From: Sulfuriferula sp.
GTDB lineage: Bacteria; Pseudomonadota; Gammaproteobacteria; Burkholderiales; Sulfuriferulaceae
NCBI GenBank assembly: GCA_013140765.1
Contig: JABFSE010000008.1
Location: 124,001 to 188,000, forward strand
Direction: 5' to 3'
DNA: 64,000 nucleotides
Every line of letters begins with the position of its first letter. The first letter of the stretch is position 1. The translations under genes were made by a program, and so were the position numbers. Below are positions 1 through 64,000 of the stretch, piece by piece. The notes under the pieces are model-generated. The model made no database searches. It was not told where the DNA came from and saw nothing but the letters and a program-made list of their open reading frames with translations.

Positions 1-130
1 CATCGAGTAATTGCACGTCGGCCTGGGTAGTTTCGCGCTTGGCGGTAGCAACGGCGATGTCGTGACATTTCATGCTGTCTAGCCAAAACCATGCCGCCGC
101 TAGTGCCAGCGCAATGACTAACCACTCCAT
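1..130 (-). CDS. DUF3301-like small membrane protein, N-terminal part only
   Basis: Only the first 43 codons are inside the window; the gene continues beyond position 1. The product begins MEWLVIALALAAAWFWLDSM, a single hydrophobic segment (about residues 3-17), followed by a charged stretch KCHDIAVATAKRETTQADVQ. This beginning resembles the short DUF3301 membrane proteins of beta- and gammaproteobacteria, whose function is unknown. The ATG lies directly after the stop codon of rhlE with no gap, so it is probably co-transcribed with rhlE. The family call rests on a short N-terminus and is moderate. Confidence 0.6.
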   Translation of the reverse strand, partial: MEWLVIALALAAAWFWLDSMKCHDIAVATAKRETTQADVQLLD

Positions 131-1489
131 TTACGCCTTACGCGGCAAGAATAAAGCGGCGACTTGCTTGCTACGCACGGGTTGATTCGCACGCACGATT
201 AACGGCATGTCAGGCACTTCCACATCACCGCGCTCGCGTTTGGTGGTGGTCGCTGCCAACGATGGTTGCGACCGTTCTGGCTGTTTACGCTCGCTGCTAG
301 GACGCTCAGTCCGCGCTGGGCGGGTAAACTCTGACGCAACGGCCACATCAGGCGCGTAACCTGGTATGATTTCTGATGATATTTTTTTACCCAACAGCTT
401 TTCTATATCACTCAAGTAGCGCAACTCATCATCCGACACTAATGAAATCGCCTCGCCCGATGCACCCGCCCGTCCTGTACGACCAATACGATGCACGTAA
501 TCTTCTGCCGCATGGGGCAAGTCAAAATTGACCACGACAGGCAATTGGTCAATATCTATCCCACGCGCCGCCACATCCGTCGCCACTAATACTTGTATCG
601 CGCCTTGCTTGAATTGATCCAGTGCCTCTACTCGCGCCTGCTGGGATTTATCACCGTGAATAGCATTAGCAGGAATACCATCGCGCCCAAGTTGCTGTGC
701 CAGTCGGTTTGCGCCTAATTTGGTACTGCAAAACACCAGCACTTGGTGAAGTTGGCGGCTTTTAATCAAATGCGTCAACAGCGCATGTTTGCGTGTTTTA
801 TGTACGGGATGAACGATTTGCGTGACCGTTTCTGCGGTGGCGTTGCGCTTTGCGACTTCGATAAGTTGCGGCTGATTCATCATGCTATCAGCCAGTTTTT
901 TGATTTCGCCTGAAAAAGTCGCCGAGAACATCAGGTTTTGCCGCCCCGCAGGCAGTAGCTCGGTAATGCGGCGCAAATCTGGCATAAAACCCATATCCAA
1001 CATACGGTCAGCTTCATCGAGGATAAGCATTTGTACTTGTGATAAATTCACCGTCTTATTTTGTACGTGGTCAAGTAAACGCCCAGGTGTTGCCACTAAA
1101 ATATCGACACCACCGCGCAATATATCAATTTGCGCATTCATATTCACACCGCCGTAAACCACGGTAATACGCAATGGCAAGTATTTACCGTATTTTTGTA
1201 CGCTTTCCTCCACCTGCATCGCCAATTCACGCGTAGGTATCAGTATCAACGCCCGCACAGGATGCCGCGCAGGAGATGGACTGCTGGTTGCAAAAGGGGC
1301 TAAACGGCTTAACATTGGCAACGTAAAGCCCGCTGTTTTGCCCGTGCCAGTCTGCGCACCTGCCATCACATCACAACCTGTCAACACCACTGGAATCACT
1401 TGCGCTTGCACTGGTGTAGGCTCGGTATAACCGCACTCCGCTACCGCACGCAGTATCTCAGGTACGAGACCGAGATCAGAAAAAGCCAT
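131..1489 (-). CDS. rhlE: DEAD-box ATP-dependent RNA helicase RhlE
   Basis: RhlE-type helicases unwind short RNA duplexes during ribosome assembly and RNA turnover in the cytoplasm. All hallmark motifs are present: Q motif with PTPVQ (24-28), Walker A AQTGTGKT (45-52), PTRELA (85-90), DEAD (158-161), SAT, and HRIGRTGR in the second RecA domain. The 452-residue length, with a basic, low-complexity tail after about residue 380, fits RhlE rather than the longer DbpA/CsdA types. The start is supported by a GAGG ribosome site 6 bases upstream. It stands alone at its 5' side, diverging from the efflux operon. Confidence 0.93.
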
Positions 1490-1558
1490 GCACTACCTCA
1501 TTCATTATCGACAAAGTGCTATTTTACAACATCCTCAAGCAGGAATGCGGTTTATATC

Positions 1559-1588
1559 TTGCTTAACACACAACAATTAGAATATAAT
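1559..1588 (+). promoter_or_regulatory. Candidate sigma-70 promoter for the RND efflux operon
   Basis: TTGCTT at 1559-1564 and a perfect TATAAT at 1583-1588 are separated by 18 bases, upstream of the TolC-family gene whose ATG is at 1676. The sequence around is strongly AT-rich and holds a second TATAAT-like copy at 1599-1604, so the exact start is uncertain. I saw no convincing operator palindrome. Confidence 0.4.
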
Positions 1589-1675
1589 TAAATGCTAATA
1601 TAATTCATCATCAGCAAAATAAACTACAAGCTGATAATATCACGACATGACAGACATAACAGGTGTAAGGATGCT

Positions 1676-3079
1676 ATGAATCAACGATTTAACTGCAAGC
1701 TCAAATTTAAGCCTAAATATAGCGCACTGTCGCTGGCCGTCATTACGGGCTTATTTACACTGAGCACAGCACACGCTGAAACGCTCAATTTTCAACAATG
1801 CGTCAATACCGCACTCAAGCAAAACTTTGACCTCGTCGCCAGTCGCGCTCAAATTGAGCAAGCGCAAGCAGGGTTACAAGAAGCAAAAGGCTATCGCTGG
1901 CCAAAAATCGTGCTTTCTATGGGCGCATCTTATACCGACAATGCGCTTAACGTATTTGGCACAAAATTATCGCAACGTAACGCCACCTTTAACGATTTTG
2001 GATTAAGTCAATACACGGGCAATGGCTCTGTTGCGCCGACCGCGCTGAATTACCCTGGCTTTATCCCTAATTTTAACCCTGGCATAGAATTCAAACTCCC
2101 CCTCTATGATGGCGGCTTAATCAGTGGCGGCATACATCAAGCCGAAGCCTATATTAAAGCAGCGCAAAACGGTGACATTGCAGCTCGCCAAAAAGTTATT
2201 TTCCAAGTTCTGCAAGCCTACCAAGGCGTACACACCGCCCGCGCCTATTTGAAAGTCGCACAACAAGGCGAAGCAACCGCGCAATCACAAGTTAAAATGA
2301 TGCAAAACCTAGTAAAAGGCGGCGTTATTGTTAAAAGCGATTTACTGTCTGCGCAAGTGCGCTTACAAGATGTCAAAATTCAAGTCATGCAAGCCGAAAA
2401 TGCCGTCACCAAAGCATTAGACCAGTTGCATTTATTACTCGGTATGCCGCTAAAACAGCCCTTAGATGTCGGTGCGCAAGTCACTGTCAAATCGACGCTA
2501 GACAGCACAGACGCGCTACGCCAAGCCGCTATCGACAATAACCCTAGCATCAACGCACTGCGTAAATTAGTCGATGTCGAAAAAGCCAAAACCGACATTG
2601 CCAGAGCAGGCTATAAACCGCAAGTAGGCGTAATGCTGCGTCAAGACTGGTTTGGTCCCACCCCTAGCCTCAACGTCACAGCGACCACTGTGGGCATCAA
2701 CGCAACATGGACAGCATTCGACGGTGGCGTAACTAATGCCATCGTTACTCGCGCCCTAGCCGCCCAGACGGAAACCGAAGCTAAATTAGCACAAGCCGAA
2801 GCAGGTATCGCGTTCCAAGTTGAAGATGCACGCCGTAATGCAGTTGAAGCCGAGCAACGCTTAGTCGCTCGCCAACTCGGCCGCGAACAAGCCGAAGAAG
2901 CCGCCAGCATCGTCACCAAACGCTACGCCAACGGTGTCGCCACCATCACCGAACAACTCGGTGCACAGGCGCAACTAGACAAAGCGCGTGCTGACGTAGT
3001 CGCCGCTGAATATGACGTTGCCGTGCAACGCGCCAATTTGAAACTTGCCCTCGGTCAGCTTGAAGCTGACCAGCTGTAA
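1676..3079 (+). CDS. TolC-family outer membrane efflux protein
   Basis: This is the outer membrane channel of a tripartite RND pump whose adaptor and permease follow directly. The 467-residue product has a cleavable signal peptide (hydrophobic segment ending STAHA, about residue 34), then two outer-membrane-efflux repeats rich in Ala/Gln/Glu heptads typical of the TolC helical barrel. An AGGA-type ribosome site precedes the ATG. The adaptor gene starts 12 bases downstream. The substrate cannot be told from the sequence; organic or xenobiotic efflux is more likely than metal because the linked permease lacks CzcA features. Confidence 0.88.
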   Translation: MNQRFNCKLKFKPKYSALSLAVITGLFTLSTAHAETLNFQQCVNTALKQNFDLVASRAQIEQAQAGLQEAKGYRWPKIVLSMGASYTDNALNVFGTKLSQRNATFNDFGLSQYTGNGSVAPTALNYPGFIPNFNPGIEFKLPLYDGGLISGGIHQAEAYIKAAQNGDIAARQKVIFQVLQAYQGVHTARAYLKVAQQGEATAQSQVKMMQNLVKGGVIVKSDLLSAQVRLQDVKIQVMQAENAVTKALDQLHLLLGMPLKQPLDVGAQVTVKSTLDSTDALRQAAIDNNPSINALRKLVDVEKAKTDIARAGYKPQVGVMLRQDWFGPTPSLNVTATTVGINATWTAFDGGVTNAIVTRALAAQTETEAKLAQAEAGIAFQVEDARRNAVEAEQRLVARQLGREQAEEAASIVTKRYANGVATITEQLGAQAQLDKARADVVAAEYDVAVQRANLKLALGQLEADQL

Positions 3080-3091
3080 TCAGGAGAATAT

Positions 3092-4183
3092 ATGAGCTAC
3101 CCTATCGTTAAACCTATCGCCGCCGCTGTATTAAGCGCATTTTTACTGACTGGATGCGGTGAGAAATCCGCTGACTCATCTACCGTAGCACCGAGCAACA
3201 CTGTAAAAGCCAACATCACTACCGTTGCCGACAGCAACAGCGCAGTGGTCATCAACATGCCCGCTACCGTGGTTGCTGAACAACAAGCGCAAATCGCCTC
3301 ACGCATCATGGGCTATATCCGTGAAATCAACGTAGAAATCGGACAAAAAGTCAGCGCAGGTCAACGCTTATTCCGCATCGACCCTAGTGACATCCAAGGG
3401 CAAGTCAGCCAAGCAGGCGCAGGCGTTGCACAAGCACAAGCGGCATTAGCCGACGCTAAAAACGACTTTGAACGTTTTGGCACACTCTATAAAGAAGAAG
3501 CTATCCCTAAAGCACAATGGGATAAAATCCGCCTGCAATATCAAGTTGCCCAACAACAACTCGCCGCCGCCCGCGCAGGTGCGGGCACTGCTGGCGCACA
3601 AATGACTTACGCCTTACCGACCGCGCCATTCGCAGGCATCGTGACGCAAAAACTAGCTAACGTCGGCGATATGGCCGCACCTGGGCACCCTATTGTCGTC
3701 ATCGAAAATCCTGCCAAACTACAAGTGCAAGCGCAAGTATCCGAGGATATTTTCGCTCACCTAAAAGTCGGCACACCTGTCAGCCTGCACGTGGACAGCA
3801 CCAATACCGACATCACAGGTCAAGTTGAGCACCTCGTGCCGTCGGCTGATCCTATGAGCCACACTTATCTGGTAAAAATCGCGCTACCTGCAGGGCATAA
3901 TTTGCAAAGCGGCATGTTTATCCAGGCTGGCTTTAATATCGGGCAAAGTACAGGCATACGCGTGCCTAGCAGTGCGGTGCTAGAACGCGCAGGCATTACA
4001 GGCGTATTTGTCGTTGATAAACAAGGTATTGCACACTACCGCATGGTGCGCACAGGCGACACTAGCAATGGCGTGACCACAATACAAGCAGGCTTGAGTG
4101 CTGGTGACAACATCGTTACCAACAACACTGGCACACTACAATCAGGCGACAAAGTCGTGAACGCAGGAGCAGGCAATGTCTGA
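3092..4183 (+). CDS. RND efflux periplasmic adaptor, lipoprotein
   Basis: Membrane-fusion protein linking the inner-membrane RND permease to the TolC-like channel. The N-terminus carries a lipoprotein signal with lipobox LTGC (Cys about residue 22), so it should be anchored by acylation in the inner membrane. The rest shows the HlyD/AcrA order: a biotinyl-lipoyl half (EINVEIGQKVSAGQRLFRID), an alpha-helical hairpin rich in Ala/Gln, the second lipoyl half and beta-barrel domains. Length 363 is normal. It overlaps the permease gene by 8 bases, implying translational coupling. Confidence 0.9.
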   Translation: MSYPIVKPIAAAVLSAFLLTGCGEKSADSSTVAPSNTVKANITTVADSNSAVVINMPATVVAEQQAQIASRIMGYIREINVEIGQKVSAGQRLFRIDPSDIQGQVSQAGAGVAQAQAALADAKNDFERFGTLYKEEAIPKAQWDKIRLQYQVAQQQLAAARAGAGTAGAQMTYALPTAPFAGIVTQKLANVGDMAAPGHPIVVIENPAKLQVQAQVSEDIFAHLKVGTPVSLHVDSTNTDITGQVEHLVPSADPMSHTYLVKIALPAGHNLQSGMFIQAGFNIGQSTGIRVPSSAVLERAGITGVFVVDKQGIAHYRMVRTGDTSNGVTTIQAGLSAGDNIVTNNTGTLQSGDKVVNAGAGNV

Positions 4184-7100
4184 TCACCAACCGACTCATC
4201 AGCCCACAGAGCTGAATATCGCAGGTAAAATCGCGCGGATTTTTTTAGAATCTAAAATCACCGCCATGATAATGTTGGCGATTACCCTCGCGGGGATGAT
4301 GGCGTACTTTGTCACCGCGCGTGAATACAACCCGCAAATCGTCGTACCTGCCGCTAATATCATTGTCGCCAAACCTGGTGCATCGGCGGTGGAAATAGAA
4401 AACACCATCATCAAACCACTCGAAGCCATTATGAATTCGCAATCAGGTGTCAAGCACAGCTACGGCTATGCAGCACCTGATTTCGGTGTGGTGACGGTGC
4501 AGTTTGATGTAGGTCAAGACCAAGAACGCAGTATGGTCAAGCTCTACAACCAGCTCGCCCAAAACTGGGACCGCATCCCCACTGGGGCAATGCAGCCTAT
4601 CGTGCGCCCTATCAACGTTGATGACGTGCCTATCATCACCCTCACCTTGAGTAGCGAGCGCATGAACGACGCGCAATTACGCGATGTCGGCAATCATGTA
4701 CTTGAGCAATTACGCAACGTTCCAGGCGTATCATTTACCGAAATCATGGGCGGCGCACGCCATGCCGTCAATGTGTGGATAGACCCCGCCAAACTATCGG
4801 CAACAGGCGTGAGCTTGGATCAAGTCGATAAAATGCTACAAGGTGCTAACGTATCCATGCCTGTGGGCACACTGGTCAACAACAATCGCAACCAACCTTT
4901 ACGCTTATCTGGCTTTATCGGCAACGTACAAGAAGTCGGTCAAATCATCATTGGCGCACCGAACGGCAAAGCCGTGTTCCTGCGCGATGTCGCCACCATT
5001 CAAGAAGGCGCGGCAGAAACCGATGAATCGACCCGTTTCGCTTACGGTCCAGCCAGCAATGTCGCAACCCGCACAGATGAGGTTCCCGCTGTCACCATCG
5101 CTATCGCTAAAAAAGCAGGTACTAACGCAGTGGTCGTCGCCGATGCGGTACTGAAAAAACTAGACGTATTAAAACGTGCCGCCATCCCACAAGGTATCAA
5201 CGTCAATGTCACCCGTGACGACGGCGCAAAAGCTGATGACGCAGTCAACACCTTGATGGAGCATTTAGGTATAGCAATAGGCTCTGTCGTCGTCGTGCTG
5301 GTGATATTCCTAGGCTGGCGCGAAGCCGCTATCGTGACCCTCACCGTGCCGCTGATACTATTTGTCGTGCTCACTATAGGACTATTCGCAGGGCAGACGA
5401 TTAACCGTATCACGCTATTTGCGCTCATCCTCTCGCTAGGCTTGCTGGTGGACGCAGCGATTGTGGTTATCGAAAACATACACCGCCATATGCACCAAGG
5501 CGGCGGTAAAGATTTCAAAACTGCATTAGTGGCGGCAACCAATGAAATCGGCAATCCCACCAACGTCGCCACGATTGCGGTGATACTCGCTTTCGTACCG
5601 ATGGCGTTCGTTACCGGCATGATGGGACCATTCATGCAGCCTATCCCGTTTAACGTCCCTATCGCCATGATAGCGTCGTTGCTGATTGCTTACATGGTCG
5701 TACCTTGGGCGGCGAATCTGTGGCTGGCTGGCAAAGCGGCTAAATCTTTGACTGAACATCAACCATTAAACGCCGATCACGTAGAGAAAAAAGACCCACT
5801 ACACCGCGCCTACGTTGCCGTCATTACGCCGCTGATTAAGCATAGTGGCAAGCGCAATATACTTTTCCTCGTCGTCATCGCGCTACTTATCGCCGCTATG
5901 GTGCAACCTGCTTGGCAGTTTATCCGCCCTTCAGGCATCAACGGTCCACTGTCGGCTATGGGCGTAGAGCTGAAAATGTTGCCTAACGACAACACCAATA
6001 CGTTCTTACTGCAAGTGGATATGCCTGCTGGCACGACCTTGGCAGGCACAGACGCGGTAGCCCGTGCGGTGGGTGATGTGTTAGCAAAAACTGAATTTGT
6101 GACAGATTACCAAACGTTTTTAGGCATGACTGCACCGATAGATTTCGCCGCCCTAGTCCGTGGCGACATGCTCAAAAAAGGCGACAACATCGCCCAATTA
6201 CGCGTGAATTTGACTAACAAACACCATCGTTCAGTCGCCTCACACACCATAGTACAACGCTTAGATGTGGCATTAAACAACGTGCGTAAGGCAAATCCAA
6301 CAGCTAAAATCAAGCTCTACGAAACGCCACCAGGCCCGCCTGTACAGTCGCAAATTTTGGCTGAACTCTATGGTCCCGATTACGCCAAACTACGCAGTGC
6401 GGCGGCTGATGTGAATCGTGATTTTGATAAAGTATATGGCATCGTCAACGTTGACAACTCCGTCACCAGTACCGTCGATAGCTTCCATATCAAGGTCGAT
6501 AGAGAAAAAGCCGCCTTATCAGGTGTCGCCGTCGGTCAAGTTGCCAAGCTACTGCATGACTACGTCTCAGGCTTCAGCATAGGCACGGTGCATATCGACA
6601 ACAGCCTAGAGCCTGTCAGCCTGACCGTGCGTATTCCGCGTAGCCAACGCCAAACACCAGCGCAAATACTGGCAATACGTGTGACTAATATGCAGGGTAA
6701 ACAAATCCCATTGTCGGCGATAGCCAGTGTAGAAAAAACCACGCAAGACAAACCCATCTACGACCGCGACCAGCATCCTGTAGTCATGGTAGGTGGTGAA
6801 TTACTACAATCCAGCCCTGTTTATGCGGTGTTAGCACTGGATAAAATGTTAGATGGCAAAATGCTGAGTAATGGTATCGCCTTCAAAACAGGCAACCTCG
6901 GCTTTGTTGAAGCCCAACCTGACGACGTGATGAATTACCACTTGTTGTGGGGCGGCGAAATGCGCTTAACGCTAGACGTATTCCGCGATTTAGGCTCGGC
7001 TTTTATCGTTGCTTTGGTATTCATTTACTTAATGTTGGTGGGGTATTACAAATCATTCATGATGCCGCTCATCGTCATGGGTGCGATACCGCTCACCTTG

Positions 7101-7469
7101 GTCGGCGTATTTCCAGGACACTGGATTACCCAGCAAGCCTTCACCGCAACATCCATGATAGGCGTGATTGCATTAGCGGGTGTCGTTGTTCGTAATTCAT
7201 TGTTACTGATAGATTTTATTATCGACTACCGTAAGCAAGGTTATGGTCTGGAACAAGCGGTCATTGAAGCAGGCGCGGTACGTTTCCGCCCTATCATGCT
7301 CACCGCGTTGGCGATTATTTTAGGCTCTGCTATTATGATTACCGACCCCGTATTTGGCGGGCTGGCTGTTTCACTGATATTCGGCACATTTGCCTCCACC
7401 GTTTTAACCCTAGTCGTCATCCCGCTCATGTATTATCTGTGGGAACGTCGATTAGAAAAATCGGCTTAA
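4176..7469 (+). CDS. RND-family efflux permease
   Basis: Proton-driven inner-membrane pump of the AcrB superfamily, 1097 residues. It has the internal duplication expected: an N-terminal transmembrane helix, a large periplasmic loop, six helices including GLLVDAAIVVIEN (the conserved proton-relay Asp of helix 4), then a second copy of the same layout ending near residue 1090. The motif around residues 52-75 (PAANIIVAKPGASAVEIEN) corresponds to the porter domain. It differs from CzcA-type metal pumps, of which another copy lies at 44415. It is the last pump gene of the operon; a 32-base gap leads to the thiol genes. Confidence 0.9.
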   Translation: MSDHQPTHQPTELNIAGKIARIFLESKITAMIMLAITLAGMMAYFVTAREYNPQIVVPAANIIVAKPGASAVEIENTIIKPLEAIMNSQSGVKHSYGYAAPDFGVVTVQFDVGQDQERSMVKLYNQLAQNWDRIPTGAMQPIVRPINVDDVPIITLTLSSERMNDAQLRDVGNHVLEQLRNVPGVSFTEIMGGARHAVNVWIDPAKLSATGVSLDQVDKMLQGANVSMPVGTLVNNNRNQPLRLSGFIGNVQEVGQIIIGAPNGKAVFLRDVATIQEGAAETDESTRFAYGPASNVATRTDEVPAVTIAIAKKAGTNAVVVADAVLKKLDVLKRAAIPQGINVNVTRDDGAKADDAVNTLMEHLGIAIGSVVVVLVIFLGWREAAIVTLTVPLILFVVLTIGLFAGQTINRITLFALILSLGLLVDAAIVVIENIHRHMHQGGGKDFKTALVAATNEIGNPTNVATIAVILAFVPMAFVTGMMGPFMQPIPFNVPIAMIASLLIAYMVVPWAANLWLAGKAAKSLTEHQPLNADHVEKKDPLHRAYVAVITPLIKHSGKRNILFLVVIALLIAAMVQPAWQFIRPSGINGPLSAMGVELKMLPNDNTNTFLLQVDMPAGTTLAGTDAVARAVGDVLAKTEFVTDYQTFLGMTAPIDFAALVRGDMLKKGDNIAQLRVNLTNKHHRSVASHTIVQRLDVALNNVRKANPTAKIKLYETPPGPPVQSQILAELYGPDYAKLRSAAADVNRDFDKVYGIVNVDNSVTSTVDSFHIKVDREKAALSGVAVGQVAKLLHDYVSGFSIGTVHIDNSLEPVSLTVRIPRSQRQTPAQILAIRVTNMQGKQIPLSAIASVEKTTQDKPIYDRDQHPVVMVGGELLQSSPVYAVLALDKMLDGKMLSNGIAFKTGNLGFVEAQPDDVMNYHLLWGGEMRLTLDVFRDLGSAFIVALVFIYLMLVGYYKSFMMPLIVMGAIPLTLVGVFPGHWITQQAFTATSMIGVIALAGVVVRNSLLLIDFIIDYRKQGYGLEQAVIEAGAVRFRPIMLTALAIILGSAIMITDPVFGGLAVSLIFGTFASTVLTLVVIPLMYYLWERRLEKSA

Positions 7470-7501
7470 TTTTTATCAACTTAATCAAAGAAAGACACAT
7501 C

Positions 7502-7720
7502 ATGACCGTAGAACGTATCGTCCGTATTATCGCTGGCTTATTCATCATGCTATCATTAGCATTGGCTCACAATGCAGGTGCTGTCAACATGATGCAGCCT
7601 AGCTGGTTATGGTTTACTGCCTTCGTTGGTTTTAATTTATTTCAAAGCGGCTTGACCCGTTTCTGCCCTATGGACATCATGCTCAAAAAAGCAGGGGTAA
7701 AATCTGGCTGTGGTTTATAG
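7502..7720 (+). CDS. DUF2892 (YgaP transmembrane domain) protein
   Basis: A 72-residue inner-membrane protein with two hydrophobic helices and the conserved end NLFQSGLTRFCPMDIMLKKA, characteristic of the YgaP transmembrane domain family. In E. coli YgaP this domain is fused to a rhodanese; here the rhodanese is the next gene, so the two probably act together at the membrane. The internal ATG at 7502 is preferred over an upstream in-frame start inside the permease gene because family members begin MTVERIVRI-like and a purine-rich AAAGAAAG precedes it. The Cys of RFCPM and a C-terminal Cys could take part in thiol chemistry (inference). Confidence 0.82.
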   Translation: MTVERIVRIIAGLFIMLSLALAHNAGAVNMMQPSWLWFTAFVGFNLFQSGLTRFCPMDIMLKKAGVKSGCGL

Positions 7721-7729
7721 GAGTGTATT

Positions 7730-8143
7730 TTGGAATTTGTGCAAAGTAACATCTGGCTCATTATCTTAGCCGCGTTTTCTGGTTTTATGTTGATGTTTCC
7801 TGGCTTGCGCGGCAAGCTAGGTGGCGGACAAGAAGTCGATGCCACCGAAGCAGTACGCCTCATTAACCATGAGAACGCACTGATTCTGGATGTGCGTGAA
7901 GCCAATGAGTTTAGCAGCGGTCATATCGCCAACGCCAAACACATACCAGGTGGGCAATTAGCCAACAGCTTGAAAACACTGGAGAAGCACAAAGACCAAA
8001 CTATCGTCGTCAACTGCCGCTCTGGTGCACGTTCTGCTATGGCGTGCGGCGTACTGCGCAAAAACGGCTTTACCAAAGTTTACAACTTAAAAGGCGGTAT
8101 CGTGGCATGGCAAAATGCTAACCTACCGACCACGGTGAAATAA
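7730..8143 (+). CDS. Membrane-anchored rhodanese-like sulfurtransferase
   Basis: Rhodaneses carry sulfane sulfur on an active-site cysteine. The 137-residue protein has an N-terminal membrane helix (about residues 8-25) and one rhodanese domain with LDVREANEF (53-61), GHIANAKHIPGG (64-75) and the active loop CRSGAR with Cys96. The start codon is TTG, supported by a TAGGAG ribosome site overlapping the stop of the DUF2892 gene; no in-frame ATG lies nearby. Next is a glutaredoxin gene 1 base downstream. This looks like a split version of YgaP and may move sulfur or electrons near the membrane; the physiological acceptor is unknown. Confidence 0.88.
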   Translation: MEFVQSNIWLIILAAFSGFMLMFPGLRGKLGGGQEVDATEAVRLINHENALILDVREANEFSSGHIANAKHIPGGQLANSLKTLEKHKDQTIVVNCRSGARSAMACGVLRKNGFTKVYNLKGGIVAWQNANLPTTVK

Positions 8144-8144
8144 A

Positions 8145-8399
8145 ATGGCTGAAGTCATCATGTACAGCACAGCATCATGTCCTTATTGCGTCATGGCAGA
8201 AAAACTATTGTTAAACAAAGACGTGGAAGTCACTAAAATCCGCGTTGACTTAGACCCAGCGCAACGTTCCATCATGATGGAACGCACAGGTCGCCGCACC
8301 GTGCCACAAATTTATATAGGCGACACCCACGTCGGCGGTTACGATGATTTGTCGGCACTAGATAAAGCAGGTGGATTAGACCCGCTACTCGCCAGTTAG
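8145..8399 (+). CDS. grxC: Glutaredoxin 3
   Basis: Small dithiol glutaredoxin (84 residues) that reduces protein disulfides with glutathione. The active site CPYC is at residues 12-15, followed by the cis-Pro segment TVPQIYIGDTHVGGYDDL that binds glutathione, both typical of GrxC. It starts one base after the stop codon of the rhodanese gene and is followed by a clear terminator, so it ends the RND/thiol transcription unit. In many betaproteobacteria grxC follows a rhodanese gene upstream of secB; secB is not here. Confidence 0.93.
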   Translation: MAEVIMYSTASCPYCVMAEKLLLNKDVEVTKIRVDLDPAQRSIMMERTGRRTVPQIYIGDTHVGGYDDLSALDKAGGLDPLLAS

Positions 8400-8413
8400 C
8401 CCTTGTAAAAAAC

Positions 8414-8449
8414 AAAAAATCCCATATATAACCCGTATGGGATTTTTTT
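8414..8449 (+). terminator. Rho-independent terminator after grxC
   Basis: A perfect 13-base inverted repeat (arms 8414-8426 and 8436-8448, core ATCCCATA/TATGGGAT) encloses a 9-base loop. The arms begin with A-runs and end in a 7-T tract, so the structure can terminate plus-strand transcription of the efflux/thiol operon. The ribosome site of trxC (AAGGAG, 8454-8459) starts only 5 bases later, so any trxC transcript coming from upstream must read through. Confidence 0.88.
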
Positions 8450-8464
8450 ATTTAAGGAGCGAAT

Positions 8465-8887
8465 ATGGAACTCATCTGCCCTCACTGTGGCGCAATCAAC
8501 CGCATCCCCGAAGCACGATTAAACCAACAACCTAATTGCGGCAAATGTAGCCAGCCCATGCACACAGGCTTGCCCGTGGATTTGAGCAGTACCACATTTG
8601 ACCGATTCATCACCCGCAACCAACTCCCCGTATTAGTCGATTTTTGGGCAAGCTGGTGCGGTCCGTGCAAAATGATGGCGCCGACATTCAAGCAAGTCGG
8701 CAACGAACTAGCCAGCCACATCCGCTTTGCCAAAGTTGAAACCGAAGCCGAGACTACCCTAGCCAACCGCTACCAAATACGCAGCATCCCTACCCTCGTC
8801 TTATTCCAGCACGGCAAAGAGATTGCCCGCAAATCAGGCGCACTTGATGCCAACAGCTTAAAACTATGGTTACGCCCTTATTGTTAG
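8465..8887 (+). CDS. trxC: Thioredoxin 2 (TrxC)
   Basis: Cytoplasmic thiol-disulfide reductase. The 140-residue protein has the N-terminal zinc ribbon that distinguishes Trx2 from Trx1 (Cys5, Cys8, Cys25, Cys28) and a thioredoxin fold with active site WCGPC (Cys65 and Cys68) and cis-Pro in RSIPTLVLF. An AAGGAG ribosome site sits 5 bases before the ATG. It lies just after the grxC terminator; no clear separate promoter is visible, so partial read-through is plausible. In E. coli trxC is OxyR-controlled; no such site was recognised here. Confidence 0.93.
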   Translation: MELICPHCGAINRIPEARLNQQPNCGKCSQPMHTGLPVDLSSTTFDRFITRNQLPVLVDFWASWCGPCKMMAPTFKQVGNELASHIRFAKVETEAETTLANRYQIRSIPTLVLFQHGKEIARKSGALDANSLKLWLRPYC

Positions 8888-8896
8888 ATTGACGGC

Positions 8897-8929
8897 GATG
8901 GTAAGCGTCCAGCCTGACTGCTTACCATC
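8897..8929 (+). terminator. Hairpin between trxC and prfC, weak terminator
   Basis: Perfect 10-base arms GATGGTAAGC (8897-8906) and GCTTACCATC (8920-8929) enclose a 13-base loop, beginning 9 bases after the trxC stop. There is no T-run after it, so termination would need Rho or the hairpin may protect the mRNA end. Confidence 0.45.
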
Positions 8930-8991
8930 ACACGTAAATTCAAGCGCACTATCGGTTATAATCTCGGCTTTGCTGTTCTGCGCACACCATC

Positions 8992-10563
<1,572 letters not shown>

Positions 10564-10637
10564 TTGTGAATATGCCACATTGACAATATACTGTTTACAA
10601 TCAAAACATATAATTCATCCTATCGGAAACGCAAACC

Positions 10638-11720
10638 ATGTCTAGTGTGAAATCGCTTACTGTCACAGGCTATAAATCTATTCGTGAGCTGCGTAATTTC
10701 GACCTAACTAATCTAAATGTACTTATAGGCGCAAACGGTGCGGGGAAAAGTAATTTTATTAACCTATTCCGTTTGCTAAATGAAATGTATGAGCAACAGT
10801 TACAGGTCTATATACAAAAGCAAGGCGGACCCGATGCGCTGTTGCACTATGGAAGGAACACGACCGAGCAGTTACATGCGGAGTTTTATTTCTCTGCCAA
10901 TGGCTACAAATTCGATTTAGTGCCGACTGCAGATAATCGGTTGATATTTGAGCGTGAGATAAGCTGGTTTAAGGGGGTGCGTTACAATACAACACCTAGC
11001 GCAACCTTAGGGACGGGTCATACTGAATCCAAGCTCAAAGACGCAAAGGACCAATACTCACCCTATGTACGCGAATCCGTTAGCAACTGGCGCGTATATC
11101 ACTTTCATGATACCAGCGACACTGCCAAAGTAAAGCAACGCCACACCACAAATGACAACCTGCGGTTAAAAATTGATGCCGCAAATCTGGCGGCTTACCT
11201 CAGGATGTTAAAAGAACAACACGAGGCAGAGTACCAACGTATTGTGCAAACAATTCGGTTGGTATTGCCGTTTTTTGACGATTTTGTGCACCGCTCGGGT
11301 GAGCCTGAATATATTGAATTAGAATGGACGCAAAGAGGAAAACCCGACACACCATTCAAAGCGCACATACTCTCGGACGGCAGTTTACGTTTTATCTGTC
11401 TCGCCACATTACTATTGCAACCTGTTTCTTTACTGCCCGACACAATTTTAATCGACGAGCCTGAACTTGGTTTACATCCCTACGCCATTACTATTTTGGC
11501 TGATATTTTCAAACAAGTGGCAGAAGACAAGCAGTTAATCGTGTCAACACAATCAGTTGAGCTGGTTAATGAATTGACAGCCGAAGACGTGATAGTGGTC
11601 GATCAAGACGATGGAGCTTCTACCTTTAGACGTTTTACCCAAGATGAGTTGGCTGGATGGGTAGAGGAATATGCGTTGGGTGAGATCTGGAAACGCAATA
11701 TTCTGGGTGGGAGACCGTAG
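10638..11720 (+). CDS. AAA15/AAA_21-type ATPase, probable effector or defence ATPase
   Basis: 360-residue SMC/ABC-like ATPase of the group seen in OLD, Gabija-like and PARIS systems. Walker A GANGAGKS is at 31-38, ABC signature LSDGS at 245-249, Walker B LIDEPE at 271-276. The position that is usually His in the STHS switch of this group is Gln here (STQS, 303-306). The middle, about 40-240, is the insert with WRVYHFHDTS (151-160), a motif I associate with the COG4637-like ATPases. The next gene, a DUF4276 protein, begins 2 bases after its stop, a recurring pairing. Role in anti-phage defence is inferred from family and partner, not shown. Confidence 0.85.
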   Translation: MSSVKSLTVTGYKSIRELRNFDLTNLNVLIGANGAGKSNFINLFRLLNEMYEQQLQVYIQKQGGPDALLHYGRNTTEQLHAEFYFSANGYKFDLVPTADNRLIFEREISWFKGVRYNTTPSATLGTGHTESKLKDAKDQYSPYVRESVSNWRVYHFHDTSDTAKVKQRHTTNDNLRLKIDAANLAAYLRMLKEQHEAEYQRIVQTIRLVLPFFDDFVHRSGEPEYIELEWTQRGKPDTPFKAHILSDGSLRFICLATLLLQPVSLLPDTILIDEPELGLHPYAITILADIFKQVAEDKQLIVSTQSVELVNELTAEDVIVVDQDDGASTFRRFTQDELAGWVEEYALGEIWKRNILGGRP

Positions 11721-11722
11721 CA

Positions 11723-12403
11723 ATGATAGAGGTCATTGTATTTGCCGAAGGGCAAACCGAAGAGCAATTTATCAAACAAGTTGTCGCACCCGTGCTACGT
11801 CATTTGCAAGTGTTTGTTAAACCACAATTACTCCACACATCGCAGATGGCAAAGGGTGGGGCTGTCACATTTGACCGCCTGAAATTCAATGCAAGAAACA
11901 CTTTAAGGCAGCACCCAAACGCGGTGTTGAGTACATTTCTCGATCTTTATGCCCTAGATACGGACTTCCCTGCATTAGACGAGGCTAAGAAAAAACCAGA
12001 CGTATATGCACGTGTGACATGTATTCAAGATGCGCTGCACGATGCAGTGGTGGCACATGTGACATGCCGCCCAGAGCGATTCATACCCCATATACAACCA
12101 TATGAGTTTGAAGGCTTACTATTTTCAGATATAAACACACTGTGCACAGTAGAGCCGACTTGGGCAAAAAGTGCATTTTTACTCAACAAAGCCAGAAATA
12201 ATGCCGACACACCAGAGCACATCAATGACGGTTACGAAACCAAGCCGTCCAAACGCTTAACTAATGCGTTACTGCCAAAATACAAAAAAACACGTCACGG
12301 TCCACTTATTGCTGAACGCATCACACTCGCCACGATTGAACGTGAATGTCTGCATTTTGCAAGCTGGATGAATAAGCTCCGTCAATTAGCAGTGCCTGCA
12401 TAA
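11723..12403 (+). CDS. DUF4276 family protein, partner of the AAA ATPase
   Basis: 226 residues. The start IEVIVFAEGQTEEQFIKQVV (E9 in EGQTEE) and the segment FLDLYALDTDFP supply acidic residues arranged as in TOPRIM-like nuclease domains. HIQPYEFEGLLFSD and the end RHGPLIAERITLATI...CLHFASWMNKL are characteristic of DUF4276. The gene is coupled to the ATPase (2-base gap) and ends 10 bases before convergent mnmA without a visible terminator. By analogy with AriB (DUF4435) in PARIS or the nuclease half of OLD proteins it could be an ATPase-activated nuclease; this is inference. The family call is firm, the function is not. Confidence 0.82.
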   Translation: MIEVIVFAEGQTEEQFIKQVVAPVLRHLQVFVKPQLLHTSQMAKGGAVTFDRLKFNARNTLRQHPNAVLSTFLDLYALDTDFPALDEAKKKPDVYARVTCIQDALHDAVVAHVTCRPERFIPHIQPYEFEGLLFSDINTLCTVEPTWAKSAFLLNKARNNADTPEHINDGYETKPSKRLTNALLPKYKKTRHGPLIAERITLATIERECLHFASWMNKLRQLAVPA

Positions 12404-12412
12404 CTTACCCAC

Positions 12413-13480
12413 CTAAACTATCACCCCGCCACCCAAGCAAACATCTGCTTGATACAACACCACCGATTGCCCCGGTGTCACTGCCCATTGCGGGCTGGCG
12501 AAGTCGAATTGGCATTGTGCGTCATTGATAGTAGTGACGTTGCAAGCTGCGTCGGCTTGGCGATAGCGGGTTTTTGCCGCGTACACTTGTGCATTATCAG
12601 GGCACGCGCCTGCTACCCAGCTCAATTCAGTTGCCTGTAACTGGCTATGGTATAGCAAGGGGTGATTATGCCCTTGGACGACGATAAGCTCATTGTTCAC
12701 CATATCTTTCGCCGCCACAAACCAAGGCTCGCCCGCGCCACCTATGCCCAGCCCCTGACGTTGACCTATGGTATGGTAGGTTAAACCTTGATGTTGCCCC
12801 ATAACCTTGCCTTCAGGTGTGCGCATCACGCCTGGGGTAATGGGTAAATAGCGTTGTAAAAATTCAGTAAACGGACGTTCGCCTATGAAGCATATTCCCG
12901 TGCTGTCTTTTTTTGCCGCATTGGGCAAGCCCGCTTGTTCGGCTAATTTGCGCACATCGGTTTTGAGCATTTCACCTAAAGGGAACATGGCTTTAGACAA
13001 TTGCGCCTGATTCAGCCGATATAAAAAATAGCTTTGATCTTTACTTAAATCCACCGCCTTGCGTAAATAGAATTGCCCGTTTTGCTCAGTCAATCGCGCA
13101 TAATGCCCCGTGGCGATTTTATCTGCGCCCAAGGACATGGCGTAATCTAAAAAAGCCTTAAATTTAATCTCGGCATTGCACAGCACATCAGGGTTGGGGG
13201 TGCGCCCTGCTTGATATTCACGTAGAAAATAGCTGAATACGCGATCTTTGTATTCGGCACTAAAATTGACCGACTCTATGTCTAAGCCTATCACGTCCGC
13301 TACAGCCAATACGTCTAAAAAATCTTGCCGTGCGGGGCAATTATCGTCGTTATCGTCTTCCCAGTTTTTCATGAACACGCCTGTGACGCGATAGCCTTGC
13401 TGCTTTAACAACAAAGCCGTCACCGCCGAATCCACACCACCTGACATGCCCACGACGATATGTGTATTAGCATTACTCAT
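12413..13480 (-). CDS. mnmA: tRNA-specific 2-thiouridylase MnmA
   Basis: MnmA inserts sulfur at position 2 of the wobble uridine (U34) of Lys, Glu and Gln tRNAs using ATP and a persulfide relay. The PP-loop GMSGGVDS appears near residue 11, the two catalytic cysteines are in [12 protein letters not shown] and [12 protein letters not shown], and a C-terminal beta-barrel domain follows. I place the start at the ATG at 13480 ([15 protein letters not shown]), giving 355 residues; an in-frame GTG at 13492 is less like homologues. It overlaps the upstream gene by 8 bases. The order nudJ-(gene)-mnmA recalls nudJ-mnmA in E. coli. Confidence 0.95.
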
Positions 13481-14015
13481 CGGGGGAAGCACCGTGTAAC
13501 CAGTCGTCTAGCGGATAAATCACCGCTGGTGCGCCGTTGTCTCTAAACCACGTATCGACCACAAATTTACTCCCTGTTCCATATTCCATGATTTCTGCCC
13601 CCCAATGCGCGTTCAATATCAACGGTGCGCGTTCAACAGACCCGCGTATGTCGTGAAACGCTAACCAGCCAAATTGGCGTAATAATTGCAAATACGCGGT
13701 GGTATTATGCGCGTGGTCTATGCAATCCATACGTCCGTCAACACCGTCGTCATTCACATTACCGCCCTTGTCATTACCCGTCGGCGTTTGTAGTGCGGCA
13801 TATTTTTCCAACACTGCCATTGCCTGCGCAATCGCCTCACGCTCCTGTTGCGGCGTGCGTACTTTACGAAACAACGTACCCACGTTGCGCATTTGTTTCG
13901 CGGTCAAATTCACTTTGGCGTGAACGGCACAATCGTAGTTATAGCAAATATCGACATTAAATGCCCAGCTAGGGCTGATATATAACATCGCTAATAATAA
14001 AAAATAACGCATCAA
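13473..14015 (-). CDS. Secreted transglutaminase-like cysteine hydrolase candidate
   Basis: 180 residues, with a signal peptide (hydrophobic 4-15, likely cut after SPSWA at 18). I do not recognise a named family, but the order Cys98 (in [12 protein letters not shown]), His137 (in NAHWGAEI) and Asp154 (in VVDTWF) matches the Cys-His-Asp layout of transglutaminase-like peptidases, including the Trp after His and a T-W after Asp. A second Cys pair (24, 29) may form a disulfide. The gene overlaps nudJ by 4 bases and mnmA by 8, so it is part of that operon. If the triad is right, it is a periplasmic peptidase or amidase; this is inference. Confidence 0.72.
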
Positions 14016-14455
14016 TAAGTCGAAATAGTTGCCAATGGATAACGCGTGCCGCGCAAATAATCGTCAATGCAATGCAACACCAAAGGACTGCGATGACGGT
14101 CAGCACTCGCGCGTATTGCATCTACATCCTGCCAAACTGCGCGTACTATACCCGTATCTAACGGGCTATCGGCATCGTGCCCTGCTATCTCACCCGTAAA
14201 AGCAAAGCGCAGATAAGTCCTATCATGTTCAGCTTGATACCATTGGTAAATCCCGACTAACGCGGTCGGTAAAAAATGGTACGCCGATTCTTCAAACGTC
14301 TCACGAATCACTGCCGCCACCAATGATTCACCCGCTTCCAAATGCCCCGCTGGCTGATTAAAACGCAAGCCCACGTTAGTGTGCTCTTCGACCAATAAAA
14401 ACTGATTATCGCGCTGAATAACAGCGACCACCGTTACATGCGGCTTCCATACCAT
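14012..14455 (-). CDS. nudJ: Nudix hydrolase, NudJ type
   Basis: NudJ hydrolyses nucleoside and thiamin-precursor pyrophosphates (HMP-PP in E. coli). The Nudix box runs GHLEAGESLVAAVIRETFEES with the REXXEE core intact (about residues 37-58); the usual Gly after EE is replaced. Its start WKPHVTVVAVI and 147-residue length match NudJ. It is the first gene of nudJ-(transglutaminase-like)-mnmA, the same neighbourhood as in E. coli, which supports the specific name. No strong Shine-Dalgarno is visible before the ATG. Confidence 0.85.
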   Translation of the reverse strand: MVWKPHVTVVAVIQRDNQFLLVEEHTNVGLRFNQPAGHLEAGESLVAAVIRETFEESAYHFLPTALVGIYQWYQAEHDRTYLRFAFTGEIAGHDADSPLDTGIVRAVWQDVDAIRASADRHRSPLVLHCIDDYLRGTRYPLATISTY

Positions 14456-14491
14456 AGCAAACTCACAAAAACACCAATTTTACCGTATATT

Positions 14492-14507
14492 AGTGCTTTA
14501 TAGCACT
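14492..14507. promoter_or_regulatory. Inverted repeat between divergent nudJ and sixA
   Basis: AGTGCT (14492-14497) and AGCACT (14502-14507) form a perfect 6-base inverted repeat around TTAT. It lies 36 bases outside the nudJ start and about 70 bases before sixA, in a position suited to a protein-binding site or a small hairpin. A weak promoter for sixA (TTCATA 14517-14522, 17 bases, TATGCT 14540-14545) follows. No regulator is suggested by the sequence. Confidence 0.3.
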
Positions 14508-14579
14508 TGCGGCATATTCATACTGTCACAATTAACCGCTATGCTAACGGACTTCAAAATAATGAATTTGAGTAGGATG

Positions 14580-15032
14580 ATGGATTTAATTTTATGGCGA
14601 CACGCCGATGCCGTTGATGGCACACCCGATATGCCACGAGAGCTCACCGCTAAAGGTGAAAGACATGCACTCGTGATGGCAGACTGGCTTAATACACACA
14701 TCCCTACAGACACCCGTATTTTAGTCAGCCCAGCAACCCGCACGCTACAAACAGCCGATGCACTCAAACGCCCTTATAGCGTACACAAAGCACTCGCTCC
14801 CGAGTCTGACGCTATGTCATTATTACTCGCCGCAGGCTGGCCTGATGCTGGCGGCACGGTCATGCTGATAGGGCACCAGCCTGCGCTGGGTCGGGCGGCG
14901 ATGTTATTATTGTCGGGAATAGAAGCCGATATGTCGATTAAAAAAGCGGGTTTATTATGGCTGAGTAACCGTGTACGCGGCACGACACAACAAAACGTAT
15001 TGCGTGCCGCCATTGCGCCTGATATGGTGTAA
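14580..15032 (+). CDS. sixA: Phosphohistidine phosphatase SixA
   Basis: SixA removes phosphate from histidines of phosphotransfer proteins. The histidine-phosphatase motif LILWRHADA puts the catalytic His at residue 8, with RELTAKGERHA and SPATRTLQTA downstream and GHQPALG carrying the second His. Starting at ATG 14580 gives 150 residues, the usual size; ATG 14577 is equally possible and an upstream in-frame start at 14493 would add 29 unrelated residues. The next gene, nudB, follows closely. The target here is unknown; in E. coli SixA acts on the nitrogen PTS protein NPr or ArcB. Confidence 0.87.
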   Translation: MDLILWRHADAVDGTPDMPRELTAKGERHALVMADWLNTHIPTDTRILVSPATRTLQTADALKRPYSVHKALAPESDAMSLLLAAGWPDAGGTVMLIGHQPALGRAAMLLLSGIEADMSIKKAGLLWLSNRVRGTTQQNVLRAAIAPDMV

Positions 15033-15058
15033 ATCTATTTTACTTGGTGCTGTTCGTT

Positions 15059-15502
15059 ATGCCGTACAAAACACCCATTTCCGTCTTAGTTGTCATCCAC
15101 ACACCCGATTTACAGGTATTACTACTAGAACGCGCTGACAACCCAGGCTGGTGGCAATCGGTAACAGGTAGCTTAGAAGCAGGTGAATCGCCATTGCAAA
15201 CTGCGATACGCGAGGTGCGCGAAGAAACAGGCTTAGACGCGCAACAACATCAATTAACCGACTGGCATTTACACTACGAATACGAGATTTACCCGCGCTT
15301 CCGCCACCGTTACGCACCTGACACTAGCCACAATACGGAACACGTATTTAGCCTAGCCGTCACTGAATATCCAGCTATTACCCTAGCCGAACGCGAGCAT
15401 CTGCGTTATATTTGGTTACCTGCCGCATTGGCAGCTAAAAAATGTTTTTCTCCCAGCAATCAAACAGCCATACTTCAACTATTAGGAGAGCAACATGATT
15501 AA
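15059..15502 (+). CDS. nudB: Dihydroneopterin triphosphate diphosphatase
   Basis: NudB removes pyrophosphate from dihydroneopterin triphosphate in folate synthesis. The start MPYKTPISVLVVIHTPD, the segment WWQSVTGSLEAGESP, the Nudix core REVREETGL and the later FRHRYAPDTSHNTEHVF agree closely with E. coli NudB. I chose ATG 15059 (147 residues) over an in-frame TTG at 15044. It overlaps the following SpoIIAA-like gene by 8 bases. In many betaproteobacteria nudB sits beside aspS; here its neighbour is sixA. Confidence 0.9.
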   Translation: MPYKTPISVLVVIHTPDLQVLLLERADNPGWWQSVTGSLEAGESPLQTAIREVREETGLDAQQHQLTDWHLHYEYEIYPRFRHRYAPDTSHNTEHVFSLAVTEYPAITLAEREHLRYIWLPAALAAKKCFSPSNQTAILQLLGEQHD

Positions 15503-15839
15503 CATCAGCTTAGATAACAATAACTTACATGCAAGCGTACTAGGCGAATTCACATTAGCCGATTTTCAAGCATTAGAAAGCCACATTGCCTACGATGTTA
15601 AATTTCAAGGTAAAGTAAACTTAGTCATCGATTTACGCGACATGCTCGATTTCACTGTGGATGTGGCGTGGGAGGAATTACGCTTCAGCCGCGAGCACGC
15701 CCACGAGTTCAACAAAATCGCCATCATCACCAGCGATATATGGTTGACTTGGAGCGCATGGCTGAATCGACTATTTGTCGATGCGGACATACAAGTCTTT
15801 GAAACACTAGAACTGGCAGATGCGTGGATAGCCGCTTAA
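15495..15839 (+). CDS. SpoIIAA-like (STAS-fold) protein
   Basis: 114 residues matching the SpoIIAA-like family: a beta-alpha fold with VNLVIDLRDMLDFTVDVAWEEL in the middle, an Arg/His-rich helix (SREHAHEFNKIAII) and a C-terminal helix ending LADAWIAA. These soluble proteins resemble anti-sigma antagonists but generally lack a known partner. An AGGAG ribosome site lies within the end of nudB, with which it overlaps by 8 bases. It is the last gene of sixA-nudB-SpoIIAA before a terminator-like hairpin. Confidence 0.82.
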   Translation: MINISLDNNNLHASVLGEFTLADFQALESHIAYDVKFQGKVNLVIDLRDMLDFTVDVAWEELRFSREHAHEFNKIAIITSDIWLTWSAWLNRLFVDADIQVFETLELADAWIAA

Positions 15840-15845
15840 ACTAAT

Positions 15846-15883
15846 CAGGCGATTTTTAAGCACACTCACTTAAAAACCGCCTG
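15846..15883. terminator. Convergent terminator between the SpoIIAA-like gene and glgP
   Basis: Arms 15846-15860 (CAGGCGATTTTTAAG) and 15869-15883 (CTTAAAAACCGCCTG) pair over 15 positions with one mismatch around an 8-base loop. It sits 6 bases after the plus-strand stop and 17 bases after the end of the minus-strand glycogen operon. The A/T-rich inner stem replaces a classical U-tract, so it probably stops transcription from both sides, with less certainty about efficiency. Confidence 0.6.
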
Positions 15884-15900
15884 CTGTACGCCACACACCG

Positions 15901-18390
15901 TCAGCGCTTGCCTGGCTCTAATTTCCAAATATCACGGTTATATTCCATCATCGTTCTATCTGTCGAAAAGAAACCGCTGGCGGCCGTGTTCAATATACTC
16001 ATCTGCGTCCATTTTTTACTATCCTGCCACGCATTTGCTACTGCTTGTTGCGCGTCGAGATAGCTACGGAAATCAGCCAACGTCACCCACGGGTCAGACG
16101 CTGACATCATGCCGTCAATCACATCATCAAAAATACCTGGCTCACAAGGATTAAAGTGTCCACTGCGTAACAAATCAATGACCGCGCGTAAATCAGCATC
16201 TTGCGCGACATATTCCCAAGGGCGGTAATCATGGCGCAAGGCTTCAACCTGCGTATCACGCAAGCCGAATAGGAAGAAGTTTTCCGCGCCTACCGCTTCC
16301 ATGATTTCTATATTAGCACCGTCAAATGTGCCTATGGTCAGCGCACCATTCATCATGAATTTCATATTGCCAGTGCCTGATGCTTCTTTGCCCGCAGTAG
16401 AAATCTGCTCAGACAAATCAGTAGCGGGCGCGATAATTTCCATCGCAGAGACGCGATAATTCGGCAAAAATGCCAACTTTAATCGCCCCTGTACATCAGG
16501 GTCGTTATTGACGACATCGGCAATGTTGTTGACCAACTTGATGATACGTTTGGCCATGTAATAACCAGGTGCGGCTTTGCCGCCTATGAGCACGCAACGA
16601 TTAACCATCTGCTCAACTTTGCCTTGCTTAATTTGCACGTATAGATGAACGACGTGGAGCAGATTCAACAATTGCCGTTTATATTCATGTATCCGTTTTA
16701 CTTGCACATCAAACAGCGCGTGCGGGTCGAAATCCACACCGCAATCAGCTTTGACCAATGCCGCTAAACGTTCTTTATTGGCTAATTTCACTGCGTGCCA
16801 ATGCGCATGAAACGTTTTATGTTTAACCGCTGAATAGGGTTTTAACGCTGCAATTTGGCTTAAATCCGCTATCCAACCATCACCGATTTTTTCACTAATC
16901 AACGCCGTCATGCCAGGGTTGGCGTGCGCTATCCAACGCCGTGGCGTGACACCGTTGGTTTTATTATTAAAGCGTTCTGGCCATAATTGGTAAAAATCAT
17001 GGAACAGCCCATCACGTAATAATTGCGAATGCAGTGCCGCCACACCATTGACGGAAAAACTCCCCACTATCGCCAGCCAAGCCATGCGCACATAGCGTTG
17101 CGGTCCTTCTTCGATAATTGACATCCGTTTTTGGCGTTCAATATCGCCTGGCCAACGCAATGACACGCGGCGTAAAAAGTGGGCGTTAATTTCGTAAATA
17201 ATTTCCAGCAAACGTGGCAACAAGCGTTCAAACAAGCTCACCGACCACCGTTCCAAGGCCTCAGGCAACAAAGTATGATTGGTATAAGCCATACATTTAG
17301 ACGTAATCGCCCACGCCTCATCCCAGCCCATACCTTTTTCATCTAACAACACGCGCATCAATTCGGCAACCGCAATAGTCGGATGCGTATCGTTCATCTG
17401 AAATACGTTTTCATCAGCGAATTTATGGAAATCCATTTCACTGTGACGCACCCAGACGCGCATCGCGTCTTTGATACTGGCGGACGCTAAAAAATACTGC
17501 TGACGCAAGCGCAATTCTTTGCCGTTTTCACTACTGTCATTTGGGTACAGCACCATAGAAATATCTTCGGCTTGGTTCTTAGACTGCACCGCCTCGGTAT
17601 AACTGCCTGCGTTAAACTCGGCTAAATTAAACTCATCTGTCGCCGCCGCTTTCCACAAGCGCAAGGTATTCACTGTTTTATTGCGATAACCTGAAATAGG
17701 CATATCAAACGGAATCGCCAGCACGTCATGGCTACTATGCCAGCGCACGCGGGCATGTCCGTTATCATCATGATAGTGTTCAGTGTAGCCGCCAAACTGA
17801 ATACGCTGGCTGTATTCTATGCGCTCAACTTCCCATGGATTACCATTTTGCAACCAATGGTCTGGTGCTTCTTTTTGCTGACCGTTTTCTATATATTGAC
17901 GAAACATACCATATTCATAGCGTATCCCATAACCCATCACAGGCAAACGCAAACTCGCACAGCTATCCATAAAGCACGCCGCTAAACGACCCAAACCACC
18001 ATTACCCAAACCCGCATCTGGCTCTTCTTCTATCACTTCTTCGAGTTTGTGACTGTAATCCAACAGTGCCTGACCGACTTCAGTCTTAATACCTAAATTC
18101 AGCAAATGGTTACCCATCGCTCGACCGATTAAAAACTCTAACGACATATAAAATGCACGGCGATTGCCAGGTTGCAATTGCTCATTCCACGTATGTCGCC
18201 AATCCACCATCAACCTGTCGCGCAGGACGTATGCCAGTGCCTCGTAATTGTAATTATCAGCACAGCCTTGAAAACGCCCTAAGTGATAAGAAAGATAACG
18301 CTTGAAATCATGCCCTATCGTCGCGGCATCATTTTTTAATGGTTCCAGCGTAAACGGGCGGTACACGTGCGCGAGGTATTCCTTTTTCAT
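15901..18390 (-). CDS. glgP: Glycogen phosphorylase
   Basis: Releases glucose-1-phosphate from the non-reducing ends of glycogen; GT35 family, pyridoxal-phosphate dependent. The 829-residue length is normal. Visible signatures are [14 protein letters not shown] near residue 130, [11 protein letters not shown], and the cofactor segment [14 protein letters not shown] whose Lys forms the Schiff base. It is the last gene of the glycogen operon and overlaps glgA by 4 bases (ATGA). Regulation by the E. coli-type RNA elements could not be judged. Confidence 0.97.
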
Positions 18391-19865
18391 CTATCTGTCC
18401 CTTTATACAATGCCAAATAAGCCTGTGCGCTATGCAACCAGCCAAACGACTGGCGCATCCCTGTACGCACCAGTGCTTGCCAAATGCGCGGTTGCGTGTA
18501 AGCAATTAACGCGCGGTCAACGGTGGCCACTAAAGCTGCCGTTGTTAATTCATCAAACACAAAGCCATTCGCCAGCCCTTGCATGACATGCGCAGGTGTC
18601 GCATCGACCACCGTATCGGCTAATCCGCCAGTGCGATAGACTATCGGCGGCGTACCGTAGCGCAAGCTATACATCTGGTTCAAGCCGCACGGCTCAAACC
18701 GCGACGGCATCATAAACATATCCGCTCCTGCCTCGACTAAATGCGCCAAGGCTTCGTCATAGCCTATAAACACGGCAATACGTTGCGGATAATTCACAGC
18801 AAATTCACGTAACTGCGCCTCAAACCAAGCATCGCCAGTACCGACAAAAACAAAGTTCAACGGCGTATGTAGCAGCCAATGAGGCAAGGCGGCCAAAATC
18901 AAATCCACGCCTTTTTGCTCAACCAGACGGCTCACCATGCCCACTAATGGCACTTGCATCGCAGCGTCGTGCGCAGGTAAATTAAAGTGTTGCAACAACG
19001 CCTGCTTGTTCAATGCTTTCCCAGGCTGTCGTCGATTTGCTGAATAATGCGCAGGTAAATGCACGTCGCTGGCGGGATTCCAGACAGCTTCATCTATACC
19101 ATTCAAAATACCATGCAGCTTATGCCGTGCCGCGAGTAACACGCCTTGCATACCGTAGCCAAACTCAGCAGTACAAATTTCCCCTGCGTAAGTTGGGCTA
19201 ACGGTGGTCACTTCATCGGCATAAACGATACCTGCCTTGAGCATAGAAAAACCGCCATAGAATTCCACGCCCTCAGTCGTCCACCAGTGTCTAGGTAGTG
19301 CCAGACGATTAAATTCATGCAGGCTAAAATGCCCACCGTAAGCCATATTATGAATGGTAAAAACGGATTTTATATGCGGTACAGATTCACGTAAAAAAGC
19401 AGGCACTAAGCCCGTTTGCCAATCATTGGCATGAACCACATCCGCCCGCCATCCTGTACCTAGTACGTCGCCAGCTATGTCTGCCACTGCACGGGCAAAC
19501 ACAGTAAAACGTTCTGCATTATCGCCCCAGTCTTGACCATCTGCTTGCGTGTAGGGGTTGCCTGGACGGTCAAATAGCGCGGCAATATCGACTAAGTAAA
19601 TAGGAAACGCAAATTGTGCATGGCTGATTTCCAGCACGCGCACACTATGCACACGTTTCGCCCCACGCACATCTAACCAGCCCAATATGCGCATAGATTG
19701 TGCTTGCATCAGCACCGCGCGATAAGCGGGCAATATCAATCGAACATCCGCCCCTGCTTGATGCAAAGCGTGAGGCAGGCTATACGCAATATCGCCCAAA
19801 CCACCTGTTTTAATTAAAGGATATGCTTCGCTGGCGGCGAATAATACACGTGTTGCGGTTACCAT
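18387..19865 (-). CDS. glgA: Glycogen synthase (ADP-glucose)
   Basis: Transfers glucose from ADP-glucose to the growing glycogen chain; GT5 family. The ADP-glucose site KTGGLGD is at residues 19-25, and the C-terminal half has [20 protein letters not shown] and RTGGLADTV typical of GlgA. I place the start at ATG 19865 ([17 protein letters not shown], 492 residues); a longer reading to 19946 would run through the end of glgB and adds sequence unlike GlgA. It begins 2 bases after the glgB stop and overlaps glgP by 4. Confidence 0.95.
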
Positions 19866-19867
19866 AA

Positions 19868-22036
19868 TTATTCCGTTATCCGTTGCAAAAACACAGCAGC
19901 CAGTGGCGGCACGGCCAGTATCAAAGATTGCGCAAAACCCATCCACGGCGTATTTTCGGTGTATAACTCCCCCGCATTACCACAGTTGCTACCGCCATAG
20001 TATTCAGAATCAGTATTCAACAAAGTGGTATAACGCCCCGCTTGCGGCACGCCGATACGGTAATCTAAACGTGGTACTGGCGTGAAATTCAGCACCACTA
20101 ATACCTGTTCGGTATCGCTGTGGCGTATCAAGCTCAAGAGCGATTGCTCGCCATCATTGCAATCTACCCAACTAAAGCCGCGTGACTCAAAATCATATTG
20201 ATGCAACGCGGTATGGTGGCGATATAAACGATTCAAATCGCCCACTAAACGCTGCACGCCTTGATGCACAGGGAACTGGCACAAAGTCCAATCTAATTCA
20301 GCTTTATCACGCCACTCGTTCCATTGGGCAAACTCACTGCCCATAAACAATAATTTTTTACCAGGATGCGCATATTGCCAAGCATAGAACAAACGCAAAT
20401 TAGCAAATTTTTGCCAATAATCGCCTGGCATTTTATCTAACATACTCCCCTTAAGATGCACGACTTCATCATGTGACAGCGGCAATACGAAATTCTCGGT
20501 ATAAGCGTAAATTTGACTAAAAGTAAGTTGATTATGCTGGTACTTTCTGTGCACGGGATCGGCTTCAATATAGCTCAGATTGTCGTTCATCCAGCCCATA
20601 TTCCACTTCATCGAGAAACCCAGCCCGCCCATATCCACAGGGCGCGATACCATAGGCCAGGCGGTGGATTCTTCTGCCATCGTCAATACACCCGCAAAGC
20701 GACCATGCACAACGCTGTTTAATTCCTGTAAAAAAGCAATCGCTTCCAGATTCTCACGCCCACCATATTGATTCGCCGCCCACTCACCCGTTTTACGCGA
20801 ATAATCCAGATACAGCATAGAAGCCACTGCATCTACCCGCAAACCGTCAATATGGAATTCTTCTATCCAGAACAGCGCATTGGCTATCAAAAAATTCTTA
20901 ACTTCATTGCGCCCATAATCAAATATCAGCGTGCCCCAATCCTGATGCTCACCACGACGCGGGTCGGCATGTTCATACAAGGGCTCGCCCGTGAATCGCG
21001 CTAAGGCAAAATCATCTTTAGGGAAATGCGCAGGAACCCAATCCAGTATCACGCCTAGCCCCGCTTGATGACAAGCATCGACAAAATCGCGAAACTCGTC
21101 AGGCGTACCGAATCGTGCTGTTGGGGCAAAATAACCCGATACTTGATACCCCCACGATTCATCCAATGGATGCTCGGAAATAGGCAGTAACTCTATGTGC
21201 GTATAAGCCAATTCAGTCAAATACGGTATCAGGCTTTGCATCAACTCACGCCAATTATAAAAACGACCATCGGCATGTCGCCGCCATGAACCAACATGCA
21301 GTTCATAAACGCTCATAGGCTGATGTTGCCAATCAAATTGCGCACGCTGTGCCAGCCAGTGCGCATCTTGCCATACATGCTGACTGACCGCTGGTATGCA
21401 CGAAGCCGTCTCTGGGCGCATAAATGTTTGTTGCGCATAAGGATCAGCCTTAGTAACCAACTGACCATGCCGCCCCAGCATTTCATATTTATAACCCCAA
21501 CCTGCTTGTAAACCTGGAATAAACAACTCCCACACACCGCTTTGACCACGTGAACGCATAGGGCACGCACGCCCATCCCACTGGTTAAAATCACCTATCA
21601 CGCTGACGCGTTGCACGCTAGGAGCCCATACTGCAAATTGGCAACCTGCAACGCCATCCACCACACAAGTCCGTGCGCCCAAGACCTGCCAAGCATCATG
21701 GTGTTTGCCCACGCCTAGCAAATACAAATCCAGCTCACCAATCTGCGGTGCAAAGGTATAAGGACTAATAGCCGAATGCGTAGCACCACTGGCTTTCGCT
21801 ATCCAACGTAATTCAGGATGCGCATCACCTCGTTTTGCCGTGCGCAATTCAAACAAATCAGTCTCTTTAACGCGACTAAATACCGCCCCCGTTGCCAAGC
21901 TCACCTGTTCGGCGGCAGGCATGAAAACACGCAACACCCAAACTGATTCAGCTTGTTGATGCCAACCTAAAATGGCAAATGGGTCGTGATGTGTACCCTG
22001 CTGGATACGATGTACATTTTGTTTATTATTTGGCAT
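19868..22036 (-). CDS. glgB: 1,4-alpha-glucan branching enzyme
   Basis: Creates alpha-1,6 branches in glycogen; GH13. The 722-residue product has an N-terminal carbohydrate-binding (N1) module, a CBM48 domain (around [20 protein letters not shown]), the catalytic barrel with [20 protein letters not shown] (nucleophile Asp), MAEESTAWP (acid/base Glu) and [10 protein letters not shown] (third Asp), and the C-terminal amylase domain. Its start overlaps the end of malQ by 11 bases, indicating translational coupling. Confidence 0.96.
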
Positions 22037-23390
22037 GAGTTAATCGTTTAGTTTGCTGTAAAAGTTGGTACAAATTTGTTGCTAAATCCGCAGGTACATC
22101 TTGCCACTGAAATTGCCATGTCCAATTCCCGTCAGACGTACCTGGCGTATTCATTCTGCCATCGCTATCCAACCCCAACAAATCTTGCATAGGGACAATA
22201 GCTAAATCCGATACGCTATTAAAAATAGTGTATATCATCGCCTCGTTCAAGCCACTGCTGTCGTCTATCTCCAGCGCGGTTAATACCATCCTCTGTTGTT
22301 CTGCTGGCAAGCTATTGAACCAGCCCAGCGTGGTGTCATTGTCATGCGTGCCTGTATAGTACACACGGTCAGGGGTCACATTTTGCGGCTTATGCGGGTT
22401 ATCTTCATAGCTGTCAAAAGCAAACTGTAACACGCTCATGCCAGGCAAATGAAACTGCTCTCTGAGGGCGACGACATCAGGCGTAATCACGCCTAAATCT
22501 TCCGCCACCAACGGCACACTACCCATATCCGCCTGTATGCACTGCAACAACGCATCGCCAGGCACCGCTTGCCAATAACCATCCATCGCTGTCGGACTCG
22601 CCGCTGGTATCATCCAAGAAGCCGCCAAGCCACGAAAGTGATCTATGCGCACCAAGTCAAAAAACTCAAAATGGTAACGTAAACGTTCACGCCACCAAAT
22701 AAAATCTGACTGCCGCATATAATCCCAATCATATTGCGGATTGCCCCAACGCTGCCCAGTTGCCGAAAAATAATCAGGCGGCACGCCTGCAACCAAAGTT
22801 GCTTGCCCTGCCTCATCCAATAAAAAGCAATGCGGATTCGCCCACACATCAGCACTATCGTGCGCAACAAAAATCGGCATATCGCCGAACAAAGCAATTT
22901 GTCGCTCTGCGGCATAGTGGCGCACGTCCTGCCAATACACATAAAACTGATATTGCTGTTGTATCAGCCAGTTAATTTCCAGCTGATATTGTTGTTTAAC
23001 GGTTTGTAACGCCAACACCTCACGTTGCCGTAATGCGTTGGGCCAGTCCACCCATGACGCGCCATCATGTGTTTTTTTTAACTGCATGAATAACGCATAA
23101 TTATCCACCCAGTGCTGTTGTGCGTGATGCCAAGCCTGAAATGCGGGTGCATCAATATCAACCGCAGGTAAATCAGTAGGAAACAAAGCAGGATTAAGCG
23201 CAAAGGCAGAAGCGCACTGATACGGCGAAATCCCTGCCAGCGGCACACCCAATGGCAACATTTGCCACACGCCCACACCCGTATCGGCTAACCAGTCTAA
23301 CCAGCGGTGAGCATCATCCAAGCGTGCTGACGGTAATGAAGTAGGATGCAACAACACTCCTGCCTGACGGACTTGCACGCCCGCGCTCAT
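22026..23390 (-). CDS. malQ: 4-alpha-glucanotransferase (GH77)
   Basis: Disproportionates malto-oligosaccharides by moving alpha-1,4 glucan segments. The short form, 454 residues, is of the plant D-enzyme / Thermus amylomaltase kind rather than the longer E. coli MalQ. Motifs include GVLLHPTSLPS (11-21), VRIDHFRGLAASW (nucleophile Asp), LVAEDLGVITPDV (acid/base Glu) and TGTHDNDTTLGWF. It overlaps the GH57 gene by 4 bases and glgB by 11, so glucan remodelling is built into the glycogen operon. Confidence 0.95.
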   Translation of the reverse strand: MSAGVQVRQAGVLLHPTSLPSARLDDAHRWLDWLADTGVGVWQMLPLGVPLAGISPYQCASAFALNPALFPTDLPAVDIDAPAFQAWHHAQQHWVDNYALFMQLKKTHDGASWVDWPNALRQREVLALQTVKQQYQLEINWLIQQQYQFYVYWQDVRHYAAERQIALFGDMPIFVAHDSADVWANPHCFLLDEAGQATLVAGVPPDYFSATGQRWGNPQYDWDYMRQSDFIWWRERLRYHFEFFDLVRIDHFRGLAASWMIPAASPTAMDGYWQAVPGDALLQCIQADMGSVPLVAEDLGVITPDVVALREQFHLPGMSVLQFAFDSYEDNPHKPQNVTPDRVYYTGTHDNDTTLGWFNSLPAEQQRMVLTALEIDDSSGLNEAMIYTIFNSVSDLAIVPMQDLLGLDSDGRMNTPGTSDGNWTWQFQWQDVPADLATNLYQLLQQTKRLTHAK

Positions 23391-25108
23391 TCTACGTTCC
23401 TGCGCATCGTACCTGCATTTTCAGCATTACCGCCACCTTGTGACAACGGTATATCCAACATGGCAGGCGCGGCAACACCCAGCAATTTATACAGCTCGCG
23501 TAATTGTTCACGATAAAGCTGCTCAAAATCGCTCACGCTACCCGCTGGATTGTAATCACCAAACCACCAAAACCAATCAGAGCCTTCGCATACGGCTAAT
23601 TGCTGGGTCGCATCGGCTAGTTTTTTCGCGCTCAACTTACCTTTGGCAACTACTTTGTCATACGCTGTTTTCGCCGCCACCAAATAATCCCAGCCGCGAT
23701 TTTTATCAGGCGAGCCTATCCACGTCGAGAACGAACCATACACCCAACTCCCCGCGCAAATTTGCGGCAATGGCAAGGCGGGCACTGTTTTCGCCACGTC
23801 GGCAAATGTCGTGGTGCGCACACGGGGTGCAGTCGATAACGCCTCATACAGCGCATCTAAAAAATGCTGACCGTTATCGGGATAGTATTCCCACGCGTTT
23901 TCACCATCCAATATCACCGACACGACATACTGATCCGCCTCATCACCGAGAAAATTAGCGATATTAGTCAGATGCTGTACAAAATCACGCGCCGCATCAT
24001 CTGCGTGCCAATCGCTATAACGGAAACCGATTAAATCTGACAAACCATCATCACGGAAAAACAAGCGCGTCTGCAATTCATTATGCTGACGCGGTTTGAA
24101 TAAGCCCCGTTTGCTATCGCTATCCAAGCCTTCACAGCCTGACAAATGGCAACTATTACGCCACACACCTTCGCCTGAAGCTGTCCAAGCGATACCATGC
24201 GCATCCAATAACGCCACCGCATCCTCGCTGATGCCACCCTCAGCCAGCCACACACCTTTAGGCTGCTGTCCAAAATAATGTGCAAAAACAGCCAAACCAT
24301 GCGTAACATGCCAAGCACTACGCGCATCCCCATCAGGATACGCCAACGCCTGCGGACGCGGTGCTTCAGGTGTTGCACACTGCATATTCTCAAAGCTATG
24401 CAATAACGGAATAATCGGATGCCCATAAGGTGTCATCGCTAATTCAACTTGCCCACGCTCAAACAAAGCGCGATAACGCGGTATCAACCCCGCGAGACAA
24501 TCACGCATCACCGTCAACAAAGTACGTCGTTGCGCCGCACTGAAACAGCCTTGATGCGCAAACAAAGCCTGCACTTCGTCTGATTTGCGTAAGCTCTGCC
24601 CTAGCCAAGCAAGATGATACCAAGTCAGCAAATCAAGGAAATACTGATCGTTCAGATAACGCACCGCGCAACCCACACTGGTACAACCCACGCCCATATC
24701 GTCAGTCGCACCAACCAGTTGCAAAAGCGCACTAAAAGCGGGGTAAGGATGGATCATCCGTGGCGCATGGCAACGTTGGCAATCGCGTATCAATTGCAAC
24801 CGTGCCGCCTCATCCGATGGTATCGGAGCAATACCTGCCAACAGATTCAGCAAGCCATCCTGCATAGCACTACCCGTATCCAGAAAACGCGTGATTTGTT
24901 GCGCGTAATCATCTATTTGCTCCAGCAATACGGGCACAAAATTGACCACGGCACGCATATCAGGATGCGACTCCAGATGCGCAGCCATATCGCTATAATC
25001 TTTAATGCCATGCAAGTAAACCCAAGGCAAACGATACTCGCCCGTGAGCCCTTGCCGATAATAAGGTTGGTGCATATGCCAACACAAAACCACATTCAAG
25101 CGACTCAT
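23387..25108 (-). CDS. GH57 alpha-glucanase / glucanotransferase
   Basis: 573-residue cytoplasmic GH57 enzyme. The family start LNVVLCWHMHQPYYR contains the HQP motif; GVWLAEGGISEDA supplies the catalytic Glu and SVILDGENAWEYY the catalytic Asp; WFWWFGDYNP near the end is shared with the COG1449 amylase group. Activity could be alpha-amylase, amylopullulanase or 4-alpha-glucanotransferase; sequence alone does not decide. It follows glgC by 21 bases and overlaps malQ by 4, so it probably trims or remodels glycogen-derived chains. Confidence 0.9.
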   Translation of the reverse strand: MSRLNVVLCWHMHQPYYRQGLTGEYRLPWVYLHGIKDYSDMAAHLESHPDMRAVVNFVPVLLEQIDDYAQQITRFLDTGSAMQDGLLNLLAGIAPIPSDEAARLQLIRDCQRCHAPRMIHPYPAFSALLQLVGATDDMGVGCTSVGCAVRYLNDQYFLDLLTWYHLAWLGQSLRKSDEVQALFAHQGCFSAAQRRTLLTVMRDCLAGLIPRYRALFERGQVELAMTPYGHPIIPLLHSFENMQCATPEAPRPQALAYPDGDARSAWHVTHGLAVFAHYFGQQPKGVWLAEGGISEDAVALLDAHGIAWTASGEGVWRNSCHLSGCEGLDSDSKRGLFKPRQHNELQTRLFFRDDGLSDLIGFRYSDWHADDAARDFVQHLTNIANFLGDEADQYVVSVILDGENAWEYYPDNGQHFLDALYEALSTAPRVRTTTFADVAKTVPALPLPQICAGSWVYGSFSTWIGSPDKNRGWDYLVAAKTAYDKVVAKGKLSAKKLADATQQLAVCEGSDWFWWFGDYNPAGSVSDFEQLYREQLRELYKLLGVAAPAMLDIPLSQGGGNAENAGTMRRNVE

Positions 25109-25129
25109 ACTGTCTTACCTTTTTAGTTG

Positions 25130-26425
25130 CTAACGATATAAATGTTGCCCTAACATTTCCGGTGTCACCAACACGATGCCTTCTTGCGTAACATGGAAAC
25201 GCTGGGCATCCGCCACCAAGTCTTCACCGATTATCGTACCATCAGGAATAACACAGGCTTTATCAATAATTGCCCGCGTAATACGACAGTTTTTACCTAT
25301 CGACACTTTGGGCAAAATGACACAATCTTTTACCAAACTATAGCTTTCCACCGTACAACCAAAGAACACCACTGAACGCTTCACCCGCGCACCAGAAATA
25401 ATACAGCCTGCGGAAATCAATGAATCTATCGCTTCACCACGTCGCCCCTCATCATCAAAAATAAACTTTGCAGGCGGGGATTGCGGTTGATAAGTCCAAA
25501 TAGGCCAATCACGGTCATATAAATTCAGCTCGGGGTCTATCGCACACAGCTCCATATTCGATTTCCAATAGGAATATACTGTCCCCACATCGCGCCAATA
25601 ACCAGGCGCACCTGTTTCATCGCGGAACGGATACGCCATAGCACGCGATTCATGGATATTGCTAGGAATAATATCCTTACCAAAATCATGCGAAGAACCT
25701 TCAACTTCTGCATCTTCCTTCAGTATTTTGAATAAAAATGCTGTACTAAAAACATAAATCCCCATAGAAGCCAAGGCAATATCAGGCTTGCCTGGCATCG
25801 CTTCTGGGTTAGCAGGCTTTTCGGTGAACTTAGTAATACGCATTTCATCGTCAACCGACATGACGCCAAATTCAGTCGCTTCCATGCGCGGCACTTCGAT
25901 ACAGCCTACGGTAAAATCCGCACCTGTTTCTACGTGATGCAATAACATCGCCGAATAATCCATGGTGTAAATATGATCCCCGCCCAGCACAATGACGTAT
26001 TTAGGGTTATGGCGGAGCACAATGTCCAAGTTTTGGAATAGCGCATCAGCCGTGCCTTGATACCATTCTTTTTTATGCGTGCGTTGTTGCGCAGGCAAAA
26101 TTTCGACAAATTCACCTATCTCCGCCCGCATAAAGCTCCAGGCTCGTTGTAAATGACGAATTAAAGAATGTGATTTATATTGCGTTAATACACCAATACG
26201 ACGCAAACCCGAATTCACGCAATTAGATAAAGCGAAATCCACAATACGGTATTTGCCGCCAAACGGCACAGCAGGCTTGGCACGCCAAGAAGTCAGGTTT
26301 TTTAGACGCGAACCTTCACCGCCAGCCAATACCAACACTAATGTTTTACGCGTTAATTCCGTCACCATTTTTGGTTCTGTGTAATAGCGGTAAAGTTTTT
26401 CTTGTTGCTCTTTCGTTACAGTCAT
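25130..26425 (-). CDS. glgC: Glucose-1-phosphate adenylyltransferase
   Basis: Makes ADP-glucose, the committed step of glycogen synthesis. 431 residues; the nucleotide site GGEGSRLKNLTSWRAKPAVP starts near residue 35, followed by FGGKYRIVDFALSNC, the sugar-site region IVLGGDHIYTMDY and a C-terminal left-handed beta-helix with hexapeptide repeats. The ATG is preceded by GGAGAAG about 10 bases upstream. It lies 113 bases downstream of the glucokinase-like gene, same strand; I found no convincing promoter in that gap. Confidence 0.97.
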   Translation of the reverse strand: MTVTKEQQEKLYRYYTEPKMVTELTRKTLVLVLAGGEGSRLKNLTSWRAKPAVPFGGKYRIVDFALSNCVNSGLRRIGVLTQYKSHSLIRHLQRAWSFMRAEIGEFVEILPAQQRTHKKEWYQGTADALFQNLDIVLRHNPKYVIVLGGDHIYTMDYSAMLLHHVETGADFTVGCIEVPRMEATEFGVMSVDDEMRITKFTEKPANPEAMPGKPDIALASMGIYVFSTAFLFKILKEDAEVEGSSHDFGKDIIPSNIHESRAMAYPFRDETGAPGYWRDVGTVYSYWKSNMELCAIDPELNLYDRDWPIWTYQPQSPPAKFIFDDEGRRGEAIDSLISAGCIISGARVKRSVVFFGCTVESYSLVKDCVILPKVSIGKNCRITRAIIDKACVIPDGTIIGEDLVADAQRFHVTQEGIVLVTPEMLGQHLYR

Positions 26426-26538
26426 TTTTCATCTTCTCCAAAATTATTAACTATCCGTATATTTATACTAAGCAATACTCACACCAACATCAGCCACTAC
26501 ACACCCTCGTCATTAAAAAATTTAATTCGCCTTTAATA

Positions 26539-27504
26539 TCAACTACCCATTGCCATCTGCATTACACCTTGCAAACCCAAACGCGGATTGGTGACTAAAT
26601 AAATTGGCGTTTTTTGCACCAAATCAGCCATGCGCCCTTTAGCAGTGCATATTTGCATAAACCGCCTATCAGCCATCCATGCTTGTAAGTGTATCGCCAT
26701 GCCGCCCGCAATATATAGCCCACCTTGAGGTTGATATAACATGGCTACATTGCCTACCCATGCCGCATAAATATCCACCAATAACTGCACCGCCTGCCGC
26801 GCTAACGCATTGCCCGCCAGTGCCAGACTATGTATTTGAGCCGCATCAAGCACGGTAGCACCTTGTTTATACAGCCGCAATGTTAAAAATTCATGCACCG
26901 CGCTCAAACCAGCACCCGACAAAATACGCGCCCATGCAACATGGGCATAGCGTGCTCGCAACCAAACCAGCAACTGCATTTGCAATTCATCCGCAGGGGC
27001 AAAATCAATATGCCCAGCCTCAGTCGGGTGAATGCGATACACACCATCCGCATCCACTTGCATCCAAGCCAATCCTAACCCCATAACTACCCGCACACCG
27101 CCAAGCCGCACCAGCCCGTGGTTAAGCACACGATAATCAGCCTTGGCGAGCGTTGCCACACCCATCGCCGCTGCTTCACAAGCACTGACGATACGCACAT
27201 CAGCAATCGCCAAGTCTCGCTTTAATGCCACCACATCGACCACAGTAGGCAACGCCAACACTACCCTATCAGGCACACGCACGCTATGCCCTGCGTCTGC
27301 AATAAACTGATACACCAAATCGCTGACACTGGTGAAGTCAGTACGCATATACGTCGTTTCAAAACGCACAACAGCTGGATGATGCAGCTTATGCGTAAAC
27401 CAGACCAACCGACTCCGAGTTGTCCCCACATCGCCTGCGACGACCTGAATAGTATGTGTACCGAGCTGATTATTAGCATCAGCCCAATGCTGGATATTTT
27501 TCAT
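26539..27504 (-). CDS. Glucokinase-family protein with altered active site
   Basis: 321 residues of the Glk (PF02685) family, recognised by TEAGHIDFAP (161-170) and RILSGAGLSAVHEFL (193-207). Compared from memory with E. coli Glk, the phosphate loop GDIGGTNAR is GDVGTTRSR (24-32), the catalytic Asp100 position is Ala108 (IVSACEAAAM against IINDFTAVSM), Glu187 is Ala192, and the sugar-binding TNHxW stretch is absent, whereas the Glu157 and His160 equivalents are kept (Glu162, His165). It is therefore probably not an ordinary active glucokinase. It heads the glycogen cluster, so a sensory or structural role is conceivable. Confidence 0.75.
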   Translation of the reverse strand: MKNIQHWADANNQLGTHTIQVVAGDVGTTRSRLVWFTHKLHHPAVVRFETTYMRTDFTSVSDLVYQFIADAGHSVRVPDRVVLALPTVVDVVALKRDLAIADVRIVSACEAAAMGVATLAKADYRVLNHGLVRLGGVRVVMGLGLAWMQVDADGVYRIHPTEAGHIDFAPADELQMQLLVWLRARYAHVAWARILSGAGLSAVHEFLTLRLYKQGATVLDAAQIHSLALAGNALARQAVQLLVDIYAAWVGNVAMLYQPQGGLYIAGGMAIHLQAWMADRRFMQICTAKGRMADLVQKTPIYLVTNPRLGLQGVMQMAMGS

Positions 27505-27621
27505 GATAAATGCGACATACCGTTTGATTCATTCTACGCCCGAATAACAGCGATTATCTAGCCACCAATACAATTAAAACCCTCCCTGCTTGAAAATAAT
27601 GCAAATCACCCCACGTCTATC

Positions 27622-27665
27622 TTGTTAATTAAATTGCCTCGTGATATAAATAAGAATCTTTCTCA
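27622..27665 (+). promoter_or_regulatory. feoAB promoter with Fur-box-like site
   Basis: TTGTTA (27622-27627), a 17-base spacer and TATAAA (27645-27650) with an upstream TG (extended -10) form a good sigma-70 promoter 28 bases before feoA. Directly downstream, TAAGAATCTTTCTCA (27651-27665) matches about 10 of 14 positions of the 7-1-7 Fur inverted repeat, placed over the likely transcription start where iron-bound Fur would block RNA polymerase. The promoter is seen directly; Fur control is inferred from this and the iron transport genes. Confidence 0.55.
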
Positions 27666-27677
27666 TTTGTGATAAAA

Positions 27678-27911
27678 ATGCACACCACGCTAGATCACCT
27701 ACAACCGAATCAAACAGGCATTATTGCCGCGATAGACGCGGGGGCTGAATTAACCCGCCGCATGTGCGCATTAGGTTTGCGCTTAGGACGCATGGTAGAA
27801 GTCGTGCGCATTGCACCTATGCGCGGTCCGTTACAAATCCGCATTGGTCACACCGAGTTAATGATACGTCGGGCTGATGCCGCCAAAATTAACATCACAC
27901 TCAATTCATGA
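27678..27911 (+). CDS. feoA: Ferrous iron transport protein A
   Basis: 77-residue SH3-like FeoA, a small cytoplasmic partner of FeoB. Typical features are the TGIIAAIDAG opening, MCALGLRLGRMVEVV and PLQIRIGHTELMIRRADAAKI. The ATG at 27678 is preferred over an in-frame GTG at 27669. Its stop overlaps the feoB start (ATGA). No feoC follows. Confidence 0.93.
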   Translation: MHTTLDHLQPNQTGIIAAIDAGAELTRRMCALGLRLGRMVEVVRIAPMRGPLQIRIGHTELMIRRADAAKINITLNS

Positions 27912-29695
27912 TGAAACGCATAGCCCTGTTAGGTATGCCCAATACGGGCAAATCCACTTTCTTTAACCGCCTCACAGGCGCAGGTGCGCGAGTCGGCAAC
28001 TGGCCTGGCATTACGGTTGATTTGCTATCAGCCAAAGTATTGCTGGCTGGCAATATGGTAGAAATGATAGATTTGCCAGGCATTTATAACCTGCATGGCT
28101 TTTCTGACGATGAACAAGTCGTGCGTCACTTTCTTGAATCGCAAGCTGTCAATGGCTTAGTCGTTATACTCAACGCCACACAACTCGACCGCCAGCTGGC
28201 GTTATTACTGCAACTAAAAACGCTACGACTCCCGATTACCCTCGTCCTCAACATGCAGGATGAGGCGCAACAAATGGGAATTAAAATAGATATTCCACGC
28301 CTATCGCAAGCATTGGGCATAGAAATCAACATGATAAGCGCAAAATATGGGCAAGGTTTTGGCAAAGCGCGTGCCGCGATAGAGTCGCTTATACATCAGC
28401 AAACCACCCCTATTCATGCCGATGCCAGCGCGTTTGGGCAAGATGACAACATAGAAATAATGCTAGATCGCATCGTCAGCGATACCGTCAGCACGCCCGT
28501 CACTTTGCCGCCCGATATTAGCCGTCGCTTAGACAAATTACTCCTGCATCCCATACTCGGATTACCCCTGTTTTTCTTGACCGTATTTTTGCTGTTTCAA
28601 ATTGTTTACGGCATAGGTACGCCACTTCAAGACGGCATGGGTTGGTTGTTAGACTGGTTCAAAGTACATCTACTGACACCCGCGTTAAGCAATGCACCTT
28701 ACGCCATTAAAAGCTTTATTACCGAAGGTGTATTTGACGGTATCGGCACGGTATTGACCTTTTTACCTATCATCGTGATTTTCTTCATGTTCATGGCTAT
28801 CATCGAAGACAGCGGTTATCTCTCACGCGCCGCTTATCTTATGGATGCGGTCATGGCAAAAGTAGGCTTGGATGGTCGCTCATTCGTCATGCAACTCATG
28901 GGCATGGGCTGCAACGTGCCCGCGCTCATGGGCACACGTGTCATGCGCTCACGGGCATTGCGGTTGCTGACCATGCTGGTGATACCTTTTTCACTGTGCT
29001 CGGCGCGGCTACAAGTTTTTTTATTTTTCACCACCGCCATTTTTGCCCCGCGTGCAGCGGCGGCAGTCATGTTCTCGTTATATTTCATGAGCTTTGCCAT
29101 GGCGTTTTTAACCGCATTTGTCTGGCGCGGCAAATACCGTAGCCACGAGCCCCTGTTATTAGAATTGCCACCTTACCGATTTCCCACTTTCAAACAATTA
29201 TTAACCGAAGGCTGGCAACAGTCTGGGCATTTTTTACGTGGCGCATCAGGTTATATCATCGCTGGTGTGATTATCGTTTGGGCACTCACGCATTATCCAT
29301 TCAATGTCCCACCCGCCAGCGCGACCACCTTAGCAGGGCGACTCGCCAGCTGGATGGAACCTATTTTCCAACCACTGGGTATAGACAGCCTGCTCTCTAT
29401 CGCCTTGTTATTTGGCTTTATCGCCAAAGAAATCGTCGTCGGTGCGCTGGCTGTGATTTATGGTGCAGGGCAAGCTAACTTATCAGGCATATTGGCGCAT
29501 CAGCTCGATTGGGTGCAAGCCTATAGTTTCATGCTATTCACCTTGATTTACACGCCTTGCGTATCCACTATTGCCGTACTCAAACAAGAGTCTAAGAGCT
29601 GGTGGTTTACCATTTTGGCCGTTGTTTGGCCGTTAGGATTGGCTTGGCTGGTCAGCTTTATTTTTTACCAAAGTGCCCGCGCCTTAGGTTGGTAA
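27908..29695 (+). CDS. feoB: Ferrous iron transporter FeoB
   Basis: GTP-dependent ferrous iron permease of the inner membrane. The G domain shows GMPNTGKST (G1, 9-17), DLPGIYNL (G3) and NMQD (G4), followed by two Gate domains, including MQLMGMGCNVPALMGTR, and about eight membrane helices. At 595 residues it is the short form common in betaproteobacteria, not the ~770-residue E. coli type. Two adjacent ATG codons (27908, 27911) are possible; the first couples with feoA. A strong terminator follows. Confidence 0.95.
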   Translation: MMKRIALLGMPNTGKSTFFNRLTGAGARVGNWPGITVDLLSAKVLLAGNMVEMIDLPGIYNLHGFSDDEQVVRHFLESQAVNGLVVILNATQLDRQLALLLQLKTLRLPITLVLNMQDEAQQMGIKIDIPRLSQALGIEINMISAKYGQGFGKARAAIESLIHQQTTPIHADASAFGQDDNIEIMLDRIVSDTVSTPVTLPPDISRRLDKLLLHPILGLPLFFLTVFLLFQIVYGIGTPLQDGMGWLLDWFKVHLLTPALSNAPYAIKSFITEGVFDGIGTVLTFLPIIVIFFMFMAIIEDSGYLSRAAYLMDAVMAKVGLDGRSFVMQLMGMGCNVPALMGTRVMRSRALRLLTMLVIPFSLCSARLQVFLFFTTAIFAPRAAAAVMFSLYFMSFAMAFLTAFVWRGKYRSHEPLLLELPPYRFPTFKQLLTEGWQQSGHFLRGASGYIIAGVIIVWALTHYPFNVPPASATTLAGRLASWMEPIFQPLGIDSLLSIALLFGFIAKEIVVGALAVIYGAGQANLSGILAHQLDWVQAYSFMLFTLIYTPCVSTIAVLKQESKSWWFTILAVVWPLGLAWLVSFIFYQSARALGW

Positions 29696-29719
29696 TCACA
29701 TCAGCCTTGCCGAAATGAC

Positions 29720-29749
29720 AAACTCACGCTAAAGTGGCGTGAGTTTTTT
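29720..29749 (+). terminator. Rho-independent terminator after feoB
   Basis: Ten-base perfect arms AAACTCACGC (29720-29729) and GCGTGAGTTT (29737-29746) surround a 7-base loop and run into TTTTTT. It closes the feoAB unit before the exbB ribosome site at 29757. Confidence 0.9.
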
Positions 29750-29769
29750 AATACTTAGGGAGTAAATGC

Positions 29770-30375
29770 GTGTTAGCCATTATTGAAGCAGCAGGTTGGC
29801 CTATTTGGCCGTTAGTCTTAGCGTCGATTATCTCCGTTGCTATTATCATCGAACGTTTTATCTCATTGCGCACCTCAGAAATCACACCGCAAGGTTTATT
29901 AGATAAAACCGTCACCGCCTACCGCCAACAAGGTGCTAACAACGACATGCTTAACCTACTCGCACAAAGCTCACCACTAGGTCGGGTTTTTGCCGCTGGT
30001 CTGCGCAATGCTAAAAACTCCCGCGATGTCATGAAAGAATCCATAGAAGAAGCTGGGCGCGGTGTCGTGCATGATTTAGAGCGGTTTTTACCTGCACTAG
30101 GCACAATAGCCTCAGTCGCACCTCTGCTCGGTTTGCTCGGTACAGTTATCGGCATGGTAGAGATTTTCGGCGCACAAACACCCGCAGGTGGCGACCCAGC
30201 AGTGTTAGCGCACGGCATTTCAGTTGCGCTGTATAACACCGCATTTGGCTTAATAGTCGCTATTCCTAGCTTGATTTTCTACCGCTTTTTCCGCACCCGT
30301 GTTGACGGTCTTATCGTTGATATGGAACAAGAGGCGATTAAATTAGTGGAAACCATACACGGCGAACGCCAATAA
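29770..30375 (+). CDS. exbB: ExbB/TolQ/MotA proton channel protein
   Basis: Inner-membrane proton-channel subunit, 201 residues, with an N-terminal helix (7-28) and two further helices around TIASVAPLLGLLGTVIGMVEIF and a C-terminal helix near 165-185. It uses a GTG start, supported by AGGGAG 7 bases upstream; the nearby ATG at 29766 is out of frame. exbD follows after 11 bases. No tonB is nearby, and in betaproteobacteria this exbBD pair heads the lpxK-kdsB-adk group, so its energised partner may be a distant TonB. Confidence 0.9.
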   Translation: MLAIIEAAGWPIWPLVLASIISVAIIIERFISLRTSEITPQGLLDKTVTAYRQQGANNDMLNLLAQSSPLGRVFAAGLRNAKNSRDVMKESIEEAGRGVVHDLERFLPALGTIASVAPLLGLLGTVIGMVEIFGAQTPAGGDPAVLAHGISVALYNTAFGLIVAIPSLIFYRFFRTRVDGLIVDMEQEAIKLVETIHGERQ

Positions 30376-30386
30376 GCGAGACTAAG

Positions 30387-30803
30387 ATGAATTTCAACCG
30401 CAGGCAACAACACGAAGAGCCTGAAATCAACCTCATACCGATGATAGATGTGCTCTTGGTTGTGCTGATTTTTCTGATGGTGACGACCACTTACGCCAAG
30501 TTTTCTGAGCTAAAAATCAACTTGCCGCAAGCCAATGGCGAAACTTCCAAAGAAAAACCAGCGCAAGTTACCGTAGCAGTCGATGCTGTTGGCGACTACC
30601 AAGTCAACGCACACACGATTAGCTTCACCAATGTACATAACTTAGCGCAAGTACTAAAGCAAGAATCCAAAGGCGTGGCTGACACCGTTATTATCATTAA
30701 CGCTGACGCGAAAGCAACGCATCAATCTGTCGTCAACGTCATGGAAGCAGGGCGTGAAGCGGGATTAACGCGCATCACTTTTGCTACCCAAAAAAGCAAC
30801 TAA
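30387..30803 (+). CDS. exbD: ExbD/TolR biopolymer transport protein
   Basis: 138 residues with one N-terminal membrane helix containing the proton-carrying Asp in INLIPMIDVLLVVLIFLMV (Asp about residue 21), and a periplasmic domain ending in EAGLTRITFATQ. It partners ExbB, encoded 11 bases upstream. A small hairpin (ACCCC/GGGGT, 30811-30826) lies before the next gene and may weakly attenuate transcription. Confidence 0.92.
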   Translation: MNFNRRQQHEEPEINLIPMIDVLLVVLIFLMVTTTYAKFSELKINLPQANGETSKEKPAQVTVAVDAVGDYQVNAHTISFTNVHNLAQVLKQESKGVADTVIIINADAKATHQSVVNVMEAGREAGLTRITFATQKSN

Positions 30804-30846
30804 CCCACGCACCCCGCCTGAGGGGTGGTTCACTGAATAGACTACC

Positions 30847-31929
30847 ATGAGCACTTGGAAAGACCCACTCGGCAGCAATCGCATCGGTTTGTGGTTAGCC
30901 GACCGTAACGACCGCAAGCGCAACAACATTGCCCGCATTGCCGCCCGCTGGGGCTGGCTCAAACCTATGGGCGAACGTGGCAAAGTGGTTTGGGTCATGG
31001 CAGGGGCCAGCACCGACAGCGTGCGCTTGGCGGTGGAATTAGTCCGCGCTATCCGCGAAAAACGGCTGGATATTCGGCTAGTGCTCACTTTCGAGCACGA
31101 CGACCCTAGCTTACTTACCGCGCTAGACGATTGCGACAAAACAGGCTGGGGTTTATCGCCTTGCGACCACCCTCGCGCCCTCGCCCGTGCGATGGAACGC
31201 CTAAGCCCTTACGGCATCATCGTCGTTGGCGCACAACCGCGCCCCAATCTCAGTGCATTACTTAATCAACAAGCGCGGGTGTTAACTGTCAACCCACCGC
31301 AAACCGTCACTTACCAATGCGAACGCATTTATAACGGCACAGGTAAAGGTGAGACAGCACCCGTTGCCGACATGCTGGCAAGATTAGCGCACGCCCAAAT
31401 CGACCCTAATTTCAAATCACTGGTGAATCACGGCGTAGAACGGCATTTATGGTGGCTGCATGGCGACACCCAGCATCACTTAAGCGCACAGTTCAAACAG
31501 CAAGCCAGCAACGATGTCTTATTTGTCAGCGGCACGCAACCTGCCATTGCCCACCTCGCCATTAGTAGTTGGGATCGCAGCCCTATTGCAGGCGGCACGG
31601 TGGTGTGGATAGATGATGCAAAATGGCTACCTGCGATTTCTGCCGCCGTCACTGCCACTCACTTAGTCAGCATAGACAACAGCGTGCTCTGGCAAGCAAT
31701 GGCTGGCGGTGCGGCAATATCCTGCGCACAGCATGATTTACTCCCCAAAGCAGAATTAAACGAGGCTATCACCGCCATCGCTGATCCTAGCCAATTATGG
31801 CAAGATTACCGCGACAACCCCATACTTGCCCGCCAGCGCGGCGATAGTGCGCGGCGTTTATTCTGGCAAGAACGCAGACTAGCCGAAAGCGTCAGTGCTG
31901 AGCTAGTTGAACGTGTCTTTGAGTGGTAG
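30847..31929 (+). CDS. WaaA (Kdo transferase)-like protein, divergent
   Basis: 360 residues. I do not recognise a named family, but KVVWVMAGASTDSVRLAVELVRAIR (46-70) followed by a Rossmann-like stretch and YGIIVVGAQPRPNLSALL parallels the N-terminal half of WaaA/KdtA, the Kdo transferase. The catalytic VGE of WaaA is missing (nearest acid Asp57) and the METELWPN motif is VGAQPRPN. The second half has SIDNSVLWQAMAGGAAI, a GT-B-like acceptor region. It sits between exbBD and lpxK, 6 bases before lpxK, where lipid A or Kdo genes are expected. Probably an envelope glycosyltransferase relative, perhaps inactive; function unknown. Confidence 0.6.
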   Translation: MSTWKDPLGSNRIGLWLADRNDRKRNNIARIAARWGWLKPMGERGKVVWVMAGASTDSVRLAVELVRAIREKRLDIRLVLTFEHDDPSLLTALDDCDKTGWGLSPCDHPRALARAMERLSPYGIIVVGAQPRPNLSALLNQQARVLTVNPPQTVTYQCERIYNGTGKGETAPVADMLARLAHAQIDPNFKSLVNHGVERHLWWLHGDTQHHLSAQFKQQASNDVLFVSGTQPAIAHLAISSWDRSPIAGGTVVWIDDAKWLPAISAAVTATHLVSIDNSVLWQAMAGGAAISCAQHDLLPKAELNEAITAIADPSQLWQDYRDNPILARQRGDSARRLFWQERRLAESVSAELVERVFEW

Positions 31930-31935
31930 CCTGAC

Positions 31936-32952
31936 ATGCACAACTGGCTACAACGGCAGTGGACACACACCACGTTGTGGCATGGTTTGCTCATCCCATT
32001 ATCATGGCTGTTCGCTGGCATCAGCGCACTACGCCGCACGGCTTACCGGCTAGGTTTGCTCCGCACCGTTAAGTTACCCGTCCCTGTCATCGTCGTCGGC
32101 AATATCAGCGTAGGCGGCACGGGCAAAACCCCGCTAGTCATTTACCTCGCACAGCAATTACAGCAACACGGTTGGCGTGTGGGTGTTATCAGCCGTGGCT
32201 ATGGTGGCAATGCCGACACCGTCACCGCCGTCGCCGCACACAGCGACCCGCGTATCGTCGGCGACGAGCCTTTACTCATCGCGCAACGCACCGCCTGTCC
32301 CTTATATATAGGACGCAACCGCCCCGCCGCCGCCCATACACTACTCGCCGCCCACCCTGACATCTCCCTCATCATTAGCGACGACGGCCTGCAACACTAC
32401 GCCCTAGCACGCGACATCAACATCGCTGTCATCGACGGCGCACGCGGCTTTGGCAACAATCGCCGCTTACCAGCGGGTCCATTACGCGAACCACGCACGC
32501 GCTTAGCGCAGATGAACGCCATCGTCATCAATCAAACAAGCTCATATCACCCCAGCATCCCCACTGCAATAGCGCATTACACCATGCAACTGTGCGGCCA
32601 GCAATTCACCCAATTAGCTCACCCGCGACACACCGCCAACGCGCAAAATTTCATCGGCAAAACCATACACGCTGTCGCAGGCATCGGTAATCCACAGCGG
32701 TTTTTTGACCAATTAAGCGCGATGGGATTGACCATTATCCCTCATGCTTTCCCCGATCATCATCAATACCAGCCAGCCGACTTTAATTTTGCCAATACGA
32801 ATTTATCAGCCATTATTATCATGACTGAAAAAGATGCGGTAAAATGTCAGACTTTTGCCAATGAACAAATGTGGGGCTATGCCGTTGATGCGCAATTGCC
32901 TGACACTTTCATTGCCGACCTACTCACTCAATTAGGAAACCATCATGGATAG
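31936..32952 (+). CDS. lpxK: Tetraacyldisaccharide 4'-kinase
   Basis: Phosphorylates the 4' position of the lipid A disaccharide at the inner membrane. 338 residues: an N-terminal membrane-associated helix (15-32), then [20 protein letters not shown] with the P-loop, [20 protein letters not shown] and the end segment [11 protein letters not shown]. All are typical LpxK features. It overlaps the Trm112 gene by 8 bases. Confidence 0.95.
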
Positions 32953-33123
32953 CAAGCTCTTAGACATACTGGTCTGCCCAATTTGCAAGGCTCCTTTGGT
33001 TTACCACAAAACCACCCAAGAACTCATCTGCAAAGCCGACAAACTCGCCTTCCCTATCCGTGACGACATCCCCGTCATGTTAGCAGGCGAAGCCCGTACT
33101 TTAGCTGAGGACGAAACCGTTTA

Positions 33124-33124
<1 letters not shown>
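32945..33124 (+). CDS. Trm112-family zinc protein (UPF0434)
   Basis: 59-residue protein beginning [20 protein letters not shown], with Cys11 and Cys14 and one later Cys29, and the end [12 protein letters not shown] that defines the short Trm112/YcaR family. Such proteins bind zinc in some members and activate methyltransferases in eukaryotes and archaea; the bacterial role is unclear. The ATG overlaps the lpxK end by 8 bases and its TAA overlaps the kdsB ATG by one, so all three are coupled. This gene is shorter than common ORF cut-offs and is easily missed. Confidence 0.92.
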
Positions 33125-34547
<1,423 letters not shown>

Positions 34548-34555
34548 TTATCAAT

Positions 34556-35872
34556 ATGAATGAAAACATAACAGCACCGCCCACCCTAACCATCACTTCA
34601 CTCAACCACGAAGGACGTGGTGTTGGGCGGCGCGAAGACGGCAAAACTATTTTTGTCGATGGCGCGATTACTGGCGAAGTGGTTCAGTATGCGGTTTATC
34701 GCAAAAAAGATACGTTTGATATGGCGCAGATTACCAAAATAGTCCGCCCTAGTTTTATGCGTGTGCAGCCACGTTGCCCGCATTTTGGCGTATGTGGCGG
34801 CTGTAGTTTGCAGCATATTGATGCGGGTGCGCAAATCGCCGCCAAGCAACGCTTGCTGGAGGACAATCTTGTTCATATAGGCAAAGTACAGCCTGCCAGC
34901 ATTATGTCGCCTATTCACGGTCCTACTTGGGGTTACCGCACTCGCGCCCGCATGTCGGTGCGCTTGGTGGAAAAAAAAGGCGGCGTGTTGGTCGGTTTTC
35001 ACGAACGCCGTAATAGCTTTATTGCTGATATGACTTCGTGTGCGGTATTGCCGCCGCGTATTTCTGCGCTGATACCGCTGTTGCGTGAATTTATTATGCG
35101 CTTGACTATCCGCGCACAATTGCCGCAAATAGAAGTCGTCGCTACTGATGTGGTTGACGCGCTGGTTATCCGCCATATGGTGACTATACCGCCAGAAGAC
35201 GAAATCCTGCTACGTGAATTTGCTGATCAGCATCACATACAATGGTGGACGCAATCCAAGGGACCTGACACCATCAAGCCGTTTTATCCATTAGATGCGC
35301 CTGCGCTGTCTTATAGCCTGCCTGAATTCAATTTAATCATGCCATTTCAGCCTAGCGAATTTACCCAAATCAATACCGACGTAAACCCTATTTTGATGCG
35401 CCGTGCGATGCAGTTGCTAGACCCACAGCCAGATGAACGCATCGTTGACATGTTCTGCGGGCTAGGTAACTTTACCCTGCCTATCGCCCGCCATGCGCAT
35501 ACCGTTGTTGGTATAGAGGGCAGTAAAGAACTCGTCGCTCGTGCGCAACAAAACGCAACCTTTAACGGCATTAGCAACACTGAATTCATGGTCGAAAATT
35601 TATTCGAGATGACCACAGAGCGCATGAACGCACTAGGTCATTTTGATAAAATGCTCATAGACCCACCGCGTGATGGCGCATATTCACTGGTGCAAGCACT
35701 CGATGACAACGCGCCTAAACGGATAGTTTATGTGTCCTGCAACCCCGCCACCTTAGCCCGTGATGCGGCGGTGCTGGTGCACGAAAAAGGCTATCAGCTC
35801 AAAAGCGCAGGTATCGCCAACATGTTCCCGCACACCGCACATGTCGAGTCTATCGCATGGTTTGAACGTTAA
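34556..35872 (+). CDS. rlmD: 23S rRNA (uracil1939-C5)-methyltransferase
   Basis: SAM-dependent methyltransferase of the RumA/TrmA family, 438 residues. A TRAM domain (about 8-65) leads to an iron-sulfur cluster site with Cys74, Cys80 and Cys83 (CPHFGVCGGC) and a further Cys near residue 162 (MTSCAVL). The C-terminal domain has VDMFCGLGNFTLPIA for SAM and VYVSCNPATLARD with the catalytic Cys. It starts 8 bases after adk. Confidence 0.95.
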   Translation: MNENITAPPTLTITSLNHEGRGVGRREDGKTIFVDGAITGEVVQYAVYRKKDTFDMAQITKIVRPSFMRVQPRCPHFGVCGGCSLQHIDAGAQIAAKQRLLEDNLVHIGKVQPASIMSPIHGPTWGYRTRARMSVRLVEKKGGVLVGFHERRNSFIADMTSCAVLPPRISALIPLLREFIMRLTIRAQLPQIEVVATDVVDALVIRHMVTIPPEDEILLREFADQHHIQWWTQSKGPDTIKPFYPLDAPALSYSLPEFNLIMPFQPSEFTQINTDVNPILMRRAMQLLDPQPDERIVDMFCGLGNFTLPIARHAHTVVGIEGSKELVARAQQNATFNGISNTEFMVENLFEMTTERMNALGHFDKMLIDPPRDGAYSLVQALDDNAPKRIVYVSCNPATLARDAAVLVHEKGYQLKSAGIANMFPHTAHVESIAWFER

Positions 35873-35884
35873 AAGGATGCGCAG

Positions 35885-36571
35885 ATGACACAAGATTGTT
35901 TAGCTAAAACGCGCTGGTTAGTGGTGGTGGATGTCGTCACTGCCGCCTTAGTCGGCGTGGCGCAAGCCGCTGAACGCGCCATCAGCATACGCGGTGAATT
36001 TCACATCGTGCTCGCAGGCGGCAACACCCCTAAAGCCCTGTACGAAAAGCTAATCCATCTCGATACCGACTGGTCATGCTGGCACATCTGGTATGGCGAT
36101 GAACGTTGCCTGCCCGTTGACGACCCTAGCCGCAATAGCCTGATGGCAACGCAAGCCTGGTTAGCACACTGTCCGATTCCCACCGCGCAGATACACGCCA
36201 TTCCCGCCGAGCTAGGCGCAGAAACTGCCGCCGCCATTTACAGCGAACAACTACAACAAGTAGAAATGTTCGATTTAAGCTTGCTAGGCTTAGGCGAAGA
36301 CGGTCACACTGCCAGCCTATTTCCTGGGCAAGTCAACCTAGACGAAACAGCCGCCGCCATTGCTGTCCACGACGCGCCCAAACCGCCCGCCGACCGCGTT
36401 AGCCTCAGCGTACGCTGCTTAAACGACAGCCGTGCCGTGTTGTTCTTGGTAACAGGTGCGGGCAAACGCGATGCCGTCGCCGCTTGGCAACGTGGCGACA
36501 ACATTCCCGCCGCCGCAATTTGTGTCAAGACAGGAATAGACGTACTATTAGAGCCCGTTTGCATGGAGTAA
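35885..36571 (+). CDS. pgl: 6-phosphogluconolactonase
   Basis: Hydrolyses 6-phosphogluconolactone in the oxidative pentose phosphate pathway. 228 residues of the DevB type: LAGGNTPKALYEKL near residue 40, WYGDERCLPVDDPSRNS, and the catalytic GLGEDGHTASLFPG. It follows rlmD by 12 bases and precedes a DUF4139 gene by 5. The partner genes zwf and gnd are not in the window. Confidence 0.93.
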   Translation: MTQDCLAKTRWLVVVDVVTAALVGVAQAAERAISIRGEFHIVLAGGNTPKALYEKLIHLDTDWSCWHIWYGDERCLPVDDPSRNSLMATQAWLAHCPIPTAQIHAIPAELGAETAAAIYSEQLQQVEMFDLSLLGLGEDGHTASLFPGQVNLDETAAAIAVHDAPKPPADRVSLSVRCLNDSRAVLFLVTGAGKRDAVAAWQRGDNIPAAAICVKTGIDVLLEPVCME

Positions 36572-36576
36572 CCAGC

Positions 36577-37992
36577 ATGAAAAAAGCATTATTAGCCAGC
36601 CTGTTTTTACTTGCCCATACTGCTCATGCCACCACCAACGACATCAACAGCACCCTCGCCGACCAGCGTGAACTGGCGTTGACCATTTACAACGCCGACC
36701 TTGCACTGGTCAAAGATCAACGCAAAATCAGCCTGAATGCCGACATCAACCGCCTCGCTTGGCGTGATGTGTCCGCCCGCATTCGTCCTGAAACTGCCTT
36801 ATTGCGCAACATCAACGATGCCGCAGGCATACGTTTATTAGAGCAAAGTTTTGATTATGACTTGCTCACACCACAAAAATTATTAGAAAAAAATGTAGGC
36901 AACAACGTCACCATCATCAAAACCAACCCAGCCACAGGCGCAGAAACGCGTGAAACAGCCACCCTACTCGCCGCCAATAACGGTGTCGTGCTCAAATTCA
37001 ACGATCGCGTAGAAACCAGCATTAACGGACGCATCGTCTATGCCAATGTACCCGACAACCTGCGCGACCAACCCACCCTCACCATGTCCGTCGTTGCCAA
37101 CAAAACCGCCAGCCAAAATCTGGAATTATCCTACCTCACAGGCGGATTATCTTGGCGAGCTGATTACGTTGCCGAACTCACCAGCGACAACAAAATGGAC
37201 TTGAACGGCTGGGTCACCATTAGCAACCAAAGCGGAACCAGCTACCCCAATGCCAAGCTACAATTCGTCGCAGGCGATGTCAATTTAGTCAACCCACAAG
37301 CACGCCCCGCAATGGCAGAACGCGCAGTCATGAGCATGGCAAAAATGGCCGACGCGCCGATGGCGCAAGAAAATTTATTTGAATATCACCTCTACAGTCT
37401 AGGCCGCACTACCACCCTCAACAATCAGCAAACCAAACAAGTTGCCCTGCTCAATGCACCCCAAATCAGTGTGCGAAAAACGCTAGAACTACGTGGTGCA
37501 GACTATTACTATCAAGGTGCGAACGGCGATTTAGGACAAAAACTCAAAGCCAATGTGTATATCAGCTTTGATAACAAAGGCGGCAGTCTAGGTATCCCTC
37601 TACCCAAAGGCATCATCCGCATTTACCAAAAAGACAGCACAGGTAATGCGCAATTTATCGGCGAAGACAGCATCGACCACACTGCCAAAAACGACACCGT
37701 GCGTTTGAAATTAGGCGAAGCATTCGATGTCTATGCCGACAAAAAACAAACCGATTTCCAAAAAATAGCCGCCACACGCAACAGCTATGAATCCGCCTAC
37801 CAAATCACCCTGCACAACGCCAAAACTACCCCAGTCACCGTCAACGTATTCGAGCCCATCCCAGGCGACTGGAGCATACTCAACGAATCACAAACCCACA
37901 CCAAACCTAACGCCAACACCGCGATGTGGACAGTCACCATCCCCGCTGAAGGTCTAACCACACTCACTTATCGGGTGCGGGTAAAGTTTTAA
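36577..37992 (+). CDS. DUF4139 secreted protein
   Basis: 471 residues after choosing ATG 36577, which is preceded by GGAG and gives a clear signal peptide MKKALLASLFLLAHTAHA; a longer in-frame reading starts inside pgl. The mature part shows the DUF4139 features LTIYNADLALVKDQR, LEQSFDYDLLTPQKLLEK, LSYLTGGLSWRADYVAEL and NWxxL-type beta-rich repeats with VFEPIPGDWSILNES near the end. DUF4139 domains occur in mucoidy-inhibitor-A-like proteins; no enzymatic role is known. Probably periplasmic or outer-membrane associated. Confidence 0.85.
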   Translation: MKKALLASLFLLAHTAHATTNDINSTLADQRELALTIYNADLALVKDQRKISLNADINRLAWRDVSARIRPETALLRNINDAAGIRLLEQSFDYDLLTPQKLLEKNVGNNVTIIKTNPATGAETRETATLLAANNGVVLKFNDRVETSINGRIVYANVPDNLRDQPTLTMSVVANKTASQNLELSYLTGGLSWRADYVAELTSDNKMDLNGWVTISNQSGTSYPNAKLQFVAGDVNLVNPQARPAMAERAVMSMAKMADAPMAQENLFEYHLYSLGRTTTLNNQQTKQVALLNAPQISVRKTLELRGADYYYQGANGDLGQKLKANVYISFDNKGGSLGIPLPKGIIRIYQKDSTGNAQFIGEDSIDHTAKNDTVRLKLGEAFDVYADKKQTDFQKIAATRNSYESAYQITLHNAKTTPVTVNVFEPIPGDWSILNESQTHTKPNANTAMWTVTIPAEGLTTLTYRVRVKF

Positions 37993-38028
37993 GCTCATAA
38001 GCGCTTGCTTAATTCACACGGAAATACC

Positions 38029-39237
38029 ATGAATACCCCCATATCCGTCAGCTTAACTGACTCAACAGATAAAATTGCGCATCTAACGATATGGGTTTTT
38101 GCAGGTTTAACGTGCTTAATTATCAGTTGGGCAGGCTATACGCTCTGGCAACAATCTCGACTGAGCTCGGCATTGCATATCATGAATACACAACATGTAC
38201 GCCTAGCTGAAATGAGCACCGACTTACTCGAAGCCGCTTATAACCGCCATCAAACGGTGGTCTCACAAGTCATTACAGACGACCCATTTAAGCGCGATGA
38301 ATTTCGCACCCAATATGATTATTGGGGAAACCGCGTCGGCATAGCACGGCGAGCTTTAATGGAAGCACAATTAGATGCCTTTGGTGCGAGCAACTTACAA
38401 GCGCAAAGCAAAATGATTCCACATATTGTTGCGTTACAGGAAAAAATTGTAGATTTAGCTATTGCTGACAAAACCAACGAAGCGCAGCAATTATTAGCAA
38501 CGCAATTACGTGATATAGATGCCACATTCGACATACTCGTACAAAACTTACGCCAGCATGAGCAAAGCAAAGTACGCATGTATGCGCAACAAGCCAAGCA
38601 ACTCAGCGCACGGATTCAATTAGTCACCATCATCCTGTCTAGCATTATTATTTTAATTATCATATCGTTAGGTTATGCTGTTTACCGCTCTTTACGCCAA
38701 CGTGGTCATGACATTGTTGCCCAGGGTCGTCAACTGGAACAAGCCGCGCTACACTTAACTCACGATGCCACCCACGACGCCTTAACTGGATTAGCTAATC
38801 GACGGCTATTTTTCGAGCGTTTAGGGCAAGCACTAGCATGGTCTAAGCGTGAATATACCAGCATTGGTATTGCCTATATAGACCTCGATAAATTCAAGCA
38901 GATTAACGACCAGTATGGTCATGCGGCTGGCGATAGTTTGCTTAAAATCATTGCCTATCGCCTACAAACACAGCTACGCGAAATAGACACGCTGGCACGT
39001 TTAGGCGGTGACGAATTCGCCATCATTGTCATGCACGCATCTGACAGTAACATGCGGCAACTTATTGCCCTGCTACATCAACGCATTAGCGAACCAGCTC
39101 ACATTGCACCCAACGTGAATATACAACCCAGCCTCACTATTGGTTACGCACTATGCTCAGAACACAGCATGGATGCGGATGACTTACTCGCGCAAGCGGA
39201 TGCCGCTATGTATATGGGCAAACGGAATAAATACTGA
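38029..39237 (+). CDS. Membrane-bound diguanylate cyclase
   Basis: Makes cyclic di-GMP from two GTP. 402 residues: membrane helix near 25-45, a helical periplasmic sensing region (about 50-195), a second helix (LVTIILSSIIILIIISLGY), then a GGDEF domain with DALTGLANRR, DLDKFKQINDQYGHAAGD and an intact RLGGDEF. The inhibitory I-site RxxD (REID) lies five residues before GGDEF, so product inhibition is expected. No EAL domain. The start at ATG 38029 is preferred over an in-frame TTG at 38005. The sensed signal is unknown. Confidence 0.92.
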   Translation: MNTPISVSLTDSTDKIAHLTIWVFAGLTCLIISWAGYTLWQQSRLSSALHIMNTQHVRLAEMSTDLLEAAYNRHQTVVSQVITDDPFKRDEFRTQYDYWGNRVGIARRALMEAQLDAFGASNLQAQSKMIPHIVALQEKIVDLAIADKTNEAQQLLATQLRDIDATFDILVQNLRQHEQSKVRMYAQQAKQLSARIQLVTIILSSIIILIIISLGYAVYRSLRQRGHDIVAQGRQLEQAALHLTHDATHDALTGLANRRLFFERLGQALAWSKREYTSIGIAYIDLDKFKQINDQYGHAAGDSLLKIIAYRLQTQLREIDTLARLGGDEFAIIVMHASDSNMRQLIALLHQRISEPAHIAPNVNIQPSLTIGYALCSEHSMDADDLLAQADAAMYMGKRNKY

Positions 39238-39252
39238 AGCTGTCCCCCACCC

Positions 39253-39807
39253 TTAAAACGAAGGTGGGCTAACCGAGCTGACTAAGGTACACAACACTGT
39301 GCCGACGTTGCGAAAACGGTGTGGTTCACGGCTATTAAAATAATAAGCATCACCTGCACTTAATACACGGGTTGCCGTGCCGACGGTGACTTCTAATTGC
39401 CCTGTCAAAATAATCCCACCTTCTTCGCCTTCATGTCGCAACATGACCAAGCCCGTATCCGCGTTTGCTTCATAGCGTTCAAATAGTATTTGCAATACAT
39501 GCCCAGCACGTGCCGAGCCGATTTGGCGGTAGGATATGCCGTCGCCGCCGCTAATCTCGGTTAATTCGCTGGCGCGATAAAACACTTGATTAGCAACGGG
39601 TGGTAATTCATCGGAGAAAAATTCGGCTAACGTCATCGGTATGCCTGCCAATATGCGTTTTAATGCGCTCACTGATGGGCTAGTTTGACCTGACTCTATC
39701 AATGAAATCGTGGCGTGGGCAACGCCTACGCGCTTGGCTAAGGCACGTTGTGATAATTGATGACGTAATCTAACTAGCCGTAAACGAAATCCAACTTCTT
39801 GATCCAT
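39253..39807 (-). CDS. XRE-family regulator with cupin domain
   Basis: 184 residues: N-terminal HTH (about 7-62, SQRALAKRVGVAHATISLIESG) and a C-terminal cupin_2 (about 115-178, EGGIILTGQLEVTV...GDAYYFNSREPHRF) like PuuR-type regulators that sense amines or amino acids. It diverges from the transaminase/dehydrogenase operon at 39962 and is most likely its regulator. The end of the gene includes a CCCACC/GGTGGG repeat (39246-39268) that could serve as a weak terminator against the diguanylate cyclase. Confidence 0.9.
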   Translation of the reverse strand: MDQEVGFRLRLVRLRHQLSQRALAKRVGVAHATISLIESGQTSPSVSALKRILAGIPMTLAEFFSDELPPVANQVFYRASELTEISGGDGISYRQIGSARAGHVLQILFERYEANADTGLVMLRHEGEEGGIILTGQLEVTVGTATRVLSAGDAYYFNSREPHRFRNVGTVLCTLVSSVSPPSF

Positions 39808-39840
39808 GCTGTCCCCATTCGTGTTAAGCGCGTTTAATAT

Positions 39841-39872
39841 ACGATAACATCGTGCCAGAACATCGCTATAAA
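39841..39872. promoter_or_regulatory. Candidate operator/promoter between regulator and transaminase genes
   Basis: ACGAT-AAC-ATCGT (39841-39853) is a perfect 5-base inverted repeat, and AACATCG recurs at 39847-39853 and 39859-39865, 12 bases apart, on one face of the helix. ATAACA (39844-39849), 17 bases, TATAAA (39867-39872) overlaps it and could be the promoter for the plus-strand operon. Binding by the adjacent XRE-cupin regulator is inferred from position only. Confidence 0.35.
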
Positions 39873-39961
39873 ATCAATCACTTAAATTACCTAAAATACA
39901 GTCTTGACAACATTCATTAAACACCTCGACACTAAGCACATTACCCACTGAGGATAACACT

Positions 39962-41395
39962 GTGCCTGACTTGCCTAATCTCGATCACTATTGGATGCCA
40001 TTCACTGCCAACCGCCAATTCAAAGCCATGCCGCGATTATTCAAAGCCGCCAAAGGCAACTATTACACCACCATAGACGACCGTGTGATATTGGACGGCA
40101 CTGCGGGTTTATGGTGCGTAGCGGGCGGACACGGGCGCGAAGAAATCGCCAGTGCAGTGGCACATCAGTTACGCACACTGGATTATGCCCCTGCTTTTCA
40201 AAATAGCCACCCGCTGGCTTTTGAAGCCGCAGAACGCTTGGCGCAATATATGCCAGCGGGGCTGGATCGCATTTTTTTCACTAACTCAGGCTCAGAATCT
40301 GTCGAAACCGCACTCAAAATCGCCTTAGCCTATCACCGCATCAACGGCAACCCGCTACGCAACAAGCTCATCGGTCGTGAACGAGGATATCATGGCGTTA
40401 ATTTCGGCGGCATTGCAGTAGGCGGTATCGCGGGCAATCGTAAGGCGTTTGGCAACGGCTTGGCAGGAGTCGATCACATACGCCACCCGCTGGACATCAG
40501 CCGTAACGCTTTTACACGCAGCATTCCTGCGGATGGTGGTATCGCACTGGCTAATGAATTTGAGCAACGCATCACCACGCTACACGATCCAGCCACCATC
40601 GCCGCGCTCATTATCGAACCCATACAAGGCTCTGCGGGTGTAATTTTACCGCCTGCTGGCTACCTCAAACGTCTGCGTGAAATCTGCGACAAATACGGTA
40701 TTTTATTGATATTTGATGAAGTTATCACGGGCTTTGGTCGTTTAGGTACTCAATTTGCCGCAGATTATTTTGATGTTACGCCCGACATTCTCACCTGCGC
40801 CAAAGGGCTAACCAACGGCGCAGTGCCTATGGGCGCGGTGGCAGTCAAACGCGAAATACACGATGTGTTTATGCACAACAGCCCCGCTGGGGCGATTGAA
40901 TTACCGCATGGTTACACCTACACCGCGCACCCGATTGCATGTGCGGCGGCGATTGCCATGCTGGCTATTTTTGCCGACGAAAAATTAGAAGACCGCGCCG
41001 CCAGCTTGAGTGCGTATTTTGAGCAAGCCGCGCACAGCTTACTAGACGTGCCATTCGTCAAAGACATACGCAATGTTGGCTTAGTCGCAGGGATAGAGCT
41101 AGAACCCACACCTGAGCAACCTGGCGCACGCGCATTTGCGACGTATTTGAAATGTTATGAAATGGGCGTACTAATACGCTACACAGGCGACATTATCGCT
41201 ATTTCACCCCCACTCACCATAGAAAAACACGAAATCGACAAAATATTTAGCTGCATCGCAGCAGCCTTGACCAACATTGCCGCAGATGGTGACGCAGGTC
41301 TGGATGCAACGCGCTACCTCAAAAATGAACAACTGTGGGCGGCACATCAACAAGAAATAAAATCACAACAAACCGCTTTGGAGCACGCTATATGA
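39962..41395 (+). CDS. Omega-amino acid (beta-alanine) : pyruvate transaminase
   Basis: Class III PLP aminotransferase, 477 residues, GTG start preceded by GAGGATAA. The opening [38 protein letters not shown] and [15 protein letters not shown] (with the PLP Lys) match the beta-alanine/omega-amino acid:pyruvate group (BauA-like). The next gene is a CoA-acylating semialdehyde dehydrogenase, the expected second step: beta-alanine to malonate semialdehyde to acetyl-CoA. Taurine or hypotaurine as substrates cannot be excluded. Overlaps the dehydrogenase by 4 bases. Confidence 0.88.
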
Positions 41396-42888
41396 ACACG
41401 CCACACACCATCGCTCATTATATCAATGGACAACATTACGCGGGTACTGGCGGGGACACAGGATTAGTTTACAACCCAGCCACAGGACAAACACAAGCTC
41501 AAGTGCGCTATGCCACCGCAGACGAAGTACATTTAGCTATCACTGCCGCCGCAGCCGCTTTCCCCGCTTGGTCAGCCACACCGCCACTCAAACGCGCCCG
41601 CATTATGTTTCAGTTCAAAGCCTTGCTGGAACAAAACATGAACGCACTCGCCCGCGCTATTACATTAGAGCACGGCAAAACCATCAACGACGCACGCGGT
41701 GAAATCATACGCGGTATAGAAGTAGTCGAGTTCGCCTGCGGTATCCCGCACCTGCTCAAAGGCGAATTCAGCGACCAAGTCGGCGCAGGCATAGACACCC
41801 ACAGCGTGCGTCAGGCTTTAGGCGTAGTCGCAGGCATTACGCCATTCAACTTTCCTGTCATGGTTCCGCTGTGGATGATACCGATGGCACTTGCCACAGG
41901 GAACACCTTTGTCCTCAAACCGTCAGAACGCACCCCCAGTGCCAGCCTGATGATAGCGGATTTACTCGCCCAAGCTGGCTTGCCTGCAGGCGTATTCAAC
42001 GTGGTGCAAGGCGACAAACTGGTTGTTGATACGCTGTTGCACGACAGCCGCATACAGGCGATTAGCTTTGTCGGCTCAACGCCTGTCGCTGAATATATTT
42101 ACACCACAGCGACGGCACAAGGCAAGCGCGTACAAGCCTTGGGTGGCGCAAAGAATCACTTAGTCGTCATGCCCGATGCCGATTTAGCACAAGCCGCTGA
42201 TGCCTTAATCGGCGCAGGCTTCGGCTCTGCAGGTGAGCGCTGCATGGCGATTACCGTTGCCGTAGCCGTCGGTGGCGTAGGCGCGTCACTCGTTGCCCAA
42301 TTAGCCGAAAAAACACGCGCTATCCGCATCAACCAAGGTCTGGACGAACACGCCGATATGGGTCCATTAGTCACATCCCAGCACCATGCCAAGGTAAAAT
42401 CCTACGTCGATACAGGGGTTGCCGAGGGCGCAACACTGGTCGTTGATGGACGTGATTTCAAACTCGCAGGACACGAAGCTGGCTTTTTCATGGGACCTTG
42501 TTTATTTGACCAAGTCACGCCAGCTATGAAAATCTACCAAGCGGAAATTTTCGGCCCCGTACTTTGCGTCATGCACGTTGCCGATTTTACAGCCGCACTC
42601 AAACTCGTCAACGACCATGAATACGGCAACGGTGTCGCTATATTTACCCGCGACGGCAACACCGCACGCGAATTCGGACGGCACGTACAAGTCGGCATGG
42701 TAGGCGTAAACGTACCTATCCCTGTGCCCATTGCCTTTCACAGCTTTGGCGGCTGGAAACGCTCACTATTCGGCGATCACCACGTTTACGGTGCAGAAGG
42801 CGTGCGCTTCTATAGCCGACTGAAAACCATCACCACCCGTTGGCCTAATACGCAAATAGCGACCGAGTTTGTAATGCCAACCATGTAA
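41392..42888 (+). CDS. mmsA: CoA-acylating (methyl)malonate-semialdehyde dehydrogenase
   Basis: Oxidises malonate or methylmalonate semialdehyde to acetyl- or propionyl-CoA with NAD+ and CoA. 498 residues from ATG 41392, which overlaps the transaminase stop (ATGA). Signatures: [41 protein letters not shown], the Cys nucleophile in [14 protein letters not shown], and the end [19 protein letters not shown] typical of MmsA/IolA. Together with the transaminase it forms a beta-alanine-type degradation pair. Confidence 0.93.
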
Positions 42889-42896
42889 TAAACGCG

Positions 42897-43013
42897 CTAA
42901 CCCATCATCCCGACAAACACCACTGATAAAAAGCTCAACCAAGCCATAATAATCAGTGCCACAGTAATCCCTAAGGGAAATGGGCTATCTACACCAAATA
43001 AAAATTCTTGCAT
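42897..43013 (-). CDS. Small single-span membrane protein, 38 residues
   Basis: A short reading frame starts MQEFLFGVDSPFPLGITVAL and continues as one hydrophobic helix ending in VVFVGMMG and TAG. It has an excellent ribosome site (AGAGGA, 7 bases before ATG) and its own promoter at 43070-43099, downstream of the terminator of the czc operon. The stop lies 9 bases from the end of convergent mmsA. I do not recognise the family; size and layout recall small subunits or regulators of membrane complexes. No similarity search was possible. Confidence 0.7.
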   Translation of the reverse strand: MQEFLFGVDSPFPLGITVALIIMAWLSFLSVVFVGMMG

Positions 43014-43069
43014 GATTTTATCCTCTTAAAATTAAAACAATATAAAGATAAATAAGTCTTTATATGTGA

Positions 43070-43099
43070 ATTATATAAGCATACAAGACTATCTGGCAA
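43070..43099 (-). promoter_or_regulatory. Promoter of the 38-residue membrane protein gene
   Basis: On the minus strand TTGCCA (43094-43099) and a perfect TATAAT (43070-43075) are 18 bases apart. The site is 14 bases beyond the A-tract of the czc operon terminator and 56 bases before the small gene's ATG, in a strongly AT-rich leader. This gives the small gene its own transcript. Confidence 0.6.
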
Positions 43100-43113
43100 T
43101 CAGTTTATGCGGT

Positions 43114-43153
43114 AAAAAACTGCGCATTACCCCAGCAACTAGGCAATGCGCAG
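43114..43153 (-). terminator. Rho-independent terminator of the czc-like operon
   Basis: Perfect 9-base arms CTGCGCATT (43120-43128) and AATGCGCAG (43145-43153) with a 16-base loop; on the minus strand the hairpin is followed by TTTTTT. It begins 8 bases after the stop codon of the outer membrane efflux gene. Confidence 0.82.
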
Positions 43154-43160
43154 TAGCAAA

Positions 43161-44414
43161 TTAGCTATGCCCAGCCTCATCAGCATCTATCGGCCATAAC
43201 GCATGGGTATCTAATAGCAGACGATAACGCGCTTGCGCGGCGGCGAGTCGGGTGTTGATAGCATTTAATTCCGCTTCTTGCGCCAGGCGGCGTGCATTGA
43301 GCACATCGGTCAAACCGCTTTCACCTAACTGATAGGCGCGCGCTATTAAATCCGCATGGCGACGCATGGCAGTGCTGGCGTTAGCACTGGCTTGCCAAGC
43401 ACGATAAGCGGATTGCGTGGCGAGCCAAGTGTTAGCCGTTTCCGTTTCAATTTTAGTGCGCACCCCCGCTTCACGCTCGGTTGCCACCAGCTGATTCGCC
43501 GCCGCCATTTGCGCATTTGCCCGACGGGCATTACCTGTAAAAGGAATAGACACGCTCACGCCTATGATTTTATCTTCACCGCCGCGCTCATTGGCAAAAC
43601 GCACACCTACGCTAGGGTCAGGGATTTTGTCCGCCTCGCTACGCGCTAACATTGTGCCAAAACGCGCAGTATCGTTGTGCGCAATAGCCAGCTCATGATT
43701 ATGTTCCATGCTCCGCTGTTGCCAGTAGTCCAATGGCTCGGTAACTAACTCAGGCTGTGGCAAAATAGGTTGGGCAGGTAAGGCTATTGCGGGATAACGG
43801 CGGTTCAGCTCATTTTTTGCCACCGCTAAACGCAATGCCGCATCAGCTAACTGCGCTTGTGCCTGCGCTAAAGCTGCCTCGGCTTGAAGCTGATCGAGCT
43901 TGGCAGCATCCCCCGCACGCACGCGTTTATTCACCGCGTCCAGTTGCGTCACTAGCCCATCTACTTGCGCTTGCCATTGCTGCGTTTGGTAAAATTCTCG
44001 CAGCCAGCTAAACCAGCTGGTCAACAACATACGCCCAGACTCGTGCAAGGCATCGCCCAACACAAAGTGCGCCTGTTCCATGCTTTGTTCGCCTAATTGC
44101 GCATCCAGCCGTGATTTATTCGGCAAACGTAAGGCTCGCTCCAGCCCCACATCCCATTCGGTATAACGTTGATTCGGCACTAGCGTTTGTCGTTGTTGGG
44201 TATTGAGGCGTATCGCTGTTTCATAACTGCCTGCGCGTAGCTTGTCACTATTAGCAGACTCCACACCCAGATTTGCCGTCGCCGCACGCACGCTAGGCGT
44301 GTTGTTCAACGCCGTGGTCACGGCGGCTAACGAGGGTAAATCAGGCGGGCTAAGGTAGCTTTCGGCGTGTACGGGCAAGCTCATTAACACTGCTAAAAAT
44401 AGTAATTTTTTCAT
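43161..44414 (-). CDS. CzcC-like outer membrane efflux protein
   Basis: 417-residue TolC-family channel with a signal peptide (KKLLFLAVLMSLPVHA). The body has two efflux repeats with long Ala/Gln/Glu helices (VNKRVRAGDAAKLDQLQAEA and TDVLNARRLAQEAELNAI). It is the last gene of a czcB-czcA-czcC-type heavy-metal operon, starting directly after the permease stop codon with no gap. The metal exported is not evident; Co/Zn/Cd or Cu/Ag are the usual choices. Confidence 0.88.
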   Translation of the reverse strand: MKKLLFLAVLMSLPVHAESYLSPPDLPSLAAVTTALNNTPSVRAATANLGVESANSDKLRAGSYETAIRLNTQQRQTLVPNQRYTEWDVGLERALRLPNKSRLDAQLGEQSMEQAHFVLGDALHESGRMLLTSWFSWLREFYQTQQWQAQVDGLVTQLDAVNKRVRAGDAAKLDQLQAEAALAQAQAQLADAALRLAVAKNELNRRYPAIALPAQPILPQPELVTEPLDYWQQRSMEHNHELAIAHNDTARFGTMLARSEADKIPDPSVGVRFANERGGEDKIIGVSVSIPFTGNARRANAQMAAANQLVATEREAGVRTKIETETANTWLATQSAYRAWQASANASTAMRRHADLIARAYQLGESGLTDVLNARRLAQEAELNAINTRLAAAQARYRLLLDTHALWPIDADEAGHS

Positions 44415-47400
44415 TTAAGCCTCCTGCGTTTTAGCAACGCCAAAACGACGATACAAAATAGGGAGCAACACCAAAGTCAACAAAGTGGAGGTCACTAATC
44501 CACCTATCACCACAATAGCCAATGGTTTTTGGATTTCCGAGCCTGGTCCTGTCGCAAACACCAAAGGTAACAAGCCAAACGCCGCTATCATCGCCGTCAT
44601 CAGCACGGGACGCAGTCGCCGTTTTGCGCCCTCAACCACGACTTGCTCGATTGCCATGCCAGATTCAAGTAATTGATTAAAATAGCTCACCAGCACTAGC
44701 CCGTTTAGCACCGCAATACCGAGCAAGGCGATAAAGCCAACTGATGCAGGCACGGACATATATTCTCCTGATAACCACAGCGCAAATACCCCGCCTATGA
44801 GTGCGAAAGGCACATTAGTCAGCACCAGCAAAGCCTGACGTAATGAATTAAAAGTGGTGTAGAGCAACAAGAAAATCATGACCAAGGCGATAGGCACAAC
44901 GATTGCCAAACGTTTAGCGGCGCGTTGCTGGTTTTCAAATTGCCCACCCCAAACCACGCTGTAAGCCGCTGGTAATTTAACCTGTGCCGCCACCGCCGCT
45001 TTTGCCGCGTCAACAAAGCCAACCAAATCACGCCCGCGCACGTTGGCTTGGACGACAACATAACGCCGTGCGTTTTCCCTATCGACTTTAACAGGGCCAT
45101 CAACTCGCTGTAATTGCGCAATTTCAGACAGCGGAATCACACGCCCATCAGGCAAACTGATACGCAACGCAGCAAACGCGTCTGGTGAATTACGCACCGC
45201 ATCACTGCCGCGCAATACCAACGGTGTGCGGCTAATACCTTCCAACACGATACCCAACGGCTTACCTTCAATTTGTGCTCGCAAGTCATTTTGGATGTCA
45301 TCGGTGTTCAAGCCAAATCGCCCCGCCGCCAGCCTATCCACCTTAACTTGCAAAAATTGCACGCCGTCGTTTTTAACCGTAATCACGTCTTCAGCACCTG
45401 GTATTTGCTTTAGCACGCCTTCAATCTGCGCCGCTAATTGATTGAGTTGCGCCAAATCTGTGCCGAAAATCTTCACTGCCAAATCGCCGCGCACACCTGT
45501 CAACATTTCTGACACACGCATTTCTATCGGTTGTGTAAACGAAATGGTCACACCAGGAAAATTTTGCATTACCATGCGCAATTGATCTATTAGCCAGGCT
45601 TTATCAGGCTTACGCCATTGCTCACGGGGCTTAAGCACGAGGAAAGTATCGGTTTGATTCAAGCCCATGGGATCCAAACCCAGCTCATCTGAACCCGTTC
45701 GCGCCACCACGCCTTTGACTTCAGGCACGCGCATCAAGGCTTGTTGTATGCGTAAATCGAGTTTGACTGAATCTTCCAAGCTAATAGAGGGCAGCTTCTC
45801 CAGTTGCAAAATCACGTCGCCCTCATCCAGCACGGGCATGAACGTTTTGCCTATCAACGTATAAACACCCGCTGTCGCCAGCAAGCCCAACACCGCAGCC
45901 ACCACCACTATGCGTACATGCGCTAAACTCCAATCAAGCACAGGGGTATAAATCGCCATCGCCTTGCGCACTAGCCAAGGGTCGGTATGCGCTCCCTGTT
46001 TGAGTAACCAAGATGCCAGCACAGGCACGATGGTCAATGACAATAGCAAAGATCCAGCCAACGCAAAGACAATAGTCAACGCCACGGGAATAAACAGCTT
46101 GCCCTCCAAGCCTTGCAAGGTCAGCAACGGAAAAAACACGATGATAATAATCAGCACGCCCGATGCCACAGGCGTAATCACCTCGCTCACCGCCTTATAA
46201 ATCACATGCAGCTTATCGCCCGTTTTATCGTGAGCAAAATGCGTGACTACGTTTTCCACTACCACCACAGCCGCGTCAACTAACATACCGATTGCAATCG
46301 CCAAACCGCCCAAACTCATGAGGTTCGCCGACATATCAAATTGGCGCATTAGAATAAACGTAAACAACGCCGACAATGGCAATACCAACGCCACCAGCAC
46401 CGCCGCCCGCACATTCCCTAAAAATAACACCAGCAAAATGACGACCAGCACGATGGCTTCAGCCAGTGCCTCCGTCACCGTACCGACGGCACGCTCAACC
46501 AAGCCGCCACGGTTGTAAAACACCTTAGTATGCACGCCTGCGGGCAAGGTTTTATCAATTTCAGCCAGCTTCGCTTCCACAGCCGCCACCACTTGCCGCG
46601 CATTCGCCCCTTTTAATCCCAACACCAAGCCTTCAACCGCCTCGCCACGCCCGTCTTTAGTCACCGCACCATAACGCGTTAAGCTACCGATTTGCACTTC
46701 GGCGACATCCCCAACACGCACAGGGACATTATTGCGGCTAGTAACGACGATAGCCCGCACGTCATCCAGCGTTTTAATCGCACCTTCTATCCGCACCACT
46801 AAGACTTCCTCGCCTGAGCGCAAACGCCCTGCGCCGTCGTTGCGATTATTCATTTCCAGCGCACGCTGTAGCTCACCCAACTGCACGCCACGCGCCGCTA
46901 GTTGCACATTATTCGGCACAATCTCAAACGTGCGCACCATGCCACCCAACGCATTCACGTCAGCCACCCCTGCCAGCGTGCGTAATTGCGGACGGATGAC
47001 CCAATCTAGCAATGAACGCCGCTGTTCCAGTGATAACCCGCCACCTTCCACAGTAAACATAAACATTTCACCCAAGGGCGTAGTAATCGGTGCTAATCCA
47101 CCAGAGCTACCCACGGGTAAGTTATTCTGCGCATTCGCCAAACGCTCTGCTACTTGTTGCCGCGCCCAGTAAATATCAGCGCCTTCGGCAAAGTCGATAG
47201 TAATATCAGCTAGGGCATATTTAGAAATTGAGCGCAAAATTTGCTGCTTGGGTATCCCCAGCATTTCCGTTTCTATCGGCGCAACGATACGCGCTTCGAC
47301 TTCTTCGGGGGTCATGCCTGGTGCTTTCATGATGAGCTTGACTTGCGTGCTCGACACATCAGGAAAGGCATCTATCGGTAATTGCTGAAAAGCCATCCAG

Positions 47401-47480
47401 CCCGCGCCAATTAACATAGCCGTCAATATCAACACTAACAGCCGCTTGGATAGCGACAACGCAACGAGTTTAGTTAACAT
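44415..47480 (-). CDS. CzcA-like heavy-metal RND permease
   Basis: HME-family RND pump, 1021 residues from ATG 47480. The porter motif DVSSTQVKLIMKAPGMTPEE, ISKYALADITIDFAEGADIY and GLAIAIGMLVDAAVVVVENV (proton-relay Asp in helix 4) are typical of CzcA/CusA relatives. Its sensing of the metal cannot be fixed without alignment of the periplasmic Met/Asp residues. The ATG overlaps the adaptor stop by one base; an upstream in-frame start at 47504 would lie inside the adaptor gene. The other RND permease (4176) is only distantly similar. Confidence 0.93.
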   Translation of the reverse strand: MLTKLVALSLSKRLLVLILTAMLIGAGWMAFQQLPIDAFPDVSSTQVKLIMKAPGMTPEEVEARIVAPIETEMLGIPKQQILRSISKYALADITIDFAEGADIYWARQQVAERLANAQNNLPVGSSGGLAPITTPLGEMFMFTVEGGGLSLEQRRSLLDWVIRPQLRTLAGVADVNALGGMVRTFEIVPNNVQLAARGVQLGELQRALEMNNRNDGAGRLRSGEEVLVVRIEGAIKTLDDVRAIVVTSRNNVPVRVGDVAEVQIGSLTRYGAVTKDGRGEAVEGLVLGLKGANARQVVAAVEAKLAEIDKTLPAGVHTKVFYNRGGLVERAVGTVTEALAEAIVLVVILLVLFLGNVRAAVLVALVLPLSALFTFILMRQFDMSANLMSLGGLAIAIGMLVDAAVVVVENVVTHFAHDKTGDKLHVIYKAVSEVITPVASGVLIIIIVFFPLLTLQGLEGKLFIPVALTIVFALAGSLLLSLTIVPVLASWLLKQGAHTDPWLVRKAMAIYTPVLDWSLAHVRIVVVAAVLGLLATAGVYTLIGKTFMPVLDEGDVILQLEKLPSISLEDSVKLDLRIQQALMRVPEVKGVVARTGSDELGLDPMGLNQTDTFLVLKPREQWRKPDKAWLIDQLRMVMQNFPGVTISFTQPIEMRVSEMLTGVRGDLAVKIFGTDLAQLNQLAAQIEGVLKQIPGAEDVITVKNDGVQFLQVKVDRLAAGRFGLNTDDIQNDLRAQIEGKPLGIVLEGISRTPLVLRGSDAVRNSPDAFAALRISLPDGRVIPLSEIAQLQRVDGPVKVDRENARRYVVVQANVRGRDLVGFVDAAKAAVAAQVKLPAAYSVVWGGQFENQQRAAKRLAIVVPIALVMIFLLLYTTFNSLRQALLVLTNVPFALIGGVFALWLSGEYMSVPASVGFIALLGIAVLNGLVLVSYFNQLLESGMAIEQVVVEGAKRRLRPVLMTAMIAAFGLLPLVFATGPGSEIQKPLAIVVIGGLVTSTLLTLVLLPILYRRFGVAKTQEA

Positions 47481-48571
47481 TATTCCGCTCCTACGCCAGT
47501 CCACACCGCCTTAATCTGCGCGACACCTTGCGTAGCCACCGCATCCTTAGCTGATAACGCCCCTGCGACGAGCGGTACTATAGACGACGTAGCCCCCGTT
47601 TGCGCTAACACCTTAATCGCCACAGGATGGAAACCACGCGCATCACGAACAAATAGATAGGGTTTATTTTGCTGATAAACCACGGCATTAACAGGCACTT
47701 GCCAAGCGGACTGAGTATGCCCGCTAATACGCGCCTCTACCGCTTGCCCGCTCACCAAACCATCTAAATCACCCGTTATCTCAGCCCGTACGGCGACGGT
47801 TTGCGCGGCTTGTGATGTTTGCGCGACAGACAACACACGCCCCACGGTCTTACGTCCAACAACGCTGACGCTATCGTCAACCTTAATCGTCGCGGCGACG
47901 GCAGTCGGTACTTGTATCAATAGCCACAATGGGCGCATTTGCGCAATTTTGAATAGCGCGGTAGTGGTATCAACACGTTGCCCCGCCGTGACATTGGTCT
48001 CCAACACCACGCCTGCGATAGGCGCAACCAACTGTAGTTCAGCACTGTGCGCCGTACCGCGTTCCATTTGCGTAATCGTGTTAGCAGGCACGCCTAACAT
48101 GCGCAATGCTTGCCGTTGCTGGGTCAGCATGGCACTCGCAGTCAAATAATTAGCACGCGTAGTTTGCTGACGAGCAGCTGGAATAATGCCATCGGCTAAC
48201 AATTTATCATCGCGCTGTAATTGCGCCTGCGCCAATTGCGCCTGCACCGCCGCCTGCACCAATCCACCCTGAGCTTGCGCTAAATCGGGACTTAATAAAG
48301 TTGCTAACGGCTGACCCGCTTTAACCATCGTATTCGCAGTGACTAAAATACGACTCACCATACCCATCATCGGCGCGGCAACGATACGCTCTTGATTCGT
48401 GGGAATAAGCACGCTGGCGGGATAGCTCAAACTGGTCTGCGACTGCGTGCTGACTACAGGCGCGGTCACGATACCTAAAGTATGTAATTGTTGGTCGGTA
48501 AAAGTAAGTTGATCAGCGGCGTGTGCCATCGTTGCCGCACATAAAGCGAGCGTAAAAATAATGCGTTGCAT
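47480..48571 (-). CDS. CzcB-like periplasmic adaptor
   Basis: 363-residue membrane fusion protein of the metal RND system. ATG 48571 is preceded by AGGAG and gives a signal peptide MQRIIFTLALCAATMAHA; a longer reading to 48619 lacks this logic. Domain order: beta-barrel start LTFTDQQLHTLGIVTAPV, lipoyl half RIVAAPMMGMVSRILVTANT, a helical hairpin, APIAGVVLETNVTAGQ and C-terminal beta domains. It is the first gene of the czcBAC-type operon proper, 61 bases downstream of a His-rich membrane protein gene. Confidence 0.9.
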   Translation of the reverse strand: MQRIIFTLALCAATMAHAADQLTFTDQQLHTLGIVTAPVVSTQSQTSLSYPASVLIPTNQERIVAAPMMGMVSRILVTANTMVKAGQPLATLLSPDLAQAQGGLVQAAVQAQLAQAQLQRDDKLLADGIIPAARQQTTRANYLTASAMLTQQRQALRMLGVPANTITQMERGTAHSAELQLVAPIAGVVLETNVTAGQRVDTTTALFKIAQMRPLWLLIQVPTAVAATIKVDDSVSVVGRKTVGRVLSVAQTSQAAQTVAVRAEITGDLDGLVSGQAVEARISGHTQSAWQVPVNAVVYQQNKPYLFVRDARGFHPVAIKVLAQTGATSSIVPLVAGALSAKDAVATQGVAQIKAVWTGVGAE

Positions 48572-48632
48572 GGTGAAACTCCTACACAGGTAAATTGATA
48601 GCCAGCTAATAGCAGGCACAAAACATCACAAT

Positions 48633-49040
48633 TTAATGCGTAGCAGGTGGGGCGAGTGCCCAAGGCAGACGATAAGCGATATATCGTCGAGGAATAAAAA
48701 AGTTAAACGCATGATGAACAACATCACGCACTAACAACACCAGCATGAGCAAGCTCGATACCAACAATACAAACACATCCAGCACCGCTAAATCTTGTTC
48801 ATTTTTACCTGCAGATTCAACGCCTATTGCATCTTCATCACTTAAATGCGTGCGCAACTGATGCCAGCCTGATTCAGCATGATGCACCGCCATTTCCGCA
48901 TTGGCATCCACGCCTAAATCAGGCAAATGTATCGTACCTGGCATAGATAAATCATGTACATGGGCGTGTAACAATGGGGCTATGCCTTGCAGCAACGCCA
49001 GCCAGATTATCAATCCCAATGTGAATACAGATTTAATCAT
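48633..49040 (-). CDS. His-rich membrane protein next to the metal pump
   Basis: 135 residues, family not recognised. An N-terminal hydrophobic segment (5-21) is followed by a loop rich in histidine (LLHAHVHDL, VHHAESGWHQLRTHLSDE; eight His within about 50 residues), a strong membrane helix (LDVFVLLVSSLLMLVLLV) and a basic tail. The loop is predicted outside the cytoplasm, where metal binding would suit its position just before the CzcB-like gene. There is no good ribosome site before the ATG. A metal chaperone or sensor role is inference. Confidence 0.72.
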   Translation of the reverse strand: MIKSVFTLGLIIWLALLQGIAPLLHAHVHDLSMPGTIHLPDLGVDANAEMAVHHAESGWHQLRTHLSDEDAIGVESAGKNEQDLAVLDVFVLLVSSLLMLVLLVRDVVHHAFNFFIPRRYIAYRLPWALAPPATH

Positions 49041-49072
49041 AGTCGAATAATAGCCGATTAGCGTAATTATGA

Positions 49073-49522
49073 CTAACCTAAATACACACCCAGTGTCGCC
49101 ACCGTCACGGTAACCAAGCCCAAGCTCAAGTTAATCGCAATCAGTTGACGGATTTGCCCCAGAGCCGCGCCACCTGCTGGCCAGTCTTGTGCGGCAACGG
49201 CACGTTTGAGGCGTTTATATGGCGCAAAAAACACATGCGCGAATAACAGCATCATTACCACGCCGAGCACCAGCATGATAGTGACATAATGAGCAGGCGG
49301 CATACCCATGCTCATCATCAAATGCAGGCCAGAACCCAATATGACAGCCACCGAACCCCATACCCACGGGAAAAAGCGAGCAAACACCCCCGCCCACAGA
49401 CGCAAACGCTGTGGTGGCTCTAAACATTCAGCGGCAACGGGACGCAATGCCATGTAGGCGAAGAACATCCCGCCCACCCAAATAACGACGCTTAAAATAT
49501 GTAAAAATTTCGCTACTATCAT
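49073..49522 (-). CDS. CopD-like four-helix membrane protein
   Basis: 149 residues with four hydrophobic helices, beginning MIVAKFLHILSVVIWVGGMF with the His-x-x-x-x-x-W-x-G pattern of CopD-type membrane proteins, and HLMMSMGMPPAHY with Met and His residues in an outward loop. CopD domains take up copper or bind heme in some families. GGGAG precedes the ATG by 9 bases. It lies between rnhB and the His-rich protein gene, so it could belong to the metal operon. The family assignment is moderate. Confidence 0.72.
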   Translation of the reverse strand: MIVAKFLHILSVVIWVGGMFFAYMALRPVAAECLEPPQRLRLWAGVFARFFPWVWGSVAVILGSGLHLMMSMGMPPAHYVTIMLVLGVVMMLLFAHVFFAPYKRLKRAVAAQDWPAGGAALGQIRQLIAINLSLGLVTVTVATLGVYLG

Positions 49523-49534
49523 CTTTTCAACTCC

Positions 49535-50113
49535 CTAAAAATTCATGTCAGACTGCGCCACTTTTTTAACTGGCGCATAACTCAATCGGTGCTCAGGTGT
49601 AATACCATATTCAATTAAAGCAGCTCTATGCGCAGCGGTCGGGTAACCTTTGTGCTTATCAAAACCATACTGCGGATAGAGTATATGCAGGCGCATCAGT
49701 TCCCTGTCACGTGCGGTTTTTGCCAAAATAGAAGCCGCTGAAATACACAGCTCTAACGCATCCCCTTGTACAATAGCACGGCTAGGCAACATTATCTTAG
49801 GGCAATGCAAACCATCTACTAGCACTTCATCTGGCACTATCGCCAGCATGTCTATTGCGCGGCGCATGGCGAGTAATGAGGCTTGTAAAATGTTGATTTC
49901 GTCGATTTCGGCGGCACTGGCAAAGCTCACTGCGTAGGCTAATGCGTGCTGTTTAATTGCTATCTCTAAGGCATCACGACGTTTTGCTGTGAGCTTTTTA
50001 GAGTCATTCAATCCTGCAATAGGATGCGCTGGATTCAGTATCACCGCCGCCGCATAAACTGCGCCAGCGAGCGGCCCGCGCCCTGCTTCATCGACTCCGC
50101 AAATCAGGCGCAT
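49535..50113 (-). CDS. rnhB: Ribonuclease HII
   Basis: Cleaves RNA in RNA-DNA hybrids and at misincorporated ribonucleotides. 192 residues; [12 protein letters not shown] (6-17) gives the catalytic Asp-Glu, with VDGLHCPK and [15 protein letters not shown] later. It overlaps lpxB by 10 bases and ends the conserved lipid A gene run. Confidence 0.96.
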
Positions 50114-51267
50114 GGTAGAAAAGGCAATATCGCCGCCGCCATTTTTTCCGCTGTATTTTGCTTCAGTGCCACATATTGCCGCGTAAACTCCGCTTCAATC
50201 TCAGCGCGTTGAGACTTATTTTCCAGTAAAGCCACCAAGGCATCGGCTAATTTAGGCGCGGTGGCGTTTTCTTGTACTAATTCGGGCACGACATCGCGAT
50301 TCGCTAATATGTTAGGCAAGCCCACCCAAGGCAAATAGGCTTGTTTACGCATCAAATACGCCGTGATTTTAGGCACACGATAAGTGATCACCATAGGGCG
50401 TTTAAGCAAAGCCGCTTCTAACGTTGCTGTGCCTGATGCGACTAATGCAATATCTGCCGCCGTCAATACCGCATCAGCATGACCTATCATTATCTGTATG
50501 TTAGGCGGATGTGGGCAGGCAGATAACGCGCCCGCAAAAATCTCACGTGTGGCACGACTAATCAAAGGCACGATAAAGCGTATCTGCGGATGATGCGCTT
50601 GTATCAACTGCGCCGTCTCCACAAATAATTGCGCATGTTGCATGAGCTCACCTACGCGACTACCAGGCAATAAGGCAATAATGGGTGCATTTAGCGGCAG
50701 TTTCAGGCGTTCTCGCGCTGCCTCTTTATCAGGTGCTGCGGGTAGCGTATCCGCTAATGGATGTCCAACGTAGGTCACAGGTATGCCTGCGCGTTGATAA
50801 ATCGCCGCTTCAAAAGGGAACACCACCAAGATATGACTGACCGCTTTGGCTATTTTTTTAATACGTCCACCCCGCCAAGCCCAAATAGAGGGGCTGACAT
50901 AATGCACTGTAGGTATGCCGCTGGCTTTCAAATCAGCCTCTAAACTTAAATTAAAGTCAGGCGCATCTATGCCGATAAATAAATCGGGCTTATCTGCCAA
51001 TAGCTGTTTTTTGAGCTGACGGCGTATGCCTAGCAATTCAGGTAAATGCTTAATGACCTCGACGTAGCCGCTAACGGATAACTTCTCCATTGCATACAGA
51101 CTTTTCGCCCCCGCTGACATCATCTTTGGCCCAGCGATACCGTAAAACTGCGCATCGGGACAACGCGCTTTAATCGCATTTATCAAATGGCTGCCGAGCA
51201 AATCACCCGAAGCCTCGCCCGCCACGATAGCAATACGCGGCGCACGTTTTGTTACTAGCGCACCCAT
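50104..51267 (-). CDS. lpxB: Lipid A disaccharide synthase
   Basis: GT19 enzyme joining UDP-diacylglucosamine and lipid X. 387 residues: [18 protein letters not shown] (11-28), [23 protein letters not shown] and [14 protein letters not shown] are typical LpxB elements. The ATG follows the lpxA stop with no gap. It is peripheral to the inner membrane. Confidence 0.96.
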
Positions 51268-52038
51268 TTAGCGAATAATTCCGCGCTCAGACTGCACCAG
51301 AAAATCAACCATAGCCTGCACTTCTGGCACATCTTGCGCTAATAGGGCAAGCTGAGTTTGCGCGTCACTCACGGTGAGTCCATCACGATAAAGCAGCTTA
51401 TAAGCACGCTTTAAGCCTGCTAATGCCGCCGCCGAAAAACCGCGCCGTTTTAAGCCTTCGTTGTTCATCCCATGCGGCGCGGCAGGTTGACCGCCGACCA
51501 TCAAATACGGCGGCACGTCCTTAAAAATCACACTGGAAATCCCCGTCATCACATGCGCACCTATCTTGCAAAATTGATGCACACCTGTAAATCCACCTAG
51601 AATCGCATAATCGCCAACTTCAACATGCCCTGCCAGCGAGGCATTATTTGCGAATACGGTATGATTGCCAACGTGACAGTCATGCGCTAAATGCACATAC
51701 GCCATAATCCAATTATCATTGCCGATACGCGTTACGCCCCCGTCTTGCACTGTACCTAGATTGAATGTGCAAAATTCACGGATAATGTTGCGATTGCCTA
51801 TTTCTAAGCGCGTAGGTTCACCTGCGTATTTCTTATCCTGCGGCACGGCTCCCAGTGAATTAAACTGGAATATCTGATTATCGCAACCTATCGTTGTATG
51901 CCCATCTATCACCACATGCGCACCGATAGTCGAGCCCGCACCGATACTGACGTGTTCGCCGATGATGCTATAAGCACCGACGCTAACGCCTGCGGCTATC
52001 TGCGCACTTGGGTGAATAATAGCTGTCTCGTGTATCAT
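51268..52038 (-). CDS. lpxA: UDP-N-acetylglucosamine acyltransferase
   Basis: First step of lipid A synthesis, moving a hydroxyacyl chain from ACP to UDP-GlcNAc. 256 residues, a left-handed beta-helix of hexapeptide repeats from residue 2, catalytic His in [13 protein letters not shown], and a C-terminal helical domain. The start 5 bases after fabZ fits [15 protein letters not shown]. Confidence 0.96.
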
Positions 52039-52043
52039 TTTAC

Positions 52044-52481
52044 TTACCGTAACGTTGCCATCATTTCGGCCTCAGCCACGCGCTGACCGTCAACCTCGGC
52101 GTAAGTGGCATATTTCCAAATCCCTTTGAGATTACGCAAAATTTCCACATGCAAAGTCAGTTGATCGCCTGGCACGACAGGTTTCTTGAAACGTGCGCCA
52201 TCTATACCTGCAAAATACACCACGGCATCACTATCGGGTGGGTTGCCTACGGTTTTGAACGACAGCAACGCCGCCGCTTGCGCCAACGCTTCTAATATCA
52301 GCACACCAGGCATAACGGGATATTTAGGGAAATGCCCTTGAAAAAAAGGCTCGTTCATGCTGACATTTTTTAACGCCAGTATTTCTTTGCCTGGCTCTAA
52401 ATAAACGACTTTATCCACTAATAAAAACGGATAACGGTGCGGCAAATATGCCATGATTTCATTGATGTCCATGCTACCCAT
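52044..52481 (-). CDS. fabZ: 3-hydroxyacyl-ACP dehydratase FabZ
   Basis: Dehydrates hydroxyacyl-ACP in fatty acid synthesis. 145 residues with catalytic His in [13 protein letters not shown] (about residue 16) and Glu in [16 protein letters not shown]. The start at 52481 is supported by GGAG six bases upstream and overlaps lpxD by 8 bases; MDINEIM at 52472 is an alternative. Confidence 0.95.
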
Positions 52482-53520
52482 TGTTTTTCTCCATGCTCGC
52501 TAACTGTTGTTCTAAACTGCGCAGGCGTAATGCCATGCTATCCAAATGACGCATTTGCACGGCGTTTTTCAGCCATACACTGTGTTCAGAAAAAGGCAAA
52601 GCAGAGGTATAAGTCCCTGCTTTGGGTAAAGATTTTGTGATTAAAGTATTGGTCGAAACATTGACGTTATCGGCAATTTTTATGTGTCCAAATATCATCG
52701 CCGCGCCGCCTATGGTGCAATGCGCGCCGATATGCGCACTACCCGCTATCCCCGTACACGCCGCAATCGCAGTATGCTCGCCGATGTGCACGTTATGCGC
52801 GACCTGAATTTGATTATCCAGCTTCACGCCGTCATGAATAACCGTATCATCCAATGCGCCACGGTCTATGGTCGTATTTGCGCCCACCTCAACATCATTG
52901 CCGATAACGACCCGCCCGATTTGCGGGATTTTGAGCCAACGCCCTGCTTCAGGCGCAAGCCCAAAACCGTCCGCGCCTATGACGCAACCTGAATGCAAAA
53001 TGACATTATTGCCGATAACACATAGCGGATAAATCGTCACGTTGGCGTATATCAAGGCATTCTCACCTATCTGCACACCCGCACCGATAACGACACCAGC
53101 AGCGATACTGCAACCTGCGCCGATAACTGCATCACGCTCTATCACCACATTAGCGGCAATGCGTGCACCCGCGCCTATCACTGCGCTAGGGTGAATCACA
53201 GCACGTTCATGGACACCCTCGTCACCACGCAAGGGCGGATTGAATAAAGTCGAGACTTTAGCAAAATAGGTATAAGGATTATCTGCCAAGATACACGGTT
53301 TATTGCTCGCACCTGTCATACTCCGCGCCAAAATAAACGCACCTGCCTGACTACTGGCGAGCTGCTCTTTATATTTTGGATTAGCTAAAAATGCGATGTG
53401 ATACGACTCGGCATGAGCGAGACTGGCAACTTGGGTGACGCTCACGCTGGCATCACCTTGCACCTCGCCGCCCAGCTGTTCGGTTAGCTCCTTGAGGCTG
53501 TAACGAATTTCTTGCGCCAC
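52474..53520 (-). CDS. lpxD: UDP-3-O-acylglucosamine N-acyltransferase
   Basis: Third step of lipid A synthesis. 348 residues: an N-terminal uridine-binding domain ([15 protein letters not shown]), the left-handed beta-helix, catalytic His in [12 protein letters not shown] and a short C-terminal helix. Normal length and position after ompH (4-base gap). Confidence 0.96.
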
Positions 53521-53524
53521 AGCA

Positions 53525-54025
53525 TTACTGGCTCAAAGTACGGATAATACGGTCGGTAATATCTATTTTAGGGCTGAAATAAATCACATCCTCTAAAATA
53601 ACATCATATTTTTCAGCTTCGCCGTAAGCCTGTATCGCCTTACGTGCTTTATCTTGAACCTTGACCAGCTCTTCATTGCGGCGCACGTTTAAGTCCTCAC
53701 GAAACTCGCGTAAAGTACGTTGATACTCTCGATTCATATTCGCCAAATCACGCTCTTTACGCTGACGATCAGCGTCTGACATAGTCACGCCATCTTTTTC
53801 TATTTGCGCTTGTAAATCACGCGCTTGCTTGGCTTGCTTCTGTAAATCAGCATCACGCGATGCGAATTCTTTTTCCAGTTTTTTCTGCGCCAATTGCGCT
53901 ATCGGTGCTTCACGAAACACGCGTTCCGTATTCACAAAACCGATTTTCACATCCGCCACAGCAACCGCACTACTTGCTAATAAGCTAACCGCAACTAATG
54001 CCTGCTTCAAAAACAACTTATTCAA
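53525..54025 (-). CDS. skp: Periplasmic chaperone OmpH/Skp
   Basis: Holds unfolded outer membrane proteins for BamA. With the TTG start at 54025 the product is 166 residues with a signal peptide ([20 protein letters not shown]...VAVA), then [16 protein letters not shown] and a long coiled coil (about 45-130). AAGGAG lies 9 bases before the TTG, just after the bamA stop; the in-frame ATG at 54082 would lie inside bamA and give a worse signal sequence. TTG starts lower expression, notable next to bamA. Confidence 0.9.
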
Positions 54026-54035
54026 AATAAACTCC

Positions 54036-56369
54036 TTAAAATACCTGACCCATGGTGAACTGGAATACTTGCTTTTTGTCATTCGCTTGCGGATTAAGCG
54101 GCATCCCCAGGCTGAATTTCAACGGTCCGACAGGCGACACCCAATTCACTGCGACACCTGTAGAGAAGCGTATATCCTGGAATGAGAATTTGCTATACAG
54201 ACCATCAGGCACACCTGCGCTATCAGTATTACCAGGACCAAACACCGCACCCGCATCAACGAAAGCACTCAAACGCACTGATTTATCATTCTCCAACCCT
54301 GGCATAGGGAATAAAATTTCCGCATTACCCACCACGCGCTGATTACCCCCTAGCGCAATCAACTGCCCAGAGATAGGGTCTAAGTACTTAGGTCCTATTG
54401 TCCCCGTATCATAGCCGCGCACCGAACTCACGCCACCTGCATAGAAGTTCTTGAAGAACGGCAAATCAGTATTAGTACCGTAACCACCACCATAACCCAC
54501 TTCGCCGTTTAACATTAAAGTGAAGCTCTTACTTAGCGGCTTAAACCATTGTTGCTGGTAATTCACTTTATAATATTTTAAGCTACCTGGCGGCACAGCG
54601 ACTTCACCATAGACGCGTTGTAACATACCTGTGGTTGGGTAAGTCAAGCTATCGCGACTATCGCGGGCAAACCCGAGGCTTAAAAGCAAGGTATTGTTGG
54701 TACTACCGTATTGATTCACAAAATTCTGATATTGAATCGGACTAGATGTTGTCGTAGTCAGTACGTTATGCTCGACAGAAGCACCGAAACTCAACGCATC
54801 TTTTTCATTTAACGGAATACCAAGGCGCAAGCCCGCACCTGCCGTGCTGTTTTTATAGCTAGAAACGGCTGACAGTCGTGTGGTATCGGTATCACGTTTA
54901 TACAAGTCATAGCCCATACTCAAACCATCAGGTGTAAAGTAAGGATTGGTGTAAGAAACCGAATACACTTTATTCACGCCACCGCTGTTGATTTTAACGG
55001 CCAGCGCGTTACCACTACCAAACAAGTTATTTTGCGATACCGAGCCTGACAATATCAAGCCTTCAGAAGAAGAGAAACCCGCACCAACCATGATATTGCC
55101 CGTGGCTTTTTCAGTGAGATTCAAATTCACATCAACTTGATCAGTCGTCCCCACCACCGCAGGCGTTTCAACGTTAATATCGCTGAAATACCCCAAACGC
55201 TCTACCCGCTCGCGTGAACGCTGTATTTTATCAGCTGCATACCAACCGCCTTCCATTTGGCGAAACTCGCGACGCACCACTTCATCCCGTGTACGCGTAT
55301 TACCCGTGATATTGATACGATTTACATACACACGACGACCCGCATCGACAAAGAAAGTAAATGCAACCGTATGTTTTTCTTTATCTATTTCAGGAACAGC
55401 ATTGACGTTAGCAAACGCATAGCCGTCGTTACCTAAACGGTCGCCGATTTTTTTCGAGGTATCGGTCAATGCTTCACGTGAGAACACATCGCCTGCTTTA
55501 ATACTGATGAGCTTTTGCAAATCAGCTTGTGGAACCATCATTTCACCCGCCAGCTTGACATCGGAAACAGTGTATTTTTCACCTTCAGTGAGATTAACCG
55601 TCAGATAAATATCTTTTTTATCTGGGCTAATCGACACTTGCGTAGAATCAATATTGAATTCTAAATAACCTTGATTCAGATAAAACGACTTTAGCGTTTC
55701 TAAATCAGCGGCTAATTTTTGCTTAGAATACTGGTCGTTTTTGCTATACCAGCTAAACCAGCCTGGCGTGCTCAGTTGAAATAAACCTTGTAGTTTTTTC
55801 TCAGTAAAAACTTTATTACCCACTAAATTGATTTGGCGTATTTTAGCAACATCACCTTCTTTGATATTAAACGCAATCGCCACACGGTTACGTTCCATAG
55901 GCGTAATAGTGGTTTCGATTTCGACGGCGTATTTACCGCGTCCAAAGTACAAGCGTTTAATTTCTTGCGAAGCACGATCCAGCATAGCCTTATCAAAAAT
56001 CCGCCCTTCAGCCAAGCCTGATGTTTTTAAGCCGTCTTTGATTTGCTCTGCGCTTAAATCTTTACTACCGACGATGTCTATTTTAGCAATCGCTGGACGT
56101 TCTTCAACGACCACGATCAACACGCCATCCTGGCTTTCTAAGCGCACGTCTTTGAAGAATCCAGTCGCGAACAAGGCTTTAATGGCGGCGGCTGATTTAT
56201 CAGCATCCAGCGTCTCACCTACTTTAACTGGCAAATAGCTAAATACCGTGCCTGCTTCAGTGCGCTGCAAACCCTCTACTCGTATATCTTTTACCACGAA
56301 GCTGTCTGCCGCTTGCGCAGACATGCTGATGACACTGGCAACCAGTGCCGCAATCAATTTTTTTTGCAT
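54036..56369 (-). CDS. bamA: Outer membrane assembly factor BamA
   Basis: Central beta-barrel of the Bam complex, 777 residues. Signal peptide ends SMSAQAA; five POTRA domains follow (about 24-425), then the Omp85 barrel with VRGYDTGTIGP (the conserved VRGY/F) and the C-terminal signature ending FQFTMGQVF with terminal Phe. It overlaps rseP by one base and leads into ompH/skp. Confidence 0.97.
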   Translation of the reverse strand: MQKKLIAALVASVISMSAQAADSFVVKDIRVEGLQRTEAGTVFSYLPVKVGETLDADKSAAAIKALFATGFFKDVRLESQDGVLIVVVEERPAIAKIDIVGSKDLSAEQIKDGLKTSGLAEGRIFDKAMLDRASQEIKRLYFGRGKYAVEIETTITPMERNRVAIAFNIKEGDVAKIRQINLVGNKVFTEKKLQGLFQLSTPGWFSWYSKNDQYSKQKLAADLETLKSFYLNQGYLEFNIDSTQVSISPDKKDIYLTVNLTEGEKYTVSDVKLAGEMMVPQADLQKLISIKAGDVFSREALTDTSKKIGDRLGNDGYAFANVNAVPEIDKEKHTVAFTFFVDAGRRVYVNRINITGNTRTRDEVVRREFRQMEGGWYAADKIQRSRERVERLGYFSDINVETPAVVGTTDQVDVNLNLTEKATGNIMVGAGFSSSEGLILSGSVSQNNLFGSGNALAVKINSGGVNKVYSVSYTNPYFTPDGLSMGYDLYKRDTDTTRLSAVSSYKNSTAGAGLRLGIPLNEKDALSFGASVEHNVLTTTTSSPIQYQNFVNQYGSTNNTLLLSLGFARDSRDSLTYPTTGMLQRVYGEVAVPPGSLKYYKVNYQQQWFKPLSKSFTLMLNGEVGYGGGYGTNTDLPFFKNFYAGGVSSVRGYDTGTIGPKYLDPISGQLIALGGNQRVVGNAEILFPMPGLENDKSVRLSAFVDAGAVFGPGNTDSAGVPDGLYSKFSFQDIRFSTGVAVNWVSPVGPLKFSLGMPLNPQANDKKQVFQFTMGQVF

Positions 56370-57724
56370 TATTGCGTACCCAATAAACGACTAATATCGT
56401 TGTAAAAAGCAAACACCATCATCGTCAACAGTGCCGCCATGCCAAAACGTTGCCCTAAATCCATAATACGGTCAGACACGGGACTCCCCTTGACCGCCTC
56501 CGCAATATAATACATCAAATGCCCACCATCCAATAACGGAATCGGCAATAAATTCAGCACGCCTAAACTAATACTCACCAACGCCAAAAAGCCGACAAAT
56601 GACAACCAACCATGTCGCGCCGATTGCCCCGCATAATCCGCTATCGTCAACGGTCCCGATAAGTTATGCCAAGACACCTCGCCTGTTAGCATACGCCCCA
56701 TCATTTGCAGACTGAATACAGACATTTGCCAAGTCTTAGTCACGCCCTCTAATAGTGCGCCACCGACTGAGTAATTCACAGTCGTCATCATGCTTTGAAA
56801 TACGCTCGCATCGACTTCAGGTCCTGCGCCTATCTTACCCACCGTCACACCCGCTTCTGTGGTGCGATCTGGCGTTAATGACAGCGATACTGGCTGATGT
56901 CCGCGCAATACAGCCACCGATAAAACTTGTCCAGCGTGCCCGCGCACCCAGTGTACGAAGTCAGCCCATTGCGCCACACTTTGCTGATTAACTTGCACGA
57001 TTTTATCGCCTACTCGCAAGCCTGCCCGTTGCGCCGCGCCACCATCTAGCACTTGTGCAATCACCGCAGGAATAGCTGGTTCAAATAAGCGCAAACCCAG
57101 CTGACTGGCAACTTCAACCTTACCCTCGCCTAAATTCGCTGCGGTAATATCCATGACCCGCGTACCGCCGCCGTCGAGCTTGATGCTGACTTGCGATTTA
57201 TTCGTCATATCGCGCAATAACGCCCAATTTACATCTGCCCAGCTACGGATAGTTTGATTATCAATTGCCGTGATTTCATCGCCATTATGCAAGCCTGCCA
57301 TTGCCGCCGCCGTTTGTGCGCTAGGCTCTGCCAATATAGGTTTAAGCGCAGGCACGCCATGCAAATAGACACCCCAGTAGAGCAAGATTGCTAATAATAA
57401 ATTAGCCACTGGTCCCGCCACCACGATGAGCATACGCGCCCACACCGTTTGTCGATTAAACGCCCGTGCTAACTCATGTTCAGCGACGGGAGCTTCACGT
57501 TCATCCAACATTTTGACATAGCCACCCAACGGTATCGCCGCGATAGACCACTCAGTCGCATCAACCCCCCAACGCTTAATCAGCAAAGGCTGACCAAAAC
57601 CCACAGAAAAACGCAACACTTTGACACCGACCCAACGCGCCGCCAAATAATGCCCCAACTCATGCACAACGACCAAAATAGCCAATGCCGCCAAAAATGA
57701 AAGTATCGTCGTCAATAATTGCAT
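56369..57724 (-). CDS. rseP: Site-2 protease RseP
   Basis: Intramembrane zinc metalloprotease that cleaves anti-sigma factor RseA in the envelope-stress response. 451 residues from ATG 57724; HELGH is at 21-25, two PDZ domains lie in the periplasmic part (ADVNWALLRD and VNQQSVAQWADF regions), and LLDGGHLMYY carries the third metal ligand region. The ATG overlaps the dxr stop by one base (TGATG); an in-frame GTG sits 3 bases upstream. Confidence 0.95.
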   Translation of the reverse strand: MQLLTTILSFLAALAILVVVHELGHYLAARWVGVKVLRFSVGFGQPLLIKRWGVDATEWSIAAIPLGGYVKMLDEREAPVAEHELARAFNRQTVWARMLIVVAGPVANLLLAILLYWGVYLHGVPALKPILAEPSAQTAAAMAGLHNGDEITAIDNQTIRSWADVNWALLRDMTNKSQVSIKLDGGGTRVMDITAANLGEGKVEVASQLGLRLFEPAIPAVIAQVLDGGAAQRAGLRVGDKIVQVNQQSVAQWADFVHWVRGHAGQVLSVAVLRGHQPVSLSLTPDRTTEAGVTVGKIGAGPEVDASVFQSMMTTVNYSVGGALLEGVTKTWQMSVFSLQMMGRMLTGEVSWHNLSGPLTIADYAGQSARHGWLSFVGFLALVSISLGVLNLLPIPLLDGGHLMYYIAEAVKGSPVSDRIMDLGQRFGMAALLTMMVFAFYNDISRLLGTQ

Positions 57725-58917
57725 CACGCCGCCCGCTTTTGTAAATAAGCACTCGCATCACGCCGCGCTTGTGCATCTGCCGCGATTAAATCATCTAATG
57801 AACTCGCCTCGCCCGAAACGGCACGCGTCAAGGCGTGTTCTACACTGGCGGCAATGGCTGGATAAGTCGCCGTACCTGCTAAAAACGCCGCCACCGCCGC
57901 TTCATTCGCCGCGTTCAATACTGCGGGCAACATACCGCCCTGCGTCAACGCATCAAAAGCCAGCTTCAAACACGGGAAACGCGCATAATCAGGTGCTTCA
58001 AAAGTCAAGCCACGTCCAAACAAATCTAATGCCGACACGCCAGAAGCTATGCGCTCAGGAAATCCTAGCGCGTAAGCAATCGGCGTGCGCATGTCAGGGT
58101 TACCTAATTGCGCAATCACCGAACCATCCAGATAATCCACCATGGAATGAATCACGCTTTGCGGATGAATGACCACTTCAATTTGCGCGGGGCTGGCGTT
58201 AAACAACCAATGCGCTTCGATTACCTCCAGCCCTTTGTTCATCATCGTTGCCGAATCAACTGAGATTTTCCTGCCCATCACCCAATTAGGATGCGCACAG
58301 GCTTGGTCAGGTGTCACGCTGGCTAAATCAGCCAAGGGCACGGTACGGAACGGTCCGCCCGAAGCCGTCAATAAAATGCGACGCACACCACTTGCCGCCA
58401 AATCGCCATTAAATTCACGCGGTAGTGATTGAAATATCGCGTTATGCTCGCTGTCTATAGGCAGTAACTCTGCCCCACCAGCGGCAACAGCCTGCATAAA
58501 TAAACTGCCTGCCATCACCAAAGTTTCTTTATTCGCCAGCAAAATACGCTTGCCCGCGTGCGCCGCCGCCATCGCGGGACGCAAACCTGCCGCGCCGACA
58601 ATAGCCGCCATCACGGTGTCAACCTCAGGCATCGCGGCGATTTGCTCTAACGCCTCAACGCCGAACAGCACCTCGATGTTCAGATTAGCCGCCGCCAACA
58701 TTTCACGCAATTGTTGCGCACTGCTGGCATCCATCACCACAGCATAGCGGGGATGATGCTGCACGCACTGCGCCACTAATTTTGCTAATTGTGTACTGGC
58801 ACTCAACGCAACCACGTTAAAACGCTCAGGATGCCGCGCCACCACATCCAGCGTATTCACACCTATAGTTCCCGTCGCCCCTAAAACACATAAATTCTGC
58901 ACCCGACTCATAGCCAT
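57724..58917 (-). CDS. dxr: 1-deoxy-D-xylulose 5-phosphate reductoisomerase
   Basis: Second step of the MEP isoprenoid pathway, NADPH dependent. 397 residues: [14 protein letters not shown] (12-25), [27 protein letters not shown] and [14 protein letters not shown] are all family features. It overlaps cdsA by 10 bases. A second in-frame ATG at 58911 is possible. Confidence 0.96.
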
Positions 58918-59720
58918 GCTCGCAGCATATCGCCATGCAGTAACACCAACGCGGCGATAGGCAAGGTCGATGTGAGCGCGTCGATTCTGTCTAACACCCC
59001 ACCATGCCCAGGCAACACATTGCCACTGTCTTTCGCCCCCGCTATGCGCTTAATCCACGACTCAAACAAATCGCCTATGATACTCAAATACAGCATTAAA
59101 CCGCCCAGCAGTAACACGGGCAACAACCAAGCCTGCGCATCAAAAGTCGCGCTATGCATGACCAACAACACAATTAACAAATAAACCAATACAGCAATGA
59201 GCGCACCGAACGCGCCTTCCCATGTCTTACCTGGACTGATAGTGGGTGCTAATTTATGTTTGCCAAATTTACGCCCCGTAAAATAAGCCGCACTATCGGC
59301 TATCCATACCACACCCATCAACAGCAATACCAACATCGCACCATGCGTGCGCAAATCAACCAATGCCGCCCATAATGGCACGAGCACAACCATACCCAAT
59401 AACACACGAATCGCGATAGATTTTAATTGCCAACCGAATGCCAGCGTCATCGGTACTAAAGTCAACCACAGCACAGCCGATGCCAGATACGCCGACGACA
59501 TCCAATCAAATTGATGGACTACGCCAGCCGTTGCCAAATTAAGCAACACAAAGCCGTATTTTAACGGCGCTGAAAAATGAGATAGCTTTGCCCATTCCCA
59601 CGCCCCGACTGCCAACGGCACAAGCACGAATATCGCCCAAGCAGGTGCTGGCAACCAGAATAAAGCGGCTAAAAAACCGCCTATCAGCAAGATAGCGGTA
59701 ATAATACGTTCACGTAGCAT
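58908..59720 (-). CDS. cdsA: Phosphatidate cytidylyltransferase
   Basis: Makes CDP-diacylglycerol, precursor of all phospholipids. About eight membrane helices and the C-terminal signature [22 protein letters not shown] chose ATG 59720 (270 residues, [13 protein letters not shown]), which overlaps uppS by 11 bases; an upstream in-frame start at 59759 adds sequence coded in uppS. Confidence 0.94.
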
Positions 59721-60468
59721 GATGGAGTTGCTCGCTGGTACGCCCAAAACGACGCTCACGTTGCTGGAACGAGGCTATCGCCATATCCAACGCCGCCGCA
59801 TCAAAATCAGGCCATAAAGTAGGGGTGAAATAAAACTCAGAATAGGCTAATTGCCATAACAGAAAATTGCTAATACGTTGCTCGCCGCCCGTGCGGATAA
59901 ACAAATCTGGCTCGGGAGCGTAGTGCATACTCAGATAAGACGTAAATTGCGCCTCGGTGATTTCTTGACCTGCCAGCTCAGGACGATGTTGCAACATTTT
60001 ACTGACCGCCTGCAGCATATCCCAACGCCCGCCGTAATTTGCCGCGATAGTCAGCGTAAGCCCAGGATTATCTGCCGTCATTTTTTCGGACGCATGTATC
60101 ATTTGCACTAATTTAGGATCAAAGCGCGATAAATCGCCGATAACTTTTAGTCGCACTTGATTTTTGTGTAATTTACCCACCTCGTGCTTTAACGCAAAAT
60201 GAAACAAATCCATTAGCAAATTGACTTCTTCCTCAGGTCGCCGCCAGTTTTCCGAACTGAAAGCGAACAAAGTCAGGTATTTGACGTTGCGACTGACGCA
60301 GGCTTTAATCACCTCACGCACCATCTCCACGCCGCGTTTATGACCTGCAATACGCGGCATAAAGCGTTTTTTAGCCCAACGCCCATTACCATCCATAATA
60401 ATCGCAATGTGCTGTGGCACATCGGTGGATGCAGGGATGTGTTGCGTTGAGCTACCGAACAATCCCAC
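59710..60468 (-). CDS. uppS: Undecaprenyl diphosphate synthase
   Basis: cis-Prenyltransferase making the C55 lipid carrier. 252 residues with [16 protein letters not shown] (catalytic Asp about residue 26), [22 protein letters not shown] and [19 protein letters not shown]. It begins 3 bases after frr. Confidence 0.96.
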
Positions 60469-60471
60469 CGC

Positions 60472-61029
60472 CTATACCGCCATCAATTCAGCTTCTTTAA
60501 CTACTAGTGCCTTATCTATTTCGGCGATGAATTTATCAGTTAATTTTTGTATCTCATCTTGCGTGCGACGTTCGTCGTCTTCGCTGATTTCTTTTTCTTT
60601 CAAGGCTTTTTTGAGCTGCTCATTTGCATCACGGCGCACATTACGCACGGCTACTTTTGCGCCCTCACCTTCGGTTTTAACCACTTTAATCAAATCACGA
60701 CGACGCTCTTCAGTCAACGCAGGCATAGGCACGCGGATAAGATTGCCCTGACTTGATGGGTTCAAACCTAAATCTGAATCACGTATCGCTTTTTCTACCG
60801 CGCCCACCATTTTGGCTTCCCAAGGCTGGACTGAAATAGTGCGCACGTCCATCAAAGTTACGTTCGCGATTTGGTTAATCGCTGTTGGATTACCGTAATA
60901 ATCCACCATAACATGATCCAATATACCAGGATGCGCACGACCTGTACGCACTTTCATTAAGTCTGTTTTGAGCGATTCTAATGACTTGCTCATTTTTTGC
61001 TCGGTTATTTTTTTAACGTCAGCCAACAT
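60472..61029 (-). CDS. frr: Ribosome recycling factor
   Basis: Splits post-termination ribosomes with EF-G. 185 residues, all-helical domain I plus domain [21 protein letters not shown] and [18 protein letters not shown] are family signatures. AGAGGA precedes the ATG. Confidence 0.97.
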
Positions 61030-61041
61030 CTGGTTTTCCTC

Positions 61042-61758
61042 TTAACACTGAACTAGCGTACCTTCGTCTTCACCCGCGACAAATCGCGCCAAAGCACCCG
61101 CTTTGAATACACTGAGCACGGCCAGTGGCATTTTCTGATCGCGACACAAGGTGAAAGCGGTCGCATCCATTACTTGCAGGTTTTTGTTAATTGCTTCATC
61201 AAAACTTAAACGCTGATAACGGGTGGCACTAGGGTCTTTTTTCGGATCTGCAGTATAAACGCCATCGACTTTAGTCGCTTTAATCACAATATCGGCATTC
61301 ATTTCCATACCGCGCAACGCCGCCGCCGTATCGGTAGTAAAAAACGGATTACCCGTCCCCGCGCCAAAAATCACCACACGCCCTTCTTCCAGATAGCGTA
61401 TCGCCTTGCCGCGTATATACGGCTCGGCAACCTGCTCGATATTCAACGCTGATTGTACACGACTCACCACGCCATTGACGCGGAAAGCGTCTTGCAACGC
61501 CAGTGCATTCATTACTGTCGCCAACATCCCCATGTAATCAGCGGTTGCTCTATCCATCCCCGCCGCCGCTGGTGCGACACCACGGAATATATTACCACCA
61601 CCGATAACCACCGCGACTTGCACGCCCATATCAACGACAGCTTTAACTTCGAGCACGATACGGTTAATGGTATCGCGATTGATGCCGTAACTATCGTCGC
61701 CCATCAAGGCTTCGCCTGATAACTTCAGTAATATGCGTTTATACACTGGCGTAGTCAT
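61042..61758 (-). CDS. pyrH: Uridylate kinase
   Basis: Phosphorylates UMP to UDP; hexameric amino-acid-kinase fold. 238 residues with [24 protein letters not shown], and [19 protein letters not shown]. It starts 2 bases after tsf; AAGGTG serves as ribosome site. Confidence 0.97.
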
Positions 61759-61760
61759 GA

Positions 61761-62633
61761 TTACACCTTAGCAGCAGCAGCCACTTCAGCGGCGTAATCC
61801 ACCACTTTTTTCTCCATGCCCTCACCGACGATAAACATGGTGAACGCATTCACTTTGGCTTTTTTCTCAGCCAATAATTTTTCTACGGTTAAATCTGGGT
61901 TTTTAACGAAAGGCTGGCCCAACAAAGTGACTTCAGCCAAGAATTTAGCAACACGACCTTCGACCATTTTTGCCACGATGTCTGCTGGTTTGCCAGATTC
62001 TGCCGCTTGTGCGGTGTAAATTTCGCGTTCTTTGTCGATAGACTCAGGGTTCACTTGGTCTTTCGATACACACACAGGCTTGCTTGCCGCAATGTGCATA
62101 GCCAAATCTTTACCTAAAGTCTCTTCACCGTCTAAATCAACCATCACACCGATTTTTGCACCGTGTAAATACTGCGCCAAACGACCTGTGGTGCTGTAAG
62201 TCATGATGCGACGAATAGTCAAATTTTCACCCAGTTTCATAATCAATGCCTGACGCACTTCTTCTACCGTGCCGCCTGTCATTGCCATCGCTGAAATTGC
62301 CGCAACGTCTGTATTCGCGTTTTCAGCCGCTAATTTAGCCACTGTTTGCGCGAATGCAGTGAAATCATCATTTTTAGCTACGAAGTCAGTTTCGCAGTTA
62401 ATTTCCGTCAACGCGCCAGTTTTACCGTCAGCACTAATAAACGCGCCGATTACGCCCTCTGAACCACCGCGACTAGCAGCTTTATTAGCTTTAGCACCGC
62501 TCTTGATACGCATTAAATCTTCAGCCGCTTGCATATCACCATCAGTTTCGGTTAATGCTTTTTTGCAATCCATCATTGCCAAACCAGTACGCTCACGCAA
62601 CTCTTTAACCATACTTGCTGTAATTTCAGCCAT
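61761..62633 (-). CDS. tsf: Elongation factor Ts
   Basis: Nucleotide exchange factor for EF-Tu. 290 residues: an N-terminal UBA-like domain ([21 protein letters not shown]), then [18 protein letters not shown] and the coiled-coil region. Ribosome site AGGAG precedes ATG by 7 bases. It is separated from rpsB by a terminator-like hairpin, so part of its mRNA is read-through from rpsB. Confidence 0.97.
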
Positions 62634-62677
62634 GCTCTAACTCCTAAAATAATCAATTAAAATCAATATCAATTTAC

Positions 62678-62702
62678 AAAAAAAGGGGCAAAAGCCCCTT
62701 TT
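62678..62702 (-). terminator. Hairpin terminator/attenuator between rpsB and tsf
   Basis: AAAAGGGGC (62681-62689) and GCCCCTTTT (62694-62702) form a perfect 9-base stem with a 4-base loop; on the minus strand the structure runs into seven consecutive T. It lies 18 bases after the rpsB stop and would cut part of the rpsB transcript before tsf. A similar partial terminator is known in the E. coli rpsB-tsf operon. Confidence 0.85.
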
Positions 62703-62720
62703 CGTTAAGCTAATTAGCAG

Positions 62721-63467
62721 TTATTGCGCCGCCGCTTCAGTTGCTTCAACTTCCACGAACTCTTCGCCTTCACCCAAAATTTCATTCACAGACTGGCTAC
62801 GACCTTCCAACACCGCATCAGCCACGCCGCGTGCGTATAAACGAATTGCACTGCTGGAGTCATCATTACCTGGCACGATGTAATCAACGCCTGCTGGGCT
62901 GTTGTTAGTATCAACAACGCCAACGACTGGGATACCCAAGGTATTGGCTTCAACGACTGCGCCTTTTTGGTAGCCTACGTCAACGATAAAAATCGCATCT
63001 GGCAAAGCAATCATATCTTTAATACCGCCCAAACTACGCTGTAACTTGTCTAATTCGCGCTTTAATACCAAGGCTTCTTTTTTCGGTATTTTAGCAGTAT
63101 CTTCGCCTAATAGGATTTCCAAATCTTTCAAACGTTTGATAGATTGTTTAACTGTTTTGAAGTTGGTCAACATACCGCCTAACCAACGGTTATCAACGTA
63201 AGGCATACCCGCACGCACGGCTTCTTCGCGAACGATATCACGCGCTGTACGCTTAGTACCTACGAATAACACAGTGCCTTTATTAGCGGCTAATTTGCGT
63301 GTGAATTTCAACGCATCTTGAAACATAGGTAAACTTTTTTCCAAGTTCACAATATGGATTTTGTTACGGTGACCGAAAATGTACGGTGCCATTTTCGGGT
63401 TCCAGAAACGTGTTTGGTGACCGAAGTGGACACCCGCTTCCAACATTTGGCGCATAGTAATAGACAT
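62721..63467 (-). CDS. rpsB: 30S ribosomal protein S2
   Basis: 248 residues, with [54 protein letters not shown] and [17 protein letters not shown] as family signatures. AAAGGA is 7 bases before the ATG. It leads the long minus-strand cluster and is preceded by a structured leader. In E. coli S2 represses rpsB-tsf through the leader. Confidence 0.97.
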
Positions 63468-63474
63468 AATAATT

Positions 63475-63553
63475 TCCTTTAGGGTTAAGCCTCCAACTGT
63501 CGCCCAACATCCGCAACATCAAGTATTGCGAACACCCTAAGCATAGACAGTTG
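63475..63553 (-). ncRNA. rpsB leader with nested hairpins and a possible pseudoknot
   Basis: In the mRNA, arms at 63546-63553 and 63494-63501 (CAACUGUC/GACAGUUG) pair perfectly. Inside their loop lies a second hairpin (63526-63530 with 63512-63516, CGCAA/UUGCG) and the single-stranded UUAGGGU (63534-63540). This 7-mer is perfectly complementary to ACCCUAA (63479-63485), just downstream of the first stem and touching the ribosome site at 63475-63480. The fold would hide the ribosome site, a layout suited to autoregulation by S2. Structure is read from sequence; regulation is inferred. Confidence 0.6.
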
Positions 63554-63593
63554 TGCGTATTTTGCTATTTAACCATTAAACAGCAAGGGCAAA

Positions 63594-63623
63594 ATTATAG
63601 CACAAACGTCACGCCTCGCGCAA
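63594..63623 (-). promoter_or_regulatory. Promoter of rpsB
   Basis: TTGCGC (63618-63623), an 18-base spacer and TATAAT (63594-63599) with an upstream TG (extended -10) read on the minus strand. It begins only 4 bases downstream of the cardiolipin synthase stop codon and gives an approximately 120-base leader. A further small stem (63564-63584) lies between promoter and leader pseudoknot. Confidence 0.65.
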
Positions 63624-63627
63624 CGCA

Positions 63628-64000
63628 TCACCACTTTTGCGCATAGCCTACCAAACCCATCAAGCTACGCACAAAAAACATCGCCAAATCAGACAATGCC
63701 CGCTGATACCAAGGTCGTTTACGCCAGCTATCTGCCAGCACCCAACAACCACCTCGTGCAATCGCAGCCTGCAATGATTGATGCAGCTCGCCAGCAAAGC
63801 GCGCGCTAGATACCAGCACATTCGCCTCACGCGCTAACAGCAGGCTAAATGGATCGATATTACTAGAGCCTACCGTTGCCCAATGCCCATCAATTACAGC
63901 CACTTTGGCATGTAAAAAACCATGATGGTATTCGCATATTTCCACGCCCGCTGCTAACAGTTCATCATACCAAGCCCGCGTAGCATAATGCAGCAGGCGA
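63628..64000 (-). CDS. clsB: Cardiolipin synthase B-like phospholipase D protein, C-terminal part
   Basis: The gene runs in from beyond position 64000; about 124 codons are visible. LLHYATRAWYDELLAAGVEI leads to the second HKD motif HAKVAVIDG and VGSSNIDPFSLLLAREANV, matching ClsB-type cardiolipin synthases (phospholipase D family, inner membrane). The tail ends ...FFVRSLMGLVGYAQKW. Family is firm; the exact Cls paralogue is moderate because the N-terminal half is missing. Confidence 0.82.
   Translation of the reverse strand, partial: RLLHYATRAWYDELLAAGVEICEYHHGFLHAKVAVIDGHWATVGSSNIDPFSLLLAREANVLVSSARFAGELHQSLQAAIARGGCWVLADSWRKRPWYQRALSDLAMFFVRSLMGLVGYAQKW

Follow-up and report, generated by a model that had tools for sequence, protein, structure and literature searches.

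The first gene of the glycogen operon in the window, a 64,000-nucleotide stretch of DNA from Sulfuriferula sp., is probably a catalytically dead, still constrained, lineage-specific glucokinase, released from catalysis by Glk2, the second glucokinase of the genome. This gene, hereafter glk1, runs from ATG to TGA over 321 codons, and translation of the open reading frame gave no internal stop. The gene and its operon are arranged as follows.

26539..27504, minus strand: glk1, glucokinase-family open reading frame with lost active site, 321 amino acids, heading the glg operon
27445..27504, minus strand: 20-residue N-terminal extension of glk1, from the alignment of genus orthologs
15901..26425, minus strand: remainder of the operon downstream of glk1, from glgC to glycogen phosphorylase
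25130-26425, minus strand: glgC, named from its translation
23387-25108, minus strand: GH57 protein, by Pfam/NCBIfam
22026-23390, minus strand: malQ, by Pfam/NCBIfam
19868-22036, minus strand: glgB, named from its translation
18387-about 19946, minus strand: glgA, named from its translation
15901-18390, minus strand: glycogen phosphorylase, named from its translation

In the profile search, the product matched Pfam Glucokinase (PF02685) with 187.3 bits against a cut-off of 22.1, and the match spans residues 23-318, corresponding to profile positions 2-311 of 314. The NCBIfam glucokinase equivalogs matched below their curated cut-offs (TIGR00749, 148.9 vs 225.45; NF001415, 164.1 vs 333) and do not identify glk1 as a functional glucokinase. 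A Pfam scan up to E = 1 returned, besides Glucokinase, a weak MerT match (E 0.056), with no ROK and no helix-turn-helix match, and the search of the product with Pfam and NCBIfam for an output domain, including a DNA-binding one, found none. One ROK-type NCBIfam model scored 13.8, far below its cut-off of 380. A candidate identification of glk1 as a ROK repressor or sugar-responsive regulator was rejected, as it had neither the ROK profile match nor the DNA-binding domain of such a protein. The N-terminal extension is a feature of Glk1 in the window's genus and is absent from E. coli Glk and from the locus L042; W7, D9 and N12 of the extension are nearly invariant among the aligned genus orthologs and are retained in the window copy.

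The fold predicted for the window protein is complete. The AlphaFold2 model had a pLDDT of 83.8 with 13 aligned sequences (85.0 for Glk1 of the nearest relative, G002), and its best solved match was 1sz2, E. coli glucokinase with glucose (Z 30.8, rmsd 2.2, 295 residues), so that profile and predicted fold both place glk1 in PF02685. ROK proteins share the wider fold, the model giving Z 19.7 with 5f7r. Intact homologs stood in the AlphaFold2 alignment, and the model therefore says little about stability.

For the active site, residues were numbered after E. coli Glk, which was read from its own gene and aligned with glk1. The relevant places are given below.

27418..27432, minus strand: phosphate-1 motif DVGTT, residues 25-29; G12 changed to T28, with D9, G11 and T13 kept
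27243..27244, minus strand: junction of a private 14-residue in-frame deletion, residues 87/88; LTNLxW loop removed (TNHTW of E. coli Glk)
27175..27186, minus strand: residues 107-110, SACE, where 13 other aligned orthologs have NDFQ; Asn99, Asp100 and Phe101 lost
27084..27085, minus strand: junction of a private 4-residue in-frame deletion, residues 140/141; TGAG of the phosphate-2 loop removed
27010..27021, minus strand: residues 162-165, EAGH; E157 and H160 kept, G158 changed to Ala
26926..26937, minus strand: residues 190-193, AWAR; S185 and E187 both changed to Ala, R188 kept
26701..26724, minus strand: adenosine motif GGLYIAGG, residues 261-268, kept (GGxxxAGG)

As the preliminary description had proposed, the Asp100 and Glu187 positions are alanine in glk1 (A108 and A192), the Glu157/His160 pair is kept (E162 and H165), the phosphate loop is altered and the TNHxW segment is missing, the 14-residue deletion following residue 87. 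The deleted TGAG corresponds to positions 133-136 of E. coli Glk, in the second phosphate loop, and the adjoining T137 is M141 in glk1. Further losses are N99 to S107, F101 to C109, S185 to A190, G12 to T28 and G158 to A163, and the residues kept include G159, H183, R188, K284, R286, D9, G11 and T13. A functional glucokinase should have the glucose contacts Asn99 and Glu187 as well as Asp100, which here are S107, A192 and A108, and should have the TNxxW sugar loop and the GAGTG phosphate loop, of which in-frame deletions have removed the former and cut the latter. We take Asp100 to be the catalytic base of E. coli Glk, and Glu157 of that enzyme presumably contacts glucose as well. E. coli Glk (PF02685; 1sz2, 1q18) shares with Glk1 the family, the predicted fold, E157, H160, H183, R188, R286, D9 and the adenosine motif, but has N99, D100, E187, S185, G12, the TNHTW loop and positions 133-136, all lost by Glk1.

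In the available part of PMC13133996, the glucose-binding residues are given as Asn99, Asp100, His160 and Glu187, and the phosphate (anion) site is formed by His160, His183, Ser185, Arg188 and Arg286. By these lists, glk1 has lost three of the four glucose residues, only H160 being left (E157, too, is kept), and has kept four of the five anion-site residues, with S185 alone lost. Judged by residues, the product should be without catalysis, and its binding of glucose and of ATP phosphates is unlikely, in the case of glucose because N99, D100, E187 and the TNHTW loop are gone. It is extremely improbable that glk1 encodes a kinase of altered chemistry that has remained active, or that the sequence is an assembly artefact. 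The predicted fold is retained, as are several motifs, but the catalytic Asp and the sugar loop have gone together with part of the phosphate loop. The genes flanking glk1 are syntenic with G002, and the base changes are numerous, separate and compatible with an open frame, a pattern that an assembly error would not produce.

The preliminary description had gone on to suggest a sensor of glucose or glycogen state, which is not supported. A role in sensing or regulation, with a ligand that reports on glucose, glycogen or phosphate altering the activity of a partner when bound, would be consistent with the retention of E157 and H160, of the anion residues H160, H183, R188 and R286 with the nearby K284, of the adenosine motif and of the N-terminal extension specific to the genus. 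Eukaryotic hexokinases are known sugar sensors, and glucose-sensing hexokinases are the subject of a review, from the available part of which this point is taken (PMC8256278). Nevertheless, the loss of three of the four glucose residues and of the TNxxW loop makes glucose binding unlikely, the kept anion residues may simply belong to the conserved scaffold, and the domain search described above found no output domain. We thus regard this explanation as quite improbable. Any ligand of Glk1 would, from the kept anion pocket and adenosine motif, more likely be an anion or a nucleotide than glucose.

We examined how widespread the loss is. In the window's family, which comprises one genus, a glucokinase match was found in 16 of 18 genomes, the remaining two being 75% and 77% complete. 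A glk1 ortholog is present in 13 genomes of the genus, the window's included. It lies immediately upstream of glgC in all 14 other ortholog loci, and the order glk1-glgC-GH57-malQ-glgB-glgA is found in all 11 loci that are long enough, including those of Thiobacillus and Hydrogenophilales MAGs. These orthologs (L004-L015, L023 and L024) share the operon-head position and are 44-62% identical, sequences shorter than 0.9 of the window gene having been dropped from the comparison; the Thiobacillus and Hydrogenophilales MAG orthologs stand at 44%. The aligned orthologs retain the columns that the window copy has lost (13 orthologs in the invariant-column set, 12 of the genus in the residue table). 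Of the 89 columns that are invariant across the 13 other Glk1 orthologs, 21 are broken in the window copy, nine of them by deletion; in leave-one-out comparisons, the count for each of those 13 orthologs is 0 to 4. This difference indicates that the losses in glk1 exceed chance. Neither of the deletion junctions has a gap in any of the 13 other aligned orthologs.

Across the order, 399 genomes were searched and 246 of them gave matches, from which the best 30 loci were taken. The preliminary description had proposed to look for the same substitutions in homologues; with the order loci drawn from these best 30, N99, D100, E157 and E187 are kept in 38 of 38 other glucokinase rows (12 genus orthologs, five further genus Glk, the genome's own Glk2, E. 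coli Glk and 19 order loci). The active-site loss thus occurs in one of the 39 rows, that of the window copy, and is private to it among the rows compared, in a set with one genome per species and one genome for the window lineage. The loci L002 and L020 were dropped as duplicates of L003 and L001 before the counts. The ortholog of G015 on a short contig (L036) was left out of the codon work and of the 13-row invariant set, and its protein (L009) was included in the residue table and in the conservation-depth split described below.

Some other genes of the genus deserve mention. The G015 ortholog (L009/L036, on G015:C34) carries one in-frame TAG, which may be a sequencing error or separate decay, and this genome is 64% complete. 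The genomes G001, G003 and G006 show no glk1 ortholog, their glucokinase genes all being Glk2-like; Asn takes the place of His160 in the glucokinases L018, L017 and L016 of these genomes. A second Glk-like ORF of G003 (L021, G003:C1:2762305-2766069) matched the glucokinase profile no further than position 256 of 314, and its C-terminus, read by eye, resembles the end of 6-phosphogluconate dehydrogenase, a possible gene fusion.

For the rate analysis, six active-site motifs were set from the general anatomy of this kinase fold, the adenosine motif included, and were chosen after the alignment had been seen. They replaced a first split whose blocks followed the changes themselves and omitted the intact adenosine motif. 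Changes unique to the window copy or to intact G002 were counted with five outgroups (G017, G016, G004, G011 and G012). With G017, the counts outside the motifs were 27 for the window copy and 25 for G002, and inside the motifs 9 and 2. With G016, G004, G011 and G012, the outside counts were 30/25, 28/21, 26/21 and 27/21 (window/G002), none significant as a whole, and the inside counts were 10/1 each (p = 0.012). A small outside excess for the window copy was seen with all five outgroups, and for residues 1-140 outside the motifs it was 13 vs 4 with G011 (p = 0.049). The relative rates of glgC, malQ, glgB and glgA did not differ significantly between the window genome and G002, and GH57 was slower in the window genome with two of the five outgroups. 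In the protein tree of the whole glk1 product, the window branch was 0.41 and the G002 branch 0.27; for four neighbouring genes together, both branches were 0.12.

A neutral tail was then fitted to the window branch with a model of three site classes, using the genus rows and leaving out the two MAG orthologs. Over all codons, the tail (tau) was 0.20 neutral substitutions per codon, with a delta lnL of 21-22. Divided by the six motifs, tau was 0.62 inside and 0.10 outside, the split gaining a delta lnL of 5.84, and none of 300 bootstraps showed an effect as large. The lower 95% bound of the inside value lies at about 0.3, and the outside value beats 0 by a delta lnL of about 5, indicating mild relaxation elsewhere. 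Without the NDFQ block, the motif effect fell to a delta lnL of 2.34, and to 1.60 when T137 was dropped too. As controls, nine intact tips gave tau of 0.000-0.030 over all sites; eight of them were within 0.000-0.025 with delta lnL under 1, and the ninth, G012, gave a tail of 0.03 with a delta lnL of 7.5. For this tip, which has a very close sister in G008, the functional branch went to zero, which shows that the method cannot be relied on where branches are very short.

Four of the eight glucose and anion residues listed in the available part of PMC13133996 are substituted, compared with 8 of the 72 other non-deleted invariant columns (Fisher p = 0.015). When the invariant columns were split by conservation depth, no enrichment was observed (10 of 40 family-wide columns lost vs 13 of 49 Glk1-specific ones, p = 1). 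Preferential loss at the active site therefore rests on the motif tests and the published residue list, and not on the conservation-depth split. A branch model with six taxa gave an omega of 0.147 on the window branch vs 0.116 elsewhere, the rise not being significant (delta lnL 0.22), and omega = 1 over the whole window branch was rejected (lnL -5188.14 vs -5180.47); this model used 6 of the 14 glk1 rows, and its omega values are rough, since synonymous sites are near saturation and the model averages over sites.

These results bear on plain decay, in which glk1 would be a young pseudogene made redundant by Glk2, with mutations neutral everywhere and the frame left open by luck, or only because stops would be polar on the downstream glg genes. 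Such decay is a real, though lesser, possibility. It is in accordance with the redundancy of Glk2, with the clear support for a neutral tail over all codons, with the restriction of the loss to one of 39 rows and with the lack of enrichment by conservation depth. In simulations, a frame remained open by chance with a probability of 0.355 at tau 0.1, 0.115 at 0.2 and 0.044 at 0.3. However, both private deletions are in frame, the changes cluster in the active-site motifs, and the sequence elsewhere is not significantly faster than that of the intact sister. A tail short enough for the scaffold is too short for the active site, and one long enough for the active site brings the probability of an open frame to 0.044, so that uniform decay fits poorly. 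As for the signs of a pseudogene, the frame is open, omega = 1 is rejected, and there is some relaxation outside the motifs and more inside.

The gene that would have permitted the loss is Glk2. It was found on contig C31 of the window genome with 321.8 bits in the profile search, is intact by sequence and carries N99, D100, E157, H160 and E187 (L001, L037). It belongs to the same Pfam family as Glk1, in the same genome, and differs in having the catalytic residues; the two are about 31-34% identical. A GH15-like gene, named from reading, lies beside it, and the same neighbour pair is found in G002, which has an intact Glk1 and an intact Glk2. Among the 13 genomes with glk1, a second glucokinase match occurs in these two only, some of the others being incomplete. 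No ROK-family match was found across the window genome. Redundancy with Glk2 would explain a possible loss of Glk1 catalysis without any sensor role.

From the residues and the operon, the Glk1 orthologs would be ordinary glucokinases acting on free glucose from glycogen and malto-oligosaccharide turnover. In the window lineage, Glk2 would have been able to take over glucose phosphorylation, lifting selection on the Glk1 active site; Asp100, Asn99 and Glu187 would then have been lost, along with the TNxxW loop and a portion of the ATP phosphate loop. The reading frame has remained open, and away from the active site the scaffold seems to evolve about as slowly as that of the intact sister, so a folded glucokinase-like protein without catalysis is most likely still produced. 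We infer that glk1 is expressed, that its product folds and has lost activity, and that this activity can be dispensed with. Of the conserved frame with lost catalysis in the preliminary description, the loss of the residues stood and the frame and most of the scaffold look constrained; retention for a function is less certain, decay or a passenger state being possible.

There are two candidate sources for the constraint on a dead Glk1. It might come from a positive role, for instance as a non-catalytic subunit with Glk2 or a glycogen enzyme, or in anion binding at the mostly kept phosphate pocket. Alternatively, glk1 could be a passenger, constrained only as the translated first gene of the operon, and a passenger needing only to avoid misfolding or to be translated without interruption would show much the same sequence pattern. 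A very recent loss of catalysis would also leave the rest of Glk1 little changed. It is rather unlikely that the protein is a bacterial pseudo-glucokinase with a positive function, serving Glk2, or a glycogen enzyme encoded in its operon, as a subunit without catalysis or as a partner that responds to phosphate; the proposal builds on the loss of catalysis and glucose binding in a protein whose fold, adenosine motif and anion pocket, the last for the most part, are kept.

A Glk1-Glk2 heteromer is conceivable by analogy with the apicomplexan heteromeric pantothenate kinases, in which two kinase paralogs form one active complex and some paralogs of the family appear non-functional, according to the available part of PMC8366970. 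That system concerns another family in other organisms, neither paralog is called catalytically dead in the same part of the source, and the complex of Glk1 with Glk2 is hypothetical. A literature search of titles and abstract openings, in which subscription journals were thinly covered, showed no paper about a catalytically dead bacterial glucokinase among those listed. Should Glk1 have been retained for some role, it would be the bacterial equivalent of the non-catalytic functions of eukaryotic hexokinases, and the intact orthologs of the same glycogen operon would permit a direct before/after comparison. If it is decaying, it would clearly exemplify an enzyme in the course of being replaced by its paralog. 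On either reading, an automatic label 'glucokinase' on glk1 would be misleading.

The sequence between the genes was inspected as well. The gap between glk1 and glgC (26426-26538) is 113 nt in the window genome vs about 29 nt in G002, and a scan of it found no promoter-like site. Upstream of glk1, one short block stands out.

27531..27545, minus strand: 15-nt block ATTCGGGCGTAGAAT immediately before the start of glk1, shared without change by G002, the nearest relative

This block is possibly the promoter region of the operon, although a promoter scan of the glk1 upstream region gave one site vs 2.8 expected and lent no support to a promoter. Divergent from glk1 lies a pair of genes that we read from their translations as feoA-like and feoB. 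Upstream of this pair, the 24 nt at 27645-27668, TATAAATAAGAATCTTTCTCATTT, which we take to resemble a Fur site, are identical in G002.
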